NCBI RefSeq assembly: GCF_003600625.1
Contig: NZ_CP032489.1
Span: 2,418,001-2,482,000, forward strand
From: Arachidicoccus soli
GTDB taxonomy: Bacteria > Bacteroidota > Bacteroidia > Chitinophagales > Chitinophagaceae
Length of the DNA: 64,000 nt
Reading direction: 5' to 3'
Both the position numbers and the translations under genes were made by a program. The notes under the pieces are model-generated. The model was given only the letters and a program-made list of their open reading frames with translations. It did not search any database and was not told the DNA's origin. How positions within the stretch are numbered: position 1 is the stretch's first letter; the number at the start of each line of letters is the position of its first letter. Below, one piece after another: positions 1 to 64,000 of the stretch.

Positions 1-1056
1 ATTCAGAGAATCAGCGTGGACCATAGCCGCAAAGTACTGGGGGATGAAATTGGTCTATTGTTTTATGACGTAACTACTTTATATTTTGAAACAGATCATA
101 GTGATGACCTAAGAGAAAGAGGCTTTTCAAAAGACGGCAAACATGCTCAACCACAGGTAGTGCTTGGTTTACTTGTCAGCCGGGGAGGTTACCCCCTATC
201 TTATTCAATTTTTAATGGCGCACAATATGAAGGCCGCACAATGCTCCCGATTGTGGAGGACTTTGTCACACGGTTTAAATTAAATGATTTTGTCATTGTC
301 GCTGACTCTGGTTTAATGAATAAGAAAAATAAAGATCTCTTGAATTCCGCCGGCTACAAATACATTTTAGGTGCAAGAATAAAAAACGAATCCGAAAAGA
401 CCAAGGATTGGATTTTGTCATTAAACAAATCAGATGGTATATTTAATGAGAAGAAAATAAAGGGGACAAGACTTATCGTCGGTTATTCATCCAAAAGGGC
501 GAAGAAAGATAAATATAACCGGGACAAAGGCATAAAGCGATTAGAAGCTGCCTATAAAAGTGGCAAGGTCACCAAAGACCACATCAACAAACGTGGGTAC
601 AATAAGTTCCTGGAAATATCCCAGGATATAAAAGTCACCATAAGCCAAGAGAAGATCAAGGAAGATGAAAGATGGGATGGATTGAAAGGTTATATAACCA
701 ACACCGATCTGCCAGCCATGGAAGTTTATGAACAATATAATGGATTGTGGGTGATAGAAAACGCCTTTCGAGTGACCAAAGGAACCATAGAGCTGCGCCC
801 TATGTTCCATTTTACTCCAAAGAGAATTGAGGCCCACGTAACTATCTGTTTTGTGGCGTTTAAGGTATATAAGGAATTAGAGCGTATCCTAAAATTGAAG
901 GGGATTAATTTAAGTGTAGATAAAGTCCTAAATATAGCAAAAACGATCACAACAATTAAAGTGCGGTTACCGAAAAGCGATACTGTGATGACTAAAACCA
1001 TGCTGCTTACCCCAAGGCATCAATCAATAGCAGATCTAATATATTATGACATTTGA
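1..1056 (+). CDS. DDE transposase, IS1634/IS4-like (5' end outside window)
   Basis: The frame is open from base 1, so the gene starts upstream of the window; the GTG at 16 is only the first possible internal start. The visible 350 residues carry the block FYDVTTLYFET near the start, a second aspartate block VADSGLMNKKN, and the C-terminal WVIENAFRVTKGTIELRP stretch with the glutamate followed by R and K expected of the third catalytic acid of IS4/IS1634-type DDE enzymes. The enzyme would cut and paste its own element. The active-site segments visible look intact. It ends with TGA just inside the IS end. Family assignment (IS1634 versus a related IS4 subgroup) is from motif appearance only. 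Confidence 0.85.
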   Translation: MQRISVDHSRKVLGDEIGLLFYDVTTLYFETDHSDDLRERGFSKDGKHAQPQVVLGLLVSRGGYPLSYSIFNGAQYEGRTMLPIVEDFVTRFKLNDFVIVADSGLMNKKNKDLLNSAGYKYILGARIKNESEKTKDWILSLNKSDGIFNEKKIKGTRLIVGYSSKRAKKDKYNRDKGIKRLEAAYKSGKVTKDHINKRGYNKFLEISQDIKVTISQEKIKEDERWDGLKGYITNTDLPAMEVYEQYNGLWVIENAFRVTKGTIELRPMFHFTPKRIEAHVTICFVAFKVYKELERILKLKGINLSVDKVLNIAKTITTIKVRLPKSDTVMTKTMLLTPRHQSIADLIYYDI

Positions 1057-1090
1057 TAATGTATTGTTTCGGGGTGTCCCAGTGTCAAAG
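1..1090 (+). mobile_element. Insertion sequence, right-hand part
   Basis: Transposase plus about 35 bp of downstream sequence. The outer end is probably near the GGGGTGTCCCAGTG stretch at 1073-1086, because reading of the neighbouring minus-strand gene becomes implausible from there. The other terminal repeat and the target duplication lie outside the window, so the exact end is an estimate. Confidence 0.6.
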
Positions 1091-2292
1091 TCAGGAATCA
1101 GGTTATCTTCCAGTGATGCTTTTGAAAATACAGTAAACACTTCAGAAAAAACAGTTAGCAGCTCATCCCTTTTTTCGGAATGACGAACTACCATTTGGCA
1201 AAATGCTTCTGAGATCGCCGACTTACAATAGGTATTTACTCCTGGCTGCAATAGAAAGTCTTTAAGTATTGCTGTATTATTAAATCCCAAGCCATAAAAA
1301 CATTGCCAAAGAGTTACTGTAATATGGTCGCCTAACCAGAATTCTACCAATTCATCATCGTATTTTAAAAAAGAAATAATCTTTGGCAGACTCTCAGCAG
1401 CATTTAATTCTTTTAATAAAAAGAGTGCGTGTAAAACAAAACTATGGGTTTCTTCCTGCCAACCCAACGCATCAAAATAATCATATCGTTCAACAGCATC
1501 TTCCAATATTTTTTCAAGGTCTTCAACAAGTGAAACCCGCGGCAGGGCGAAAATCCCCTTTAACTTCTCATGCGATATGGCTATGCCAAAATGATAGAGA
1601 TCTTGTATTTCAGTATGATTAAATGTAGGTGCCACTCTTGTTTGTAATTTCGGGGTCAATTTCATCGCGATAGTAGAAATTTTTTGTTTTCTTTCTTCTT
1701 CAATTCGCGCCGCCGCATTTTTCATTCGCAATTGAAATAAAAAGGATTCTGCTTCCTCCGTATCATGGTGATCGGGCGCAATTTCATAAAGTATTTCAAA
1801 TCTATTTTCCGCCAATTCTAAATTTTCTATTGCAGCATAATAACGTATGGCTAATTTATAGAAACTAGTGACCTCCGAGAGATGAAACAAATCTCTATCG
1901 GGATATAATGCCTTAATTTCCATTGCTTCGCCTATTATTTGGGGCACTTTGTTGAATTCTTTTTTATCAATAAAGTAATTTGCCCGATTTATTAGGCCAA
2001 ACAGATACCCAGGATGCTCGACAAGAATCCATTGATTTACCTCAATGGCTTTTTCTTTTTTCCCCTGAACATTATAAGCCACCGACAAATAATTCTTCAA
2101 TATAGGCACAGTTGGGTATTGAACAATAAGTTGGGTGAGTTCACCAATTATTCTTTTATTATTTTTATCTTGTATTGCAACATACAAGCTTTCAAACATT
2201 TTTTCCAATTCTGGGGTGACTCCATAGCGTTTGTTTTGAAATTGCGCATCTGTAGTAATGTTGTACCCATTTACTTTATATTGATTTTTCAT
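1036..2292 (-). CDS. TPR-type repeat protein, 3' end replaced by IS
   Basis: A 418-residue soluble protein without signal peptide. The first 180 residues form helical pairs of TPR character (for example around 35-70, with alternating small and aromatic residues); the rest is helical and unrecognised. The last 15 or so codons are read from the IS end on the opposite strand (residues after IPDFD), and the frame stops inside the transposase gene, so the native C-terminus has been lost or displaced by the insertion. Function is unknown; TPR folds usually mediate protein contacts. A possible TAAATTTG promoter box lies 150 bp upstream. It may still be translated as a chimeric protein, so it is listed as a gene rather than a pseudogene. 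Confidence 0.6.
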   Translation of the reverse strand: MKNQYKVNGYNITTDAQFQNKRYGVTPELEKMFESLYVAIQDKNNKRIIGELTQLIVQYPTVPILKNYLSVAYNVQGKKEKAIEVNQWILVEHPGYLFGLINRANYFIDKKEFNKVPQIIGEAMEIKALYPDRDLFHLSEVTSFYKLAIRYYAAIENLELAENRFEILYEIAPDHHDTEEAESFLFQLRMKNAAARIEEERKQKISTIAMKLTPKLQTRVAPTFNHTEIQDLYHFGIAISHEKLKGIFALPRVSLVEDLEKILEDAVERYDYFDALGWQEETHSFVLHALFLLKELNAAESLPKIISFLKYDDELVEFWLGDHITVTLWQCFYGLGFNNTAILKDFLLQPGVNTYCKSAISEAFCQMVVRHSEKRDELLTVFSEVFTVFSKASLEDNLIPDFDTGTPRNNTLSNVIIY

Positions 2293-2827
2293 CTTATATC
2301 ATTATTTATTTTTTCCCAATTTTTCAACAAACGCTTTTCAAGATATATATCAATTGAACATGATTCCGAGGATTAACATCTTTCAAAAATGTTTAAAAAG
2401 CAAAGCTATACAATAGACAATAAACTTTACCCATGGCTGCATGCAAATTTATTTGCTTCGTACAATGAATAATCCCCACAAGTCGTCAAATGCTTACTGA
2501 GAATATCTATTGCCATCCTCCTTGTATTTCGCTTATCCAATTGATTTAATCAAATTATTTGCCAGCGAAACTATAAATATTCATACCATAACTGTTCAAA
2601 AAAATGATTGAATCGTATGCAAGGATCTCTTTAGTGGAACGTAGGAATACAAGTGAATTGGAAAGGCAAATAAATGTTTATATAGTTGAATGAATAAGTT
2701 TTTCAGAATTGCAGATTGAATAGCAGCTAAGAAGGCTTCTATTAGACATGGTGGGAGATTATATGATTATTTTGCCATAGGCTCCCTAAGCGGATTTCCT
2801 AAAGCGGCATGGCTGAACGAATGGAAC
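2293..2827. other. Intergenic gap without recognisable gene
   Basis: 535 bp, AT-rich, no convincing reading frame on either strand. It holds a minus-strand TAAATTTG box (2444-2451), which lies inside the small palindrome GCAAATTTATTTGC at 2443-2456, and could drive the TPR gene. Nothing else was recognised. Confidence 0.5.
2444..2451 (-). promoter_or_regulatory. Possible -7 box TAAATTTG
   Basis: Matches the Bacteroidota TAnnTTTG consensus on the minus strand about 150 bp before the TPR gene. No well-spaced -33 TTG was seen. Confidence 0.25.
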
Positions 2828-3415
2828 CTATCTAAGCGCATCTAATTTCTGCAAGACATGCTCCTTCAACTCCGGAAAAAACCCTCGATAGCATTTCCCC
2901 AAAAAAGGTATATTCTTTTCAAATAATGGAGCGACATTAATGGTATTGTCAAGGTATTTGGCTCGTTTCAGAACACTCATAAAACTTTTTTCGATTTGAG
3001 CAATAAAACGGTAATTGTACAGCCAATCATATTGCCGCATATAAGGAAAAAGTTGTGCAAATTTTTCAGGAAACCATTGCTCATTTTGCGCCAAAGAAAG
3101 GTAAGTATTTTTCGAAAACAATTGCCAGTCTCCTGGCGAGTGTTCATGTATGTCATTGGCCAAAAAATAATCGAAGGCCACATCTACAAAAGCACCAGAA
3201 TATAACCCTACCAAAGGTTTGAAGACTTGTTTCGCTTCAGAGACAATCGGGTGCGCATCAGTAAATGTATCAATTTCCCGATGCAGCATGATACCTCTTT
3301 TTATGCCTTCGGGATAATTATCTTTCTGTTTTCCTTTCACAAAATCGCCGATCATATTTCCGACCAAAATATCATCATTATTAAAAGAAAGATATGCGTG
3401 CGCGAGAAAGTTCAT
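2828..3415 (-). CDS. acpH: Acyl carrier protein phosphodiesterase (AcpH/DUF479 family)
   Basis: Predicted to remove the 4'-phosphopantetheine arm from holo-acyl carrier protein in the cytoplasm, an HD-like metal-dependent hydrolysis. At 195 residues it has the normal family length. The family signature is clear: MNFLAHAYLS at the N-terminus, GNMIGDFVKG at 19-28 (metal-ligand Asp24), LHREIDTFTDAHP at 44-56 and the VDVAFDYFLA block further on. Start ATG is fixed by the conserved MNFLAH. The gene follows the FAD oxidoreductase by 40 bp on the same strand, so the two probably share a transcript. Many Bacteroidota keep this gene although the physiological substrate there is little studied. Confidence 0.88.
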   Translation of the reverse strand: MNFLAHAYLSFNNDDILVGNMIGDFVKGKQKDNYPEGIKRGIMLHREIDTFTDAHPIVSEAKQVFKPLVGLYSGAFVDVAFDYFLANDIHEHSPGDWQLFSKNTYLSLAQNEQWFPEKFAQLFPYMRQYDWLYNYRFIAQIEKSFMSVLKRAKYLDNTINVAPLFEKNIPFLGKCYRGFFPELKEHVLQKLDALR

Positions 3416-3455
3416 CTTGTAACTTTTAGTTCAAGGAGCAATAACTAAGCTTCAT

Positions 3456-5063
3456 TTATTGAGCATCCAGTTTTTTATCAAAAACATTTCGACATATAGC
3501 CTCTACTACCCTTTCTCCATCCATAGCAGCGCTGATAATACCTCCGGCATAACCCGCACCTTCACCACAAGGATACATATTTTCAATTTGTGGATGTTGC
3601 AATGTTTCACTATCGCGTGGAATACGTACAGGCGAAGAAGTCCGGCTTTCCGTAGCCACGATAACTGCATCATTGGAATAATAACCATGCATTCTTTTAC
3701 CAAAGGCCTTAAAGGCATCTTTTAAAGTTTGGGTAATAAAAGAAGGGAATATATTCTTTAATTCGATTGGCTGCAGACCAGGTATATAGCTATTTTGGGG
3801 TAAATTAACAGATTTCTTATCCGTGCAAAAATCAATCATTCGCTGCGCAGGTGCTACAAAATTTCCCCCGCCCGCCTCAAAGCATTTCTGTTCAATTCGT
3901 TGTTGAAATTTCATCAGTAGCAATGGATCGGAGGCATCGGGTTTATCCTCTTTGAAATAATGCAAAGCATCTTCCAGATTCACTTGCACTACCATTCCGC
4001 TGTTAGCAAAAGGATTGTTACGTTTACTTGGACTCCAACCGTTTACCACCAATTCACCGGGAGCCGTAGCAGCCGGAGCAATAATACCACCGGGGCACAT
4101 ACAAAAGCTAAAGACACCTCTTCCATTTACCTGCTCTACCAAGCTGTAGGATGCAGGCGGCAAAAAGTTTGCTTCAATTTCTGAGGCTGTACAATGATAT
4201 TGTATTTGATTAATCAATGCTTGCGGATGTTCAACGCGTACCCCAAGTGCAAATGGTTTAGCTTCAATTAAGATATTTTTTTTGTGCAATAGTTCAAAAA
4301 TATCACGCGCAGAATGACCAGTAGCTAAAACAACCGCAGCGGCTGAAAAGCTGTCCCCATCCGCCGTTTGAACAGATTTTATTTGGCCATTCAACAGCTC
4401 AAAGTCAATCACTTTTTTTTCAAATAAAAACTGACCGCCTGCAGCAAGTATCGCCTCACGCATAGCAACCATAATTTGCGGTAATTTGTTGGTACCAATA
4501 TGTGGATGTGCTTCATATAAGATTTTTTCCTCGGCACCGAATTGCACAAATATATTTAAGACCCTATCAATACTGCCACGCTTGTTGCTACGTGTGTATA
4601 GTTTACCATCGCTGTAAGTACCCGCACCGCCTTCACCAAAACAATAATTGCTTTCGGGATTGACCACACCTTTCTTATTGAGCTCCGCCAAGTCCCTCCG
4701 GCGAGATTTTACATCTTTTCCTCTTTCTAGGATAATGGGCTGGATGCCTTGTTCTATTAATTTAAGCGCCGCGAATAATCCGGCAGGGCCTGCGCCAATT
4801 ACAATTACCTTCTTAGAACTATGTCTTACATCTTTTAAACCTACTTCAGTGATGGTTCTGCGCAGATAAGGTTCCTGCACAAACACACTCAGCATAAGAT
4901 TTACCCAGACCTGCCGGCTGCGGGCATCTAAAGATTTTTTCAGGATTGTAAAGCCGGAAATATTTCCCGGGTTTTGTGAAATACTTTCAGCAATTTTTTG
5001 ACGAATAATTTTTTCATCATTTGCTTCCAAGGGTTTTAGCCGGAGTTGTACTTTTTGTTGCAT
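3456..5063 (-). CDS. FAD-dependent oxidoreductase (COG2509-type)
   Basis: A 535-residue cytoplasmic flavoprotein. An 80-residue N-terminal domain of the kind preceding this family leads into the dinucleotide-binding motif VIGAGPAGLFAALKL at about 88-102, followed by the family signature CFGEGGAGTYSDGKL and a second nucleotide-contact segment VVLATGHSARD. The C-terminus has the GEGAGYAGGI loop that closes over FAD. The physiological substrate of this family is not established. It lies upstream of acpH with 40 bp between them, an arrangement suggesting an operon. Start ATG at 5063 keeps the conserved N-terminal domain. A TAGTTTTG box lies about 140 bp upstream. Confidence 0.88.
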   Translation of the reverse strand: MQQKVQLRLKPLEANDEKIIRQKIAESISQNPGNISGFTILKKSLDARSRQVWVNLMLSVFVQEPYLRRTITEVGLKDVRHSSKKVIVIGAGPAGLFAALKLIEQGIQPIILERGKDVKSRRRDLAELNKKGVVNPESNYCFGEGGAGTYSDGKLYTRSNKRGSIDRVLNIFVQFGAEEKILYEAHPHIGTNKLPQIMVAMREAILAAGGQFLFEKKVIDFELLNGQIKSVQTADGDSFSAAAVVLATGHSARDIFELLHKKNILIEAKPFALGVRVEHPQALINQIQYHCTASEIEANFLPPASYSLVEQVNGRGVFSFCMCPGGIIAPAATAPGELVVNGWSPSKRNNPFANSGMVVQVNLEDALHYFKEDKPDASDPLLLMKFQQRIEQKCFEAGGGNFVAPAQRMIDFCTDKKSVNLPQNSYIPGLQPIELKNIFPSFITQTLKDAFKAFGKRMHGYYSNDAVIVATESRTSSPVRIPRDSETLQHPQIENMYPCGEGAGYAGGIISAAMDGERVVEAICRNVFDKKLDAQ

Positions 5064-5204
5064 GCTATAAGTTAGGTTTTTATCCTAAAAATTATATTCA
5101 ATTCATCTTTATCATAGCCTCAAGACTATCCATATCAGCCTATAGGCGATTCAATAAAAGAGTTTAGAGGATCAAAGGTCAGCTTTTTATCCTAAAGAAA
5201 ACAG

Positions 5205-5212
5205 CAAAACTA
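5205..5212 (-). promoter_or_regulatory. Possible -7 box TAGTTTTG
   Basis: Consensus-matching minus-strand box about 140 bp upstream of the FAD oxidoreductase gene; no clear -33 element. Confidence 0.3.
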
Positions 5213-5267
5213 AAGATATATAGAAGGGCACTAAAGAGGAGGCTCCAATTAAAACAGGTAGGTGAAC

Positions 5268-5297
5268 AAAAAATGGCTGGAAATTTTTCCAACCATT
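5268..5297 (-). terminator. Rho-independent terminator
   Basis: Read on the minus strand: stem AATGGTTGGAA / TTCCAGCCATT (one G-U pair) with a 4-base loop and a following T run. It lies 25 bp after the beta-barrel gene. Confidence 0.75.
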
Positions 5298-5321
5298 CTC
5301 TGTTTTATCATTCACAAAAAA

Positions 5322-5981
5322 CTAAAATCTTACACCGGCAGTAATAAAGAAACCACTGTTGGTCACTCTAGAATTATCGCTTACGCCGCCATTATTCACA
5401 TTTAAAAATCCAAACTGATAGCGTGCAGAAAGTCCAAATTTAGGACCGGGAGTACCATTGTTGGGAAAATAATATTCCAATCCAACTACACCGGAGATAT
5501 CACTTCTCTTCCAATCGGAAGTTACATCCGCCTTTCCATAATTGTTCTTAAAGGACCCTGTCGGAGCGATATTAGCGTTTAATAAGTAGCCGTATTGTGG
5601 GCCAAATAATATGCCCAATCCGGAAAATGGTTCACTATATTTAAACAACAAAGGCACACTCAGATAATTCATATTTAAATTTTTCTTACCGGAATAAATC
5701 TGATCATCAGAATAAGTCGTCCCCATATTACTATAGGTTATTTCGGGTTGAAAATACCAACCATAGCTAATAGGTGCAATTACGGAGATACCTGCTATTC
5801 CGCCTGCCTTGGCATTATCAGAATAAGCATTGCCGTATGGATCAGAAACAATTTGATTCGCTAAGGATAATCCACCAAATAATCCTATTCTGGTTTTTTC
5901 TATAACCGTATTGCCTTTACGTATTTGTGCAAATGATGCTGAAGTAATTAAGCTTAGAATAACCACTAATACTTTTTTCAT
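5322..5981 (-). CDS. Outer-membrane beta-barrel protein (PorT-like)
   Basis: 219 residues with a clear Sec signal peptide (residues 1-18, cleavage after SFA before QIRKG). The mature part alternates hydrophobic and polar residues in short strands with glycine/asparagine-rich turns and ends GFFITAGVRF, with the terminal phenylalanine typical of outer-membrane barrels. It resembles the outer-membrane beta-barrel (OMP_b-brl/PorT) families common in Bacteroidota, often with unknown role. The gene stands alone: a terminator follows it and no partner is close enough for an operon. Specific function cannot be deduced. Confidence 0.8.
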   Translation of the reverse strand: MKKVLVVILSLITSASFAQIRKGNTVIEKTRIGLFGGLSLANQIVSDPYGNAYSDNAKAGGIAGISVIAPISYGWYFQPEITYSNMGTTYSDDQIYSGKKNLNMNYLSVPLLFKYSEPFSGLGILFGPQYGYLLNANIAPTGSFKNNYGKADVTSDWKRSDISGVVGLEYYFPNNGTPGPKFGLSARYQFGFLNVNNGGVSDNSRVTNSGFFITAGVRF

Positions 5982-6086
5982 TCTTTATAATTTTAATAGT
6001 GTAAATATAAAACAAACACTTTCATAGTTGGAATAAATAAATAGATTTAAGTTTAATGGAATATTAAAAATTTGGAAATAATTATT

Positions 6087-7064
6087 TTAGATTACCAGCA
6101 AACTACAGCCACGTATATCGCTATTGTCCAATCTGCCCCAAACCTCAAAGTAATCCTTTTCAATGACACCCACATCATCGGTCGCGATAAATGCACAACT
6201 ATATATGTTGGCCATATCGATAATATTTAACAAGCCTTTGCCATTAGAACGAATAGAAAGAGGATCCGTTTCGTCACGTACCAAAACCCTCATCCAGGCA
6301 GGGCATTTATATTTTCCATCCCCGGCGGAATAGGCTTGGCTTAAAAGTTCCGTCATCCCATATTCAGAATGAATCTGTTGAACACCAAGATTCTTAGTCA
6401 GTATCGCATGGACTTCTGCTCTAGTCATTTCTTTTTTCCGGCCTTTCATACCGCCGGTATCCATCACCACCGTATGCTTTAATTGCATGGGAAACTGTTC
6501 TGCAAAGTCAAGTAAGGCAAAAGTGACCCCCAGTAAAAGGGTCTTTTGCTTTTTGCTTTCCAATTCTTTTAGTAGTTGAGCCAATTCTTCAAAATTGTAC
6601 AGATAAAAGCCGCTTTTTTCATGACCGGAAAGACCGATTAAGTCGTTTGCCATTTTTATTAAGGAAGAATTTTTTCTTTCAAGATAAGCGGGGAGCAATC
6701 CAATAATACAGTAATCCCGGATATCCCCATAAAACTGCTCAAAGGCTTTTGCAAAGCTTTGTTCATAAATTTTAGCTTCTTTAACCAAGTGTCGGCTATT
6801 GATGCTTTGTGTAGTACCACTGCTTTCAAAAATTAATGCAGGTTCAAATTCACCGCACACGATTTTGTGTGTTTTAAAAAAAGAGATAGGCAAAAAGGGA
6901 ATATCCAGAATTGCTTTTATCTCGCTTAGCTTAACACCTAAGGCATCACACCAGTCTTTATATACTTTATTTTCAGCGTACTGAAAACGAAAAAGTGCAA
7001 AAATGTCAGCATCCTCTATTTTCTCCTTCGAAAAGATTTTTTCAGCAAAATTCTGTTTCACCAT
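6087..7064 (-). CDS. LuxE/PaaK-like acyl-protein synthetase
   Basis: An adenylate-forming enzyme of the LuxE family, 325 residues from the ATG at 7064 (a TTG three codons earlier is also possible). The nucleotide-binding loop FESSGTTQS (about residues 80-88) is the family hallmark, and the HTVVMDTGGMKGRKKEMT and SEYGMTELLSQAY blocks match the later ANL core motifs. LuxE proteins activate fatty acids and transfer them to an enzyme cysteine; here there is no luxCD or luciferase, so it is one of the orphan Bacteroidota members whose substrate is unknown. It is a lone gene, divergent from the tricorn-like protease gene. Confidence 0.8.
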   Translation of the reverse strand: MVKQNFAEKIFSKEKIEDADIFALFRFQYAENKVYKDWCDALGVKLSEIKAILDIPFLPISFFKTHKIVCGEFEPALIFESSGTTQSINSRHLVKEAKIYEQSFAKAFEQFYGDIRDYCIIGLLPAYLERKNSSLIKMANDLIGLSGHEKSGFYLYNFEELAQLLKELESKKQKTLLLGVTFALLDFAEQFPMQLKHTVVMDTGGMKGRKKEMTRAEVHAILTKNLGVQQIHSEYGMTELLSQAYSAGDGKYKCPAWMRVLVRDETDPLSIRSNGKGLLNIIDMANIYSCAFIATDDVGVIEKDYFEVWGRLDNSDIRGCSLLVI

Positions 7065-7070
7065 ATGATG

Positions 7071-7078
7071 CAAAATTA
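7071..7078 (-). promoter_or_regulatory. -7 box TAATTTTG directly before the LuxE-like gene
   Basis: Perfect TAnnTTTG match that ends six bases before the ATG at 7064. A TTTG that could serve as -33 element lies at 7101-7104. If used, the transcript would begin at or very near the start codon. Confidence 0.45.
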
Positions 7079-7256
7079 ATCAATTGCTTTTCTTTTTACA
7101 CAAATAAAGAAGAAATTGAAGGAGGGTTGCTCAAGAGTCATTTAATTATAAATTACCATTCATCATTTTCTCCTATCCTCTATTTAAGAAAAAACTAACT
7201 TTATAGCCAAATTCTGTAATAACGATACTTTCGATTCTAACACTAAACTAAAAAAG

Positions 7257-10200
7257 ATGAAAAAACAACTGCTATTACTGGCATTCCTATTTCCAGTTGT
7301 CATGGCATTCTCTCAGATTACGCCCTTATGGATGCAAACGCCTTCCATTTCTCCGGATGGAAAAACAATTGCCTTTGAATACAAAGGGCATTTATATACA
7401 GTAAATGCAACGGGAGGAACGGCGCAACCACTCACTATTGAGGCCTCTCATGACATGATGCCCGTATGGAGCCATGATGGAAAATATATTGCTTTTGCCA
7501 GTGACCGCTATGGCAATTTTGACGTTTATATCATGCCTGCAAAAGGCGGAACAGCCAAGCGTCTCACTTTTTTTAGCGGCAATGATTATCCCTATGACTT
7601 TTCGCCGGATGATCAAACAGTTCTCTTCGCATCCGCACGTAATGCACCAGCGAAGAGTGTACGCTTCAGTATTGCTCTTTTTAAGAATATTTATAGTATT
7701 CCTGTAACTGGTGGAAGGCCCCTGTTGATTAGCGCCGCAGGTATGGAAAATGCACACTATAATAGTAATGGCAGCGAGATCGTGTTTGAAGATATTAAAG
7801 GATACGAAGATGCCTTTCGCAAACACGCTACTTCAGCCGTCACTAGAGACATTTGGATCATGAACCTTGCCAATAATACTTATCGTAAAATAAGTGATTT
7901 TAAAGGCGAAGACCGCAACCCGGTATTTAGTAAAGATGATAAGACCATCTATTATTTAAGTGAGAAAAGCGGCACACTCAATGTCTATAGCACAGGTGTC
8001 AATTCTAATGCCGAAGAAAAACAACTAACCAGTTTCAAAGAGAATCCGGTAAGATATCTTAGTAGTTCTGAGAACAACACTTTATGCTTTACCTGGAACG
8101 GGGAAATTTATACATTGAACGGCAACGGTACACCACAAAAAGTAGCCATTCAAATTAATAATGATGGTGGTGACAATGTAGAAAAGAAATTGCATATTGG
8201 CGGAAACGTTAGTGAGTTTGCCGTAAGCCCCAATGGCAAAGAAGTAGCATTTGTGAACCGCGGTGAAATATTTGTTGCGGCTGTTGAAAATGGAGAGACC
8301 AAACGTATCACCAACACACCACAACAAGAAAGAATGGTGCAATGGAGTCCCGATGGCAGAAGTCTTATTTACGCAACTGAACGCGGCGATAGCTGGGATA
8401 TTTACAAAACATCTATTGTAAGAAAAGATGAACCCTATTTTTACGCATCTACCATCCTGAAAGAAGAACCTGTCATCGCTACAGATAAGGATGAATACCA
8501 ACCCAAATATTCACCCGACGGTAAAGAGATCGCCTATATAGAAGAGCGTAATATTTTGAAGGTATATAACATTGCCACGAAAAAAACAATAACGCTTTTA
8601 CCTCCAGGGCATAACTATTCCTATTCCGATGGAGATTGGGATTTCTCCTGGAGCCCGGATAGCAAATGGATTATTACTGATGATGAAAATGGCTATTTTG
8701 CATCAAGCAATGCAGCTTTAATTAAAGCCGACGGTTCACAGAAGATCATTTATCCTGTAAGCAGCGGTTTTGGTGAGACCAATAATAAATGGGAAATGGG
8801 CGGTAAAATGCTGACCTGGGAAAGTGATAAGCTAGGCCGTAAATCCCTCGCCGATCAAGGCAGCCGGGAAGTAGATATCTATGGTGTATTTCTGGATAAA
8901 AAAGCATACAATGAATTTATGCTCAGCAAAGAGGATTTTGCTTTATTAAAAGATAAAGAGAAAAACGGGGATACCACTAAAACAAAGGCTGATGACACCA
9001 AAACAGCAGCCGTAAAAACCAAAACGGATAAAAAGCTTGCTGACAAAGACTCTACAAAAGAATTAAAACTAGACCTTACAGACCTGGAGAACAGAGAAGT
9101 GCGCTTAACCATCAATAGTTCTTCCATCAGTGATTATGCTTTAAATAATGATGGTTCAAAAGTATATTACCTGGCTGCCTTTGAAAAAGGCTATGACCTT
9201 TGGGTAACTGAACCACGTACGCATGACACTAGAATATTAGCGAAGCTCAGTGGCTCCCCCAGTAGTTTAGAAATAAGTAAAGACGGGAAAAGTCTATTCT
9301 TAAGTTCGGGTGGCGGGTTACTGAAGGTAGATGCCGAATCCGGGAAAATAACACCCGTCAAGATAGATGGAACCATGTTATTAGATGCCTCAGCAGAACG
9401 TACCTATATTTTTGAGCATGCTTGGCGACAAGTAAAGAAGAAGTTATATGATCCAAAACTAGGTAATGTAAACTGGGGTAATTACAAAAAAGTATATGCC
9501 CGTTTCCTACCCCATATCAACAATAATTATGATTTTCAAATATTGTTAAGCGAGCTGTTAGGTGAACTCGACGTTTCTCACTCAGGCGGACGCTATTACC
9601 CCAATAATCAAAATGGTGACAAAACAGCGGCCTTAGGGTTACTTTATGACGAAACATATAAAGGTGATGGGGTAAAAATAACAGAAGTAATTGCAGGAGG
9701 CCCTATTGACCTTGCCAAAAGCAAAATAAAACCCGGAGATATCCTGGAAGCAATTGACGGGGCGCCCATTACATCTAATACCAATTGGAATGAGCTATTA
9801 AACAATAAAGAAGGGAAAAACACATTACTCTCCTTCTCTGGTTCAGCGGGTAAATGGGATGAGGTTATCCGCCCCATTTCACTGGGCGATGAATCCGGTC
9901 TTATGTACAAGCGTTGGACAAAAATCATGGAGAAAATGGTCGATAGATTAAGCGGTGGAAAGATTGGCTATGTACATGTCGAAGGCATGAACGATGGTAG
10001 CTTCCGGGAAACTTTTGATAGAGTGATGGGTAAAGACAGGGATAAAAAAGCACTCATTGTAGATACGAGATTCAATGGAGGCGGATGGCTGCACGATGAT
10101 TTAGTCACCTTCCTGTCGGGAAAAAGCTATTTAAAATTTGCCCCGCAAGGGAATTTATTAAAAAGTGGTGAGCCTATGAATAAGTGGCAGAAACCAAGTT

Positions 10201-10520
10201 GTGTCCTGATGAGTGAAAGCAATTATAGCGATGCTTATATTTTCCCTTATGCCTATAAAGAATTAGGGATCGGTAAATTGATAGGCATGCCCGTAGCCGG
10301 CACCGGCACTGCTGTTTGGTGGGAAAGGCAGATTGATCCGACCTTGATATTTGGCATACCGATGATTGCGACTATTGGCAAAGAAAACCGTCCTACAGAA
10401 GGTTTGCAGATAGAACCGGACATTCGCGTGCCTTTACCTTATGAAGATTTTCTTAAGGGCAAAGACGATCAATTGGAAGCAGCCGTTAAAGAAATGCTGA
10501 AAGAATCCGGACAGCAATAG
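7257..10520 (+). CDS. Tricorn-type S41 peptidase with WD40-like propellers
   Basis: A 1087-residue exported protease. A signal peptide (1-20, ending AFSQ) is followed by two TolB/WD40-like propeller regions recognised from repeated SPDGK, SPDDQ and SPDSK turns over residues 30-330 and 330-700. A lysine/threonine-rich linker lies at about 570-605. A PDZ domain (about 770-880, with ITEVIAGGPIDLA) is followed by the S41 core at about 900-1060. Catalytic residues expected for tricorn can be placed: His in LDVSHSGGRY, nucleophile Ser in SNYSDAYIFP, and Glu in KENRPTEG. Tricorn proteins degrade peptides; in Bacteroidota these periplasmic forms are probably scavenging or processing enzymes. Single gene with its own terminator. 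Confidence 0.9.
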   Translation: MKKQLLLLAFLFPVVMAFSQITPLWMQTPSISPDGKTIAFEYKGHLYTVNATGGTAQPLTIEASHDMMPVWSHDGKYIAFASDRYGNFDVYIMPAKGGTAKRLTFFSGNDYPYDFSPDDQTVLFASARNAPAKSVRFSIALFKNIYSIPVTGGRPLLISAAGMENAHYNSNGSEIVFEDIKGYEDAFRKHATSAVTRDIWIMNLANNTYRKISDFKGEDRNPVFSKDDKTIYYLSEKSGTLNVYSTGVNSNAEEKQLTSFKENPVRYLSSSENNTLCFTWNGEIYTLNGNGTPQKVAIQINNDGGDNVEKKLHIGGNVSEFAVSPNGKEVAFVNRGEIFVAAVENGETKRITNTPQQERMVQWSPDGRSLIYATERGDSWDIYKTSIVRKDEPYFYASTILKEEPVIATDKDEYQPKYSPDGKEIAYIEERNILKVYNIATKKTITLLPPGHNYSYSDGDWDFSWSPDSKWIITDDENGYFASSNAALIKADGSQKIIYPVSSGFGETNNKWEMGGKMLTWESDKLGRKSLADQGSREVDIYGVFLDKKAYNEFMLSKEDFALLKDKEKNGDTTKTKADDTKTAAVKTKTDKKLADKDSTKELKLDLTDLENREVRLTINSSSISDYALNNDGSKVYYLAAFEKGYDLWVTEPRTHDTRILAKLSGSPSSLEISKDGKSLFLSSGGGLLKVDAESGKITPVKIDGTMLLDASAERTYIFEHAWRQVKKKLYDPKLGNVNWGNYKKVYARFLPHINNNYDFQILLSELLGELDVSHSGGRYYPNNQNGDKTAALGLLYDETYKGDGVKITEVIAGGPIDLAKSKIKPGDILEAIDGAPITSNTNWNELLNNKEGKNTLLSFSGSAGKWDEVIRPISLGDESGLMYKRWTKIMEKMVDRLSGGKIGYVHVEGMNDGSFRETFDRVMGKDRDKKALIVDTRFNGGGWLHDDLVTFLSGKSYLKFAPQGNLLKSGEPMNKWQKPSCVLMSESNYSDAYIFPYAYKELGIGKLIGMPVAGTGTAVWWERQIDPTLIFGIPMIATIGKENRPTEGLQIEPDIRVPLPYEDFLKGKDDQLEAAVKEMLKESGQQ

Positions 10521-10542
10521 AAGCAACTAGATGTCAATAAGG

Positions 10543-10579
10543 AGCAGTTGTCCCTATGGGGGCAGCTGCTTTTTTTTTG
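10543..10579 (+). terminator. Rho-independent terminator
   Basis: Twelve-pair stem AGCAGTTGTCCC / GGGGCAGCTGCT (two G-U pairs), loop TATG, then a run of nine T. Closes the tricorn-like gene. Confidence 0.88.
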
Positions 10580-10623
10580 CATAATTCACCCTGGAATACC
10601 AAGCAATTAAACCGAACCCAGGT

Positions 10624-10657
10624 AATTAAAGTAAATAGTATGGTAATTACTTTAATT
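10624..10657. promoter_or_regulatory. 11-bp perfect inverted repeat (operator candidate)
   Basis: AATTAAAGTAA at 10624-10634 and its exact complement TTACTTTAATT at 10647-10657, with 12 bases between. The right arm overlaps the -7 box of the next gene. The position suits repression by a dimeric regulator, although the arms are AT-rich and could also be a weak hairpin. Confidence 0.45.
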
Positions 10658-10660
10658 TTG
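10653..10660 (+). promoter_or_regulatory. -7 box TAATTTTG
   Basis: Perfect TAnnTTTG match 22 bp before the TTG start of the UbiA-like gene and overlapped by the inverted repeat at 10624-10657. Confidence 0.5.
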
Positions 10661-10682
10661 TCAGGTATTAAAATCATCTTAC

Positions 10683-11594
10683 TTGAAAAATAAATTCTTC
10701 CAATCTATTTTTTTCGGCAACTACTTCGTTGGTCTTTTAGCCATAGCCTTAAATATCGAATCAACTTTAGAGTTGGGGCTTCCCTATAATACGTTTTTTT
10801 ATTTTGTCTTGATATTTGCAGCACCCACTGTTTATTATACTTATGCTTATACGAATGCCAATGTTTATAAATTACATACCAATCCAAGGTCACACTGGTA
10901 TTTTGTCAATAAGCGTTTTGTACAATGGAGCCAGGTAGTGTTGGCCATTTTATGCATCCTCGTTCTTAGTTACTTAACTATTCACTACTTTGATAATTTA
11001 ATGGTGCTGCCTTTTAGTTATTGGCTTTCCGCTTGCGTTATTATTCTTGCAGGGCTATTGTATTATGGTCTGTTACCCAAATTTATTTTTAAATATAATC
11101 TGCGAAATACAGGATGGCTAAAGGCATTCGTGATAGGGTTTGTTTGGGCCTGTACGGCCAATGTGCTGCCCCTGCTGATGTTACGTATTGAATATAGAGG
11201 AGCCTATCCCATTTCCAATTTATGGATCTGGCTGTTCATTAATAATTGGATGTTTTGTACCGTAAATGCCATTATGTTTGATATAAAAGACTATCCGACC
11301 GATGCCAATAAACATTTAAGGACCTTTGTGGTAAGCTTTGGTTTACGCAAAACCATTTATTATATACTGATACCCCTTTCGATTATTGGTATGATAGCAT
11401 TTTTTGTGTTTGGCTATATTAATCATTTTAGCTTTATGCAATTACTCTTTAAGACCCTGCCTTTTATACTCACCATTTATCTGGCTTATCGTTTGCATAG
11501 AAGGCAATCCAATATTTTCTATTTAGTTGTTATCGACGGTTTGATATTTTTTAAAGCCATTTGTGGTATTATCGCCGTCCATTTTGCGCATTAA
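10683..11594 (+). CDS. UbiA-like polytopic membrane protein
   Basis: 303 residues, about eight or nine membrane segments. Around residues 196-222 it has NAIMFDIKDYPTDANK followed by LRTFVVSFGLRK, which resembles the second aspartate motif of UbiA prenyltransferases and the TxxxxxG segment after it. The first motif (NDxxDxxxD) is not visible: the matching place, near TYAYTNANVYKLHTNPRSHW, has only one Asn-rich patch. It may therefore be a diverged or non-catalytic member. The only start that fits the frame is TTG at 10683. The next gene, a methyltransferase, begins one base after its stop, so the two are surely co-transcribed. A lipid-soluble prenylated substrate modified by both is a reasonable guess, not shown. 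Confidence 0.55.
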   Translation: MKNKFFQSIFFGNYFVGLLAIALNIESTLELGLPYNTFFYFVLIFAAPTVYYTYAYTNANVYKLHTNPRSHWYFVNKRFVQWSQVVLAILCILVLSYLTIHYFDNLMVLPFSYWLSACVIILAGLLYYGLLPKFIFKYNLRNTGWLKAFVIGFVWACTANVLPLLMLRIEYRGAYPISNLWIWLFINNWMFCTVNAIMFDIKDYPTDANKHLRTFVVSFGLRKTIYYILIPLSIIGMIAFFVFGYINHFSFMQLLFKTLPFILTIYLAYRLHRRQSNIFYLVVIDGLIFFKAICGIIAVHFAH

Positions 11595-11595
11595 G

Positions 11596-12237
11596 ATGAA
11601 AAAAAAATACACCAATAATTACGATAAGATTGCACCTGTTTACGACTTTTTAAGCAGGATGGTTTATTTGAATGCGCAAAGAAAAGCGCAGATACATCAG
11701 TTAAACTACCTACCACCCGGCAGCAGGCTTCTTATTATCGGTGGGGGTAGCGGCTGGATCTTAGAAGCCATTGCCCATAAGTATAAGGAAGGTTTGGAAA
11801 TTGTTTACGTAGAGATCTCCGGGAAGATGATGCAGCTTGCCAGGGCAAGAACTTACGGCAACAATAAAGTCCAGTTTATAGAGCAGGATCTGGCAGATTA
11901 TCATTCCGATTTAAAATTTGATGTCGTACTGACCGCCTTTTTATTTGATAATTTCACCAGAGAACAGACGGAGAAAGCCTTTCCTCAAATACATTCCTAT
12001 TTAAAAGAAAATGGTTTATGGTGCTATTGCGATTTTTGCATAACCCAAGAAAAAGGAAAATGGTGGAAATCAGGAATGCTAAAAATGATGTACTTATTTT
12101 TTAGATCCTTAGGGATGGTAGAAACAGATCATCTGATAGACATGCGTCCTTATTTTGCAGCTCATAATTATTCTATCCAAGAAGCGGCATTTTATTATCA
12201 GGGTTTTATTCAATCCATCATATACAGCAGGGAGTAA
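11596..12237 (+). CDS. Class I SAM-dependent methyltransferase
   Basis: 213 residues from the ATG at 11596, chosen because it lies one base after the stop of the UbiA-like gene and begins with KKKYTNNYDKIAPVYDFLSR, a normal N-terminus for small lipid methyltransferases. Motif I is LLIIGGGSGWILEAI (about 35-49), the acidic ribose-binding residue follows in IVYVEIS, and the post-I segment is FDVVLTAFLFDNF. The tail has a short hydrophobic helix (MLKMMYLFFRSLGMV) that could dock at a membrane, as in quinone methyltransferases. The tight coupling to a UbiA-like protein points to a membrane lipid or quinone-like acceptor, but the substrate is unknown. Confidence 0.75.
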   Translation: MKKKYTNNYDKIAPVYDFLSRMVYLNAQRKAQIHQLNYLPPGSRLLIIGGGSGWILEAIAHKYKEGLEIVYVEISGKMMQLARARTYGNNKVQFIEQDLADYHSDLKFDVVLTAFLFDNFTREQTEKAFPQIHSYLKENGLWCYCDFCITQEKGKWWKSGMLKMMYLFFRSLGMVETDHLIDMRPYFAAHNYSIQEAAFYYQGFIQSIIYSRE

Positions 12238-12303
12238 ATATTTCTATAATGATATCATTTTATGTCCCACTGACTAGAATGATCGCAAAAAATCTAATTA
12301 TGC

Positions 12304-12311
12304 TATATTTG
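12304..12311 (+). promoter_or_regulatory. -7 box TATATTTG
   Basis: Perfect TAnnTTTG match 36 bp upstream of the M42 peptidase ATG. Confidence 0.5.
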
Positions 12312-12347
12312 CTTCTCTAGTAAAAACAAATTATTACAACAAAGATT

Positions 12348-13466
12348 ATGGCAAAGACTAAGAAAACAAAAGAGACAAAACCCTCCATCCTCAATGATGC
12401 GTCTTTATCTTTTTTAAAAGATTATATCAACAATGCATCCCCTGTCGGCTTTGAAAGCAGCGGTCAAAAATTATGGCTCGATTACCTGAAACCTTATATT
12501 GACGAGTATTTCACCGATGCTTACGGCACAGCCGTTGGCGTTATCAATCCAGAACATCCTTATAAAGTCGTGATAGAGGCCCACGCTGACGAGATCAGCT
12601 GGTTTGTCAACTATATTACGGAGCAAGGGTTTATCTATTTAAAAAGAAATGGTGGTGTCGATCATCAAATAGCACCCGCCAAACGCGTCTGGATCCATGG
12701 CAAAAAAGGTCCGGTAAAAGCTGTTTTCGGCTGGCCCGCCATTCACACCAGACACAACCCGGACACGAAAGAGCCGCAACCAAAACCAGATAATTTGTTT
12801 TTAGACTGTGGCGCTAAAAGCAAAAAAGAAGTAGAAGCCTTAGGCATCCATGTAGGCGCAGTCATAACCTATGAGGATGGATTTGACGAATTAGCCAATG
12901 GACATTTTATCGGACGCGCTTTTGACAACCGCATCGGCGGTTTTATGATTGCCCAGGTTGCCCGATTATTAAAAGAGCATAAACAAACCTTACCCTTTGG
13001 TCTTTATATCGTGAACGCCGTGCAAGAAGAAATCGGCCTGCGAGGCGCAGAGATGATAGCCCGACGTATCAAGCCAGATGTAGCCATCATTACCGATGTC
13101 ACCCACGATACACAAACGCCTTTTATCAATAAAAATATTGAAGGAGACACCAGCTGTGGCAAAGGTCCGGCGCTGACATACGGTCCGGCAGTGCAAAATA
13201 AATTATTACAATTCATCCAAGACGTAGCCAAGAAAAATAAAATAGACGTACAGTTACGTGCCACCAGCCGCAGCACGGGAACAGACACAGACAGTTTTGC
13301 TTACGCCAATGATGGTTGCCCTTCAGCTTTAATTTCTATTCCATTGCGTTATATGCATACTACAGTAGAAATGTTACATAAAGATGATATCACACAGACT
13401 GTTCAACTGATGTACGATACGCTGAAAGCACTTAAGCCAGAAACCAGTTTTAGTTATTTTGATTAA
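12348..13466 (+). CDS. M42 family metallo-aminopeptidase
   Basis: A 372-residue cytoplasmic peptidase of the glutamyl aminopeptidase/deblocking aminopeptidase family, usually a dodecameric shell with two metal ions per subunit. Metal and catalytic residues are all visible: EAHADEISW (His/Asp), GRAFDNRIGG (bridging Asp), NAVQEEIGLRGAE (catalytic and ligand Glu pair), ITDVTHDTQ (Asp ligand) and MHTTVEM (His ligand). Length is slightly above the usual 350, owing to a lysine-rich N-terminal extension. It probably finishes peptide breakdown to free amino acids. It is a single gene with its own promoter box; a hairpin follows the stop. Confidence 0.9.
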   Translation: MAKTKKTKETKPSILNDASLSFLKDYINNASPVGFESSGQKLWLDYLKPYIDEYFTDAYGTAVGVINPEHPYKVVIEAHADEISWFVNYITEQGFIYLKRNGGVDHQIAPAKRVWIHGKKGPVKAVFGWPAIHTRHNPDTKEPQPKPDNLFLDCGAKSKKEVEALGIHVGAVITYEDGFDELANGHFIGRAFDNRIGGFMIAQVARLLKEHKQTLPFGLYIVNAVQEEIGLRGAEMIARRIKPDVAIITDVTHDTQTPFINKNIEGDTSCGKGPALTYGPAVQNKLLQFIQDVAKKNKIDVQLRATSRSTGTDTDSFAYANDGCPSALISIPLRYMHTTVEMLHKDDITQTVQLMYDTLKALKPETSFSYFD

Positions 13467-13478
13467 GGAAAGTATAGG

Positions 13479-13507
13479 CCCTGTTCGTGATTTCCTTCCA
13501 CGGACAG
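13479..13507. terminator. Hairpin after M42 gene
   Basis: CCTGTTCGTG / CACGGACAGG with one G-U pair and a nine-base loop, 12 bp past the stop. There is no proper T run, so termination is uncertain. Confidence 0.4.
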
Positions 13508-13634
13508 GTCCAAAAAATCCAATGGTTAGCCTTAACCTGATAAAAGGCACATGCATAAAAATGTAATACCCTTGCTCTCATAGCAGGTTTCACTCAGGCA
13601 ACAAGCGCCGCCCAAGCAATTAAATTCTCAATCC

Positions 13635-15179
13635 ATGATATACATAGATGCTGCCTTTATTTATCTTAAAATAAAAAAGACCCTGCGACACTCCGCAGTC
13701 TTAGCTGTATTATTTTTTCTATCCATAACTGCAGCCTATTGTCATGAAACAGCCTCCTATCATTATGATTTTAATCAGCGTTGTGATGAAGCCTATGAGT
13801 CTATAATGTCCATGAAGATGGAAGAAGGCCGTCGACAATTACAGTTGGAATTACAACAAAACCCGACCAACCTAATCCCTGTCTTTCTTGCTAACTATGC
13901 CGATTTTCTGACTTTAATTTTTAACGGTTCACCAGAAGATTATGCCAGGATGAAACCATTAATGGAAGATCGGTTAAACAAGTTAGATATGGGCGATAAA
14001 TCCTCGCCCTGGTATAACTACTGTAAAGCCGAACTTAACTTTCAGGGAGCCTTTATACATCTGCGTTTTAATGAATTTGTATCCGGGGGATTTCAATTTA
14101 GAAAATCCTTCTTACAATTAAAAACCAACCATAATAAATTTCCTCAATTTAAATACAACAATATCCTCCTTGGCCTTGAAGAAGCAATCGTGGGGAGTGC
14201 TCCGGATAACTATAAATGGATCACTAATTTGTTGGGGATGAGAGGAAGTATTAGAGGAGGTGTAGCCAAGATAGTCAGCTATTTAAATCATAGTCAGGAT
14301 AACGATACGCATCTTAAAACAGAAGCAATACTTTATTATTGTTATTTAAAATTCTATTTATTAGAAGATAGGAAAGAGACCTGGAACTACATCAATGATA
14401 GTCATTTAGACACCAAAAACAACCTGCTGTTTGCCTATATGAAGTCAAACCTGGCCTTAGATGACAATAAGGCGAGTTTAGCAGAGCAGGTTATAGAAGC
14501 AAGAAACCAAAGCAGTGCCTATTTAAATGTACCCTTGTTTAATAGTCAATTAGGGATAGCCCTGTTGGACAAAATGGATGATAATGCAGTGGTTTATTTA
14601 AAAAGGTTTATCAAAGAATACAAGGGCAGTATCTACTTAAAAAATATTTATCAAAAGCTGAGTTACTATTATTTGGCAAAAGGAGATATCAATAATGCCC
14701 GGTTGTATAAACAGCAGATTCTACAAGCAGGCAGTCAAGAGGTAGATGCAGACAAATATGCGCAACGTTATGCCAAGTCCCCTGGGCTTCCCAATGTGTT
14801 TATACTGAGAGCTAAGTTATATTGTGATGGCGGGTATTATACCAGGGCCTTAGACGAATTAGGCAAACAAAAACCAGAGGAGCTTAAGAGTCTTGCAGAA
14901 AAATTAGAATATTATTACCGTTATGGTCATATATGTAATTTAATCGGGAAGAAGGATGCAGCCATATCCTGCTATAAGGAAACGATACAATTGGGTAAAG
15001 AAAGTCAAGAACAATTTGCGGCGCGAGCAGCTTTAGAATTAGGGCAGCTCTATGAGGATTCCGGTCAAAAAGCCAGCGCCATAGAAAATTATCAATTATG
15101 TCTATCCTTTAAAAACCATGACTTTCAGTCCTCCATAGACCAGAAGGCTAAATCGGGAATCAATCGTTTAGGCAGATAA
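13635..15179 (+). CDS. Exported TPR-repeat protein
   Basis: 514 residues. A hydrophobic segment at about 18-36 (SAVLAVLFFLSITAAYCHE) serves as signal peptide or anchor; the ATG used gives a rather long N-region and a later start is possible, but no better one is evident. The rest is all-helical. Recognisable TPR units lie in the C-terminal 150 residues (for example RALDELGKQKPEELKSLAEK and DAAISCYKETIQLGKESQEQ). No catalytic motif is present. Such periplasmic TPR proteins usually scaffold other proteins. No operon partner is close on either side, and the gene marks the left border of the rearranged island. Confidence 0.7.
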   Translation: MIYIDAAFIYLKIKKTLRHSAVLAVLFFLSITAAYCHETASYHYDFNQRCDEAYESIMSMKMEEGRRQLQLELQQNPTNLIPVFLANYADFLTLIFNGSPEDYARMKPLMEDRLNKLDMGDKSSPWYNYCKAELNFQGAFIHLRFNEFVSGGFQFRKSFLQLKTNHNKFPQFKYNNILLGLEEAIVGSAPDNYKWITNLLGMRGSIRGGVAKIVSYLNHSQDNDTHLKTEAILYYCYLKFYLLEDRKETWNYINDSHLDTKNNLLFAYMKSNLALDDNKASLAEQVIEARNQSSAYLNVPLFNSQLGIALLDKMDDNAVVYLKRFIKEYKGSIYLKNIYQKLSYYYLAKGDINNARLYKQQILQAGSQEVDADKYAQRYAKSPGLPNVFILRAKLYCDGGYYTRALDELGKQKPEELKSLAEKLEYYYRYGHICNLIGKKDAAISCYKETIQLGKESQEQFAARAALELGQLYEDSGQKASAIENYQLCLSFKNHDFQSSIDQKAKSGINRLGR

Positions 15180-15393
15180 ACCAAGAATAGCAGGCCAGTC
15201 ATAGCCTGCAGAAATAACATCCTGCCATAAGCAGGGAACTAGGCTAAGCCTTCATGCTTCTGTTTAAGTAGCAGCGATACAATAATGCAAAAGCGTATAA
15301 TATTGCAAAGAAGCATAACAAGTCAAAAAAAAATGCTGTTTTTTTTCTATAAATATTATCTTTATTAACGTTAAGCGCTTATAACTTGTCACT

Positions 15394-16392
15394 ATGCATA
15401 CCCACAAACTTGCTTGGAATATTATTACAAATGCCCATTACCTGTGGAGAAACCGCAATAAAGAACTACGATGATCTATTGAAAGGTTAAAAGAAATAGA
15501 GATCGCTTTAGGCGGTAACTTTGATCAATTCACCTTTAAAAAAATCACGGAAAGTTATGCTGTTTTTACGCCGCTATTATTTGACGCATTTACTGCATTG
15601 AGAGACAGACATACCACTAAAAAAGAAAAAGAGCGCTTATTGCATTATTTTATCTGCAGTTCTTTATTTGATAATTTCTGTGACAACAACGAACAGCCTT
15701 CAACTGATTTATATAAAATCTCTTTTTTTCCTGAAAGCTATTCGTTCACTTCATTTGAAGAGCATGCATTTATACAGTCAAACACCTATCTTAAAAACAA
15801 TATCTTAGACCCGGAGCAATATAAAAAAGCCTGCGAAGCACTATATAATTCCCAAATCTGTTCGACCACACAATCAGATTGTCAGATCACTGACGAAGAA
15901 ATAAAAGATATAACAAGGCAGAAAGGTGGTTATTCGCTAATGCTCTGCTCTTTTTATCTGGATGAAATATCGAGTACCTTAGAACAACAATGTTGGTACC
16001 ATATTGGTGAAATTATCCAGTTAAATGATGACCTCTTTGACATATACAAAGATTGTAATGATAAAATTGCCACTTTAGCCAATAGGATGCAGGACGCTTA
16101 TGCTTTTCATCATTTTTTTATCAGCTCTTTTAAGAATATTGAAAAAGAGATCTGGCAGCTTCCCTACCCTAATAAATCTAAGCAATACCTTATCAATTCT
16201 TTAATTGGTATAAGTGCTATTGGGCTTGTGGCCATCAGGCACCTGCAAAAAATTCAGCGAGCAAGCCAGCGCTTACCCGATCTAAAAACCTTAACACATC
16301 ATGAACTGGTCATCGATATGGAAAAAATAACCAATAGATTACGCTGCATTAAATGGTACCTAAAGTTACAAACATCCAGGAAAGCAGTTTAA
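15394..16392 (+). pseudogene. Class I isoprenoid-synthase-like gene, interrupted by in-frame TGA
   Basis: Starting at ATG 15394 one frame gives 26 codons, a TGA at 15472-15474, and then runs on without a shift to 16392 (332 codons in all). The part after TGA contains two acidic blocks: FDNFCDNNE (about residue 92 of the full frame) and QLNDDLFDIYKD (about 209), like the two metal-binding motifs of trans-prenyltransferases and class I terpene synthases, in an all-helical protein of suitable length. It resembles proteins annotated as class 1 isoprenoid biosynthesis enzymes in Bacteroidota. Substrate is unknown. The shorter frame from the TTG at 15598 lacks only the first helices and could still be made. 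An internal 445 bp recurs at 18836-19280. Confidence 0.6.
15760..16204 (+). repeat. 445-bp repeat, source copy in the isoprenoid-synthase-like gene
   Basis: Matches 18836-19280 without a gap and with only scattered substitutions; its first part also recurs before 21946. This copy is embedded in the longest reading frame and is taken as the original. Confidence 0.9.
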
Positions 16393-16997
16393 ATAAACAA
16401 GAAGCTTTCTATTAAAGCCCTGTTCTATTGCTTTAACCTCAGGACAAGTTTACCCATAGGAAAGTGATACACGATTCTAGGCCAAACTGGTACATTTATT
16501 CCAATGGAAACTGGCACAGTAAAGTTGCCTTCTTAATCTATTGCGACATTTTTTGTATCACCTATATCCCATAGTCCCCATTCCTCTTCAATAGCGTATA
16601 TCACATAGAAAAAAACAACTATTTTTTATGAAGAAATATTCCAATCCCTGTTCACTCATAATTCTTTCAAAAACCACATCAGCAAATTGCTGCACGTCTA
16701 TTTTTTTTGCCCGTCAACTTTATTGATTTCAGCAGCATCCACATGCCGAACCATCGGTAATTCAACAAAGTTATCCGTTTCCTGTGTCAATACTTCGAGG
16801 TCATTCTGTACGTTATGCAATGAAAAGGCTATAATTCAATCGGTTGTTCAGGATGATGTGCCACAATGCCGACAAATTAGCCCCTAAGGTAAAGTAGCAA
16901 TGGTGCTGACCGGAACAATCTAAACCAACTGTTTAGATCTAGGTATGGAAGTACCTTTATCATTGATAGACAAATAATTATTCTTCCTGTTTTCAGA
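16393..16997 (-). other. Gene-free stretch with decayed minus-strand coding remnants
   Basis: About 600 bp without an intact gene. On the minus strand, short pieces still look protein-like: LTQETDNFVELPMVRHVDAA (around 16790-16730), then FERIMSEQGLEYFF and, after a shift and a stop, GNFTVPVSIGINVPVW (around 16530-16480). They look like a gene lost by several frameshifts. The family was not recognised. Confidence 0.4.
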
Positions 16998-17687
16998 TTA
17001 TAATTTTCTTCCTCTTTTTTGTTTGTACGCAATAGTTTTCGATTCTAATTTGGGTAAAACACTATTAGGATTATCTAACATAAGCTCGAATCTTTTTTCA
17101 AAACCAGTCCAATTAAATTCATTGCTGATTAGTTCTATGGGCTTTGTAAAATCTATATTTCCAAAATGAAACATGGCTTTGAGTGCGAGCGTATCGGTAA
17201 ATCCCTTATACTTCTCTTGGAAAGAAGACAATATCTGTTGTAAAGAAAGGAACTCAGATATAAAAGCAATGTCAACAAAATCTTTTAATCGTTTTCCATT
17301 GCTTTCAATAATGGCGTAAATTTTCATTGCGGCGATTTCTTTTACCGATGCCATGCGAATATTGTCTATGACTACCGGATTGTCTAACCAAAGGTGATTA
17401 TGGTTAAAGAAATCGCATTTGATTGTACCGATATAACCTCTCGTACCGGTATCTGAAAAACTGTTTTGGATGTAAGCATATTTGTCATGTAATTTTTCAA
17501 ATACCCGAAGAACATTAAAATCTTTATCGGTGAAAAGGTCAATATCAATGCTTTTTCTGTGGCCAATTAGTAAAGATAATGCCGTCTCTCCGACAAGTCG
17601 AAAATTATGCATTTCATTATCTTTCATTAACTCATTAAGCAAAGAAAGTATTTCGGGTGAAACTGTATTTGTATGAAGTTGATTCAT
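16998..17687 (-). CDS. AbiEii/AbiGii-type nucleotidyltransferase toxin
   Basis: A 229-residue cytoplasmic nucleotidyltransferase-fold protein. The defining segment is LVGETALSLLIGHRKSIDID followed by LFTD at about 36-59: the family's G-(GE)-T-AL loop, GHR, and the two metal-binding aspartates. The following KIYAIIESNGKRLKDFVDIA block matches the downstream D/K motif of AbiEii proteins. AbiEii enzymes add nucleotides to RNA and stop growth, acting in phage abortive infection. The start overlaps the stop of the upstream DUF6922 gene by 4 bp (ATGA), so they are translationally coupled as antitoxin then toxin. All key residues look intact, which makes this the best preserved stress/defence pair in the island. 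Confidence 0.85.
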   Translation of the reverse strand: MNQLHTNTVSPEILSLLNELMKDNEMHNFRLVGETALSLLIGHRKSIDIDLFTDKDFNVLRVFEKLHDKYAYIQNSFSDTGTRGYIGTIKCDFFNHNHLWLDNPVVIDNIRMASVKEIAAMKIYAIIESNGKRLKDFVDIAFISEFLSLQQILSSFQEKYKGFTDTLALKAMFHFGNIDFTKPIELISNEFNWTGFEKRFELMLDNPNSVLPKLESKTIAYKQKRGRKL

Positions 17688-18001
17688 TCTCTCCAGTGTT
17701 TTTTTCCGGATAGGCTATTTTGGTAACTCAATAATTCCTCCAAAGGCACTTTTAAGAATTTATGCACAAAATTTATATCCTTGCTTGGTAAAGTTTCAAT
17801 GTTTTTAATTTCATTAATGACCGTCTTTTCTCCATACATATTTAGGATAGCGTACCAATCATTGAGCGTCCCTAATTCTACTACTCGCTCAACGACAATA
17901 TGCTTTGCTTTGAAATAGTCAAAACTTTTCAAATCCACGTCCCACAACAGTCCCGTAAATAATTTTGCTTCTTTATATTTTTTGTAATCTGTAAGAATCA
18001 T
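17684..18001 (-). CDS. DUF6922-like partner (probable antitoxin of AbiEii)
   Basis: 105 residues, soluble. The pattern KLFTGLLWDVDLKSFDYFKA, then VVERVVELGTLNDWYAILNM and YGEKTVINEIKNIETLPSKD, matches the small DUF6922-type proteins that commonly precede AbiEii nucleotidyltransferases in Bacteroidota. By position it is expected to be the antitoxin, perhaps also the repressor of the pair, although biochemical proof for this family is lacking to my knowledge. It overlaps the toxin start by 4 bp. Just upstream on the same strand lies a decayed ORF that ends 38 bp before its ATG, so the operon may once have been longer. Confidence 0.75.
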   Translation of the reverse strand: MILTDYKKYKEAKLFTGLLWDVDLKSFDYFKAKHIVVERVVELGTLNDWYAILNMYGEKTVINEIKNIETLPSKDINFVHKFLKVPLEELLSYQNSLSGKKHWRE

Positions 18002-18039
18002 ATTAGATTTTTCTGAGGTCAGGAATCGCCTCCATTTAT

Positions 18040-18290
18040 AGTAAATTCCATCTTAAAAAGCTTGTATTGCTCCCGTAAGTACTGATAATAATCATTCAAC
18101 ATATCAAAGTTATCGACTTAGGACATAACCACCTTATTATAAAAAAAAGTTACTGAACGCTTTTCATTTATCCGCACAGATATCAATATTTCAGTATTAG
18201 GGTTTTCCTTATATTCTTCATTCCATTCTAATCGAAAATAAGCTGCAAATATGGATTGATACAGGTTTTGGACTTATGACAGCAAAATCC
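18040..18290 (-). pseudogene. Decayed unknown ORF within repeat copy A
   Basis: Minus-strand reading gives SIFAAYFRLEWNEEYKENPN followed by TEILISVRINEKRSVTFFYN, a TAA, then in the same frame VDNFDMLNDYYQYLREQYKL and a short tail to a TGA at about 18029. There is no start codon in front. Copy B (21112 onward) has the same internal TAA, so that lesion predates the duplication. Family not recognised. Confidence 0.4.
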
Positions 18291-18891
18291 GTCTTCGTTA
18301 AGTTGCCAAAAACAAGTTCATTACTATGGAAATGTTCTTCCGTTCTTGTTTTCCAATGGATGTATCGAATTTTTACTTTGTCTCAAATGTACAGAATCAT
18401 TGAAAAGATGGAGCATTTTTTCAGGTATTACAATTCCTTTGGTATTACCAACTCCAACGACTTTCTTTTGAATATTTTTTATATCTTCCATGAAGGGTAA
18501 TTTTATATCAAAACTAGTAAATAATTACCTGTAATTCCCACAATTGAAGTTTGTTTTTACAACCCTGAGCCAGCACTCTTTCATCCATTCTTCAGCCAAA
18601 AGCAATCAATCATTTAGTTCTGTTTGTGAATGAACAGAACCCATATGGCGTATCCCTACTCTTTTATTATTCCGGTAACGAATAACCTGTACTGCTTTAG
18701 CTTTTGATACCGTTTGAACTACCCCTATTTTCAAACTTTTATAAACCTTAGTGCGGCATTTTTAATACAAAAATAATAACAAATATTGATTATCAATGTG
18801 TTATGACCACACTAAATTTCATAGGGACAAGTCAGGAGCATGCATTTATACAGTCAAACACCTATCTAAAAAACAATATCTTAGACCCGGA
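18056..18891. repeat. 835-bp direct repeat, copy A
   Basis: Aligns with 21112-21946 over its whole length, with a few per cent substitutions and one-base indels. It contains the decayed ORF, the AbrB-like fragment, a spacer with the palindrome ATTGATTATCAAT (18785-18797), and the first 50-60 bases of the isoprenoid-synthase fragment. The borders are sharp on both sides. Confidence 0.92.
18324..18491 (-). pseudogene. AbrB/MazE-like antitoxin fragment
   Basis: A 55-codon minus-strand frame from ATG 18491 encodes KKVVGVGNTKGIVIPEKMLH near its start, close to the swapped-hairpin DNA-binding pattern (VGNSxGIxIP) of AbrB/MazE antitoxins. It ends early at a TAG, and the copy at about 21550 has lost the ATG (ATA). 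Probably the remains of the antitoxin of a former toxin-antitoxin operon. Confidence 0.4.
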
Positions 18892-19441
18892 GCAATATAA
18901 AAAAACCTGCGAAGCACTATATAATTCCCAAATCTGTTCGACCACACAATCAGATTCTCAGATCACTGACGAAGAAATAAAAGACATAACAAGGCAGAAA
19001 GGTGGTTATTCGCTAATGCTCTGCTCTTTTTATCTGGATGAAATATCGAGTACCTTAGAACAACAATGTTGGTACCATATTGGAGAAATTATCCAGTTAA
19101 ATGATGACCTCTTTGACATATACAAAGATTGTAATGATAAAATTGCCACCTTAGCCAATAGGATACATGACGCTTATGCTTTTCATCATTTTTTTACCAG
19201 CTCTTTTAAGAATATTGAAAAAGAAATCTGGCAGCTTCCCTACCCTAATAAATCTAAGCAATACCTTATCAATTCTTTAAAATGCCACTTCTATGGAGGG
19301 GCTATATGTTTGCGCTTCTTGAATCGCTTGGGGTATATTCATTTGCGCATCCTTATCGAAAACTACCCAAACACTTTTATAAGGCATCTTATCCTTTTTT
19401 GCCTCTTTAATTTTTTTCTTAGCTTCACTTACAAGTCCTAA
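18803..19441 (+). pseudogene. Chimeric ORF: isoprenoid-synthase fragment fused to antisense rloB
   Basis: A 212-codon frame made of three pieces: eleven residues from the repeat unit (MTTLNFIGTSQ), about 148 residues nearly identical to the middle of the 15394-16392 gene (including QLNDDLFDIYKD), then about 53 residues read antisense through rloB from the junction at 19280. The first acidic motif and the last helices are missing, so it cannot be an active synthase. The reading frame remains open only by chance past the junction. Confidence 0.75.
18836..19280 (+). repeat. 445-bp repeat, second copy of isoprenoid-synthase segment
   Basis: Gap-free match to 15760-16204. Its left end runs into repeat copy A and its right end stops abruptly inside rloB. 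Confidence 0.9.
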
Positions 19442-19612
19442 AGGTGAATAATTGGTAAGTTGGTATATTTCAATCTCTAAGCGAGACAATCGTCTTCTAT
19501 TAGTATCTTCACTTTTATAACCATTCAGGTATATGATCTCCGATTCTCCTTCACAGAGAACGAGTATCCTTTCAGGTTGCTGTATATTTTTAAGTTGTCT
19601 GTATTGTCTCAT
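19277..19612 (-). pseudogene. rloB-like gene, truncated at its 3' end
   Basis: 111 residues are left of a protein family normally near 200. The N-terminal half fits RloB: ILVLCEGESEIIYLNGYK (Toprim-like Glu) at about 16-33 and VWVVFDKDAQM (DxD) at about 82-92. It stops after SIEVAF, just where RloB proteins continue with a SNPCFELW-type block. The stop codon is supplied by the foreign isoprenoid-synthase segment. Start overlaps the ATPase gene by 23 bp. RloB partners of AAA ATPases are thought to be effector nucleases in phage defence; this one has lost the C-terminal part and is probably inactive. Confidence 0.8.
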
Positions 19613-20900
19613 CAGCAGAGATATTAAAATCTAGTTCGTATTCGTTAATGACAGGTGTACCACCAAAGACACCTTTAAGATAATACTTTTCATAGGATAC
19701 TTCTTTTCGCACACCTTTTATGTCAGCCAAGGAATAATAATTAGAAGCCTCTTCTTCATTCTTTTCGCAAAATGTTATTTGATCTCTCCTGAATATCTCA
19801 TTTGTCAGCAAAGACACATCATGCGAAGCAAATATCAGTTGTGCATTCTTCGGATTTGTTTTTGGGTTATTAAACAATTTAATCAAAGCCTTTGTAAGCA
19901 ATGGATGAAGGCTCTTATCCAGTTCATCAATAATCAATACATCCCCATCACTAAGTGCTTCAATAATCATTCCTCCAAGAGCCATCAATTTTTTTGTGCC
20001 AGTTGATTCTTGCTCCATTTTAAACTCAACCTCATCTACAACCTTCCCATTTTCATATAAGTTGTGCCTAGTTCTTATTTGGTATTTTAATTCATTTAAA
20101 ATTTTCTTTTTAGTATCCGCGTCAATGCTTTCTGGAAATTTAAAGTCTTCTTCTTTATTTTCTTTCAGCGATAAGCCTTTAATACCAATATCAGCAACAT
20201 GCAACAATTTATCAATGCCATTCTTTATATGAGCATGTTCCGATTCTGTCATCAGATTTGTGATAACTTGAATTAACATGTTATCATAGTCTGTATCGTG
20301 CACAATATGTGCACTTAGATGGGTGGATAAAAACGAATAAGGAGCTATTAGAGCATCAATTTTTTCACTTCCAACTTTAGAAAGGAATAATTGATTGGGA
20401 TAGAGACTATCTTCTATTTTTTTATAAACAGAAGACATTGTTTCCGATACTTCCATTCTTTTATTATACTCTCTTACAAACAGTTTAGCCTTTTTTCTTC
20501 CAGGATAATAATACAGACTTTCATACACAATATTCTTCTGATCAAAGGCTACATTATAAGTATATTTAAAATCGTCTTTTGCGTAAAAATTAATTTCGAA
20601 TTGCGTCGGCTCTTTTCGAGTTGCTTTGTCGAGTCTAAACGGTTCATAAGAGTCAATATCGTCTTTGACTTTAAACTCAGCAGAACTCGCTACAAGATTT
20701 TGAACAGCTTTAAAGGCTCGTAGCAAATTACTCTTACCTGAGCCATTACGACCATAAATGACCATGGACTTCAGCAATTTAAAGTCCTCTCCTGTGCAAA
20801 TATTTACTGGAAGCTCTTTTACCTTAGCCACCGGCATCATAGAGAAAACTTGCTTTCCCTTAATGGAACGAAAGTTGGTGATGGAAAAATCTATTAACAT
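19590..20900 (-). CDS. AAA family ATPase (RloA-like, AAA_21/AAA_15)
   Basis: 436 residues, ABC/SMC-type ATPase that would sense phage and control its RloB partner. It begins MLIDFSITNFRSIKGKQVF, the usual N-terminus of this group, followed by Walker A YGRNGSGKSNLLRA (about 49-62), a long helical insertion, the signature-like STGTKKLMALGG, Walker B DVLIIDELDKSLHP and the switch histidine in IFASHDVSLL. All ATPase motifs are intact. The partner rloB immediately downstream is truncated by a rearrangement, so the pair is probably a defunct defence system with a still-open ATPase gene. It sits between the two copies of the 835-bp repeat. Confidence 0.85.
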   Translation of the reverse strand: MLIDFSITNFRSIKGKQVFSMMPVAKVKELPVNICTGEDFKLLKSMVIYGRNGSGKSNLLRAFKAVQNLVASSAEFKVKDDIDSYEPFRLDKATRKEPTQFEINFYAKDDFKYTYNVAFDQKNIVYESLYYYPGRKKAKLFVREYNKRMEVSETMSSVYKKIEDSLYPNQLFLSKVGSEKIDALIAPYSFLSTHLSAHIVHDTDYDNMLIQVITNLMTESEHAHIKNGIDKLLHVADIGIKGLSLKENKEEDFKFPESIDADTKKKILNELKYQIRTRHNLYENGKVVDEVEFKMEQESTGTKKLMALGGMIIEALSDGDVLIIDELDKSLHPLLTKALIKLFNNPKTNPKNAQLIFASHDVSLLTNEIFRRDQITFCEKNEEEASNYYSLADIKGVRKEVSYEKYYLKGVFGGTPVINEYELDFNISADETIQTT

Positions 20901-21111
20901 AGATGCAAAATAAAGGGTTATTCAGCAATAATATGAAAAATAATTGCAAATTAAATCCGAATATTGTACTTTTACAGCACCATAACTACCATATTTGTAT
21001 TCAAGGCTGCCATTTTTTTGCTAAAAAGATCGCCATTATATATTAAAAGCGGTAATTAAGGCATATATTAATGACTGTTAAATAACGGCGCAGTTGTTGC
21101 CATTTAATTTC
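20901..21111. other. Short AT-rich gap upstream of the ATPase gene
   Basis: About 210 bp between the ATPase start and repeat copy B. No gene or convincing promoter box was seen. Confidence 0.4.
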
Positions 21112-21946
21112 AAAAGCTTGTATTGCTCCCGTAAGTACTGATAATAATCGTTCAACATATTAAAGTTATCTACTTAGGGCATAACCACTTTATTATAAAA
21201 AAAGTTACTGAACGCTTTTCATTTATCCGCACAGATATCAATATTTCAGTATTAGGGTTTTCCTTATATTCTTCATTCCATTCTAATCGAAAATAAGGGG
21301 CAAATATGGATTGATACAGGTTTTGGACTTATGACCGCATAATCTGTCTTCGTTAAGTCGCCAATAACAAGTTCATTACTATGGAAATGTTCTTCCGTTC
21401 TTGTTTTTCAATGGATGTATCGAATTTTTACTTTGTCTCAAATGTACAGAATCATTAAAAAGATGGAGCATTTTTTCAGGTATTACAATTCCTTTGGTAT
21501 TACCAACTCCAACGACTTTCTTTTGAATAATTTTTATATCCTCTATGAAGGGTAATTTTATATCAAAACTAGTAAATAATTACCTGTAATTCCCACAATT
21601 GAAGTTTGTTTTTACAATCCTGAGCGAGCACTCTTTCATCCATTCTTCAGCCAAAAGCAATCAATCATTTTGTTCTGTTTGTGAATGAACAGAACCCATA
21701 TGGCTTATCCCTACTCTTTTATTATTCCGGTAACGAATAACCTATACTGCTTTAGCTTTTGATACCGTATGAACTACCCTTATTTTCATACTTTTATAAC
21801 CCTTAGTGCGGTATTTTTAGTACAAAAATAATAACAAATATTGATTATCAATGTATTATGACCGCACTAAATTTCATAGGGACAAGTCAGGAGCATGCAT
21901 TTATACAGTCAAACACCTATCTAAAAAACAATATCTTGGACCCGGA
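21112..21946. repeat. 835-bp direct repeat, copy B
   Basis: Counterpart of 18056-18891. It carries the same decayed minus-strand ORF with the same internal TAA, the AbrB-like fragment without its ATG, the palindrome at 21840-21852 and the start of the isoprenoid-synthase fragment. It ends at CCCGGA, 20 bp before the arsR operator. Confidence 0.92.
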
Positions 21947-21950
21947 TTAA
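21858..21950 (+). pseudogene. Third, minimal fragment of the isoprenoid-synthase-like gene
   Basis: A 30-codon frame: eleven residues (MTALNFIGTSQ) followed by EHAFIQSNTYLKNNILDPD and TAA. Same fusion point as the 18803 copy, then cut where the ars region begins. Confidence 0.7.
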
Positions 21951-21966
21951 TATAGAATATTTATCG

Positions 21967-21982
21967 TAATATTGCAATATTA
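21967..21982. promoter_or_regulatory. 16-bp palindrome, probable ArsR operator
   Basis: TAATATTGCAATATTA is perfectly palindromic and ends 10 bp before the arsR ATG. ArsR/SmtB regulators bind such AT-rich dyads across their own promoter, so autoregulation relieved by arsenite is expected. Confidence 0.65.
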
Positions 21983-21992
21983 ATATATAATC

Positions 21993-22322
21993 ATGGGCGC
22001 AACAAAAACAGAACATTTTACAGATAAACAAAATGCCATTGCAACAATGGCAAAGGCACTTGGTCATCCGGCAAGGATTGCTATTATAGAACATCTCATC
22101 AAAGTAAATAGTTGCATTTGCGGAGAGCTAGTCAACAAACTACCACTGGCACAACCCACCATTTCTCAACATCTAAAAGAACTTAAAACTGCCGGAATTA
22201 TTAAAGGCAGCATTGAAGGAAATACGATCTGTTATTGCATCGATGAAAAAGCCATAGAAAAATTACAAGAGTATTTTGCTCATATCTCCCTCAAACTAGA
22301 AACAAAAAAGAATTGTTGTTAA
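21993..22322 (+). CDS. arsR: ArsR-family winged-helix repressor
   Basis: 109 residues. The winged helix is clear: KALGHPARIAIIEHL, then the recognition helix in LAQPTISQHLKELKTAGIIK and the wing GSIEGNTICYCI. Metalloid-binding cysteines are present at 41 and 43 (SCICGEL, the place of the ELCVCDL motif in classical ArsR) and at the very end (NCC). It is expected to repress the operon and release DNA on binding As(III) or Sb(III). It is 16 bp from arsM on the same strand and has a palindrome at the promoter. The operon starts 47 bp after the end of repeat copy B. Confidence 0.9.
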   Translation: MGATKTEHFTDKQNAIATMAKALGHPARIAIIEHLIKVNSCICGELVNKLPLAQPTISQHLKELKTAGIIKGSIEGNTICYCIDEKAIEKLQEYFAHISLKLETKKNCC

Positions 22323-22338
22323 TTTAAAAAAATAAAAA

Positions 22339-23100
22339 ATGGAAAACGCAGAATTAATAAAGGCCCTGGTACAACAGAAATACACGGAGATAGCTCTCCA
22401 GGATAAAGAAGTAAACCAAGCATCCTGCTGTGGTTCCGGCTGTTGCTCGACCGAAGTCTATAATATTATGAGCGAAGATTACAGAGACTTGGAGGGCTAT
22501 AATGCCGATGCAGACTTAGGACTAGGATGCGGTTTGCCCACACAATTTGCCGATATCAAAAAAGGAGATACCGTTATTGATTTAGGGAGCGGTGCAGGCA
22601 ATGATTGCTTTATCGCCAGAAAGGAGACCGGTGAAGATGGTCTTATAATCGGTATCGATTTTACACCGGCCATGGTTGAAAAAGCAAAAGCCAATGTGCA
22701 GAAGCTAGGCTTTGCCAACGTAGAATTTCGGCAAGGAGATATTGAAAACATACCCGTCTCTGCAAATGTTGCTGACGTGGTAGTAAGTAACTGTGTTTTA
22801 AACCTGGTGCCTGACAAAGGCCGTGTTTTCCGTGAAATAGCACGCGTGTTAAAACCCGGAGGTCATTTCAGTATTTCAGATATCGTATTAGTAGGAAATT
22901 TACCGGAGGCCTTGCAAAAAGATGCAGAAATGTATGCAGGCTGTGTAGCAGGCGCCATTCAGAAAGACGCGTATCTTCAGCACATAATGGAAAACGGTTT
23001 TAGCCGTATAACGATTCAGAAAGAAAAAGCCATTCATATTCCGGATGATATTTTAAAGCATTACTTAAACCAAGCCGAAATTAATAATTTTAAGAATTGA
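22339..23100 (+). CDS. arsM: Arsenite S-adenosylmethyltransferase
   Basis: 253 residues; methylates As(III) with SAM to methylated and volatile arsenicals. Cysteines typical of ArsM are visible: ASCCGSGCCS (30-36), Cys64 in LGLGCGLPTQF, Cys152 in VVSNCVLNL and Cys202 in YAGCVAGAI. SAM motif I is VIDLGSGAGNDCFIA. The annotated frame ends at TGA 23098-23100, but the same frame continues for 24 codons to a TAA at 23173-23175, encoding ETGIFSLTVYAEKP and a CGCGANCC tail that looks like a normal ArsM C-terminus. So the gene has probably suffered a recent nonsense change that removes the tail; the catalytic cysteines remain and activity is likely. Confidence 0.9.
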   Translation: MENAELIKALVQQKYTEIALQDKEVNQASCCGSGCCSTEVYNIMSEDYRDLEGYNADADLGLGCGLPTQFADIKKGDTVIDLGSGAGNDCFIARKETGEDGLIIGIDFTPAMVEKAKANVQKLGFANVEFRQGDIENIPVSANVADVVVSNCVLNLVPDKGRVFREIARVLKPGGHFSISDIVLVGNLPEALQKDAEMYAGCVAGAIQKDAYLQHIMENGFSRITIQKEKAIHIPDDILKHYLNQAEINNFKN

Positions 23101-23175
23101 GAAACAGGGATTTTTAGCCTGACAGTATATGCAGAAAAGCCTACGTCATGTGGTTGCGGAGCAAATTGCTGTTAA
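23101..23175 (+). pseudogene. Orphaned Cys-rich C-terminal tail of arsM
   Basis: In frame with arsM after its TGA; 24 codons with four cysteines in the last eight residues (CGCGANCC), then TAA. It has no start or ribosome site of its own. Confidence 0.7.
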
Positions 23176-23202
23176 ACATTTTTCATATTAAAAAGAAGGA
23201 GG

Positions 23203-23820
23203 ATGCATCTGGATCAGCAACAACACTGGGAAAATATTTATCAAACCAAAGACTCAAAGGAAGTAAGCTGGTTTCAATCCAAGCCGGAAACTTCTTTGAG
23301 TTGTATTCAAGAAAACAATCTGCCTAAGACCGCCAAAATCATAGATGTCGGCGGCGGAGATAGTTATCTGGTGGATAATTTACTGGACCTAGGCTACCAA
23401 GATATTACCGTCTTAGATATCTCAAAAACTGCTATTGAACAAGCAAAAAAGCGCCTGGGAGAAAGAGCAGCAAGGGTCAACTGGATAGTCGCAGATATTC
23501 TTTCCTTTCAGCCCCAAGAACAATATGATCTTTGGCATGACAGAGCGGCTTTTCACTTTCTGACAGAGGAAAAAGCCATTCATGAATATGTCGCACTGGC
23601 CGGTCAAAGCATTGCTCAAGATGGTCTGCTAGTAATCGGAACATTTTCAGAACAAGGTCCTAAAAAATGCAGTGGTATAGAGATCAGGCAATATTCAGAA
23701 AAGAGTTTAAGTGAAAGGTTTGACATTTATTTTAAAAAGAAGAATTGTATAACTGTAGATCATCAAACACCCTTCCATACCATTCAAAATTTCACTTTTT
23801 GCAGTTTCAAGAAGAGGTGA
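23203..23820 (+). CDS. SAM-dependent methyltransferase of the ars operon
   Basis: 205 residues with a strong ribosome site (AGGAGG just before ATG). The fold is a compact class I methyltransferase: WENIYQTKDSKEVSWFQ at the N-terminus, motif I IIDVGGGDSYLVDNLL, acidic residue in VLDIS, and the WHDRAAFHFL block found in small methyltransferases of this type. It lies 27 bp after the arsM tail and is probably co-transcribed. Similar genes often accompany arsR/arsM, but the substrate has not been established here. No arsenite efflux pump or arsenate reductase gene is nearby. Confidence 0.75.
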   Translation: MHLDQQQHWENIYQTKDSKEVSWFQSKPETSLSCIQENNLPKTAKIIDVGGGDSYLVDNLLDLGYQDITVLDISKTAIEQAKKRLGERAARVNWIVADILSFQPQEQYDLWHDRAAFHFLTEEKAIHEYVALAGQSIAQDGLLVIGTFSEQGPKKCSGIEIRQYSEKSLSERFDIYFKKKNCITVDHQTPFHTIQNFTFCSFKKR

Positions 23821-24065
23821 ATTCCAGTAAACCTGTTACTATATTCCAATTTAGGGCTTCCGGAATTATTTATTTTTTCGGCGGTGCGTATTTTTTTTAT
23901 AGCCACATGCCAGTAGAAATTAGCAAACTCTTTCTTTTCTGTAAAAATGGCTCGCTCAAATACCCTTTTGACAACAGAGTTCTTCTGTTTGTCCCAATCA
24001 ATACCTTCTATCATTGTGTTCCTCAAATAAAGGAGCTCTGCATACTTTTTGGCGGAAGAGAGCAA
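23784..24065 (-). other. Unrecognised partial ORF, possible gene remnant
   Basis: A minus-strand frame of about 93 codons without ATG start. The first 45 codons (KKYAELLYLRNTMIEGIDWD and onward) look like genuine protein; the end runs antisense into the methyltransferase gene. Probably the remains of a gene cut when the ars operon was inserted. Family unknown. Confidence 0.3.
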
Positions 24066-24254
24066 TGAAAGTGGACCAACACAAAAAGTTGTGGAGTGAG
24101 GATTATATTAATAGTTTTGGAATTAACCCCATAATCAGCCTATCTGCTTAACTCGCCAAAATAATTTTAATGCGTTAGCCCTGGGTATTTTTTTATTTTA
24201 AGAAAATGTGTGCGGAAAATTGTTTATTTTTAGAAAAGAAAAAAAGTAGAAATT

Positions 24255-24485
24255 ATGGAAACCTATTTAATAGAACTTACTAATAACAGGGCATACAGGC
24301 TGTTGCAGGATTTGGAAGATTTGAAAATAATAAAGGTTCTTAAAAGAGAGAAAGAGGAGAAACAGGAAGTTCCCAAAAGCAGAACTGCAAGGTTTCGTGG
24401 TGCACTTGCCTTGACTAACGAACAGTATCAAAATTTTCAAAAACACGCTAAAGAAATACGCAACGAATGGCCAGAAAGTATTTAA
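24255..24485 (+). CDS. Probable antitoxin of the following PIN-domain toxin
   Basis: 76 residues, charged and mostly helical: METYLIELTNNRAYRLLQDL followed by a lysine/glutamate-rich middle and ALTNEQYQNFQKHAKEIRNE at the end. It belongs by context to the small antitoxins encoded directly before PIN toxins in Bacteroidota; the N-terminal part could bind DNA and the C-terminal helix the toxin. It overlaps the toxin gene by 19 bp. The reading frame is intact while the toxin is frameshifted. Confidence 0.6.
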   Translation: METYLIELTNNRAYRLLQDLEDLKIIKVLKREKEEKQEVPKSRTARFRGALALTNEQYQNFQKHAKEIRNEWPESI

Positions 24486-24846
24486 TGGACACTAACGCAG
24501 TCATTGATTACCTTGGCAACAAACTTCCCTCAAATGCAGCAGCTATGCTCGATGAAGAAGAATTGGGTATCTCTGTGAATACAAGAATGGAATTGTTGGC
24601 TTGGCGCAATGCCACGGCCCAACAAATTTCAATATTGAAAGAATTTATCGATAGTACAATTATTCATAACCTTGAAGAGTCCGTAATATTGGGAGGTATT
24701 GAGTTGAGAAAGAATATCGTATCAAACTTCCTGACGCCATCATTGCTGCAACAGCGTTGGTTTACGATTTAACTTTGGTTACACGTAATATTGATGATTT
24801 TAAGAATCTTGAAGGCATTGACTTGATAAATCCCTGGAAGTTATAA
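24467..24846 (+). pseudogene. VapC-type PIN-domain toxin, frameshifted
   Basis: The first frame gives KYLMDTNAVIDYLGNKLP (metal-binding Asp) and TRMELLAW (Glu), both normal for PIN ribonucleases. After IELRKN the frame degenerates, but one base over it continues EYRIKLPDAIIAATALVYDL and TLVTRNIDDFKN, supplying the remaining PIN acids, to a TAA at 24844-24846. One base, probably an A in the AGAAAGAAT stretch near 24710, appears to be missing. With it restored the protein would be about 126 residues, a normal size. As written the toxin lacks its last acidic motif and should be inactive, unless the shift is a sequencing error. Confidence 0.8.
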
Positions 24847-24865
24847 TGCAAGAAATTTTTTAATG

Positions 24866-24893
24866 AAGCCCTCAAAAAAGTGAGGGCTTTTTT
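24866..24893 (+). terminator. Rho-independent terminator
   Basis: AGCCCTCA / TGAGGGCT stem with an A-rich loop and a T run, 20 bp after the vapC stop. It is symmetrical enough to act on both strands. Confidence 0.85.
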
Positions 24894-24993
24894 GTTGAAG
24901 AGTTGAGAGCAATTTTTTTTATTTCATAAGTTTCCAATATCTCGCGCTGCTTGGTTTCCGGCAAATGTGACAGTGGCCCATTTATTTAGATAC

Positions 24994-26352
24994 CTATCTG
25001 TACTTAAACTCTATTTTTAAAATTTTCTGTGTAGAAGCTAAAACTTTAAAACGATCGTCGATACGAAGCCCCAGAACCCAAACAATTTTCTTATTAGATT
25101 CTATCAGCCACAGGGCTTCTTTTTGAGAAAGAGATAGTTTTTGATCGATAAAAAAGCGCGCTAACTTTTTCTTCTTTTTCATTCCCAACGGATAAAAATA
25201 GTCGCCGGCCTTCCATTTTCTTAATAGCAAGGGAAATTCTAAATTCTTTGTATCCAGCATAGCAATGGCGCTCGTCTTTTCAATATTCCCGTCATTCTGC
25301 ATAAGAGAGAATTTCAAGCTACCCCCTTCGAAAGAAACATTTTTATCGCCCTCATTTATCAGGATTTGTTGCGAGAACCTTTCCGCCAAAGGCGTAATAA
25401 TTAAATGATTTCTATTTTTAAAGATGCGATGCGTTTGCGCATCCATATACGCACCTGAGGTGGAAGACAGCAGTTTCACAACTTCCGGAATTTGCGATTG
25501 CGAGAAGGAAAAACCCTTCAATATCTCCCATAGTAAAGTTTGTTGTGCAGGTATCTTTTGCAGTAATAAAACAGGCATGAAAAACTCATTGCCTTTTTGC
25601 TGCAGCAGCTTTTTTCTATTTAGATCAACAGCCTGCGTATAAAGGATTTCAACCTCTTTAAAGCGTTCAATATTATTCAATAAATTCCCTTCTACTTTAG
25701 GAAAATATTCTTGCATATTGGGTAAGAAATTCAGTCTAAAAAAGTTCCTTGTATAGGTCTCTGATTGATTAGAACTATCTTCCACCCAATTCAGGTTATT
25801 AGCTTTAGCGTAAGCTATTATAGCTTCTCTCTTAGCAAACAACAAAGGACGAATAATGTTTTCATTATGCGCAGGGATACCATGTAAACCGCCGATACCG
25901 GTACCCCGGAAGAAATTCATCAACAGGGTCTCAATTGTATCATTTGCGTGATGAGCCGTTACAATAAACTTATTTTGCAGGGAAGAAGGAAAATTCCTTT
26001 CCTCATTTAATAATTCTGTAAACCAATGATAGCGGAGATTACGCGCCGTTTCTTCAATAGAAGTTTTTTCTACTTCAGCAATTTTCACCGTATCAAAATG
26101 CTGAATAAAAATTTCTTTCTGATAGAGCTCAGCAATAGTTTTTACAAACATTTCATCTCTGTTACTCTCCTCCCCCCTTAGATGAAAATTGCAATGTGCG
26201 ATCATAAAATCAAAACCAGCCTTGTAGAACAAATCAACCAATACAATACTATCTACGCCACCACTTACTGCCAATAATAATTTCGTATGTATTTTCGAAA
26301 CATACGGGAATGCTTGCTGCAATTGACTTTGAAAAGATTCTATTAAGTTCAT
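24994..26352 (-). CDS. tilS: tRNA(Ile)-lysidine synthase
   Basis: 452 residues. It converts C34 of the CAU-anticodon isoleucine tRNA to lysidine with ATP and lysine. The N-terminal PP-loop AVSGGVDSIVLVD (about 28-40) is intact, followed by HCNFHLRGEESNRDE and VTAHHANDTIETLLMNFFRG GTGIGGLHGI-type signature segments of TilS. The C-terminal tRNA-binding domain ends with the KWKAGDYFYPLGMKKKKKLA block common to the family. It is essential in nearly all bacteria. It lies 47 bp downstream of prfB on the same strand and is probably co-transcribed with it. Confidence 0.93.
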   Translation of the reverse strand: MNLIESFQSQLQQAFPYVSKIHTKLLLAVSGGVDSIVLVDLFYKAGFDFMIAHCNFHLRGEESNRDEMFVKTIAELYQKEIFIQHFDTVKIAEVEKTSIEETARNLRYHWFTELLNEERNFPSSLQNKFIVTAHHANDTIETLLMNFFRGTGIGGLHGIPAHNENIIRPLLFAKREAIIAYAKANNLNWVEDSSNQSETYTRNFFRLNFLPNMQEYFPKVEGNLLNNIERFKEVEILYTQAVDLNRKKLLQQKGNEFFMPVLLLQKIPAQQTLLWEILKGFSFSQSQIPEVVKLLSSTSGAYMDAQTHRIFKNRNHLIITPLAERFSQQILINEGDKNVSFEGGSLKFSLMQNDGNIEKTSAIAMLDTKNLEFPLLLRKWKAGDYFYPLGMKKKKKLARFFIDQKLSLSQKEALWLIESNKKIVWVLGLRIDDRFKVLASTQKILKIEFKYR

Positions 26353-26399
26353 TTTAAATTATGCGTGAATAATTTTGTAGTCAGAGCACCTTTTCAGTC

Positions 26400-27483
26400 T
26401 TATTCCTCCTCCTTCATCATTAAAAAGGCCTTGATAAATTCGTGAATATCGCCATTCAAAACATTTTCCGGATTAAAGGTTTGATAATTGGTCCGGTGAT
26501 CTTTCACGCGTCTGTCATCTAAGACATAACTCCGGATCTGACTTCCCCATTCAATCTTTTTCTTGCTCTTATTTTCTTCGTCTTTGATGGCATTACGCTT
26601 TTGCAATTCCAAATCATACAAACGGCTTTTAAGCATCTGCATCGCAATTTCTCTGTTCCCCAATTGACTTCTGTCCTGTTGGCAAACGACCACAATACCT
26701 GTTGGAATATGCGTCAGCTGTACTTTCGTTTCTACCTTGTTTACATTTTGTCCGCCCGCGCCACCGCTTCTGGAAGTTTCCATTTTTACGTCAGAAGGAT
26801 TGATTTCAATTTCAATGGTATCGTCGATAAGCGGATAGACATTAACGCTCGTAAAGGAGGTATGACGCCGGCCATTACTATCGAATGGGGATACACGGAC
26901 CAAACGATGCACGCCGCTTTCGGCCTTCAAAAATCCATAAGCAAAACTACCCTCAAATTGTAAGGTAGCCGATTTGATGCCCGCTCCTTCCCCTTCCTGA
27001 TAGTCCAATTCCGTAACTTTCCAGCCCTGTTTCTCCCCATACATCCTATACATGCGCAGCAGCATTTCCGCCCAATCCTGGCTTTCTGTACCACCCGCGC
27101 CGGGTGTAATTTGCAGCACGGCAGGCATTTCATCTTCCGGTTGGTTGAGTGTACTTTTAAACTCTGCTTCATCCAATTTTTCAACAGCCAAATCATAGGC
27201 CGTCTGAGTTTCTTCTTCTGTTGCATCCCCCGCTTTCCAAAACTCAAACAATACCGCAAAATCTTCCACAGAAGACGAAACATCTTCATATAATTTCAGC
27301 CAATATTCATTAGCCTGAATATCTTTCATGATTTGCGTAGCACGCTCATTATTATCCCAAAAGCCCGGAGAGACGGAATGTTTTCGATTTTCTTCTACTT
27401 TAGCTTGTCGGTTAGCGACGTCAAAGAAACCTCCTCAAGACCAATACGCGGTCTCTTATATCTTTTAATTGTTCTATTGTCAT
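26400..27483 (-). CDS. prfB: Peptide chain release factor 2, programmed +1 frameshift
   Basis: RF2 releases peptides at UGA and UAA. The main frame (from about 27420) carries the stop-codon tripeptide in [15 protein letters not shown] and the catalytic GGQ in [13 protein letters not shown]. The start is an ATG at 27483 in another frame: 20 codons lead to CTT TGA C (TGA at 27421-27423), where ribosomes must slip +1 to read [14 protein letters not shown] and the rest. Total about 360 residues, the normal length. An AGGAGG lies three bases before the CTT as stimulator. Annotation from the internal ATG at 27329 would miss the autoregulated N-terminus. Confidence 0.95.
27421..27437 (-). promoter_or_regulatory. 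RF2 recoding site (AGGAGG, CTT TGA C)
   Basis: Minus-strand AGGAGGTTTCTTTGAC, with the internal Shine-Dalgarno-like AGGAGG placed three bases before CTT, as in the classical prfB site. When RF2 is scarce the ribosome pauses at TGA and shifts +1. Confidence 0.93.
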
Positions 27484-27537
27484 AGCTGCGAAGATAATGG
27501 ATGATTTGATGATTCAGCTATTTTGTCTCTAACAAAA

Positions 27538-27569
27538 AATCCCGGCTGCATGAAAACAGTCCGGGATTT
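27538..27569 (-). terminator. Rho-independent terminator after glutamate dehydrogenase
   Basis: Minus-strand stem AATCCCGGACTG / CAGCCGGGATT with a short A/T loop (one bulge) and a T run, about 20 bp past the stop. Confidence 0.85.
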
Positions 27570-27590
27570 TATTCATCAACAAAAACAAAA

Positions 27591-29006
27591 TTATGGGAAA
27601 ATACCTAGCTCGTCATAGGAGGTACCTACTTTGTTAATTGCAACGATATAAGCCGCAGTACGCATATCCGGTATATCGGGATGAGAATTCCAGACATCCA
27701 TGATTTCCCTTGTTGCACTTATCATTGTTTCCTCCAGACCACTATACACCAGGTCTACTTCATCCGCACCATGTTCAATAAAAGCACGTTCAGTGGAGTT
27801 TACTTTTTTGCCGGTAAGGTCTTCAATCTGCCCAAGAATTTGTTTATTCATATTCTCGGTAAAGCGTTTTTCCATGCGACCGTAGCGTACGTGGCTTAAG
27901 TTTTTCAGCCATTCAAAATAGGAAACTGTTACGCCACCGGCATTTAAATACATATCCGGAATGATCACGACTCCTTTGGCGTTTAAAATAACATCCGCCT
28001 CCGGTGTTAACGGGCCATTCGCGGCTTCACCGATTATTTTAGCTTTAATACGCGCCGCATTTTCTTGATTAATAACACTTTCCAAGGCTGCAGGAATTAA
28101 TATATCGCAATCTGCTTCCAGCGCATCGCCACTTTTTTCAAAATTGGTAGCGCCTGGAAAGTTAAGGATAGAACCCGTCTCTTTCCGATGCTTTAAAACT
28201 TCTTCTTCGTTTAATCCATTTTCGTTGAAGATAGCACCTTCATACTCAGCAATCGCAATTACTTTCGCCCCATAAGCCCTGAAGAACTTCGCAGTATGAA
28301 AGCCTACATTCCCCAGACCCTGTATAATCACACGTTTACCCTCTACTCCTACCGGCATCCCTATTTTATCCATTAGTTTGTGTGTATTGCAGACCTCGCG
28401 TACCCCATAAAAAACACCCAGACCGGTGGCTTCCGTACGACCACGAACACCACCTTGGGAAACCGGTTTTCCGGTCACACAACCCATCGCATCAATCATT
28501 CCGGGGTTCATAGACATATAGGTATCCAATATCCAAGACATTTCGCGGGCACCAGTTCCATAATCCGGTGCAGGCACATCAATCCCGGGGCCTATAAAAT
28601 TTTTCTTTATTAATTCAGAGGTATATCTACGCGTGATCTTTTGCAATTCAAATTCACTATAGTTTTTTGGATTAATTTTAATACCACCTTTGCCACCGGC
28701 AAAAGGCACATTCACAATTGCACACTTATAAGTCATCAGTGCAGCAAGTGCCATGACCTCATCCTGATTGACATTTTCACTAAAACGGATACCCCCTTTA
28801 CAAGGCGACTTGTGATGTGAATGCTGTACGCGATATGCCTCGATCACTTCCAAAGAACCATCATCACGTTTAAGTGGGAATCTTATTCTCAGTACTGAAT
28901 TGGCAGCTTTAATCTGTTCCAATAAACCTTGTGGCCATTTTGTGAATTTACTTGCTTTATCAAAGCTCTTATTTACGTTTTCAAAGAAACTTATTTGCTC
29001 AGACAT
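27591..29006 (-). CDS. Glu/Leu/Phe/Val-family glutamate dehydrogenase
   Basis: 471 residues; interconverts glutamate with 2-oxoglutarate and ammonium in the cytoplasm, probably as a hexamer. Substrate-binding segments [11 protein letters not shown] and [12 protein letters not shown] (with the catalytic lysine region), [20 protein letters not shown], and the Rossmann loop [17 protein letters not shown] are all present. The length and the long C-terminal helices fit the hexameric 50-kDa type. Coenzyme preference was not resolved; the acidic residue after the Rossmann loop (AIAEYEG) leaves NAD possible. Single gene with its own terminator; a palindrome lies about 95 bp upstream. Confidence 0.92.
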
Positions 29007-29100
29007 GTTTCAATATTTATATGATTAAGGAGTTATTACTTTGTATAATGAAGTTACATTGTTCTTCTAAATTCTACAATATTGTTTTAAGGAACGCCTA

Positions 29101-29116
29101 TTCGTATAATTACGAA
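29101..29116. promoter_or_regulatory. 16-bp palindrome upstream of glutamate dehydrogenase
   Basis: TTCGTATAATTACGAA, arms of six bases around TAAT, 95-110 bp before the glutamate dehydrogenase start. Possible operator; no nearby regulator gene. Confidence 0.4.
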
Positions 29117-29197
29117 CGTTTGTTTATTTTCTGACATTTTTATTGAGATTTTAAGTAATAAAAAACCGAACAGAGCTGAGAAAGGTTTAAGAGAATC

Positions 29198-29428
29198 TTA
29201 TTTCTTTTCTTCTTTCTCCAGGCGGGAAAGTTTACGATCGAGGTTGAATAAATACAGAAATAAACCAATAATAATCACGAGTACCACAGCAACAACAACA
29301 TAAATTTTACCGTTGCTTTCCATGAAATCTTTAGGCGGCGCATTCATTACAGTGCTGTTTTGCGCAAAGATAAAAGTACTCAGCAAACAGGGCAGAATCG
29401 AGAAAGAAAGCTTTTTATATATATTCAT
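29198..29428 (-). CDS. CcmD-family small membrane protein
   Basis: 76 residues with a cleavable signal sequence (1-22, ending IFAQ) and one transmembrane helix (about 41-60), then a short charged tail (LDRKLSRLEKEEKK). This layout fits the CcmD-like proteins found after ccmC in Bacteroidota, which in other bacteria anchor CcmC/haem to CcmE during cytochrome c maturation. It begins 27 bp after the ccmC stop on the same strand, so the two genes are co-transcribed. The identification rests on size, topology and position. Confidence 0.75.
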   Translation of the reverse strand: MNIYKKLSFSILPCLLSTFIFAQNSTVMNAPPKDFMESNGKIYVVVAVVLVIIIGLFLYLFNLDRKLSRLEKEEKK

Positions 29429-29454
29429 GGAAGAAAAATTTGTCGTTATTTTAA

Positions 29455-30141
29455 TTAAATGATAGGCTGTCTAGCCGCTTTTCTTTCTGCCAATAGCTTG
29501 TATCGGACACGTAAAGTAGCGATCCAAATGCTCAAAAGCGTCCAGCCGATAAAAGCAGGATACATCACTATCTTAAGTCCCTCTGAAGTATCATTAGGAT
29601 TAAGACCCGGATTCCCTTGACTGCCCATTCCGCCGGGATGCAGGCTTTCGGTGAGTCTCGGCATTATCCAAATCGTCGGGAAAAGCATGCAGAAAGCAAA
29701 AATATTATAGACGGCACCTATCTTCGCACGTTTATCGATATCGTTCATAGAACCCCTTAATACAAAATAGGCACAATAAATAAGGATCGCCATCGCTGTA
29801 CCATTTTGTTTTGGATCACCACTCCAGGCTGCGCCCCATTGATATTTGGCCCATATCATTCCGGTAACTAACCCCAGAATGCTGAAATATAAACCTGTAC
29901 GTGCAAATTCTAAAGAATAGATATCATCCAAAGGATCTTGTGTGCGGAGATATTTTACTGCGTAAAAGACAGAAACGCCGAGTAGCACCATCATAGCAAT
30001 CCACATAGGTACGTGGAAGAACAAGTTGCGAATAGATTGTTGCAAACGATCGTCCAGTAATGGTATTTTCACCAAAAAACCAACAGACCCCACGTATAAT
30101 AAAATAATAAAAGTCAAAACTTTCCACCAACTTTTTCGCAT
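29455..30141 (-). CDS. ccmC: Cytochrome c biogenesis protein CcmC/CcsA-type
   Basis: 228 residues with six transmembrane helices. It handles haem at the outer face of the inner membrane for attachment to apocytochrome c. The tryptophan-rich WWD-like segment is QWGAAWSGDPKQN (about 121-133) and the flanking histidines likely to ligate haem are in NLFFHVPMW and RLTESLHPGG. It is followed by the CcmD-like gene. A -7 box lies 32 bp upstream. No ccmA/ccmB appear in the window, although ccmB usually precedes ccmC in this phylum. Confidence 0.88.
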   Translation of the reverse strand: MRKSWWKVLTFIILLYVGSVGFLVKIPLLDDRLQQSIRNLFFHVPMWIAMMVLLGVSVFYAVKYLRTQDPLDDIYSLEFARTGLYFSILGLVTGMIWAKYQWGAAWSGDPKQNGTAMAILIYCAYFVLRGSMNDIDKRAKIGAVYNIFAFCMLFPTIWIMPRLTESLHPGGMGSQGNPGLNPNDTSEGLKIVMYPAFIGWTLLSIWIATLRVRYKLLAERKAARQPII

Positions 30142-30172
30142 CGCTCTAAAAATCTGTTTGATTGAATGGTTG

Positions 30173-30180
30173 CAAAATTA
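30173..30180 (-). promoter_or_regulatory. -7 box TAATTTTG before ccmC
   Basis: Perfect TAnnTTTG match 32 bp upstream of the ccmC ATG, with TTTG at 30196-30199 as a possible -33 element at somewhat short spacing. Confidence 0.5.
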
Positions 30181-30242
30181 GTAAAAGAAACACTGCAAAC
30201 ACTCGTTAGTTTATAATTTTTTCAAAATAATAATAAATCAAC

Positions 30243-30674
30243 TTACCATTCAGGTAATTGTTTTAGGGTTAAACCTCTACCCTCTTTTATTTCCCACCCA
30301 AAATGTTCACGACCATTCGTAATAATAATAAAAGGAGCCACTATTATAGAATTGTATCTCCATATTTGTTCAATAACATTTTCGGAAAGAGGAACATTCA
30401 TTTCTTTACATTCCACAATCATCCATGGTAGTGCATTTTTGAACACCACAATATCGTAGCGTTTTTTCATCTCCCCCAACACAATTTCCTTTTCTATCGA
30501 AATCAAAGATGCAGGGTATTTCTTTTCATTAATTAAAAATTGAATAAAATTTTGGCGCACCCATTCTTCCGGTGTAAGGCGCACCCATTTTTTGCGATTC
30601 GCATCCCATATTTGCTCTTTGTCTTCCACCTTTTTAATTTTAAAATCAGGTGGAGGAAAGTTTACTGATAGCAT
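30243..30674 (-). CDS. HsdR_N-like PD-(D/E)XK nuclease-fold protein
   Basis: 143 residues from ATG 30674 (a TTG two codons earlier is possible). The core KRYDIVVFKNALPWMIVECK gives the Asp and the E-x-K of the PD-(D/E)XK nuclease fold, as in the N-terminal domain of type I restriction HsdR subunits. It is one of the small stand-alone HSDR_N_2 proteins widely conserved in Bacteroidota, where no restriction partner is found; the role is unknown. It has its own promoter box that nearly touches the start codon. It is convergent with nothing and lies divergent from the AMP nucleosidase gene. Confidence 0.75.
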   Translation of the reverse strand: MLSVNFPPPDFKIKKVEDKEQIWDANRKKWVRLTPEEWVRQNFIQFLINEKKYPASLISIEKEIVLGEMKKRYDIVVFKNALPWMIVECKEMNVPLSENVIEQIWRYNSIIVAPFIIITNGREHFGWEIKEGRGLTLKQLPEW

Positions 30675-30677
30675 AGT

Positions 30678-30685
30678 CAAATGTA
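30678..30685 (-). promoter_or_regulatory. -7 box TACATTTG touching the start codon
   Basis: Perfect TAnnTTTG match ending three bases before the ATG at 30674, implying a leaderless or nearly leaderless transcript if used. Confidence 0.45.
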
Positions 30686-30785
30686 GCGTATTTTTTAACG
30701 AAGAGATTTTGTAAGTAATAAAAATGTAAAATAAAAACCCTCAAGACTTCCTTATAAAATCAATATCTTCGTAAGGGTTCTTCTA

Positions 30786-31586
30786 ATGAACAATTATATT
30801 TTAAATATGAAAACAAAAAGTGAAATAGTCGCTAACTGGCTGCCACGTTATACCGGAGAAAAACTGAAAAATTTTGGTGAATATATATTACTGACCAATT
30901 TTGCCAATTATGTACACAAGTTTGCCGAATGGAATAATGTAAAAATAATCGGTGAAGACAAACCCTTTCAATGTGCCACTGCAGAGAATATTACGATTAT
31001 AAATTTTGGGATGGGCAGCCCAGGAGCAGCCACAATTATGGATCTCCTTTCCGCCATCAACCCAAAAGCCGCCTTGTTTCTAGGAAAATGCGGCGGGCTC
31101 AAAAAAAGAAATAAAATAGGCGATCTTATTCTACCTATAGCCGCTATTCGGGGAGAAGGGACTTCCAATGATTATTTTCCGCCAGAGGTTCCGGCCTTAC
31201 CGGCATTTGCCTTACAAAAAGCCATTTCGACCACCATACGTGATTACAAAGTAGACTACTGGACAGGAACAGTATATACCACCAACCGCCGTGTCTGGGA
31301 ACAAGACGAAGCCTTTAAAGAATATCTGGTAAAAGTACGTGCCTACGCCGTAGATATGGAAACAGCGACTATTTTTACAGTCGGCTTCGCCAATCATATT
31401 CCCACAGGCGCATTGCTTTTGGTAAGTGATCAACCCATGGTTGCAGAAGGAGTAAAGACAGCCGCAAGTGATAAAAAAGTAACCTCTCATTATGTCGACA
31501 ATCACCTGAAAATTGGTATCGACTCACTAAAACAACTCATTAATAACGGACTAACGGTAAGGCATTTAAGATATGAGGAATGGTAA
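30786..31586 (+). CDS. amn: AMP nucleosidase
   Basis: 266 residues from ATG 30786 (ATG 30807 is an alternative). Phosphorylase-fold enzyme that splits AMP to adenine and ribose 5-phosphate. Family features: NFGMGSPGAATIMDLL near residue 79, FLGKCGGLKKRNKIGDLILP, RGEGTSNDYFPPEVPALP, and VRAYAVDMETATIF with the substrate-binding M-E pair. The length agrees with the short Bacteroidota AMP nucleosidases, which lack the extra N-terminal domain of the enterobacterial enzyme. It faces trhO tail to tail, with only 11 bp between stops. Confidence 0.88.
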   Translation: MNNYILNMKTKSEIVANWLPRYTGEKLKNFGEYILLTNFANYVHKFAEWNNVKIIGEDKPFQCATAENITIINFGMGSPGAATIMDLLSAINPKAALFLGKCGGLKKRNKIGDLILPIAAIRGEGTSNDYFPPEVPALPAFALQKAISTTIRDYKVDYWTGTVYTTNRRVWEQDEAFKEYLVKVRAYAVDMETATIFTVGFANHIPTGALLLVSDQPMVAEGVKTAASDKKVTSHYVDNHLKIGIDSLKQLINNGLTVRHLRYEEW

Positions 31587-31597
31587 AGTTCCGGTCG

Positions 31598-32653
31598 CTA
31601 AGCATTATGCTTTCTTATCTCTTCGAGGCGAGGACGTAAACGAACCTTTGATTTATTAAAAATATTCTGTCCGTTTTCCACCCCTTTCCTTATTTCTTTT
31701 TGTCTTTCAATAGGCATATCCAAAGTTTCTTTACACTCCTGAGAGCAGCATCCTGCATAGGTCTTAGCACAATCTTCACATTGGATAAATAATAAATGAC
31801 AGCCGTCATTTTTGCAATTGGTATGGGTATCACAAGGCTTACCGCATTGATGACAATGTGCAATCACATCTTCGGTAATACGTTCGCCTAAGCGATTGTC
31901 GAAGACAAAGTTTTTACCAATAAATTTGCTGTCGAGTTTCTCTTTCTTAGTTTGTTGCGCATAATTAATAATGCCGCCTTCCAGGTGAAAAACATTTTTA
32001 AAGCCCTTATGCAGCATCCATGCGCTGGCCTTTTCGCAGCGAATACCGCCAGTGCAATACATGACAATGTTTTTGTCAGCAGTTGTATCTTTCAACATAT
32101 CCACCGCCATAGAAAGTTGGTCCCTAAAAGTGTCGGAAGGAATCTCAACAGCATTTTCAAAATGACCCACTTCATATTCATAATGGTTACGCATGTCAAG
32201 GACGATCGTCGACGGGTCCTCCAGCAAATGATTCATCTGTACCGCATTTACATATTTTCCCTTGTTCTGCATACTGAAAGACGGATCATCAATACCATCC
32301 GCGACTATTTTTTCCCGCAGTTTCACTTTCAGCACCCAAAAAGATTTGCCATCATCGTCAACGGCAATATTCAACCGAAGGTCTTGCAACCCTTCGATAG
32401 AATGAATAAATTTTTGAAAATCCGTATAGTTTTCTTCCGGCACACTCATCTGTGCGTTAATGCCTTCTTTGGCAATATAGATTCTACCAAAGGCATTCAA
32501 CGCCTGCAAATGTCTGTACAGAAAATCCCTGAACTCCTGGGGGTTTTGTATGGGAAAATATTGATAAAAACTAATCGTGGTACGATTAAATGTTTCTTCC
32601 ATCAGGCGTTGCTTCAACTCTTGGTTGGAAACGCGATTGTGTAAAACTGCCAT
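31598..32653 (-). CDS. trhO: tRNA uridine(34) hydroxylase TrhO (rhodanese-like)
   Basis: 351 residues; catalyses oxygen-dependent hydroxylation of U34 in some tRNAs. The N-terminal ferredoxin-like part (about 20-125) is followed by a rhodanese domain with active-site loop [18 protein letters not shown], and by a cysteine-rich C-terminal segment with [27 protein letters not shown] and related pairs that probably binds zinc. The order and length match YceA/TrhO proteins. A TACCTTTG box lies 87 bp upstream with a small hairpin in the leader. It converges on the AMP nucleosidase gene. Confidence 0.92.
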
Positions 32654-32709
32654 GTAATTTATATTTTAGACATCTATCCTTGAGATAAATGTTCCATTAA
32701 AAATATGGA

Positions 32710-32726
32710 CTCGTATATCGTACGAG
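32710..32726. promoter_or_regulatory. Inverted repeat in the trhO leader
   Basis: CTCGTA TATCG TACGAG: six-pair arms in the untranslated leader between the -7 box and the start. Role unknown. Confidence 0.35.
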
Positions 32727-32739
32727 CAAAACAAGGTGG

Positions 32740-32747
32740 CAAAGGTA
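32740..32747 (-). promoter_or_regulatory. -7 box TACCTTTG before trhO
   Basis: Perfect TAnnTTTG match followed by GCC, the same extended form as at the rpmI and ClC promoters. Confidence 0.55.
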
Positions 32748-32757
32748 ATACAATTCT

Positions 32758-34548
32758 TTAGGAAGTCTTTACGATTTCCGCACGATATTTATCCAGGATA
32801 GAGGCCTTAGAGATAAAGCCCAGCCATTTACCTTCTTTATCTACAATAGGCAATACGTTCTTAGCCGAATTCAACTTCTCATACTTTTGAATAGCCGATT
32901 CCATATCATCTTCAATGGTCAGCATCACCTGCTTCATCATGATATCACCGGCGGTAATATTTTTCGCATCTTCTCTGGGACCCAGGATAATTGACTTAAT
33001 ATCATTTAAATAAATTACGCCCATCAATATGTTTGCCTCATTGGTCACAGCATATACATCTTTATCAGAAACACGCATCTTAGCCAATATCTCAGTCAAG
33101 GTAGTAGTAAGGTTAAAAACAGGATAATCCTTTCTGATTAAAAACCTTAACTCCAAACGGCTCAATAGGAATTTATCCCTGTTGGTCGGATCCAGTTCAG
33201 ACTGCTGCGATAATTTTTTCATCTCCAATGCCAGCGGTTCAAAAGTTTTTACAACAAAAAAACTAATCGCGGCCACAATCATCAATGGAATAAATAAAGA
33301 ATAACCATTGGTCACTTCTGCTGATAAGAATATTGCTGTTAAGGGGGCAAAAAACAATCCGCTCACCATACCGGCCATGCCGACAACAATCATATTCACC
33401 AATGGAACATCCGCATAGCCTAAAAGTTGAAAAAAGCGGCCAACAACATAACCCAGCAAAGCACCTATTACAAGAGAAGGGGCGAAACTTCCCCCGTTAC
33501 CGCCACCGGTAAGTGTAAAAGTGGTACCGAATATTTTAAAAATCATGGTACCCACAATAAAGAGCCATATAATCCACTGGTTATGCGTATGCGCAATTAA
33601 TATAGAGTTCTGTGGCACCTGCCCCGTTTCCGCCAGGGTCTTCACAAAAATATATCCCTCACCAAAAATCTGTGGAAAGAGAAATATCAATACACCCAAC
33701 AAAAGAGAACCAATCAGCCAGCGTTGTACAGGTGTGCGGAAAGCAGAAAACTTATGATCAATAAAATGAAATGTCCTTGTATAAAAAAGACTTAAGCAAC
33801 CCGCCAGCAAGCCCAGGCCAACATAAAGAAATGTATTTTGAGAATTGAAAGCTTGTATATTGTTGAAAGTTAATAGTACATTATCCCCCAATATAATCTT
33901 CGCCAATAAAGCGCCGGTGGCAGAAGACATGAGCAATGGAATAAAAGAGGCAATGGATACATCTATCAATAAAATCTCCAAAGCAAACAAAATACCGGCA
34001 ATGGGAGCACCAAAGGCAGAAGATATACCGGAGGCAATACCACAGGCCAATAATAATGTCTTTTCTTTATAAGGTAAGAAGGTAGCCCGGCCCAGGTTAG
34101 AACCGATAGCCGCTCCCGTTGCCACCATCGGTGACTCCAGACCACAAGAGCCACCCAGCCCCACGGTTAAGCCGGCAGTCACAATATGCGAATAGCTTTG
34201 ACTAAAAGGCAGGTCAGAATTCTCCTTTGCAATCGCATAGACAATCTTATCGTTGCCCTTTAAAAAATGCTTTTTATATACACGTTCTATTAAGAGGCTG
34301 CTAAGACCGATACCCACAATCGGTGTAAGTGCCTGATACCATACAATATCCCCAAACTTTGAACTCTCAAAAAAGAAATGTTCCAGTTTCACCACGAAAA
34401 GCTTAAGAATAATGGAAGCAATACTAGCCAAGGCCCCAACCAACAGACAACAAAACATTAAAAACTGGCCTTCTGTAAGTCTTCTTTTTAAGAACAAAAA
34501 GAAAGCACGTATCTGAAAAAATGTAAGTTTAATAACTTTTCTATTCAT
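32758..34548 (-). CDS. ClC-type chloride channel/transporter with CBS pair
   Basis: 596 residues from the ATG at 34548, chosen because an earlier ATG (34584) falls inside the promoter box. About 11 membrane helices; the selectivity and gating signatures are GGSCGLESPMVATGA (GxExP with the gating glutamate), GGNGGSFAPSLVIGA and the later tyrosine-containing helix. A pair of CBS domains occupies about residues 455-590 (with VYAVTNEANILMGVIYLNDI and LPIVDKEGKWLGFISKASIL). The gating glutamate suggests a chloride/proton exchanger rather than a pure channel. The gene stands alone. Confidence 0.92.
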   Translation of the reverse strand: MNRKVIKLTFFQIRAFFLFLKRRLTEGQFLMFCCLLVGALASIASIILKLFVVKLEHFFFESSKFGDIVWYQALTPIVGIGLSSLLIERVYKKHFLKGNDKIVYAIAKENSDLPFSQSYSHIVTAGLTVGLGGSCGLESPMVATGAAIGSNLGRATFLPYKEKTLLLACGIASGISSAFGAPIAGILFALEILLIDVSIASFIPLLMSSATGALLAKIILGDNVLLTFNNIQAFNSQNTFLYVGLGLLAGCLSLFYTRTFHFIDHKFSAFRTPVQRWLIGSLLLGVLIFLFPQIFGEGYIFVKTLAETGQVPQNSILIAHTHNQWIIWLFIVGTMIFKIFGTTFTLTGGGNGGSFAPSLVIGALLGYVVGRFFQLLGYADVPLVNMIVVGMAGMVSGLFFAPLTAIFLSAEVTNGYSLFIPLMIVAAISFFVVKTFEPLALEMKKLSQQSELDPTNRDKFLLSRLELRFLIRKDYPVFNLTTTLTEILAKMRVSDKDVYAVTNEANILMGVIYLNDIKSIILGPREDAKNITAGDIMMKQVMLTIEDDMESAIQKYEKLNSAKNVLPIVDKEGKWLGFISKASILDKYRAEIVKTS

Positions 34549-34581
34549 GGAGCGGAGGGGTATAATAACCGAAAATTGCGG

Positions 34582-34589
34582 CAAAGGTA
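34582..34589 (-). promoter_or_regulatory. -7 box TACCTTTG before the ClC gene
   Basis: Perfect TAnnTTTG match 33 bp upstream of the ATG at 34548; it decides the start codon because the ATG at 34584 lies within it. Confidence 0.6.
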
Positions 34590-34693
34590 ACCGAAAAATA
34601 AAGTCATGCCGAATAATTCTGACTATTAACGTTATTTTGCACCGTTAATTGGACAAGTTTTTTCAGAAAAAATAGTTTTTCAAAAAAAAATAT

Positions 34694-34701
34694 TACCTTT
34701 G
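34694..34701 (+). promoter_or_regulatory. -7 box TACCTTTG before rpmI
   Basis: Perfect TAnnTTTG match about 100 bp upstream of rpmI, leaving a leader of roughly 95 nucleotides. Confidence 0.6.
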
Positions 34702-34747
34702 CCATCCCAAATTAGGGAAAACATATTACTCGTAAGGCCTACCAAGT

Positions 34748-34766
34748 GTTTCGCATGTGACGAAAC
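34748..34766 (+). promoter_or_regulatory. Hairpin in the rpmI-rplT leader
   Basis: GTTTCG / CGAAAC stem with loop CATGTGA, between promoter and rpmI. L20 represses its own operon through leader structures in several bacteria, so this may be part of such a control site. Confidence 0.4.
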
Positions 34767-34801
34767 CGCCAGCAGAGTGTAATCTCAAAGGATTATTTAA
34801 C

Positions 34802-34999
34802 ATGCCAAAAGTAAAAACAAACTCGAGCGCAAAGAAGCGCTTTAAAGTTACAGGTACCGGCGAATTGATGCATCAGAAACCATTCAAACGCCACATTCTT
34901 ACCAAGAAATCTACAAAACGTAAAAGAGCATTAGGAATTAAAGGTACTGTTGCACCTTCGCACAAACCATTTGTAATGCGTTTATTGCGCTTAAAATAG
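34802..34999 (+). CDS. rpmI: 50S ribosomal protein L35
   Basis: 65 residues from ATG 34802, the conserved [20 protein letters not shown] start of L35; upstream in-frame ATG 34757 would add an unlikely extension. Basic, with [15 protein letters not shown] in the middle. It is followed by rplT after 65 bp. The usual third gene, infC, is not upstream: the preceding gene is the divergent ClC channel, and a promoter box lies directly before rpmI. Confidence 0.97.
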
Positions 35000-35064
35000 T
35001 AAGAAGCGTTTAGAAAAATCAATTTAAAAAATCATCGGATACCTCCGAATAAAAAATTATAATT

Positions 35065-35409
35065 ATGCCACGTTCAGTAAATGCAGTTGCATCAAGGGCA
35101 AGAAGAAAAAGGATTTTAAAACAAGCCAAAGGTTTTTACGGTAAACGTAAAAACGTATACACCGTTGCCAAAAACGTTGTAGAAAAAGGTATGACTTACA
35201 GCTATGTGGGTCGTAAATTAAAGAAACGCGAATACCGTCAATTGTGGATTGCGCGTATCAATGCAGGTGTGCGCGAAGAAGGCATGACTTACAGCCAATT
35301 TATCAATAAACTTTCTGTTAAAGGAATTGACTTGAACAGAAAAGTATTAGCGGATATGGCGATGAACGAACCAGAAAGCTTTAAAGCATTGGTTGCTTCA
35401 GTAAAATAA
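35065..35409 (+). CDS. rplT: 50S ribosomal protein L20
   Basis: 114 residues, the standard length. Starts [20 protein letters not shown], with the [15 protein letters not shown] and [20 protein letters not shown] blocks typical of L20, an early 23S-rRNA-binding assembly protein that also acts as translational repressor of its operon in several bacteria. Co-transcribed with rpmI and followed by a strong terminator. Confidence 0.97.
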
Positions 35410-35428
35410 ATTCTATATAAGATTTTGC

Positions 35429-35460
35429 AAACGAGAATAGCGACGCTGTTCTCGTTTTTT
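35429..35460 (+). terminator. Rho-independent terminator
   Basis: AACGAGAA / TTCTCGTT stem with an 11-base loop that itself can pair (AGCG/CGCT), then six T. Ends the rpmI-rplT operon. Confidence 0.88.
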
Positions 35461-35530
35461 ATTTAAAGAAACAATCATTGTATTTATCAAATAATATTAT
35501 AATTCTCAAATCATCAATCATTATTTACTA

Positions 35531-35538
35531 TACTTTTG
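35531..35538 (+). promoter_or_regulatory. -7 box TACTTTTG before speA
   Basis: Perfect TAnnTTTG match 42 bp upstream of the arginine decarboxylase ATG. Confidence 0.5.
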
Positions 35539-35579
35539 TAACTCACAATTTTTCAATCAATTATTAATCATTTAAAAGA

Positions 35580-37010
35580 ATGAATAATACCTACACCGAT
35601 TTGGTGAAACAAACTTTCCACTTTCCACAAGAAGGAGTAGATTTAAATGAAAACGGTTATTTAAAATTTAATGGATTAGACTTAAAGCCAATAATTGAAA
35701 AACATGGGACGCCTTTAAAATTAACTTTCCTGCCTAAGATCGGCATCAATATCAATAAGGCCAAAGACTATTTTGAGAAGGCCATGAAAAAGCATAAATA
35801 CGAAGGTGAGTATTATTATTGCTATTGTACAAAAAGTTCCCATTTCTCCTTTATCGTAGAGGAAGCCTTAAAGCATAATATTCACTTAGAGACTTCTTAT
35901 GCTTATGATATTGAAATCATCAATCAACTCTATAAGAAGAAGAAGATAAACAAAGACATTCATATTATTTGCAATGGCTTTAAACAAAAATCATATACTT
36001 CACGAATTTCCAGATTGATCAATTCCGGTTTTAAAAATGTCATTCCGGTACTCGACAATAAAGAAGAACTGCAAATGTATAAACGCAGTATTCGTACCGG
36101 ACAACCTTTTAAATTAGGCATTCGCATTGCAGCTGAAGAAGAACCCACTTTTCCTTTTTATACCTCTCGATTAGGCATTAAAGCAAGAGATATCTTAGAA
36201 TTTTATGTAGATGAGATAGAAGGAAATGAAGATAAGTTTCATTTAAAGATGTTACATATCTTTTTAAATAAAGGAATTAAAGACGATATTTACTATTGGT
36301 CTGAATTAAATAAAAGTATCAATTTATATTGTCAGTTAAAAAAGATCTGCCCCGAATTAGACAGCATCAATATAGGCGGAGGCTTTCCCATAAAACACTC
36401 TCTGGCTTTTGAATACGATTATCAGTTTATGATAAATGAGATCGTAAGCAATATAAAAACTGCCTGCAAGAAAGCCAAAGTACCCATGCCTAATATCTTT
36501 ACAGAATTCGGCAGTTATACGGTAGGCGAAAGCATGGCGCATATTTACAGTGTAATTGGCGAAAAAGAGCAGAATGACCGGGAGACCTGGTATATGATAG
36601 ACTCTTCCTTCATCACGACCCTCCCCGACACCTGGGGCATCGGGGAGAAATTTCTCATGCTGCCCATCAATAAATGGGAGAATGAATATCAAAGGGTGGT
36701 GTTAGGAGGTATTACCTGTGACGGTCATGACTATTACGATTCAGAAGAACATATCAATGAAGTATTTTTACCCAAGATAAAATCACAGGATCCGAAAGAT
36801 GAGGAAAACAAAAAACCACTCTACGTAGGCTTTTTCCATACCGGTGCTTATCAGGATCAGATCAGCGGTTATGGTGGTATCAAACACTGCCTTATCCCCT
36901 CGCCTAAACATGTGATTGTAGAATACGACAAAAACGGAAAGTTGGAAGAATGGGTGTATGCCAAAGAGCAGTCCGCGCAAAGCATGTTGAAAATACTGGG
37001 CTATTTATAA
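35580..37010 (+). CDS. speA: Arginine decarboxylase (PLP fold III, Bacteroidota type)
   Basis: 476 residues; decarboxylates arginine to agmatine, the first step of polyamine synthesis. The alanine-racemase-like barrel has the PLP lysine in YYYCYCTKSSHFSFIVEEAL (about 79-98), a glycine-rich phosphate loop INIGGGFPIKHS, and the C-terminal GITCDGHDYYD segment in which the Cys-Asp pair lies at the dimer active site. It is shorter than the enterobacterial SpeA (about 630 residues), as usual in this phylum. Single gene with its own promoter box and a terminator behind. Confidence 0.85.
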   Translation: MNNTYTDLVKQTFHFPQEGVDLNENGYLKFNGLDLKPIIEKHGTPLKLTFLPKIGININKAKDYFEKAMKKHKYEGEYYYCYCTKSSHFSFIVEEALKHNIHLETSYAYDIEIINQLYKKKKINKDIHIICNGFKQKSYTSRISRLINSGFKNVIPVLDNKEELQMYKRSIRTGQPFKLGIRIAAEEEPTFPFYTSRLGIKARDILEFYVDEIEGNEDKFHLKMLHIFLNKGIKDDIYYWSELNKSINLYCQLKKICPELDSINIGGGFPIKHSLAFEYDYQFMINEIVSNIKTACKKAKVPMPNIFTEFGSYTVGESMAHIYSVIGEKEQNDRETWYMIDSSFITTLPDTWGIGEKFLMLPINKWENEYQRVVLGGITCDGHDYYDSEEHINEVFLPKIKSQDPKDEENKKPLYVGFFHTGAYQDQISGYGGIKHCLIPSPKHVIVEYDKNGKLEEWVYAKEQSAQSMLKILGYL

Positions 37011-37036
37011 AGCAATAAAATTAAGAAATGAATAAT

Positions 37037-37066
37037 AAAAAGGCGGTGAGTAATTGCCGCCTTTTG
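37037..37066 (+). terminator. Rho-independent terminator
   Basis: AAAAGGCGG / CCGCCTTTT stem with loop TGAGTAATTG, 25 bp after speA; the arm ends in a short T run. Confidence 0.85.
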
Positions 37067-37116
37067 CGTATTTTTAAAGTATTCGTACTATATAATATAA
37101 AATATTGACACAGCGC

Positions 37117-38778
37117 ATGAGTGAAGAAAAATCATTAAACTTTATAGAAGAAATCATCGAATCTGACTTAGAGGCAGGTAAATATAAGTCCATACTTACC
37201 CGCTTTCCACCGGAGCCGAACGGGTATTTACATGTGGGGCATGCCAAGAGTATCTGTTTAAATTTTGGTTTGGCCCAGAAATATGGCGGCAAAACAAATC
37301 TCCGTTTTGATGACACCAACCCGGAAAAAGAAGAAACCGAATATGTAGAAAGCATCAAGCAGGATATTGAATGGTTAGGCTTTCAATGGGCCGAGGAATT
37401 ATATACCTCCGATTATTTTGAGCAACTCTATCAATTAGCTGTAAAGCTTATTGAGAAGGGCCTGGCTTATGTAGATGATAGTTCCAGCGAAGAAATAGCC
37501 ATACAAAAAGGGACACCTACCCAGCCTGGTGTTGCCAATACATACCGCAGCAGATCTGTTGCAGAAAACCTGCAGCTCTTTGCAGACATGCGGGCCGGAA
37601 AATATAATGACGGCGAGAAAGTGCTGCGCGCCAAAATAGATTTAGCCGCCCCGAATATGTTAATGCGTGATCCTTTGTTGTACCGTATCAAACGTGCACA
37701 TCATCATCGTACAGGCGATGATTGGTGTATCTATCCGATGTATGATTTTGCACATGGGCAAAGCGATAGTCTTGAAGCAATCACTCATTCCATCTGTACT
37801 TTAGAGTTTGTACCTCATAGACCTTTATATGATTGGTTAATTGCACAATTAGACATATTCCCCTCCCATCAGTACGAGTTTGCACGCCTCAATATGTCGT
37901 ACACGGTGATGAGTAAGCGAAAACTACTGAAGCTGGTCAACGACAATATTGTTTCCGGCTGGGATGATCCAAGAATGCCTACTATTTCCGGTATGCGGCG
38001 TCGTGGTTATACGCCCAAAGCCATCCGTGATTTCTGCGAAAGAATCGGGGTAGCCAAAAGGGATAATTTAATCGATCTCAGTTTGCTTGAGTTTTTTGTA
38101 CGGGAAGATCTGAATAAAAAAGCCGACAGAAGGATGGTCGTATTTGACCCCTTAAAAGTGGTCATCACCAATTACGCGGATGGACAGCTTGAAAACTTAA
38201 GTGCAGAAAATAATCCGGAAGATGCAGATTCCGGCACAAGAAATATCCCCTTCACAAAAGAGATTTATATTGAGAGAGATGATTTCATGGAAAATCCTCC
38301 GAAGAAATATTTCCGCCTGGCTCCCGGTCAGATGGTAAGATTGAAATATGCCTATATTATACGCTGCGACGAAGTTGTAAAAGACGAAGCAGGTAATATA
38401 ACAGAAGTACATTGCAGTTATCTACCTGAAAGTAAAAGTGGCGACGATAGTTCCGGTATCAAGGTAAAAGGGACCTTGCATTGGGTAAGTATTGCAGAAG
38501 CAAAGCATATAGAAATTCGTTTGTATGACCGTCTCTTTACTGCAGAAGACATGGATGACACAGAGGGAGAATATACCGATTATTTAAACGAGCACTCACT
38601 ACAAGTCATTCAAAAAGCCTATGCAGAACCGGCTTTGTTAGATGCAACGCAACAAACTCCCTACCAATTTTTACGCAAAGGTTATTTTATATTAGACAAA
38701 AACTCATCGCCAGACCATATCATCTTCAATAGAACTGTTGGGCTCAAAGATAGTTGGGCAAAAGAAATGAAAAAATAA
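37117..38778 (+). CDS. glnS: Glutaminyl-tRNA synthetase
   Basis: 553 residues from ATG 37117 (a TTG four codons earlier is possible). It charges tRNA(Gln) with glutamine. Class I signatures: PPEPNGYLHVGHAKSICLNF (HIGH motif, about 31-50) and YTVMSKRKLLKLV (KMSKS equivalent). The C-terminal anticodon-binding beta-barrels have normal length. Presence of GlnRS shows that this organism can make Gln-tRNA directly. The gene lies 50 bp after the speA terminator; no operon partner. Confidence 0.95.
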   Translation: MSEEKSLNFIEEIIESDLEAGKYKSILTRFPPEPNGYLHVGHAKSICLNFGLAQKYGGKTNLRFDDTNPEKEETEYVESIKQDIEWLGFQWAEELYTSDYFEQLYQLAVKLIEKGLAYVDDSSSEEIAIQKGTPTQPGVANTYRSRSVAENLQLFADMRAGKYNDGEKVLRAKIDLAAPNMLMRDPLLYRIKRAHHHRTGDDWCIYPMYDFAHGQSDSLEAITHSICTLEFVPHRPLYDWLIAQLDIFPSHQYEFARLNMSYTVMSKRKLLKLVNDNIVSGWDDPRMPTISGMRRRGYTPKAIRDFCERIGVAKRDNLIDLSLLEFFVREDLNKKADRRMVVFDPLKVVITNYADGQLENLSAENNPEDADSGTRNIPFTKEIYIERDDFMENPPKKYFRLAPGQMVRLKYAYIIRCDEVVKDEAGNITEVHCSYLPESKSGDDSSGIKVKGTLHWVSIAEAKHIEIRLYDRLFTAEDMDDTEGEYTDYLNEHSLQVIQKAYAEPALLDATQQTPYQFLRKGYFILDKNSSPDHIIFNRTVGLKDSWAKEMKK

Positions 38779-38835
38779 TTTAGACAAATGACGAAAAAAA
38801 AGTGACAACAGACGAAAGGTTGTGTATTTGGGAAA

Positions 38836-39294
38836 ATGAAAGATACAAATTATAAACCCCAAAAAGAGTCCCAAATGACCGTAAACGAAGCAGCAGCCGT
38901 TGATGGTCAACTAGAAGAAGAGAATATTTATTCTATCATCCAGCTCGTAAAGGAAGGAATAAGGTTTCATGTCTTTAAATTAATTATGGAGCAAAGCCCA
39001 TATAGCATAACCGAATGGTCTAATTTTTTACATTTATCCGAACGCACCATGCTGCGGTACAAAAATGAAAACAAATCCTTTGATCCAATATATTCCGAGA
39101 AAATAATGGAAATAAGTTTATTGCAGAATTATGGTAAGAAAGTTTTTGGCAGCGAAGAAAATTTCAATGTATGGCTACATTCTACCAATATAGCTTTAGG
39201 CGGCATCACCCCCAAAGATTTATTGGACAATAGTTTTGGCATACGCCTTCTCAAAGATGAGCTTACACGTATTGCGCATGGAATATTAGCCTAA
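38836..39294 (+). CDS. Antitoxin of Xre/MbcA/ParS type (DUF2384)
   Basis: 152 residues. The middle is a helix-turn-helix-like region (ITEWSNFLHLSERTMLRYKN), and the C-terminal 50 residues are the toxin-binding domain: YGKKVFGSEENFNVWLHSTN, then ALGGITPKDLLDNSFGIRLL. It is the partner of RES-domain toxins, which degrade NAD+. Its stop TAA overlaps the toxin ATG (TAATG), so they are translationally coupled. The antitoxin is intact whereas the toxin is split by an IS605-type element; the antitoxin is therefore probably without an active partner here. Confidence 0.9.
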   Translation: MKDTNYKPQKESQMTVNEAAAVDGQLEEENIYSIIQLVKEGIRFHVFKLIMEQSPYSITEWSNFLHLSERTMLRYKNENKSFDPIYSEKIMEISLLQNYGKKVFGSEENFNVWLHSTNIALGGITPKDLLDNSFGIRLLKDELTRIAHGILA

Positions 39295-39484
39295 TGACAG
39301 TTTACCGACTTTGTAAAGAGTTATACAAAAATGACCTCTCCGAACGAGGTGCAGAAATTGCCGGAGGCAGGTGGAACAGCAAAGGGATTGCAGTTTTATA
39401 TGATGGAGCGTAAAACCCGTCCATCGTTTACGTGGATGGGATGTAAGCGACACTCCGTTACACTTACATAATGATTGAAAATGA

Positions 39485-39895
39485 TTAACCTTGTGAAAGG
39501 ATGTATTGCCTGACTGTTTCAGGTGATGCTTCACCAATGGAACAAACGAAATAGCCATCCGACCAAAGTAATTTCTGATACCAATATTGCTTACGGAGTA
39601 TTTTGCCATGCAGCAACCACAACTGACGAGTGCTTTCCTGCTTTAACCTGCGAACAATTTGCACAATAGACAGGCGAGGAATGTAGCGAATAAGGAAATG
39701 TACATGGTCTGTATCTGTCTCCATCACTTCAATTTCAAAATCTGAATTTTCAGCGATAGAGAGAAAGATACGCTTAACATCATCATTAAGCTGACCGACA
39801 AGCATTGCCTTACGGTACTTACAAACAAAAATGAGATGGCATTTTAAGTAGTGCTTTGAACGATTGGTGGACTGGTAGTTAGATTTTTGAGACAT
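39485..39895 (-). CDS. tnpA: IS200/IS605 HUH transposase TnpA
   Basis: 136 residues, the standard size. A Y1 transposase that cuts and rejoins single-stranded ends. The metal-binding histidine motif is in TDTDHVHFLIRYIP and the nucleophilic tyrosine in the C-terminal helix PETVRQYILSQG; the start has the typical HYLKCHLIFVCKYRKAMLVG. All catalytic parts look intact, so the element is probably mobile. Divergent from tnpB, as in IS605. Confidence 0.95.
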   Translation of the reverse strand: MSQKSNYQSTNRSKHYLKCHLIFVCKYRKAMLVGQLNDDVKRIFLSIAENSDFEIEVMETDTDHVHFLIRYIPRLSIVQIVRRLKQESTRQLWLLHGKILRKQYWYQKLLWSDGYFVCSIGEASPETVRQYILSQG

Positions 39896-39991
39896 AGTAG
39901 CGTAGTTTTTGTAAATCCCTTTTTACCTGAATAGGGAAGGGTTTACAAAAACGTAGCGGGTTTTGTAAGAAAAATCATTACCTTTACATCA

Positions 39992-41125
39992 ATGCTCAAA
40001 GCCTACAAATATTGCCTCCTGCCTACCGAAGAACAAAAGCAACAACTGGCTAAGTTCTTTGGTAGCTGTCGTTTTGTTTTCAATCTTGGACTGGAAACAA
40101 AAATGCAAGCATGGACTACCGCACGTAAGCATTTAACCTGTATAGACCTTGCGAACCAGATGAAGGAACTGAAAGACACCGAAGCAACATGGTTGCAGGA
40201 GTGCCCTTCACAAACGCTTCAAATGAGTTTGAGAAACTTAGACAATGCCTACACCCAATTCTTTAAAGGTGGCGGCTTCCCTAAGTTTAAATCAAAGCAT
40301 CGCAAACAATCCATACAGTTTCCGCAAGGTGTGAAAACAGACTTTGAGAACAGTATCATCTTCCTCCCGAAGCTGAAAAATGTAACCTGTATTTTTCATC
40401 GCCAATTTAAAGGCGAGATTAAAACAGTAACCGTTTCCAGGACTTCAACAGGCAAATACTTCGTAAGCATACTGGTTGAGAACCAAAAGCAGTTGCCGAA
40501 GAAAAAACCTGTAATGCAGAAAACAACCGTTGGAATAGATATGGGCGTGAAAACTTTTGCTACCCTTTCAGACGGAACAACCTTTGACAATCCAAAGCAT
40601 CTAAGAAATAATCTTAGAAGGCTTCGGGTAGAACAAAGAAAGTTGAGCCGTAGATTTAAAAGGGGTGCGAAGGAGCAAAGCAAAAACTTCCTGAAACAAA
40701 AACTGGTAGTTGCTAAACTTCACGAACACATCAAAAACCAACGTGAGGACTACTTACACAAAGCAAGTACGCACATCATTCGTTCTTACAACAGCATTTG
40801 CCTTGAAGATTTAAACATCAAAGGCATGATGCAAAACGAAAAAATTGCCCTTGCTATTGGTGAAGTAGGATGGCACAAATTCAAAACGATGCTGGAATAC
40901 AAAGCCGAATGGTACGGAAAGAATATCCTGTACATCGGCAGGTTTCAACCATCGTCCAAATTGTGTTCACATTGCGGACATATTTTCAAAGAACTAAGTT
41001 TGAAGGACAGGTCTTGGACTTGTCAATCATGCGGCACTCATCACGAAAGAGATGAAAATGCCGCTTTGAATATTAAAACATTCGGGCTTCGGATAAAGCC
41101 TTCAACCGTTAACGTGAGCCATTAG
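39992..41125 (+). CDS. tnpB: RNA-guided endonuclease TnpB
   Basis: 377 residues. TnpB uses an RNA copied from the element's right end (omega RNA) to cut DNA next to a short TAM, helping keep the element at its site. RuvC acids are present: Asp in VGIDMGVKTFATLSDG (about 183), Glu in NSICLEDLNIKG (about 270) and Asp in HHERDENAALNI (about 352). The zinc ribbon is CSHCGHIFK with CQSCGTHHE. The N-terminal helix-turn-helix part (MLKAYKYCLLPTEEQKQQLA) is complete. It is therefore a probable active enzyme, in contrast to many decayed TnpB copies. Confidence 0.94.
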   Translation: MLKAYKYCLLPTEEQKQQLAKFFGSCRFVFNLGLETKMQAWTTARKHLTCIDLANQMKELKDTEATWLQECPSQTLQMSLRNLDNAYTQFFKGGGFPKFKSKHRKQSIQFPQGVKTDFENSIIFLPKLKNVTCIFHRQFKGEIKTVTVSRTSTGKYFVSILVENQKQLPKKKPVMQKTTVGIDMGVKTFATLSDGTTFDNPKHLRNNLRRLRVEQRKLSRRFKRGAKEQSKNFLKQKLVVAKLHEHIKNQREDYLHKASTHIIRSYNSICLEDLNIKGMMQNEKIALAIGEVGWHKFKTMLEYKAEWYGKNILYIGRFQPSSKLCSHCGHIFKELSLKDRSWTCQSCGTHHERDENAALNIKTFGLRIKPSTVNVSH

Positions 41126-41183
41126 GCTGTGCGTATGGGTTGAGAAGCCCACTCATCGCTTTGCGTGAATGGGTAGTTCACAT
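41040..41183 (+). ncRNA. Probable omega RNA of TnpB
   Basis: Position by analogy: in IS605 elements the guide RNA covers the 3' end of tnpB and the right end, whose hairpin lies at 41148-41173. The guide would begin at the border, about 41184 (ACCGGCGATTCGCGCGCCTT), which is the RES toxin sequence. The 5' limit is not determined. Confidence 0.45.
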
Positions 41184-41589
41184 ACCGGCGATTCGCGCGC
41201 CTTATGTACTACAGAGATAGCGGTACATACACCTTTAGGTATTTTACCCAATGATTATTATTTAATTTCCATAAAAATTCCGGAGCAAATTGCCATTAAA
41301 GAGTTGAATCCATTAGACTATCCCAAGAACTGGCGAGCAATCCCATTTAATAATACCGCACAAGAGATAGGAGATAAGTTTGTCAAAGAGAACAAATATC
41401 TGCTACTCAAAGTACCTTCTGTAGTGGTTTCCGGTGATTTTAATTATCTCATTAATCCTTTGCATAAAGACTTCAAGAAAGTTGCCATTCAAAAAATAGA
41501 AAGGTTTGTTTTTGATAAACGTTTGTTCAAATAATCGCTTCGTAGAAACTCCATTTGGAAGATGGTAAAGAATAGGCTGAAAACCTTGC

Positions 41590-41597
41590 TATATTTG
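41590..41597 (+). promoter_or_regulatory. -7 box TATATTTG before rpsA
   Basis: Perfect TAnnTTTG match 51 bp upstream of the rpsA ATG. Confidence 0.5.
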
Positions 41598-41647
41598 AAA
41601 AAAGTATTAGTTTTGCAGTCCCGAATTAAAACCCTCGGGATTTTTTT

Positions 41648-43531
41648 ATGAGCGAAAACAATATTGTTAATCAAAACGCTGAACAGGAAGAAGTGGCAAC
41701 AGTAGAGACTGCGCCCGCAACAGCGACAACAAATGCACCTGAGATTGAAACTGCGCATGATGATTTTGACTGGTCTATCGACAAGCGCAATGTAGCCCAA
41801 TATTCTTCAGAAGAAATGGAGAAATACGGCAAAGTGTACGAAGATACTTTTGTACAAATTGAAGATGGAGAATTGATCAACGGAACCATCGTAGGTCTTA
41901 CAAAGACCGATGCCGTTATCAACATTGGTTTTAAAAGCGACGGACTTATTTCTTTAAACGAATTCCGCGATTTACCGGGTTTGGCTATCGGCGACGAAGT
42001 AGAAGTAATGGTTGTAGATAAGGAAGACCGCCAAGGTAACCTTAACCTTAGCCGTAAATCTGCCCGCACATTCCGTGCTTGGGAACGTATTGTAGAAGTA
42101 CACAAAACCGGTGAAATTGTTACAGGTCTTGTTACCAGCAAAACTAAAGGCGGTTTGATCGTAGATGTTTTTGGAATGGAAACATTCTTACCTGGTTCAC
42201 AAATCGATGTAAAACCGGTAACAGATTACGATCAGTTTGTCGGTAAAACAATGGAGTTTAAAGTAGTGAAAGTTAATGAAACTATTAAAAACGCCGTTGT
42301 ATCACACAAAGCATTAATCGAAAGTGATATTGAAGCACAACGTGCGCAAATCATCAGCCAATTAGAAAAAGGACAAGTGTTAGAAGGAACTGTGAAAAAC
42401 ATTACAGACTTTGGCGCATTTATGGACTTAGGTGGTTTAGATGGTTTGTTATACATAACAGATATTTCTTGGGGTAGAATTTCACATCCATCTGAGGTGT
42501 TGAAATTAGATCAGAAGATACAAGTTGTTGTTTTAGATTTTGATGATGACAAACGTCGTATCAGCTTAGGTTTGAAACAATTGACACCACATCCTTGGGA
42601 TGTATTGCCGGAAGTTATTACAGAAGGCGCAGTTGTAAAAGGTAAAGTCGTAAACATTGAAGACTACGGTGCATTTCTTGAAATTCAACCGGGCGTAGAA
42701 GGTTTGGTACACGTAAGTGAAATTACTTGGGCTAACACGCCTATCAATGCAAAAGAGTTCTTTAAATTAAATGACGAATACGAAGCTAAGGTAGTAACAT
42801 TGGACAAAGATGCGCGTAAGATGAGTCTTTCTATCAAACAGTTGACAGAAGATCCATGGGACAGCATTGAAAATAAGTTCCCAGAAAACAGCAAGCATAA
42901 AGGCCTGGTGAAAAACATTACTCCTTATGGCGTATTTGTTGAGTTAGAAGCAGGCATTGGCGGTATGATTCACATTAGTGATTTAAGCTGGCTAAAACGC
43001 TTCAACCACCCATCTGAATATGTAAAAGTTGGAGATGAAATAGATACGGTAATCTTGTCTATCGACAAAGAAAACCGTAAACTACAATTAGGTCACAAAC
43101 AATTGGAAGAAGATCCTTGGAATGCTTTAGAAGATACTTTCGCAGTAGGGACTAAACACGAAGCGACTGTAACCCGTAAAGATGACAAAGGCGCTTTGGT
43201 ACAATTGCCTTATGGCTTAGAAGGATTCGTTCCAAGCCGCCACCTTGCAAAAGAAGATGGCACCAGCATTCAAGCTGATGAAACTGCAGAATTTGTAGTG
43301 ATAGAATTCGACAGAAACGAAAAACGCATTGTTCTTAGCCATACACGTGTATGGGAACAAGCAGCTGTTGAAGAAAAAGAAGCAGTAAAAAAAGAAGCTA
43401 AAGCAGAAGCTGAAACAACTAAAAAAGCCGTTAAAGCGATACAAAGCAAAGTAGAAAAAACTACTTTAGGCGATTTAGGTGCATTGGCAGATATTAAAGC
43501 TAAATTGCAATCTGAAGAAGGCGAGAAATAA
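41648..43531 (+). CDS. rpsA: 30S ribosomal protein S1
   Basis: 627 residues; binds mRNA and helps initiation on the small subunit. Six S1 domains can be followed, with repeated GxVxxIxxYGAFVE/MDL-like and GxxGLxHxSxxSW-like blocks (for example ITDFGAFMDLGGLDGLLYIT and ITPYGVFVELEAGIGGMIHI). The N-terminal 50 residues are acidic and the last 50 are lysine/glutamate/alanine-rich, both typical in this phylum. Codon use is strongly biased toward a few codons, as expected of a highly expressed gene. Single gene with promoter box and strong terminator. Confidence 0.96.
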   Translation: MSENNIVNQNAEQEEVATVETAPATATTNAPEIETAHDDFDWSIDKRNVAQYSSEEMEKYGKVYEDTFVQIEDGELINGTIVGLTKTDAVINIGFKSDGLISLNEFRDLPGLAIGDEVEVMVVDKEDRQGNLNLSRKSARTFRAWERIVEVHKTGEIVTGLVTSKTKGGLIVDVFGMETFLPGSQIDVKPVTDYDQFVGKTMEFKVVKVNETIKNAVVSHKALIESDIEAQRAQIISQLEKGQVLEGTVKNITDFGAFMDLGGLDGLLYITDISWGRISHPSEVLKLDQKIQVVVLDFDDDKRRISLGLKQLTPHPWDVLPEVITEGAVVKGKVVNIEDYGAFLEIQPGVEGLVHVSEITWANTPINAKEFFKLNDEYEAKVVTLDKDARKMSLSIKQLTEDPWDSIENKFPENSKHKGLVKNITPYGVFVELEAGIGGMIHISDLSWLKRFNHPSEYVKVGDEIDTVILSIDKENRKLQLGHKQLEEDPWNALEDTFAVGTKHEATVTRKDDKGALVQLPYGLEGFVPSRHLAKEDGTSIQADETAEFVVIEFDRNEKRIVLSHTRVWEQAAVEEKEAVKKEAKAEAETTKKAVKAIQSKVEKTTLGDLGALADIKAKLQSEEGEK

Positions 43532-43550
43532 TTAGCTTTCAACTTAATAT

Positions 43551-43588
43551 TAAATACCCCGTTCATCCAATGAGCGGGGTATTTTTTT
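43551..43588 (+). terminator. Rho-independent terminator
   Basis: AAATACCCCGTTCAT / ATGAGCGGGGTATTT stem (one G-U pair) with a three-base loop and seven T. Ends rpsA. Confidence 0.92.
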
Positions 43589-43836
43589 AAAGGTAGAGCA
43601 AGGGCGAATTTGGCAATAATATCCAGTATGTGTTAAACAATTAAGGCTTGTGGAGCCAAGAGTAATTATGCTATTGCATTCTTGCTTAGAGCTATGCTTC
43701 TATTATTATGTGGCTTGGAAGCAGTTTCCATTTGAATTTATTCTTTCCTATTCCAATAAAGAAAAACAACTATATAAGATGTGATAAATGAACAGTTCAA
43801 CCTTTTTGCAAGTAATTTATCATAGGTTTAATAACA

Positions 43837-46326
43837 TTATTGTTTAAATTTTGCTTCCAGCATTTTCATAAAATAGCCACCCACGACACTACGCGCCTGA
43901 AAACCAACATGCTTGCCACTTATCGTTTCATGCCAGTCGCTTAGCGGAACCCTGTCAGGTGTTTCCGTTGCAAATTTATATATAGGCCTGGCAAACCTTT
44001 CAAAGGTCGATTTATCCTTGGCAAGTGTTGCTGACCACATAATCCAGTCGCTCTTCGTATAAGTTCTTCTGCTGTCCAACGGAAGCCCGTATTTGTTTTG
44101 TTTTGTCAAATAAAAACGAATCTCTTTTTCATAAACACTTGGAGGGAAAATACCCAAGTCTAAAACTTTATCCCAAACCAGGTTATACTTTTGACTCCAG
44201 GTATTTTTATCATTAAATGTAAGTGCATAATGATCCCCCGCATCCGCCAACTGCATCCATTCTTGTGCAAAGCTTTTAGCCATTGCTGTGTATTTTTGCG
44301 CCGTATCTTTTTCGCCCAGCATATTCGCCATCATACCGTAGGAACCAATGGCCACAATGGCTTTCACTGAAAGGTTAGCGTTCCGGGCCAAATGACCGGC
44401 AAAGTCATCCGTACATAGCTGGTTTACGGGGTCAAGCCCTGCCTGGGATAAATAGTTCACCCAAATACTCAGCTCTTTCCAATGTTTCTTAGCATAACTT
44501 GCATTCCCTTCAGCCTTACATACAGCGGCCGTGGAAATCACCATATTACCTGCTTCTTCCACCGGCATATCTTCTCCATATGTTTGTCCGTTTGCCAGCG
44601 GGTAAGTACCCAAATCATGTGAAGGATAAGGCTTTTGCCATCTACCACTTTCACTGTAATAAAAAATCCCGTTGAGCATTCCCTTCAATAAATCAGGGTT
44701 ATACAATAAATACAATGGTGCGGATGGATAGGTAATATCAACGGTATTGATAGAGCCATTACTAAAGTTTTCTTTGGACATAAATAAGAGCTCACCTCCA
44801 GGGCCCTGCACCAAGGCATGTGCAGCAATACTTTGTCTATAAGCCAAATTGCAAAGTCTTGCATAATCTTCGCCGCCCGCCGCTACGGCATTCTTGTATA
44901 ATTCCTGATCAAAGGCATTACATTTTTCTACTGTGGCTTTATAATCCTCATAAGCTGTCTGCAATTGATCCTGTATGGTGCTATTGCCGTTTCTGTTCCA
45001 CCAAGGCCGAAGATTTTGGTGAAAATACTGTACCATATATTGTTCATCATAGCCCAGTTCAATAAATTTTTCTTTGGAAGAAGTCGATATGTTCCCAAAA
45101 TTTAAAACAGTGTTTAATTCAAGGCCCTTCCCCTTCAATGAATGGTTCGTTGATTTTTCTTCCTGCAAAAATGCAGTAACGCCGCTATTTTCAGAAGAGG
45201 TGATATATTGTCGCGTTGTCTTATCATTCGATGCGCCTACATAAAAATACCCCCAGTCAATCCTTAGATCATCGCCTTTCTTTTGCAATAGCGGTTGCTC
45301 TGTCGTTCCGGTTTTAAGCAACTTTAAATCCTCCGTATTTGCAACTGTAGCCATCACTTCCTGATTCGCAGTATTCACCGCGACGCCTGAGGAAGCACCA
45401 AAATAAATCTGCGCCTCATGTGTTTTGCCGTCATTAGATTTTGCAGCAAAAGCAATATAAGAAACAGGACGGGAAACAAGTGCTAGATCCTTCAACAGCA
45501 AGGGAGAAATAAATTTCACTTGTAAATCAAGCCCTCCGGCAGTAAAATCATAGATTGTTTGCGTTGCAGTTATTTGTACTTTATTTTGTTTGGCAGGCAG
45601 GATTTCCGCTTTACCTACAGGTAAAACCTTTTGGACGATGCCTGCATCAAGGTAGGCTCCTCCCGCAGTATTTGCACAATGTATGGCTAAAACATTTTCC
45701 CCTATCTTCAAATTCTTTTTTATCGCTTTGTTTACATCAAGAAAAATAAATTTATTTGTCCATCCCTTTGCCTCATAAATATTCGCTCCATTTAAAAAGA
45801 CTTCGACATTATCATCATGGTTTATCTTCAGAAACAGTTTGCCCAAATTCAAATTATTTATTTTAAAAACCCGACGAACCCATAAATCTTTAGATGTCCA
45901 AATGGTTTTAGCTTCCCCTTGATTGTCGCTAAATGGAGCAACACCGGATTGCCAGTCATTATCCTTATAACCAAGCTTGGTCCAACTCCTACCAGGTTGC
46001 TGTTCGGTGTATTTGACTGTATAACTTTGTCCATCAGCAGTTGGCAACAGGTCCTTATATTCCTCCTGCTGCAGCCCCAAAAACCTGTAATAGTGATTAT
46101 CGACTTTTACAATGCCCAACAAGGACTGGTCCGCACCTGTCCAGTGTCTGGTCGTGGATTGATTCAATGCATCTGTCGACGACCAAATACTAAAATAGGT
46201 ATCATGGGTGATCAGCGGATAAGCAGGTGCCACTTGTTGTGCATTTGCCTGAACGCCGAGTAATACAGTTGAAAACAAAAAAAACTTAATACATTTAATT
46301 ACCCTAGAATCTGCTTTTTGTGTCAT
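43837..46326 (-). CDS. Glutaminase-type DUF4965 protein of the PUL
   Basis: 829 residues with a signal peptide (about 10-30, ending ANAQ). Domain order as in the Bacteroidota glutaminase-A family: an N-terminal DUF4964-like part (YPLITHDTYFSIWSSTDALN), an inserted jelly-roll carbohydrate-binding-like domain (about 120-235, DLWVRRVFKINNLNLGKLFL), a DUF5127-like sandwich, and a C-terminal (alpha/alpha) barrel of DUF4965/DUF1793 type (about 480-829, LGTYPLANGQTYGEDMPVEE). Members have been called glutaminases from the fungal GtaA, but in polysaccharide loci a glycosidase-like role is as likely. It follows the other PUL genes after a terminator, so it may be transcribed separately. Confidence 0.8.
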   Translation of the reverse strand: MTQKADSRVIKCIKFFLFSTVLLGVQANAQQVAPAYPLITHDTYFSIWSSTDALNQSTTRHWTGADQSLLGIVKVDNHYYRFLGLQQEEYKDLLPTADGQSYTVKYTEQQPGRSWTKLGYKDNDWQSGVAPFSDNQGEAKTIWTSKDLWVRRVFKINNLNLGKLFLKINHDDNVEVFLNGANIYEAKGWTNKFIFLDVNKAIKKNLKIGENVLAIHCANTAGGAYLDAGIVQKVLPVGKAEILPAKQNKVQITATQTIYDFTAGGLDLQVKFISPLLLKDLALVSRPVSYIAFAAKSNDGKTHEAQIYFGASSGVAVNTANQEVMATVANTEDLKLLKTGTTEQPLLQKKGDDLRIDWGYFYVGASNDKTTRQYITSSENSGVTAFLQEEKSTNHSLKGKGLELNTVLNFGNISTSSKEKFIELGYDEQYMVQYFHQNLRPWWNRNGNSTIQDQLQTAYEDYKATVEKCNAFDQELYKNAVAAGGEDYARLCNLAYRQSIAAHALVQGPGGELLFMSKENFSNGSINTVDITYPSAPLYLLYNPDLLKGMLNGIFYYSESGRWQKPYPSHDLGTYPLANGQTYGEDMPVEEAGNMVISTAAVCKAEGNASYAKKHWKELSIWVNYLSQAGLDPVNQLCTDDFAGHLARNANLSVKAIVAIGSYGMMANMLGEKDTAQKYTAMAKSFAQEWMQLADAGDHYALTFNDKNTWSQKYNLVWDKVLDLGIFPPSVYEKEIRFYLTKQNKYGLPLDSRRTYTKSDWIMWSATLAKDKSTFERFARPIYKFATETPDRVPLSDWHETISGKHVGFQARSVVGGYFMKMLEAKFKQ

Positions 46327-46482
46327 AGTTAGCTTTCTTAAGATTTATATTTAAGAGAAATGAAAAATTATCTTTAATTACATGATAGAAGACCTGCATC
46401 TGGCTGCTGCCGCTACATGAGTCCTATTATTTTTATGGAACCTGCAATACTGCATGTGCATGTATATGATCTATTGTTAAAA

Positions 46483-46514
46483 GATCTTCTACCTCTTTCA
46501 ACAGGTAGAAGATC
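46483..46514 (-). terminator. Perfect 12-pair hairpin terminator
   Basis: GATCTTCTACCT / AGGTAGAAGATC with an eight-base loop; on the minus strand it is followed by TTTT. It closes the susCD operon, downstream of the 46590-47573 gene. Confidence 0.85.
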
Positions 46515-46589
46515 CAATAAGGCTGTCCTAGCTACAAATATTCCTTTATCCAGCCTTTCATCCTTTTTTAAAGAACCGCCAGGAGCATC

Positions 46590-47573
46590 TTACCATTGAA
46601 TAGCCTGGTCTTCATCCGGAATCTGTGTATTGATATTTCTTTCCATGATCAAGGATCCACGAACGGTATAATCGATGGAGGCGTTGGCCACAGAAGTATA
46701 ATCAGTAAAATTATAGTCAATATTATTGACGGTCACATATCTGTGAATAAGATAAGGTAGTAGTTCATCAGGCACATCTTCCACAGAATAATTAATAACC
46801 TTATTCACTTGGAAATTTATGGCAGGATTATCAGAAGAAAGCGTCACTTCTTTTTTCGTTTGATCAAAATGCGCATAAATCTTATAATCTCTTCTATCGG
46901 TTTTATTTTCGTCTACCGTACCTGCGTAGAAAAAGATAGTATTTTCGTCAACCACATAGGTTTCTATGGTGCTTTTCACGATTGCAGCGCCATTTTCCTC
47001 CCCTTTCAGATAGATTTTGAGAGAGGTACCACTGTAGGTGCCTGAATAATCATTGAAGGGAACGATGCGCAATAATGCCTTGGCGTAATTTCTTCTCGGA
47101 TTTGGCGTATACTCATTAGTAGGCGAAGACTCTATTGTCAAAGGAAGGATCCATTTATCTACCAGATCGATATTTTTAAGCGTAAAGCCAATAGTGGCAG
47201 TATCCATATTCTGCCCCTTTTGAATAGATACGGTATCAGGCATCGTAAAATATTGCTGGGACAACTCTTTATAATAAAGATCCGTTCTGTTTTGAAAGTT
47301 TAGAACATTAAATAACTTCAGGGTATCGGCATCTACGCCCATATGTACCAAGAGGTTTCTGTTATTGTTTGTGGAGCCGCTGACAATAACAGGAAGTTCG
47401 TAATTAACCAACCCATCAGGTTTGTAACGGATATGAATAGGTGTAACACCATCTCCATCTATAGGAGCCTTAAATGAAACATATTGCTGATATTGTTCGG
47501 TAACCCAATCTTTATTGCAGGCAATGATCCCGGTAGTCAATAAAATAGTCAGCCATGCAGCTATCTTTTTCAT
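46590..47573 (-). CDS. PUL surface lipoprotein, DUF1735/DUF4973-like
   Basis: 327 residues with a lipoprotein signal (LLTTGIIACNK, Cys19). The N-terminal half has the immunoglobulin-like pattern of DUF1735 (VSFKAPIDGDGVTPIHIRYK, then the thiol-free strand pairs to about 165). The C-terminal half starts with the turn NDYSGTYSGTSLKIY and fits DUF4973/DUF4361-type domains found after DUF1735. Such proteins occupy the place of surface glycan-binding proteins behind susD. It is the last gene before the terminator at 46483. The DUF number for the second half is uncertain. Confidence 0.7.
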   Translation of the reverse strand: MKKIAAWLTILLTTGIIACNKDWVTEQYQQYVSFKAPIDGDGVTPIHIRYKPDGLVNYELPVIVSGSTNNNRNLLVHMGVDADTLKLFNVLNFQNRTDLYYKELSQQYFTMPDTVSIQKGQNMDTATIGFTLKNIDLVDKWILPLTIESSPTNEYTPNPRRNYAKALLRIVPFNDYSGTYSGTSLKIYLKGEENGAAIVKSTIETYVVDENTIFFYAGTVDENKTDRRDYKIYAHFDQTKKEVTLSSDNPAINFQVNKVINYSVEDVPDELLPYLIHRYVTVNNIDYNFTDYTSVANASIDYTVRGSLIMERNINTQIPDEDQAIQW

Positions 47574-47752
47574 GTGTTTAATTTTATTGTTTTTTTATTG
47601 ATCAGTTGAAAGATCTTGTATACTTTTTCCGGTGTGCAAACAGCATACAAGATATTTCATCCGTAATTTTCTGGTTTCCTGAGTCCTGGCGCAGATAGCG
47701 GAATAAGACTCTTGTTTCCATTTCTCCCGTACTTTATTCCGGATATAAATTT

Positions 47753-49804
47753 TTAATTATTATAAGTTTGCCAGCCCGGATTTTGTGTCAAACGCTTATC
47801 ACGCTTCAGCTCTTCAATAGAGATAGGCCAAAAATACATTTTGTCGGCAAAAGTGCTTTGCAGGGCAAAAGCCGCTACCGGCTGATGAAACAAATCCCTT
47901 TGATTAGAAGTCATCAATACATTATATCCGTAGATAGGGAGTGTAAGTTCTTCCGGTGCATCTTCCCATCTGCGTAAATCATAATAACGATCCTGTTCAC
48001 CCATCAATTCTATTTGGCGTTCACGTTTTATCGCTTTTCTTAATGCCGTCTTATTAGAATATACAGCATCCGAATAATCAGGCACCCCTCCTCTAATCCT
48101 GACAGGCCTGATGCCTTTATGCATTTCATCCAGGTTCCTTGCAATGGTATAAGTCTGCGAACTATCCCAACTGGGTATATTATAAGAGCCGTCTAATTCA
48201 TTTAAAGCTTCCGCATATTCCAACAGTATATCCGCATAACGTATGGCCGGTTCTGCTTTAGGCACAACCTTCCCCAAATCCCCGTTTTCGTAAGTATCTT
48301 GGGGGTTAACATATTTCATAATCCCGATACCCGTCCTCAACCAAAACATCGTATTGGTATAACCGTTGCCAGACCCACGATAATAAAACACCTGCTGTTC
48401 TTTATTATACTGCTGCGACTCATTGGTCATATGCCATACGCTGCCATTATAAGCTACAGAAGCATAAAACCTGGGTTCCCTGTTGGCAAACTGCAAAGAA
48501 ACGCCTGCTGCCAAAGGTTTATATTTTCCGGCTGCCACATCCTGGTCGGTTACAAAACCCTGTACCCTTTGGCTACCGTTTCCTTTTCCATATTCCATAT
48601 CTTTTCCCGGTGCATCGGTACCATCATTCATATAGTAGGCATCAGATTGTTTGAGCGTCATACCATGTGTATTCCATCCGGAGGCAATTCTTGGTAATTG
48701 GTGCACCACCATGACATTGATGCCCTCACTGGATTGATTCTGTCCGCGTGTAAAAATCAATTCCGGATTTTCGGAGGCAGACAGCTCTCCGTCAAAGAGC
48801 GTACGGTAAGACTCAAAAGGGTCTATATTCGCCCAACCATCCGGCCATGGCTTATCAGAATATTGCGCATTATAAGGAGGCGCAATCGTAGCCGGGTGTG
48901 TAACGGTCCCCGAAGAATGGAAGGGTGCGACAAATAAAGAATAAACACCCAACTGCATGACATCTTTTGCTGCGGCAGCCGCTCTGGCCCATTTCTCTTC
49001 ATCATAGGTAACAGAAAGTAAAGGGTTCCCTTTATCATCCACTAGTTTTGCTTTGAAATCCGCACTTACCTTACCCCCGTTCATCAAAGGGCTCGCTGCA
49101 TACAAAAATACTTTTGCACGGGTTGCCAAAGCCGCGCCCTTAGTAGGTCTGGCGATGCTCAGCTGTCCGCGGCTCTGTGGCAGGTCTTTAGCTGCAAGAA
49201 CCATTTCCTTCCCAATATATTCAGCGCACTGCTCATAGGTATTTCTAGGCAAGGCCAGGGCAGCATAACTTTCTGTATAATCGGCGCCACCATCAGGAAT
49301 AATCGGTATAGGACCGTATTTTCTGAGTAAAAGCCAGTAATAATATGCGCGGACAAAACGGGCCTGCGCCTTATAATCAGCAATCTGTGCCGCAGTCAAG
49401 ACGGTGGCCTGGTCAATATTCTGAATAAATATAGAAGCGCTTCTGATACCTTGATAACATTGATCCCAGGAATTAACTTCCCCTTCATGATAGCCGCCTA
49501 GACTAAACCTGTTATAAGACAAAGACCCCGCATTCGTAGGATCATAGTCCACGTCCCGGTCTCCGTAATAAATATCATCAGCGAAGTTGAAAGGCTCAAA
49601 ACCCTTACTCGCCACGTCTGCGTTTATTCCTGTAAGGTAAGAGTAGGAATTAGCCAGCCATTCCTCAATGTATTTCTCATTATTAAAGGATTTATCTAAA
49701 GTCATCCTGTCATTGAAATATTGATCAGACTTAAGATATTTTTTGCAGGAGATGAATAGCGTCACCATCACTAAAAAAATGGATATAGCAGTTATTTTTT
49801 TCAT
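47753..49804 (-). CDS. susD: SusD/RagB-family nutrient-binding lipoprotein
   Basis: 683 residues; lipoprotein signal with Cys20 in MVTLFISCKKYLKSD. It forms the lid that captures glycan on the SusC porin. The TPR-like helical framework and SusD markers are clear: WDQCYQGIRSASIFIQNID, RFVRAYYYWLLLRKYGPIPI, and the C-terminal IKRERQIELMGEQDRYYDLR with RRWEDAPEEL. It is longer than typical SusD (about 550), with loops around 290-420. It lies 117 bp downstream of susC in the same operon. Confidence 0.95.
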   Translation of the reverse strand: MKKITAISIFLVMVTLFISCKKYLKSDQYFNDRMTLDKSFNNEKYIEEWLANSYSYLTGINADVASKGFEPFNFADDIYYGDRDVDYDPTNAGSLSYNRFSLGGYHEGEVNSWDQCYQGIRSASIFIQNIDQATVLTAAQIADYKAQARFVRAYYYWLLLRKYGPIPIIPDGGADYTESYAALALPRNTYEQCAEYIGKEMVLAAKDLPQSRGQLSIARPTKGAALATRAKVFLYAASPLMNGGKVSADFKAKLVDDKGNPLLSVTYDEEKWARAAAAAKDVMQLGVYSLFVAPFHSSGTVTHPATIAPPYNAQYSDKPWPDGWANIDPFESYRTLFDGELSASENPELIFTRGQNQSSEGINVMVVHQLPRIASGWNTHGMTLKQSDAYYMNDGTDAPGKDMEYGKGNGSQRVQGFVTDQDVAAGKYKPLAAGVSLQFANREPRFYASVAYNGSVWHMTNESQQYNKEQQVFYYRGSGNGYTNTMFWLRTGIGIMKYVNPQDTYENGDLGKVVPKAEPAIRYADILLEYAEALNELDGSYNIPSWDSSQTYTIARNLDEMHKGIRPVRIRGGVPDYSDAVYSNKTALRKAIKRERQIELMGEQDRYYDLRRWEDAPEELTLPIYGYNVLMTSNQRDLFHQPVAAFALQSTFADKMYFWPISIEELKRDKRLTQNPGWQTYNN

Positions 49805-49920
49805 TCTTAAATTTTTATGTTTTAATTGTCGAATGGAACTTACCGGTTATAAAATTTACCAACCCGCATACTGTCCATCTGTAAATTTTATAGGGTAGGT
49901 TTCATGCACTTATTTTCACA

Positions 49921-52900
49921 TTATAAACTAATTGTCAATCCTAGCGTAAATGACTTTGTCAAAGGATAGGTTTCACCTCTCGGGTCTGTCGTTTCCGGAT
50001 CCCATAACTTAAAGGGCGCCCAAGTCAATAAATTTGTACCTATCATATAGATACGAACACTATTCATATGAATCCTGTTAAGCATTTCCTTTGGAAGTGT
50101 ATAGCCGATATCCACATTTTTTAGCCTTAGATAAGCACCATTACGTAACCAATACGTAGAATTTCGATAGTTATTAGGATCTCCATTAAAGCTTAATCTC
50201 GGATAAGGTGCATTGGGATTTTCTGTTGCTGGGTTACCAGATATATCCGCTGATACCCACCTATTATCAACCATACCTTTGAGTATGTTTCCCCATTCCC
50301 CTTCACTAAAGGCATAGACTGTTTTACCATAGATGAAAAAGCTGGATTTACCCGCTCCCTGGAACAACACATTCAAATCAAATCCTTTCCAACTAACAGA
50401 AGTACCCATTCCATAAATCAAATTAGGCGTGCTAGTGGATCCAATAGAAACAATGTCATCATTGTTGATTACCCCATCACCATTTACGTCTTTATATTTA
50501 ATATCACCGGGCTGATAAGCCCCGAATGTTTGTGTCGGGCTGTTGCGGATATCATTATAATCTTTAAACAGGCCCAAAGCGATTAAGCCCCTTGTTTGGT
50601 CCACGCGGTAACCTTTTTGCATCTGATAAGGATACACACTCCCTTCTTCATCTCTATCCAGTATTTCATTTTTGCTAAATGTGATATTACCTCTCAGCGT
50701 CACATTTACCTGATGAAACTGGTGCTTCAACGTAAGGTTTCCGTCAATACCCCGAGAACGTACCGCACCCACATTCGCACTAGGCGTACTCGTCAGCCCC
50801 ACATAAGAAGGCAAGAAATTTCTTTGCATATAAATACCGGTACGCTCATCTTTAAACCCATCGACAGTCATAGAGAAATTGTCATGCCAGAGTGAAAGAT
50901 CCAGGCCAATATCCTGTTTAGTGGCCATTTCCCAAGTAACATAAGGCGAAGCCACCTGAGAATATCCTAAACCACCGTAATTTTTATCACTGCCGAATTC
51001 CGCCCATTGATAGCCGCCTTTTCCTTCTCCGATTGTATATAGATAAGGGAACCTGTTATCTCCTAGATTGTCATTACCCACTTTACCATAAGAATAGCGG
51101 ATTTTAAATAAATTAATCCATTTCATCCGATCCTTTATAAAATTTTCTTCGGCGATATTCCAAGCGCCCGAGACGGCCGGGAAGAATCCATATTGATGCC
51201 CGGGAGCAAAATTTTCCGAGCCGGTATATCCAAAATTAAAGTCCACATAATACTTGTCTTTCCAGTTATAAGCCGCTCGTCCTGCCAGTCCCTGGTTCTT
51301 CTTAGGGATACCGTTTTTGATATCTGTTCCCAGATTTTGTGTAAAAATATTCGCTTCCTGCGTATACCTCAGGTCCATGCTGATATGATGCTCCTGAATG
51401 GCATGATAATAATTCAACATTCCAATAAGAAACTCCCTGCGGCTGCCACCCGAGCTACTTGCCTGTGTCAGCTGGCTTGGATCACTAATATGTGTAAATA
51501 TCAGGTTGCCGTTTACATCCCGATAACGTTCTGCCTTCCATTGTTCCGGCCATTTGTGACGTTCGATCGTACTGGCGTTATAGGTATCATAACCAAAACT
51601 CCCTTCAAAACGCAATCCCTTTGTAAGAAAGTTCAGGTCCTGATCTAAAGTAAGGTTTGTCTGGATATTATTCTCCCAGTTTTCATTAAAACCCGTCTGG
51701 GTAGCAGCCACCCATGGATTCGTTTGATTGCCCGTTCCTACAGCAGGTACATATCCGTTAGAATAATAGATAGGGGTCCGGATGGGTGTGTAACCAAACA
51801 GCTCACCCCAAACATCATTATCCCCCAGCCCCGGGCTGTTTCTTTTTGTCAAGGAGCCGGAAACACCTAATTTCAGAATAGTCGTCTTGGTCACATTGAC
51901 ATCGGTATTCAGCCTGTAGGTCCATTTTTTGTAGTCTGCATTTGTATTATAAGCCTTCTTTAAGGCATCATCCGTATTATACATACCCTTCTCATCCAGG
52001 TAACTACCGGATACAAAATACCGGGCTGTAGTACCACCACCACTCAGGTTAAGATTGGCATGATAGGTCATGGCCCCATCCTTCAACAACTTTTTGGACC
52101 AGTCCACATTGGGATACAGATCAGGATCCAGTCCTAAACGTAATATCTCCAGTTCTACAGGACTGTAAATTGCCGGATGATCACGTGTTATCTGGGCCTC
52201 ATTGATTAAATTAGCATAGGTGTTGCCATCCACAAATTGAGGCGTAATCGTACGGGTATTATAGGAGGATTCGGCCTTTCCGTTAATATTGGTTTTACCA
52301 ATGGTCCCATGCTTGGTCGTAATCAAAACAACACCATTTGCTCCTTTAGATCCGTACATGGCCGTTGCAGAGGCATCTTTAAGTATAGAAATAGACTTGA
52401 TATCGTCTATATTGATCTCATTAATATCTCTTTCAAATCCGTCTACCATCACCAGCGCTCCATTACTGGCACCGAAGGTAGATATGCCTCTTATCCAAAA
52501 GTTAGAGATATCCTTCCCCGGCTGGCCCGAAGTCTGCATCGCCATTATTCCCGGAACATTCCCCGCCAAGGTATTCACGATACTGGCAGTAGGGGCAGAC
52601 TTCCCAATCTGATCCATATCTACTGTAGTAATGGCGCCGGTAACAGTTAGCCTTTTTTGAGGGCCCACAGCGGTAACGACGACCTGATCCAAGGCCTGGA
52701 TATCAGACCTTTTCATCGATACGTCTACCCTATCCTGATCCTTTACCAACACCTCCACTGTATCATAACCGATATAAGAAAACAATAGTTTATGATAGGC
52801 CTCCACTTTTATCGTGAATAACCCCTCTTTTGTAGAGTAAGTGCCCAATCCTGCCGCATTAATTACAGAGATACTCACCCCTGATAAAGGCTCCCCCGTT

Positions 52901-53013
52901 TCTTTGTCTGTTATTTTCCCCGTAACAGTCAATCGATTTTGGGCAAAGGAAGTCATACAGGTAAAAAGTAACAAGAAAAAAGTAAGCGCATTTCTCATTA
53001 ACAGTTTCTTCAT
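49921..53013 (-). CDS. susC: SusC/RagA-family TonB-linked outer-membrane transporter
   Basis: 1030 residues. After a signal peptide (ending MTSFAQ) comes a carboxypeptidase-regulatory-like domain (about 29-105, VTGKITDKETGEPLSGVSIS), then the plug (about 115-230, DQVVVTAVG, SILKDASATAMYGSKGANGV) and the 22-strand barrel to the end (SFTLGLTISL). Imports oligosaccharides over the outer membrane with energy from TonB. It lacks an N-terminal anti-sigma-interacting STN domain, so control by an ECF sigma factor is unlikely; the nearby kinase/response regulator is the probable regulator. The IPT/NHL gene precedes it by only 12 bp. Confidence 0.95.
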   Translation of the reverse strand: MKKLLMRNALTFFLLLFTCMTSFAQNRLTVTGKITDKETGEPLSGVSISVINAAGLGTYSTKEGLFTIKVEAYHKLLFSYIGYDTVEVLVKDQDRVDVSMKRSDIQALDQVVVTAVGPQKRLTVTGAITTVDMDQIGKSAPTASIVNTLAGNVPGIMAMQTSGQPGKDISNFWIRGISTFGASNGALVMVDGFERDINEINIDDIKSISILKDASATAMYGSKGANGVVLITTKHGTIGKTNINGKAESSYNTRTITPQFVDGNTYANLINEAQITRDHPAIYSPVELEILRLGLDPDLYPNVDWSKKLLKDGAMTYHANLNLSGGGTTARYFVSGSYLDEKGMYNTDDALKKAYNTNADYKKWTYRLNTDVNVTKTTILKLGVSGSLTKRNSPGLGDNDVWGELFGYTPIRTPIYYSNGYVPAVGTGNQTNPWVAATQTGFNENWENNIQTNLTLDQDLNFLTKGLRFEGSFGYDTYNASTIERHKWPEQWKAERYRDVNGNLIFTHISDPSQLTQASSSGGSRREFLIGMLNYYHAIQEHHISMDLRYTQEANIFTQNLGTDIKNGIPKKNQGLAGRAAYNWKDKYYVDFNFGYTGSENFAPGHQYGFFPAVSGAWNIAEENFIKDRMKWINLFKIRYSYGKVGNDNLGDNRFPYLYTIGEGKGGYQWAEFGSDKNYGGLGYSQVASPYVTWEMATKQDIGLDLSLWHDNFSMTVDGFKDERTGIYMQRNFLPSYVGLTSTPSANVGAVRSRGIDGNLTLKHQFHQVNVTLRGNITFSKNEILDRDEEGSVYPYQMQKGYRVDQTRGLIALGLFKDYNDIRNSPTQTFGAYQPGDIKYKDVNGDGVINNDDIVSIGSTSTPNLIYGMGTSVSWKGFDLNVLFQGAGKSSFFIYGKTVYAFSEGEWGNILKGMVDNRWVSADISGNPATENPNAPYPRLSFNGDPNNYRNSTYWLRNGAYLRLKNVDIGYTLPKEMLNRIHMNSVRIYMIGTNLLTWAPFKLWDPETTDPRGETYPLTKSFTLGLTISL

Positions 53014-53025
53014 AGCAATCTTATT

Positions 53026-54444
53026 TTAGTTTTCTAATGAAATTTTTCTGATACAATGATTCTCACAATCTCCCACATAAAACACGTGGCTTACAGAGTC
53101 ATAGGCCAAACCCTTAGGTTGGTTAAATCTTGCTTCGGTGCGAAGCGCTCCGTCAATATATCCATAAGGGTTAGGATCGATACTGGAACTACCCCTTCCC
53201 GCAAAAGTGGTCACCTTCCCTTCAGGTGTCAGGATACGGATATCATGATTGCCTTGTTCGGCAAAATAGAAATCATATTCATCTTTCTTCCCTGCATAGT
53301 CCGGGTTTCTGACAAATACCCCCTGATAAGGGTTTGACAATCTGGCTTGAGTGCCTACACCATCCACCCAGTCTCCGCCGGCTCTAGGCTCACCGCAAAC
53401 AACATAAGGTTGTGTAAAGGTTTTATTAGTCCAGTCATAATCCGTTCTCAATATATAATTCTGATTGATTACAACAATATAGGCGTAGTCTCCGGTAGGT
53501 GCTATATCAATTTGAAACTCCCAGTTATTATCCTGGATCTTAAACAGCTCCTGGTAATCTTTAATACCCAGGTTATGATTTTCAAAATAACTGTTCAGGT
53601 CAAAGCGGTAAAACTGTCCTTTTTCATAGCTGTTAAAATAAAGTTCACCATTTACAGGATGCACGGACGCACCATTACATTGCTTATAGGAAGTCAGCAC
53701 CTGCGGGTCTCTAAAACCATTAGCCCTGGACGATATAGAAGTACTAATGCCATTCACATCCCCCTGATCATTCGCGATGATCATATGGTTTTTATCCTTT
53801 GTAAAAGCAATCGTCCTGATACGACTCCAACCGCCCATACCTCTTGTAATAGGCGTAGTTACCGTACTGTCTGTAAAATTAAGCAGACGCACATCTCCCC
53901 CATCCTGTCCCATATATAACAGGTTGGGATTTGCTGGGTCGAAGATCAGCCAGGTAGGGTTATTAAAACCACCGCAGTCGGCAAAAGTGCCATCTTTGAC
54001 ATCATAATTACCTCTTTCATCTTTTTTACCGGCCAGCGTTGTCACCACCATCCTTCTCTGGTAGCCAAAAGTATCACTTGCCATGACCATCTGCTGTGTA
54101 GAATCAACACCCACATTCACCTCTACTTCGCCGGTATAAGCTCTGTTAGGGACAATACAATAAATTCCACCGTTATGCACATTAATTACGGTGGCATCTT
54201 TGTTCCCTATTTTGACCGAGACGATGGATTTGTCATTACCAAAATTCTTCCCATAAATCACGAGCTGCTGTCCGCCGCCCCCCGTTTTGGGAAAGAAATC
54301 AGTTACGGTCACCGCTTCGGAAGGGTTGTAAGCGCCAGACCCGGTCGAATTACCAGAACCCTTTTTACAACTAATAATACAGGTGCTCAGTAAGAGCAAT
54401 AAAATACACAGATTTACTATCTGCATTTTTTTTATACAATTCAT
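53026..54444 (-). CDS. IPT/TIG plus NHL-like propeller surface lipoprotein
   Basis: 472 residues with lipoprotein signal (STCIISCKKGS, Cys26; the ATG at residue 7 is an alternative start). An IPT/TIG domain (about 42-125, VTDFFPKTGGGGQQLVIYGK) is followed by a beta-propeller of NHL type (about 135-470: LIFDPANPNLLYMGQDGGDV, then RFNQPKGLAYDSVSHVFYVG near the end). This architecture is common as a glycan-binding or unknown surface component in mannan- and other PULs. It is the first gene of the minus-strand operon, directly coupled (12 bp) to susC, which is less usual than having it behind susD. Confidence 0.85.
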   Translation of the reverse strand: MNCIKKMQIVNLCILLLLLSTCIISCKKGSGNSTGSGAYNPSEAVTVTDFFPKTGGGGQQLVIYGKNFGNDKSIVSVKIGNKDATVINVHNGGIYCIVPNRAYTGEVEVNVGVDSTQQMVMASDTFGYQRRMVVTTLAGKKDERGNYDVKDGTFADCGGFNNPTWLIFDPANPNLLYMGQDGGDVRLLNFTDSTVTTPITRGMGGWSRIRTIAFTKDKNHMIIANDQGDVNGISTSISSRANGFRDPQVLTSYKQCNGASVHPVNGELYFNSYEKGQFYRFDLNSYFENHNLGIKDYQELFKIQDNNWEFQIDIAPTGDYAYIVVINQNYILRTDYDWTNKTFTQPYVVCGEPRAGGDWVDGVGTQARLSNPYQGVFVRNPDYAGKKDEYDFYFAEQGNHDIRILTPEGKVTTFAGRGSSSIDPNPYGYIDGALRTEARFNQPKGLAYDSVSHVFYVGDCENHCIRKISLEN

Positions 54445-54591
54445 AATTTAATCTTAAAAAATGTACAATGATTAATTTCTATGCAACAATGTTTTGGATG
54501 TATACTCCGCAGTTTTAACGCATAATCTTCATAAAGCAATCATTTATTAATGTGTTATTTTTAACAAAATTGGCGCATTTAAAAACTAACG

Positions 54592-54623
54592 AATATGCAT
54601 TATTGTTCAAAAATTAGCATATT
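54592..54623. promoter_or_regulatory. Inverted repeat in the divergent PUL promoter region
   Basis: AATATGC (54592-54598) and GCATATT (54617-54623) with 18 bases between, in the 266-bp region separating the PUL operon from the sensor kinase gene. A possible binding site of the AraC-type regulator; AraC proteins more often prefer direct repeats, so this is tentative. Confidence 0.3.
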
Positions 54624-54710
54624 TGATTCATTTATTAACTTTTTTAAAACATTCCTTACTTTTACTGTTAATTCCTATACCCATAATTAACTAATCGCTT
54701 GTTCTGACCT

Positions 54711-57700
54711 ATGTGCTTAAGAAATAATTTGCTTTTTCGATTTTTAGCGGGAGCCTTTCTGACAGGCAGTCTTATAGGGACGAGTCCCGGCTTCGGACAG
54801 TCAGAAAGCTTCCGTCATTATGAGGTAGAAGCCGGCCTGTCAAACAATTCAGTTATCTGTTCCCTTCAAGACTCCCAGGGCTTTCTCTGGTTTGGCACAT
54901 CAGACGGGCTTAATCGCTTTGATGGAAATGTTTTTAAAGTCTTCCGGCCCCATCCCCATGATCATTTGTCGATAGGCAGCCAGGCCATCACCTGTTTATT
55001 TCTGGATCGGGAGAAAAGAATGTGGGTAGGCACCGCAAAAGGGCTTTTTCTTTATGATGCACGTTATGAACATTTTATAGGACTTCCTTTTACAAAAGGG
55101 AAATATATACGCGCCATACACGATGATGCCCAGGGAAGGCTATGGTTTGCAGACCCGGATCATTTATACTGGATTCAGCTAACCATGCTTTTTTCTCCCA
55201 TCGGCAATGATGTAATGCTCCATTATTTCCCGGATAAAGCAGTACACCATGTTCATTTAAATGCATCCTATAATGTTACCTCCTTTGCAGAAACCAATAA
55301 TAAAGATTTATGGATGGGTACAGACCAAGGCACCCTGCTCATTGCGCATACCGGGACAGACAGCATGGAGACCTGGAGTCCATCTATTACTAAAGGCGTA
55401 TCCATCGAAACAATTACCGCCACAGCAGGCGATCAATTATTAATCGGCAGCTCCAAAGCCGGTTTACTCATCGCCAACACCAGATCAAAAAGCATCACCG
55501 GAAATTTCCTGAGAAATCAACAAAAAGGCAGCGAGATATTTGTGCGGAATATAATACATTACCAAGCCAATGAATATTGGGTGGCAACAGAAGAAGGATT
55601 GTATACCGTTATCCTTGAAGATTCTTTAGGACAGCAGGTAAAAATCATAGCACATCTCCAAAAAAATTACAGCGACCCTTTTTCTTTATCAGACAATGCG
55701 CTATACACTTTATGTAAAGACAGGGAAGGTGGTGTCTGGATAGGAAGTTATTTTGGCGGTCTCAATTATCTTCCCAGACAGCCTTTTAAATTTGAAAAGA
55801 TTTTCCCTCAATCCAGACATATCGCTTTTACAGGCAATGTTGTCCGGGAAATCGTCCGGGATACTACCGGAGATTTTTGGATTGGTACGGAAGATGCGGG
55901 TATCAACAAAATTAATTTTCAGACAAAGCAGTCAACACATATTTTAATCAGAGAAGGTACTGCAGCCAGCCATTCAAATGTCCATGGTATGTTAGCTGAT
56001 GGTGCAGAAATTTATGCAGGTACCTTCAACCATGGTTTGGATGTCTTAAATCTCTCAGGCAAGCTCCTGCATAATTATCATGCCGGCCCTGGAGAAGACC
56101 AGTTAAAAAGTAATTTCATCAATGCAATTTGGAAAACCCAGGCCTGTAAAATATTGGTATGCACCTCCAGAGGAATGTATTATTTTTACCCCAAGACAGG
56201 AAAATTCAGCAATATAACGGCATTACCCCTCAATGAATTTTATTCTGCCATTACCGAAGATCATTCAGGCAATATTTGGGTAGGCACCCATACGCTAGGC
56301 CTATTTATATTTAAACAGGGAGGATGGCAGCATTTCCGGATATTCCTAAATGCAAAGAAAGATAAAGATCTCCTGTCAGACACACGCATTCTCTATTTAA
56401 AAGAAGATAAAACCGGGCGGATGTGGATAGCCACTGAAAACGGCGTTTATAGAGTGACCAATAATCATACAGTCAAGATATTGAACAGAGAGAATGGATT
56501 ACCCAGCAATATCATATATGCCATGATGCCCGACAGCCTCAACAATATGTGGCTTTCCACCTCCAAAGGCCTGGTAAGGATCAAATCTCCCAATGACAAT
56601 ATCGAGGTATATGATAAAAGTGATGGCCTATTAAGTAATCAGTTCAATTATCAATCAGTTTACCGGGATGACAGTGGCCTGTTGTATTTTGGCAGTATAA
56701 AAGGTTTAATCCGCTTCAATCCTTATCAAGTGAATAGAAATGACTACATCCCACCCCTGTACTTTACTGATTTACATATTTATAACCAACAATTGCCCAC
56801 AGGTTCATTTGACCTACAGCAGAACAAGTCATTAATTTTCACCAAACAGATCACCTTAAACCACCAGCAATCTAATTTCAGTTTAAATTTTGCTTCTCTA
56901 AGTTATAGTGCACCCTCACATTTAAAGTTTGCCTATAAAATTGATGAACTGCAATCAAACTGGACATCGGTTCAACGCAATACCCCCGGCATCTATTTTA
57001 CCTATTTAGCTCCGGGGCAATACACTTTACGTATCCGATCCACCAATAGCAGTGGTAATTGGGTAAATAACGAAAAAGTATTATCCATTATCATCCTTCC
57101 CCCCCTTTGGAAATCAACCTTCGCCTATATCGTTTATATCCTTCTCTTTTCTTTGCTCGTCTATACGGCTTTAGCGATGTATACCCGTTATCATACTACT
57201 AAAAATCAGCGGGAAGTTGCCTTGTACAAATTACAGCATGAAAAAGAATTGTATCGCTCCAAGATAGATTTCTTTACACATATAGCCCATGAGATACGCA
57301 CACCACTCACCTTAATCAAAGGTCCTGTAGATAAAATCCTTGAATCTAAAAAACACTTCCCCCATTTAGAAGGTTACCTGGATCTTATGGAACGCAATAC
57401 AAAAAGGCTACTTTTACTTACGCAAGACCTGCTGGACTTTAGAAAAATCGAGACAGATATGATCAAGCTGGAATTAAAGCAGCTGGAGATCAGCCAATGG
57501 CTGGAGACATTCATAGAGCCCTATCAGTTGATAGCAGAACAAAGGCATATCAGTTTTAGCTTCCAAAAGCCGGCAGAAAACATTTTTGCAGCAGTAGACG
57601 AGACTGCCCTGTCAAAAATAATCAATAATTTACTGGACAATGCACTCAAATATGCAGCCACCATTATCATTATCCGCCTCTTCACAGCCGCCGCAAAAAA

Positions 57701-57959
57701 TGCATTTATCCTTGAAATTGAAAATGACGGATTATGTGTACCTGAAGAATTTCATAAAAAATTATTTGAGCCCTTTTTCCGCTGGGACAAGAAAAGGCAG
57801 GTCAACGGTTCAGGTATCGGATTATCTGTCTCCCAATCACTTACTCAAATGCATGGGGGCAGTTTGACTTATTCAACCACTGAAGGAAATTATAATTGCT
57901 TTCAGTTAAGCATACCTTTGGGGCTGCCTACTAAGAAGGATACAGTAGCGGACAATTGA
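54711..57959 (+). CDS. PUL sensor histidine kinase (Reg_prop/Y_Y_Y, lacks REC-AraC)
   Basis: 1082 residues. Signal peptide (to about 30), two seven-bladed Reg_prop propellers (about 35-690; repeated WFGTSDGL, WVGTAKGL and WLSTSKGL turns), a Y_Y_Y domain (about 715-790), a transmembrane helix (about 803-825), HisKA with the phosphorylated His860 in FFTHIAHEIRTPLTL, and HATPase (N box KIINNLLDNALKYA, G box GSGIGLSVSQSL). It senses an oligosaccharide in the periplasm. It ends after HATPase, whereas most hybrid two-component PUL regulators continue into receiver and AraC domains; those are in the next gene. Divergent from the PUL operon. Confidence 0.92.
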   Translation: MCLRNNLLFRFLAGAFLTGSLIGTSPGFGQSESFRHYEVEAGLSNNSVICSLQDSQGFLWFGTSDGLNRFDGNVFKVFRPHPHDHLSIGSQAITCLFLDREKRMWVGTAKGLFLYDARYEHFIGLPFTKGKYIRAIHDDAQGRLWFADPDHLYWIQLTMLFSPIGNDVMLHYFPDKAVHHVHLNASYNVTSFAETNNKDLWMGTDQGTLLIAHTGTDSMETWSPSITKGVSIETITATAGDQLLIGSSKAGLLIANTRSKSITGNFLRNQQKGSEIFVRNIIHYQANEYWVATEEGLYTVILEDSLGQQVKIIAHLQKNYSDPFSLSDNALYTLCKDREGGVWIGSYFGGLNYLPRQPFKFEKIFPQSRHIAFTGNVVREIVRDTTGDFWIGTEDAGINKINFQTKQSTHILIREGTAASHSNVHGMLADGAEIYAGTFNHGLDVLNLSGKLLHNYHAGPGEDQLKSNFINAIWKTQACKILVCTSRGMYYFYPKTGKFSNITALPLNEFYSAITEDHSGNIWVGTHTLGLFIFKQGGWQHFRIFLNAKKDKDLLSDTRILYLKEDKTGRMWIATENGVYRVTNNHTVKILNRENGLPSNIIYAMMPDSLNNMWLSTSKGLVRIKSPNDNIEVYDKSDGLLSNQFNYQSVYRDDSGLLYFGSIKGLIRFNPYQVNRNDYIPPLYFTDLHIYNQQLPTGSFDLQQNKSLIFTKQITLNHQQSNFSLNFASLSYSAPSHLKFAYKIDELQSNWTSVQRNTPGIYFTYLAPGQYTLRIRSTNSSGNWVNNEKVLSIIILPPLWKSTFAYIVYILLFSLLVYTALAMYTRYHTTKNQREVALYKLQHEKELYRSKIDFFTHIAHEIRTPLTLIKGPVDKILESKKHFPHLEGYLDLMERNTKRLLLLTQDLLDFRKIETDMIKLELKQLEISQWLETFIEPYQLIAEQRHISFSFQKPAENIFAAVDETALSKIINNLLDNALKYAATIIIIRLFTAAAKNAFILEIENDGLCVPEEFHKKLFEPFFRWDKKRQVNGSGIGLSVSQSLTQMHGGSLTYSTTEGNYNCFQLSIPLGLPTKKDTVADN

Positions 57960-58017
57960 TATTAAGGTTACTTATATGTAATAATCCATTTGTATAATGA
58001 ATTAAAATGACGCCTAA

Positions 58018-58830
58018 ATGCTTTCCACAATTGAAAAAAAGATCGGTAATATTTTACCTACGCTATTATTGGTAGATGACCAGGAAGATATATTATTCTT
58101 CCTCTCAACCGTGTTTAAAGATCATTACCGTATACTCACAGCCACAGATGGCAAAGAAGCCACTGCACTACTGGAAAATCAATGCATACACCTCGTTATC
58201 AGTGATGTAATGATGCCGGACATGGACGGTTTTGAACTTTGCTCCTGGATAAAAAACCGACCTGAATCTGCCCATTTACCGGTTATTTTACTCACTGCAA
58301 AAGATACGGTGCAGTCAAAAATAGACGGTCTTAAAAAAGGAGCAGATGCCTATATTGAGAAACCATTCTCTACGGAATATCTGGAAGCGCAAGTGGAGAC
58401 CCTGCTGCAAAATAGAATCCTATTAAAAGAGTATTATACCAGCTCTCCTATCTCCCATGTTTCCTATCCGGATATCAATAAAAACAAGGAGCAGTTTTTT
58501 ACAGAAATACAAAACATGATTTTTGCGCATTTAAATGACATGTCATTTGATGTAAATCAATTAGCAGATCTGCTCCATATGAGCAGGCCCACTTTATACA
58601 GGAAAATCAAATCCTTGTTTCAGATGGCGCCCAATGAATTAATTCACCAGATACGTTTAAATAATGCAGCAGAATTAATTGCCTCCGGGCAACGGCGTAT
58701 CAGTGAAGTTGCCGAAGAAGTAGGTTATAATTCTCTCAGTCAGTTTGGCCGTCATTTTTCCAAGCAGTTTCGTATGACGCCAACAGAATATAAAGACAAA
58801 GTAAAATCGCTCACAGCCACGATGGGCTGA
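58018..58830 (+). CDS. Response regulator, REC plus AraC-type DNA-binding domain
   Basis: 270 residues. Receiver domain at about 15-128: acidic pair Asp21-22 region in LLLVDDQEDILFFL, phosphoacceptor Asp63 in HLVISDVMMPDMDGFE, Thr93 and Lys115 (YIEKPFS). AraC helix-turn-helix domain at about 165-265 (DVNQLADLLHMSRPTLYRKI; ISEVAEEVGYNSLSQFGRHF). It should receive phosphate from the kinase 58 bp upstream and activate the PUL. An in-frame TAA directly before the ATG shows that it is a separate protein and not the tail of a frameshifted hybrid. Confidence 0.93.
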   Translation: MLSTIEKKIGNILPTLLLVDDQEDILFFLSTVFKDHYRILTATDGKEATALLENQCIHLVISDVMMPDMDGFELCSWIKNRPESAHLPVILLTAKDTVQSKIDGLKKGADAYIEKPFSTEYLEAQVETLLQNRILLKEYYTSSPISHVSYPDINKNKEQFFTEIQNMIFAHLNDMSFDVNQLADLLHMSRPTLYRKIKSLFQMAPNELIHQIRLNNAAELIASGQRRISEVAEEVGYNSLSQFGRHFSKQFRMTPTEYKDKVKSLTATMG

Positions 58831-58861
58831 GCCCTTGACAGCTGATATCCTTATCATTACC

Positions 58862-60154
58862 TTACTTATGGCCTGAAGGAAACAGTAGCATAAGCGCCGG
58901 GATGCCGGAGGCATCATAACAAGACAGATCAGAAGGCGGTGCGCTCGTATAATCTTTGCCTGTAAGATTGCGGCTATCACGGTGCTTCCAACCGGTATCA
59001 ATCGTATTTTGTACCCATTTTAAGAACTGCTTCTGCCCGCAGTCATAGACCAGCATATGCAAATACTGCGCGAAAATAGCGGTATAGATACCCTGCTCTT
59101 CCCCATTCCTGTATGGAAAGATATTCAGCGGAGCAGATAGTACATTCATAGAATAGTCAGCAGCCAGGATGGCATTCTCTAAATAATATCGTTCCCCTGT
59201 AATTTTATACAGCAAACAGGAAGCCCCGATAAAAGAACCCTGATTATACATCGTCGTCGTCCAATCCACACCCTTGCCATGACGGCTGTCGGCAACCTTG
59301 CCCGTTGTTTTGTCGAATAGGTTATTTACCCCCCATTGATAGATCTCTTTCGCATTTTTCAGGTAGGTGTCGCGGCTATGCCATCTCGGGTAGTTGGGAT
59401 TGCCGTTAAATCCTATTTTATCATCCCTCTGATGTTGCTTATCAGCAGGTGCTATATTTTCATAAAGGGTAGCCGCTGCCACCACCACCGGGAAGTTAAT
59501 ACATGCCATTTTCCCGATATCACTATTATCAGGAGGGTTTCTGTTATTCCATAGCCAGAACATCCCGCCGTTTACTTGATCATAGGAGCCTCTGTCCTTT
59601 AAAATATAAGATCCATGCCATACGCGACAAAAACTCTCATCTGCCAATTTCAGATAAATAGGGTCTTTAAAGATACCGTAAGCACGAGCAAAGGAAGAAG
59701 ACCACCACATAATATCATCATAGATAAACCATCCGTTCTGCGGGTCTTGGTTATTCCAGTCAAAATGAACATAATGGGCACTGTCACCCCGGTAAATTTC
59801 CTTCACCAGTTGCTTATACTTCAGCTGCCTATCCCCATTCTTTTCCTTCACGGCAAGCTTATAGGCATTCATAGCCATGTCCCAATAAGTAGCCTGTGTC
59901 CATATGGCTCCCAGCGCTGCTTTAGTGTCAGCGCCATCTTTTGTATCCGTATTTACCTTATAAATATGCGTTTGTTTATCCAACAGATATTGGTTAAAGG
60001 CATCATAAGCCACCCAGGTATCCGTTTTATGAGCAGCTGCTGAATTCCCTTTCGAATGTTGCATAGAACTATTTTGCTTCGAAGCAGTATTATACTGGGC
60101 CTTTACATAGGAGCATCCCAAAACCAAACAGATAACAGTCATATATTTTCGCAT
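58862..60154 (-). CDS. GH76-family endo-alpha-1,6-mannanase
   Basis: 430 residues from ATG 60154, chosen because it gives an immediate lipoprotein-like signal (TVICLVLGCSYVKAQ); an earlier start at 60199 adds 15 charged residues. The (alpha/alpha)6 barrel carries the catalytic aspartate pair in NGWFIYDDIMWWSSSFARAY and the QVNGGMFWLWNN and GKMACINFPVVVAAATLYE blocks of GH76. These enzymes cut the alpha-1,6-mannan backbone, as in yeast cell-wall mannan, at the cell surface. It is the clearest clue to the substrate of this PUL. It lies behind the regulator genes on the opposite strand, outside the susCD operon. Confidence 0.87.
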   Translation of the reverse strand: MRKYMTVICLVLGCSYVKAQYNTASKQNSSMQHSKGNSAAAHKTDTWVAYDAFNQYLLDKQTHIYKVNTDTKDGADTKAALGAIWTQATYWDMAMNAYKLAVKEKNGDRQLKYKQLVKEIYRGDSAHYVHFDWNNQDPQNGWFIYDDIMWWSSSFARAYGIFKDPIYLKLADESFCRVWHGSYILKDRGSYDQVNGGMFWLWNNRNPPDNSDIGKMACINFPVVVAAATLYENIAPADKQHQRDDKIGFNGNPNYPRWHSRDTYLKNAKEIYQWGVNNLFDKTTGKVADSRHGKGVDWTTTMYNQGSFIGASCLLYKITGERYYLENAILAADYSMNVLSAPLNIFPYRNGEEQGIYTAIFAQYLHMLVYDCGQKQFLKWVQNTIDTGWKHRDSRNLTGKDYTSAPPSDLSCYDASGIPALMLLFPSGHK

Positions 60155-60395
60155 CACCCTATTTTTTAGTTTTTCATTCCAAACATCTGCCTCTTCCAAT
60201 ATCTTTTATGAATAGAATCCGGCAAAAGGATATCATTTATACAATTTAATACATAAAAATATTAAGTACCACAAAATAGGCTTTTCCCCCATATTGGCTG
60301 TTTTGTTATTTCGCCACTGAAGTCAAGTTTAACTAAAAATTAAGCAATCGATTGTTCTTTTTTTTAAATAAATGTATTTTATAAAAAAATCAATG

Positions 60396-60403
60396 TAATT
60401 TTG
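60396..60403 (+). promoter_or_regulatory. -7 box TAATTTTG
   Basis: Perfect TAnnTTTG match 23 bp upstream of the lipoprotein gene at 60426. Confidence 0.5.
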
Positions 60404-60425
60404 AAAATTATTCAAACAACCTGCT

Positions 60426-61664
60426 ATGAAACAATTTTCCATTTTAGGAATTTATTGCCTGCTTTTGCTGTGTTTAGCCGCTTCATGTAAAAAGGGTTCA
60501 GTCTTAATAGCACCACCTAACCATACTGTAAAAAATACGCCACCTACTGATAGCGCTGTCAAGTCCATTGACAGTTTACCGGATGACAATATTGATAATG
60601 AATTGACTTGGGCAATAGAAAGGACAAATCAAGAAGAAAATACTTACAGATTAGATTCAGTAGATTTATCGTCCATAAATTTTGAGCCCTCAAAAGAACC
60701 CTTAACTATCAATTCTATTGCTACCGGAGATTTAATAAATGATATTCTTAACAAAGATACACTAAGCAATGAAGGATGGACACATCCTTCGGTATTATTC
60801 TTTGCAAATGGTTGGAATGGTTATAAATATTGGATGGCAATTACACCTTATCCCAAAGGAAGAAATCAATATGAAAATCCGCATATTTTTACTTCCCAAG
60901 ATGGTAAAAATTGGAATACCCCATTTGGCTTGGAGAACCCCATCGAAGGCACTCCAACGCCATTCAAAAGAGTGCAAGGGTATAATTCGGATGTGAATTT
61001 ATTAATGAAAGGTGATACATTAATTTGTTATTGGCGAGCTAATTATGTAAACGTCAATAATGATAATAATGTTCGATGTATTTATTGCAAAACCACTGTG
61101 GATGGAATTAACTGGTCAGCTAAGAGGCTTATATCTGTTTGGAATGCGGTTAAATTGGATGTGATTGCTCCTAGTATTATAAAAGACAGTGAAACTTATT
61201 ATTGTTATGGTGTAAATAAATATGAAACTACAGCAGGTACATATTATACAACAAACGCCATCAGAAGAATGCAGAGCAACTCGCCCTTTAATTTTGTTGC
61301 CGATATAACCAAAGGGTATGATTTAATTAATATAGCAGGAAGACCTTGGGGAGAAGGCCAAGAACCATGGCATATTGAGGCTAGAAAAATGGATAATCTA
61401 TGGTTTTTATTAGTAACCACCACCCCCAATGGTGGTAGTGGTAGTGGGGGGTATTTGTATTTAGGCTATAGTACTGACGGTATTAATTTTAATTTTAACG
61501 ACCACCCGCTTGGTAAAGTAAAAAACACTTATAAATCTTCTATCGTAATTCATAAGTTAGCGGAAAAGAATAAGTTGGTGGTAGAATTATGGAGAACAAG
61601 TTCTTTAAATTGGCAAATTTTCTATGACAGGTTTACGCTATCTGCTAAATTTAGCAAGAAATAA
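60426..61664 (+). CDS. Lipoprotein with glycosidase-like beta-propeller pattern
   Basis: 412 residues; lipoprotein signal with Cys21 in LCLAASCKKGS, then a 70-residue low-complexity linker. The remainder has repeated strands with the SxDGxxW-type turns of five-bladed propellers (FTSQDGKNWNTPFG, TTVDGINWSAKRL, YSTDGINFNFNDH) and the opening HPSVLFFANGWNGYKYWMAI, as in sialidase/GH43-like folds. No catalytic acid triad could be assigned, so the enzyme class is not claimed. Base composition is lower in GC than the PUL. It may belong to the surface-polysaccharide cluster, perhaps as a glycan-binding protein or glycosidase. Confidence 0.6.
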   Translation: MKQFSILGIYCLLLLCLAASCKKGSVLIAPPNHTVKNTPPTDSAVKSIDSLPDDNIDNELTWAIERTNQEENTYRLDSVDLSSINFEPSKEPLTINSIATGDLINDILNKDTLSNEGWTHPSVLFFANGWNGYKYWMAITPYPKGRNQYENPHIFTSQDGKNWNTPFGLENPIEGTPTPFKRVQGYNSDVNLLMKGDTLICYWRANYVNVNNDNNVRCIYCKTTVDGINWSAKRLISVWNAVKLDVIAPSIIKDSETYYCYGVNKYETTAGTYYTTNAIRRMQSNSPFNFVADITKGYDLINIAGRPWGEGQEPWHIEARKMDNLWFLLVTTTPNGGSGSGGYLYLGYSTDGINFNFNDHPLGKVKNTYKSSIVIHKLAEKNKLVVELWRTSSLNWQIFYDRFTLSAKFSKK

Positions 61665-61690
61665 GTGAGATTTATTCTCCGAAAATTTCA

Positions 61691-62403
61691 TCATGCATTT
61701 TTCTTGGTCTTTTGCCCGAGCCAAATAACGATGGCGGAGAAATACCAGAAATAGCTATTTGTAAACACAGAATAAGAGGTAAGTCCTAATATAAAATACT
61801 GGATTAATAAATATAACGTCCATGCAAATTGACTTTGATTTATAATTTTCCTAGCCGCTTTAAAAACGTTATATAGCCAGTTGCCAAAGCATACAAGACC
61901 CACAAGACCTGTAGCCATCATTACTTCAAAGATACTATTATGCGGATAAAACCCAGGTCCCACCCCATTTTACAAAAGAAAGCTTCTAGCAATTATGAGG
62001 TGGTGGTAAAAATCTGATAGCACTTGTTGATAAATTATCCACCTACCATTGCTATTGCCTTTCAACATTTCTCCGGTACGGGTGAAGAAAGGTTGTTGGA
62101 TTTGTTCAAATACAAGCACATTATCGCAACAATGTCTTTAAAACACAAATCGTAGCACATCTTTCCCAAATAAACCAACCAAAACAAGAAAAAGCTGAGC
62201 GCCACCTTCCGCAACTGGCCTTTTTGTTCTTTCACCCTCCTTTAAGGATAAATAATAGTGCAGCAAACAGCACCAATATTCTAAAAGGAATCCTTATCTG
62301 GAGGCTTCTAAGATGAAAGAAAAAGGTAATGGACTAATAAAAATATAGCCGACAATGAGTAATAAAGGATATAAAAAAACTGGTTATTGCTTTTGGTTTG
62401 CAT
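61691..62403 (-). pseudogene. O-antigen ligase/polymerase remnant
   Basis: Read from ATG 62403 the minus strand gives a hydrophobic start (NNQFFYILYYSLSAIFLLVH), then stops and shifts; later QIQQPFFTRTGEMLKGNSNG and YQQVLSDFYHHLIIARSFLL, a TAA, and in the same frame GVGPGFYPHNSIFEVMMATG to the end at 61691. GxGPxxYPHNxxLE is the hallmark of Wzy_C/O-antigen ligase proteins. The total length is too short (family about 400 residues) and several lesions are present, so the gene is dead. It directly follows the glycosyltransferase gene. Confidence 0.75.
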
Positions 62404-62414
62404 AAATTTAAAAT

Positions 62415-63194
62415 TTATCCTCCTTTATCCTTTAAATTTAAAAATTGGAAAATTTTCACGGAATATCTCAAATAAATTTTAAACAAATTGGTTTTAATAT
62501 TATTTTCCTTACAGGCTCTCAATATCTCCTTGTTAAGGATTATTTTATTTCTAAAAGACTTAGTGCTTACCCCCCCTGTGCGCATTTTCATTGTATCCAG
62601 TTCTATGTATTTTGTTCGAGAATTATTCTTAAGTAAGAAACGTAAAAGCAATTCAAAATCAGCAGCAATTTTATAGTCCGTTTTGTAATACCCAAATTTT
62701 TCAAATAAAGGCTTTCGTGCAAAGAAAGAAGGGTGTGCCGGCATAAAGCCCCATTTGAATTTAGAAGGTTTAAAGTTTTTAGAGGAATAATAACGTATAG
62801 TTTTTTCTAAATTTTCCGGGTTCACAAAGCGTACATCACTATATACACAATCAATATCATTTTGCATAAAGGCATCCGCAATTTTAGAAAGAGTATCGGA
62901 ATTGTGATAAAAATCATCAGAATTGATAATACCTACGACATCGCCAGTAGCCATTTTAATACCTTTATTCATGGCGTCGTACAAGCCTTTGTCGGGTTCA
63001 GAAATCCATTTGATAGGATATATCTCTGTATAGTTTTTAATAATATCCACCGTATTGTCTTTAGAAGCACCATCTACAATTATATACTCTATATTCTTGT
63101 AATCTTGATTCCTAACCGATTCGATGGTATCTTTTAAGGTAGCAGCAGAATTGTAGGTAACTGTAACAATCGAAATTTTGGGTAATGTATTCAT
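62415..63194 (-). CDS. Family 2 glycosyltransferase
   Basis: 259 residues, GT-A fold. N-terminal nucleotide-binding stretch ISIVTVTYNSAATLKDTIES, then EYIIVDGASKDNTVDIIKN and the metal-binding acidic motif in GIINSDDFYHNSDTL (about 92-106). The middle KWGFMPAHPSFFARKPLFEK matches the WcaA-like glycosyltransferases of capsule and exopolysaccharide clusters. It transfers a sugar from a nucleotide donor to a lipid-linked glycan at the inner face of the membrane; donor and acceptor are unknown. It follows manC after 35 bp on the same strand. Confidence 0.88.
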   Translation of the reverse strand: MNTLPKISIVTVTYNSAATLKDTIESVRNQDYKNIEYIIVDGASKDNTVDIIKNYTEIYPIKWISEPDKGLYDAMNKGIKMATGDVVGIINSDDFYHNSDTLSKIADAFMQNDIDCVYSDVRFVNPENLEKTIRYYSSKNFKPSKFKWGFMPAHPSFFARKPLFEKFGYYKTDYKIAADFELLLRFLLKNNSRTKYIELDTMKMRTGGVSTKSFRNKIILNKEILRACKENNIKTNLFKIYLRYSVKIFQFLNLKDKGG

Positions 63195-63229
63195 TGGTTT
63201 TTAAGTTCTAAATTTCTGCGGCAAATATC

Positions 63230-64000
63230 TTACAAAAATTTCAGTAACCCTTTATTTTTTAGCTGAATAGTTGTTTCTTTTATTTCTTGTTCTTTGTTTT
63301 TGGGGTAGATTAATAATACGTTATCGTCATCCACCACAATAAAATCTTTCAAACCATTTACGACGACCAATTTGCTATCCGACGCATTAATTAAACAACC
63401 TTCGGAGTTGGTCATATAAATATTCTTCAAGATGGCTGCGTTATTATTTTCATCTTTCTCATTATATACATCGTGCAAAGAATTCCAAGTACCCAAGTCG
63501 CTCCAGCCAATATCGGCGGGAATGGTATAGACGTTTTTTGCCTTTTCCATAATTGCGAAATCAATTGAGATATTGGGCGCTAAGGGATATTTCTCCTGAA
63601 TAAAGGCAGCCTCTTTTTCTGTATTATATGCTGATTGTCCCTCGACAAATAAATGATATATCTCGGGGGTCAATTCTTTGAAAGCCGCCATAATTGTGGA
63701 AGCCTTCCAAATAAACATACCCGCATTCCATAGATATTGACCGGTTTCTAAATATACCATCGCTTTTTCTTTAGAAGGTTTTTCTTTAAAGGAAAGCACT
63801 TTATAAATATCTGTTGAAATCGCGTCCTCTTCAAATTGAATATACCCATAGCCTGTATCGGGGCGAGTAGGCTGAATACCCAAGGTAATTAATGCATCCT
63901 TATTTTTTGCAAAATCGATTGCCTGCTGAATTTTTTCAGCGTAAGCCGTTTCTTTTATAATTAAATGATCGGATGGCACGATAACCATGATTGCATCGGG
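63230..64000 (-). CDS. manC: Mannose-1-phosphate guanylyltransferase (5' end outside window)
   Basis: The frame is open to the window edge; about 257 C-terminal residues are visible of a family near 350-360. It makes GDP-mannose from mannose 1-phosphate and GTP. Diagnostic segments: MVIVPSDHLI, GIQPTRPDTGYGYIQFE, VLSFKEKPSKEKA, YLWNAGMFIWKAS, SIDFAIMEKAKNVYTIPADI and GWSDLGTWNSL. It lacks a phosphomannose isomerase domain. GDP-mannose would feed the glycosyltransferase behind it. The true start lies beyond base 64000. Confidence 0.92.
   Translation of the reverse strand, partial: PDAIMVIVPSDHLIIKETAYAEKIQQAIDFAKNKDALITLGIQPTRPDTGYGYIQFEEDAISTDIYKVLSFKEKPSKEKAMVYLETGQYLWNAGMFIWKASTIMAAFKELTPEIYHLFVEGQSAYNTEKEAAFIQEKYPLAPNISIDFAIMEKAKNVYTIPADIGWSDLGTWNSLHDVYNEKDENNNAAILKNIYMTNSEGCLINASDSKLVVVNGLKDFIVVDDDNVLLIYPKNKEQEIKETTIQLKNKGLLKFL

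Follow-up and report, generated by a model that had tools for sequence, protein, structure and literature searches.

The window analyzed here, a stretch of 64,000 nucleotides from Arachidicoccus soli, contains on its forward strand (15394..16392) a frame with a single in-frame TGA, and this raises the question of whether the frame is a broken gene, and if so, what the family to which it belongs may do. The reading that we favour, with a probability of roughly 60%, is that the frame represents a member, broken recently, of an uncharacterised family in Chitinophagaceae that has the fold of class I isoprenoid synthases and the intact members of which would act with a class II partner in an inferred two-step pathway.

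Translation of 15394–16392 confirmed a frame of 332 codons plus a stop, in which the sole internal stop is the TGA at codon 27 (15472..15474, + strand), and placed the two acidic motifs quoted in the original prediction at codons 92–100 (FDNFCDNNE) and 211–220 (NDDLFDIYKD). The part of the frame from codon 28 onward has matches in 132 of the 394 genomes searched from the same family (E <= 0.001, A. soli itself counted). From such genomes 52 loci were fetched, all of which exhibit an uninterrupted frame of 327–371 residues that aligns over codons 5–60 and reaches codon 1. Because of these matches and of the alignment of 52/52 relatives ahead of and across the stop, the frame is far beyond chance expectation. 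The alignment of 53 rows (the 52 relatives and the window gene) delimits the first aspartate motif as DNFCD (codons 93–97, 15670..15684, + strand) and the second as DDLFDIYKD (codons 212–220, 16027..16053, + strand). Ten of its columns are invariant, the window row included, among them the putative metal-binding aspartates D93, D97, D213, D216 and D220 of the two motifs. Codon 94 is D in 33 relatives, N in 16, Y in 2 and E in 1, while codon 212, D in the window, is N in 49 relatives and D in 3.

A second, named genome collection gave no relative with the single window protein as the query and 211 relatives with the alignment (A1); the best 80 of them were retained. Among these best 80 of 211, a full uninterrupted frame is found in 78 (the other 2 stop at contig edges); all 78 reach codon 5 and 76 reach codon 1. 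The two sets overlap, as 25 of the 78 proteins repeat those of the first set. The best 80 of 211 come from Chitinophagaceae, including the genera Filimonas and Deminuibacter, and from unplaced Bacteroidetes, with two taxonomic outliers (L164 and L225) that may be mislabelled bins. Since the frames of the intact relatives reach codon 5 or earlier in 52/52 and 78/78 cases of the two overlapping sets, the TGA is best regarded as a lesion, as had been predicted, and codon 69 is not the start of the family; the comparison with uninterrupted homologs thus refuted a natural start at that codon. Internal stops were flagged in four other class I matches of the 394-genome search (G021, G314, G384 and G327). 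The one in G021 is the terminator of the gene itself, overrun by 3 codons by the match. The relative at G314:C2:54252-55145 carries one flagged internal TAA, which may be an end effect.

L016, an intact relative whose protein shares 42.5% identity with that of the window, was modelled with AlphaFold2 from the 53-sequence alignment (pLDDT 95.1, pTM 0.92), and according to this model the intact relatives have the all-helical class I isoprenoid-synthase fold. Foldseek searches with the model identified dehydrosqualene synthase as the best match (E 4.3e-4), followed by class IB terpene synthases, ent-kaurene synthase and polyprenyl synthases. In the VIA comparison 898 of the 1000 chains compared reached Z >= 8, and the matches listed are class I enzymes; MoeN5 (Z 17.7, 248 residues aligned, 3.4 A) and a class IB terpene synthase (Z 16.8, 274 residues aligned, 4.1 A) count as tied, as do all rows with Z within 1 of each other. 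The prenyl-transferring or cyclising class I fold suggested earlier from the two acidic motifs was thus borne out by the model and the structure searches.

The same matches could be read differently: the intact relatives might be chain-elongating trans-polyprenyl diphosphate synthases, which add IPP to an allylic primer, with the window copy broken. Polyprenyl synthases were the best profile matches among PDB sequences (E 0.011 and 0.014, with unrelated chains appearing from E 0.05), many of them give Z of about 16 with the L016 model in VIA, and the lysine ahead of the second motif (K177) is invariant, which is typical also of polyprenyl synthases. However, the Pfam polyprenyl_synt model (PF00348) scored 13.2 bits, below its cut-off of 27, and gave no match to three intact relatives at E <= 0.1. 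Polyprenyl synthases bind IPP with GGK-x-x-R and with an RRG located after the motif; both are absent from the consensus of the class I family and from the HMMER alignment, whereas they are visible in polyprenyl synthases of the relatives themselves (e.g. L117 and L118). Moreover, at least 2 regular polyprenyl synthases per genome are already present in 19/19 genomes tested. On balance we regard an elongating function as improbable.

A further alternative is that the TGA is an error of sequencing or assembly and the gene works normally. A search of the full single contig of the genome (4.1 Mb) revealed 3 matches, all within the window, namely the broken gene and two partial copies, located downstream of it at distances of ~3 and ~6 kb, and no intact copy of the class I gene. 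Partial copy 2 (18836..19280, + strand, 445 bases) is 97.8% identical to 15760–16204, corresponds to codons ~123 to 270 and sits inside an ORF at 18803–19441; since it is devoid of the first aspartate motif, it would not be able to stand in for the broken gene. Partial copy 3 (21891..21957, + strand, 67 bases) is 92.5% identical to 15760–15826, and its match carries two internal stops. The window also possesses an 850-base direct repeat, with the first member at 18053..18902 (+ strand), comprising degenerate sequence and the start of copy 2, and 95.8% identical to the second member at 21109..21957 (+ strand), which terminates in copy 3. Partial copy 3 is carried along by this larger repeat. 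The degenerate 783 bases that precede copy 2 resemble the remains of a transposase; since the genome, when searched with them, yielded only the two copies of the repeat, this segment is left unnamed.

The region 19277–20900 encodes an ATPase (PADLOC AbiLi, E 2.7e-92; Pfam AAA_21) and a short RloB/AbiLii-like protein of 111 residues (PADLOC E 6.7e-10), whose similarity to Pfam RloB covers the first half of that model; the pair lies between both 850-base direct repeats, and the end of the RloB/AbiLii-like gene is the end of partial copy 2. Directly past the broken gene, a pair consisting of an AbiEii-type nucleotidyltransferase gene and a DUF6922 gene is located at 16998–18001 (- strand). Immediately after partial copy 3 (21993–23100) there is an arsR-type regulator gene followed by a methyltransferase gene, which we take to be ArsM from its cysteine-rich start.

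The nearest aligned relatives of the window gene are L165 (48% identity) and L172 (47%). Compared with L172, the window gene has 52 unique changes versus 18 with L174 as the outgroup, 51 versus 17 with L168, and 56 versus 33 with L165. At codon 302 the window has H, whereas 51 of the 52 relatives carry R and the remaining one carries K. The excess of unique changes together with the TGA points to relaxed constraint on the window copy. Copy 2 differs from the broken gene at 10 sites, 5 of them silent, which is too small a number to demonstrate decay. An error in the sequence would agree with the preservation of all 10 invariant columns, with the lack of any frameshift and the limitation of the damage to one codon, and with the TGA having been read from one assembly of the strain; in the leave-one-out analysis the window is not singled out either, as it has lost 4 of 40 conserved positions versus 5 of 45 for the equally isolated L078. 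Against an error stand the excess over L172 with all three outgroups, the substitution of R302 and the two truncated copies nearby, which indicate rearrangement, and we consider this explanation unlikely. The excess of unique changes over L172, the absence of an intact copy from the genome and the two partial copies downstream make a decaying gene the most likely reading.

The original prediction also allowed for a shorter product. The next in-frame ATG, GTG or TTG after the TGA is a TTG at 15598 (codon 69), from which 264 open codons extend with both aspartate motifs inside, so a shorter functional enzyme could be envisaged. We think it very improbable, as there is no other such start between the TGA and codon 69, the sequence that forms helices 2–40 and 46–70 in the L016 model would be deleted, and a start at codon 69 is found in none of the 52 and 78 full-frame relatives, all of which extend to codon 5 or earlier. 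Decoding of the TGA as an amino acid has nothing in its favour other than the open frame past it, and was rejected, given that the search of the A. soli genome for tRNA-Sec found none at the gathering score (6 matches, all below), that a gene which we take to be prfB, release-factor-2-like, from its sequence (26400..27329, - strand) is present in the window, and that codon 27 is variable across the 52 relatives (R 16, F 7, W 7, Y 4, Q 4, among others).

In 11 of the 52 loci, a relative of the release-factor-like gene at 26400..27329 follows the intact class I gene in convergent orientation, 9 times within ~3.6 kb; in the window the corresponding gene is located ~10 kb downstream of the broken gene, past the partial copies and the defence-like genes. 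This recurrence argues for an old, shared position of the window class I gene. The class I gene of L165 also retains, in its vicinity, counterparts of three further window genes, which encode an M42 peptidase, a UbiA-type protein and a LuxE-like protein. A UbiA-type gene lies immediately upstream of the class I gene in 5/52 loci and in 9 of the best 80 of 211. The UbiA-type gene of the window (10683–11594; 32.3 bits versus a cut-off of 34.2) was considered as a pathway partner, but because its relatives are found in 30 of 59 genomes, versus 12 of the same 59 for the class I gene, it was treated as unlinked.

Clustering of the neighbors of the 52 loci revealed a family of ~390-residue proteins, the gene of which adjoins the class I gene in 12/52. 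For the members tested of both this and the class I family, no Pfam or NCBIfam model scored above the cut-off. The profile of the partner (alignment A2) matched drimenol synthase (E 7.2e-5), and the model of the partner (pLDDT 85.8) gave Z of 30.2 with the drimenol synthase beta domain (284 residues aligned), and 22–23 with MstE and squalene-hopene cyclases; with sugar epimerases Z did not exceed 18.6. The DxDD motif is present in 32/32 partner sequences (12 linked and 20 unlinked). The partner therefore looks like a stand-alone class II terpene-cyclase beta domain with an alpha/alpha fold and DxDD, for which a cyclisation reaction is predicted. Hydropathy and visual inspection identified a hydrophobic, signal-peptide-like N-terminus in 31 of the 32 sequences, and in the remaining one (L081) the start of the gene is in another frame; by hydropathy, the partner appears to be exported through the inner membrane. 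A. soli itself possesses an intact, unlinked gene of the class II type (G000:C1:3779887-3781029; L097 8879-10030), with 383 codons, DxDD and a signal-like start.

Under the assumption that the searches for class I and class II covered identical sets, the 394 genomes comprise 59 with both families, 73 with class I only (i.e. 73 of the 132 class I genomes have no class II match), 16 with class II only and 246 with neither (Fisher value for co-occurrence 2.9e-19, which is inflated by the relatedness of the genomes). The input for co-occurrence and adjacency consisted of 83 of 140 class I rows, in which every genome of the 59 with both families is represented at least once (rows from genomes without class II and second rows were left out), and of 96 of 98 class II rows (two short pieces were omitted), where 140 and 98 are summed match counts. 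The two genes are adjacent in 30 of the 394 genomes, with class II always downstream, 26 times on the same strand and 4 times convergent, and inspection of the class I tree shows the adjacency in at least 3 parts that are separate from each other. Among the best 80 of 211 loci from the named collection, class II adjoins class I in 18 (17 downstream, 1 upstream and divergent), and in one further locus, L178, the two share a frame. UbiA-type, class I and class II genes occur together in L167, L169, L173 (Chitinophaga pinensis), L178 and L188. In L178 (Chitinophaga sp. SYP-B3965, 4932–7040) the class I and class II parts are joined in a single frame of 702 codons, where a hydrophobic stretch at about residue 340 separates both parts. 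L165 and L172, which are closest to the window gene, have no class II gene beside their class I gene, nor do members of the Filimonas-type group, and 4 of the 5 further species of the window's genus covered by the search keep an unlinked class II gene with no class I match. As these congeners have class II without class I, the two families are not strictly dependent on each other in this genus; and because the linked pair is absent from A. soli itself, from its closest relatives and from these congeners, the pathway claim rests on the family at large and not on the window locus.

In the proposed scheme, an intact class I enzyme would work at the inner face of the membrane, where Mg2+ coordinated by its two aspartate motifs would ionise an allylic (poly)prenyl diphosphate; the presumed product is a prene or a prenylated lipid. 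Since the IPP sites of the elongating synthases are absent, the cation would probably be quenched, cyclised or handed to another acceptor. The class II enzyme would then, as its motif and fold suggest, protonate the product with DxDD and close rings from the far end, on the periplasmic side. The signal-like N-terminus persists as the internal hydrophobic stretch of L178, which suggests that class I is located inside and class II outside the inner membrane. In the window strain the class I step would be lost. As a broader and more tentative proposal, which we rate as somewhat less probable than the alternative of its being wrong, Chitinophagaceae may possess a terpenoid pathway divided between the two sides of the inner membrane, with a cytoplasmic class I enzyme (encoded in some cases beside a UbiA-type gene), a periplasmic class II enzyme, a membrane-spanning fusion of the two in SYP-B3965, and the window strain in the course of losing it. 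An exported class II terpene cyclase, if true, would be unexpected. Among the papers listed by literature searches on exported terpene cyclases and on the class I family, none deals with these families, judged by titles and the beginnings of abstracts; terpene synthases of Chitinophagaceae are treated in PMC12723471. As Pfam and NCBIfam are blind to both families for the members tested, annotation likely misses a seemingly widespread terpenoid pathway of one bacterial family. In Chitinophaga pinensis (L173), three intact genes in a row make its chemistry directly testable.

How do these proteins compare with known systems? The trans-polyprenyl diphosphate synthases (PF00348) share with the class I family the fold, the two aspartate motifs and a weak profile similarity, but the family is below the Pfam cut-off and lacks the IPP-binding sites. 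PF00494 (squalene/phytoene synthase) matched neither the window frame nor three relatives. Profile comparisons with the regular synthases of the relatives were too weak to discriminate, with P 0.048 for polyprenyl synthases (23 usable sequences) and P 0.46 in hhalign for squalene/phytoene synthases (a single usable sequence). The canonical NSE/DTE triad of class I terpene synthases is (N,D)Dxx(S,T)xxxE, while the second motif of the family, NDxxDxxKD, has D for S/T and D for E in 52/52 relatives. MoeN5, which attaches GPP to a glycolipid (PMC7839719), has the top Z with the L016 model, tied within 1 with others, but a sequence identity of 13–14%.

The class IB enzymes BalTS and YtpB align with the class I fold of the model through residue 322 (Z 16.8 and 16.7, 274–275 residues aligned). 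The motifs of BalTS are DYLDNLxD and DY(F,L,W)IDxxED (PMC7839719); a DN-x2-D form of the first is found in the window and in 16/52 relatives, and the second, D-x3-D-x2-E-D, has a spacing similar to N-D-x2-D-x2-K-D of the class I family. PF10776 (DUF2600) matched neither the window frame nor three relatives, and was found in 0/19 genomes of relatives, with Bacillus subtilis as a positive control. A class I gene that operates with a class II cyclase is a further likeness, the precedent for two such steps being YtpB and SqhC in Bacillus (PMC7839719). The proposed scheme would parallel YtpB followed by SqhC, but with the second enzyme exported; the sequence identity is 12%, and the partner here consists of a short beta domain preceded by a signal-like N-terminus. 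On the class II side, the HAD-TCbeta drimenol synthase AsDMS (9mhs) exhibits the same beta-domain fold as the partner, and in the alignment the DxDD of the partner lies opposite the DxDTT motif known from drimenol synthase (PMC9128629), although the partner has no HAD domain and carries a signal-like N-terminus. AsDMS has been proposed to originate from the fusion of a HAD domain to a stand-alone TCbeta enzyme, and the partner proteins described here fit this proposed stand-alone TCbeta ancestor of drimenol synthases (PMC12365925).
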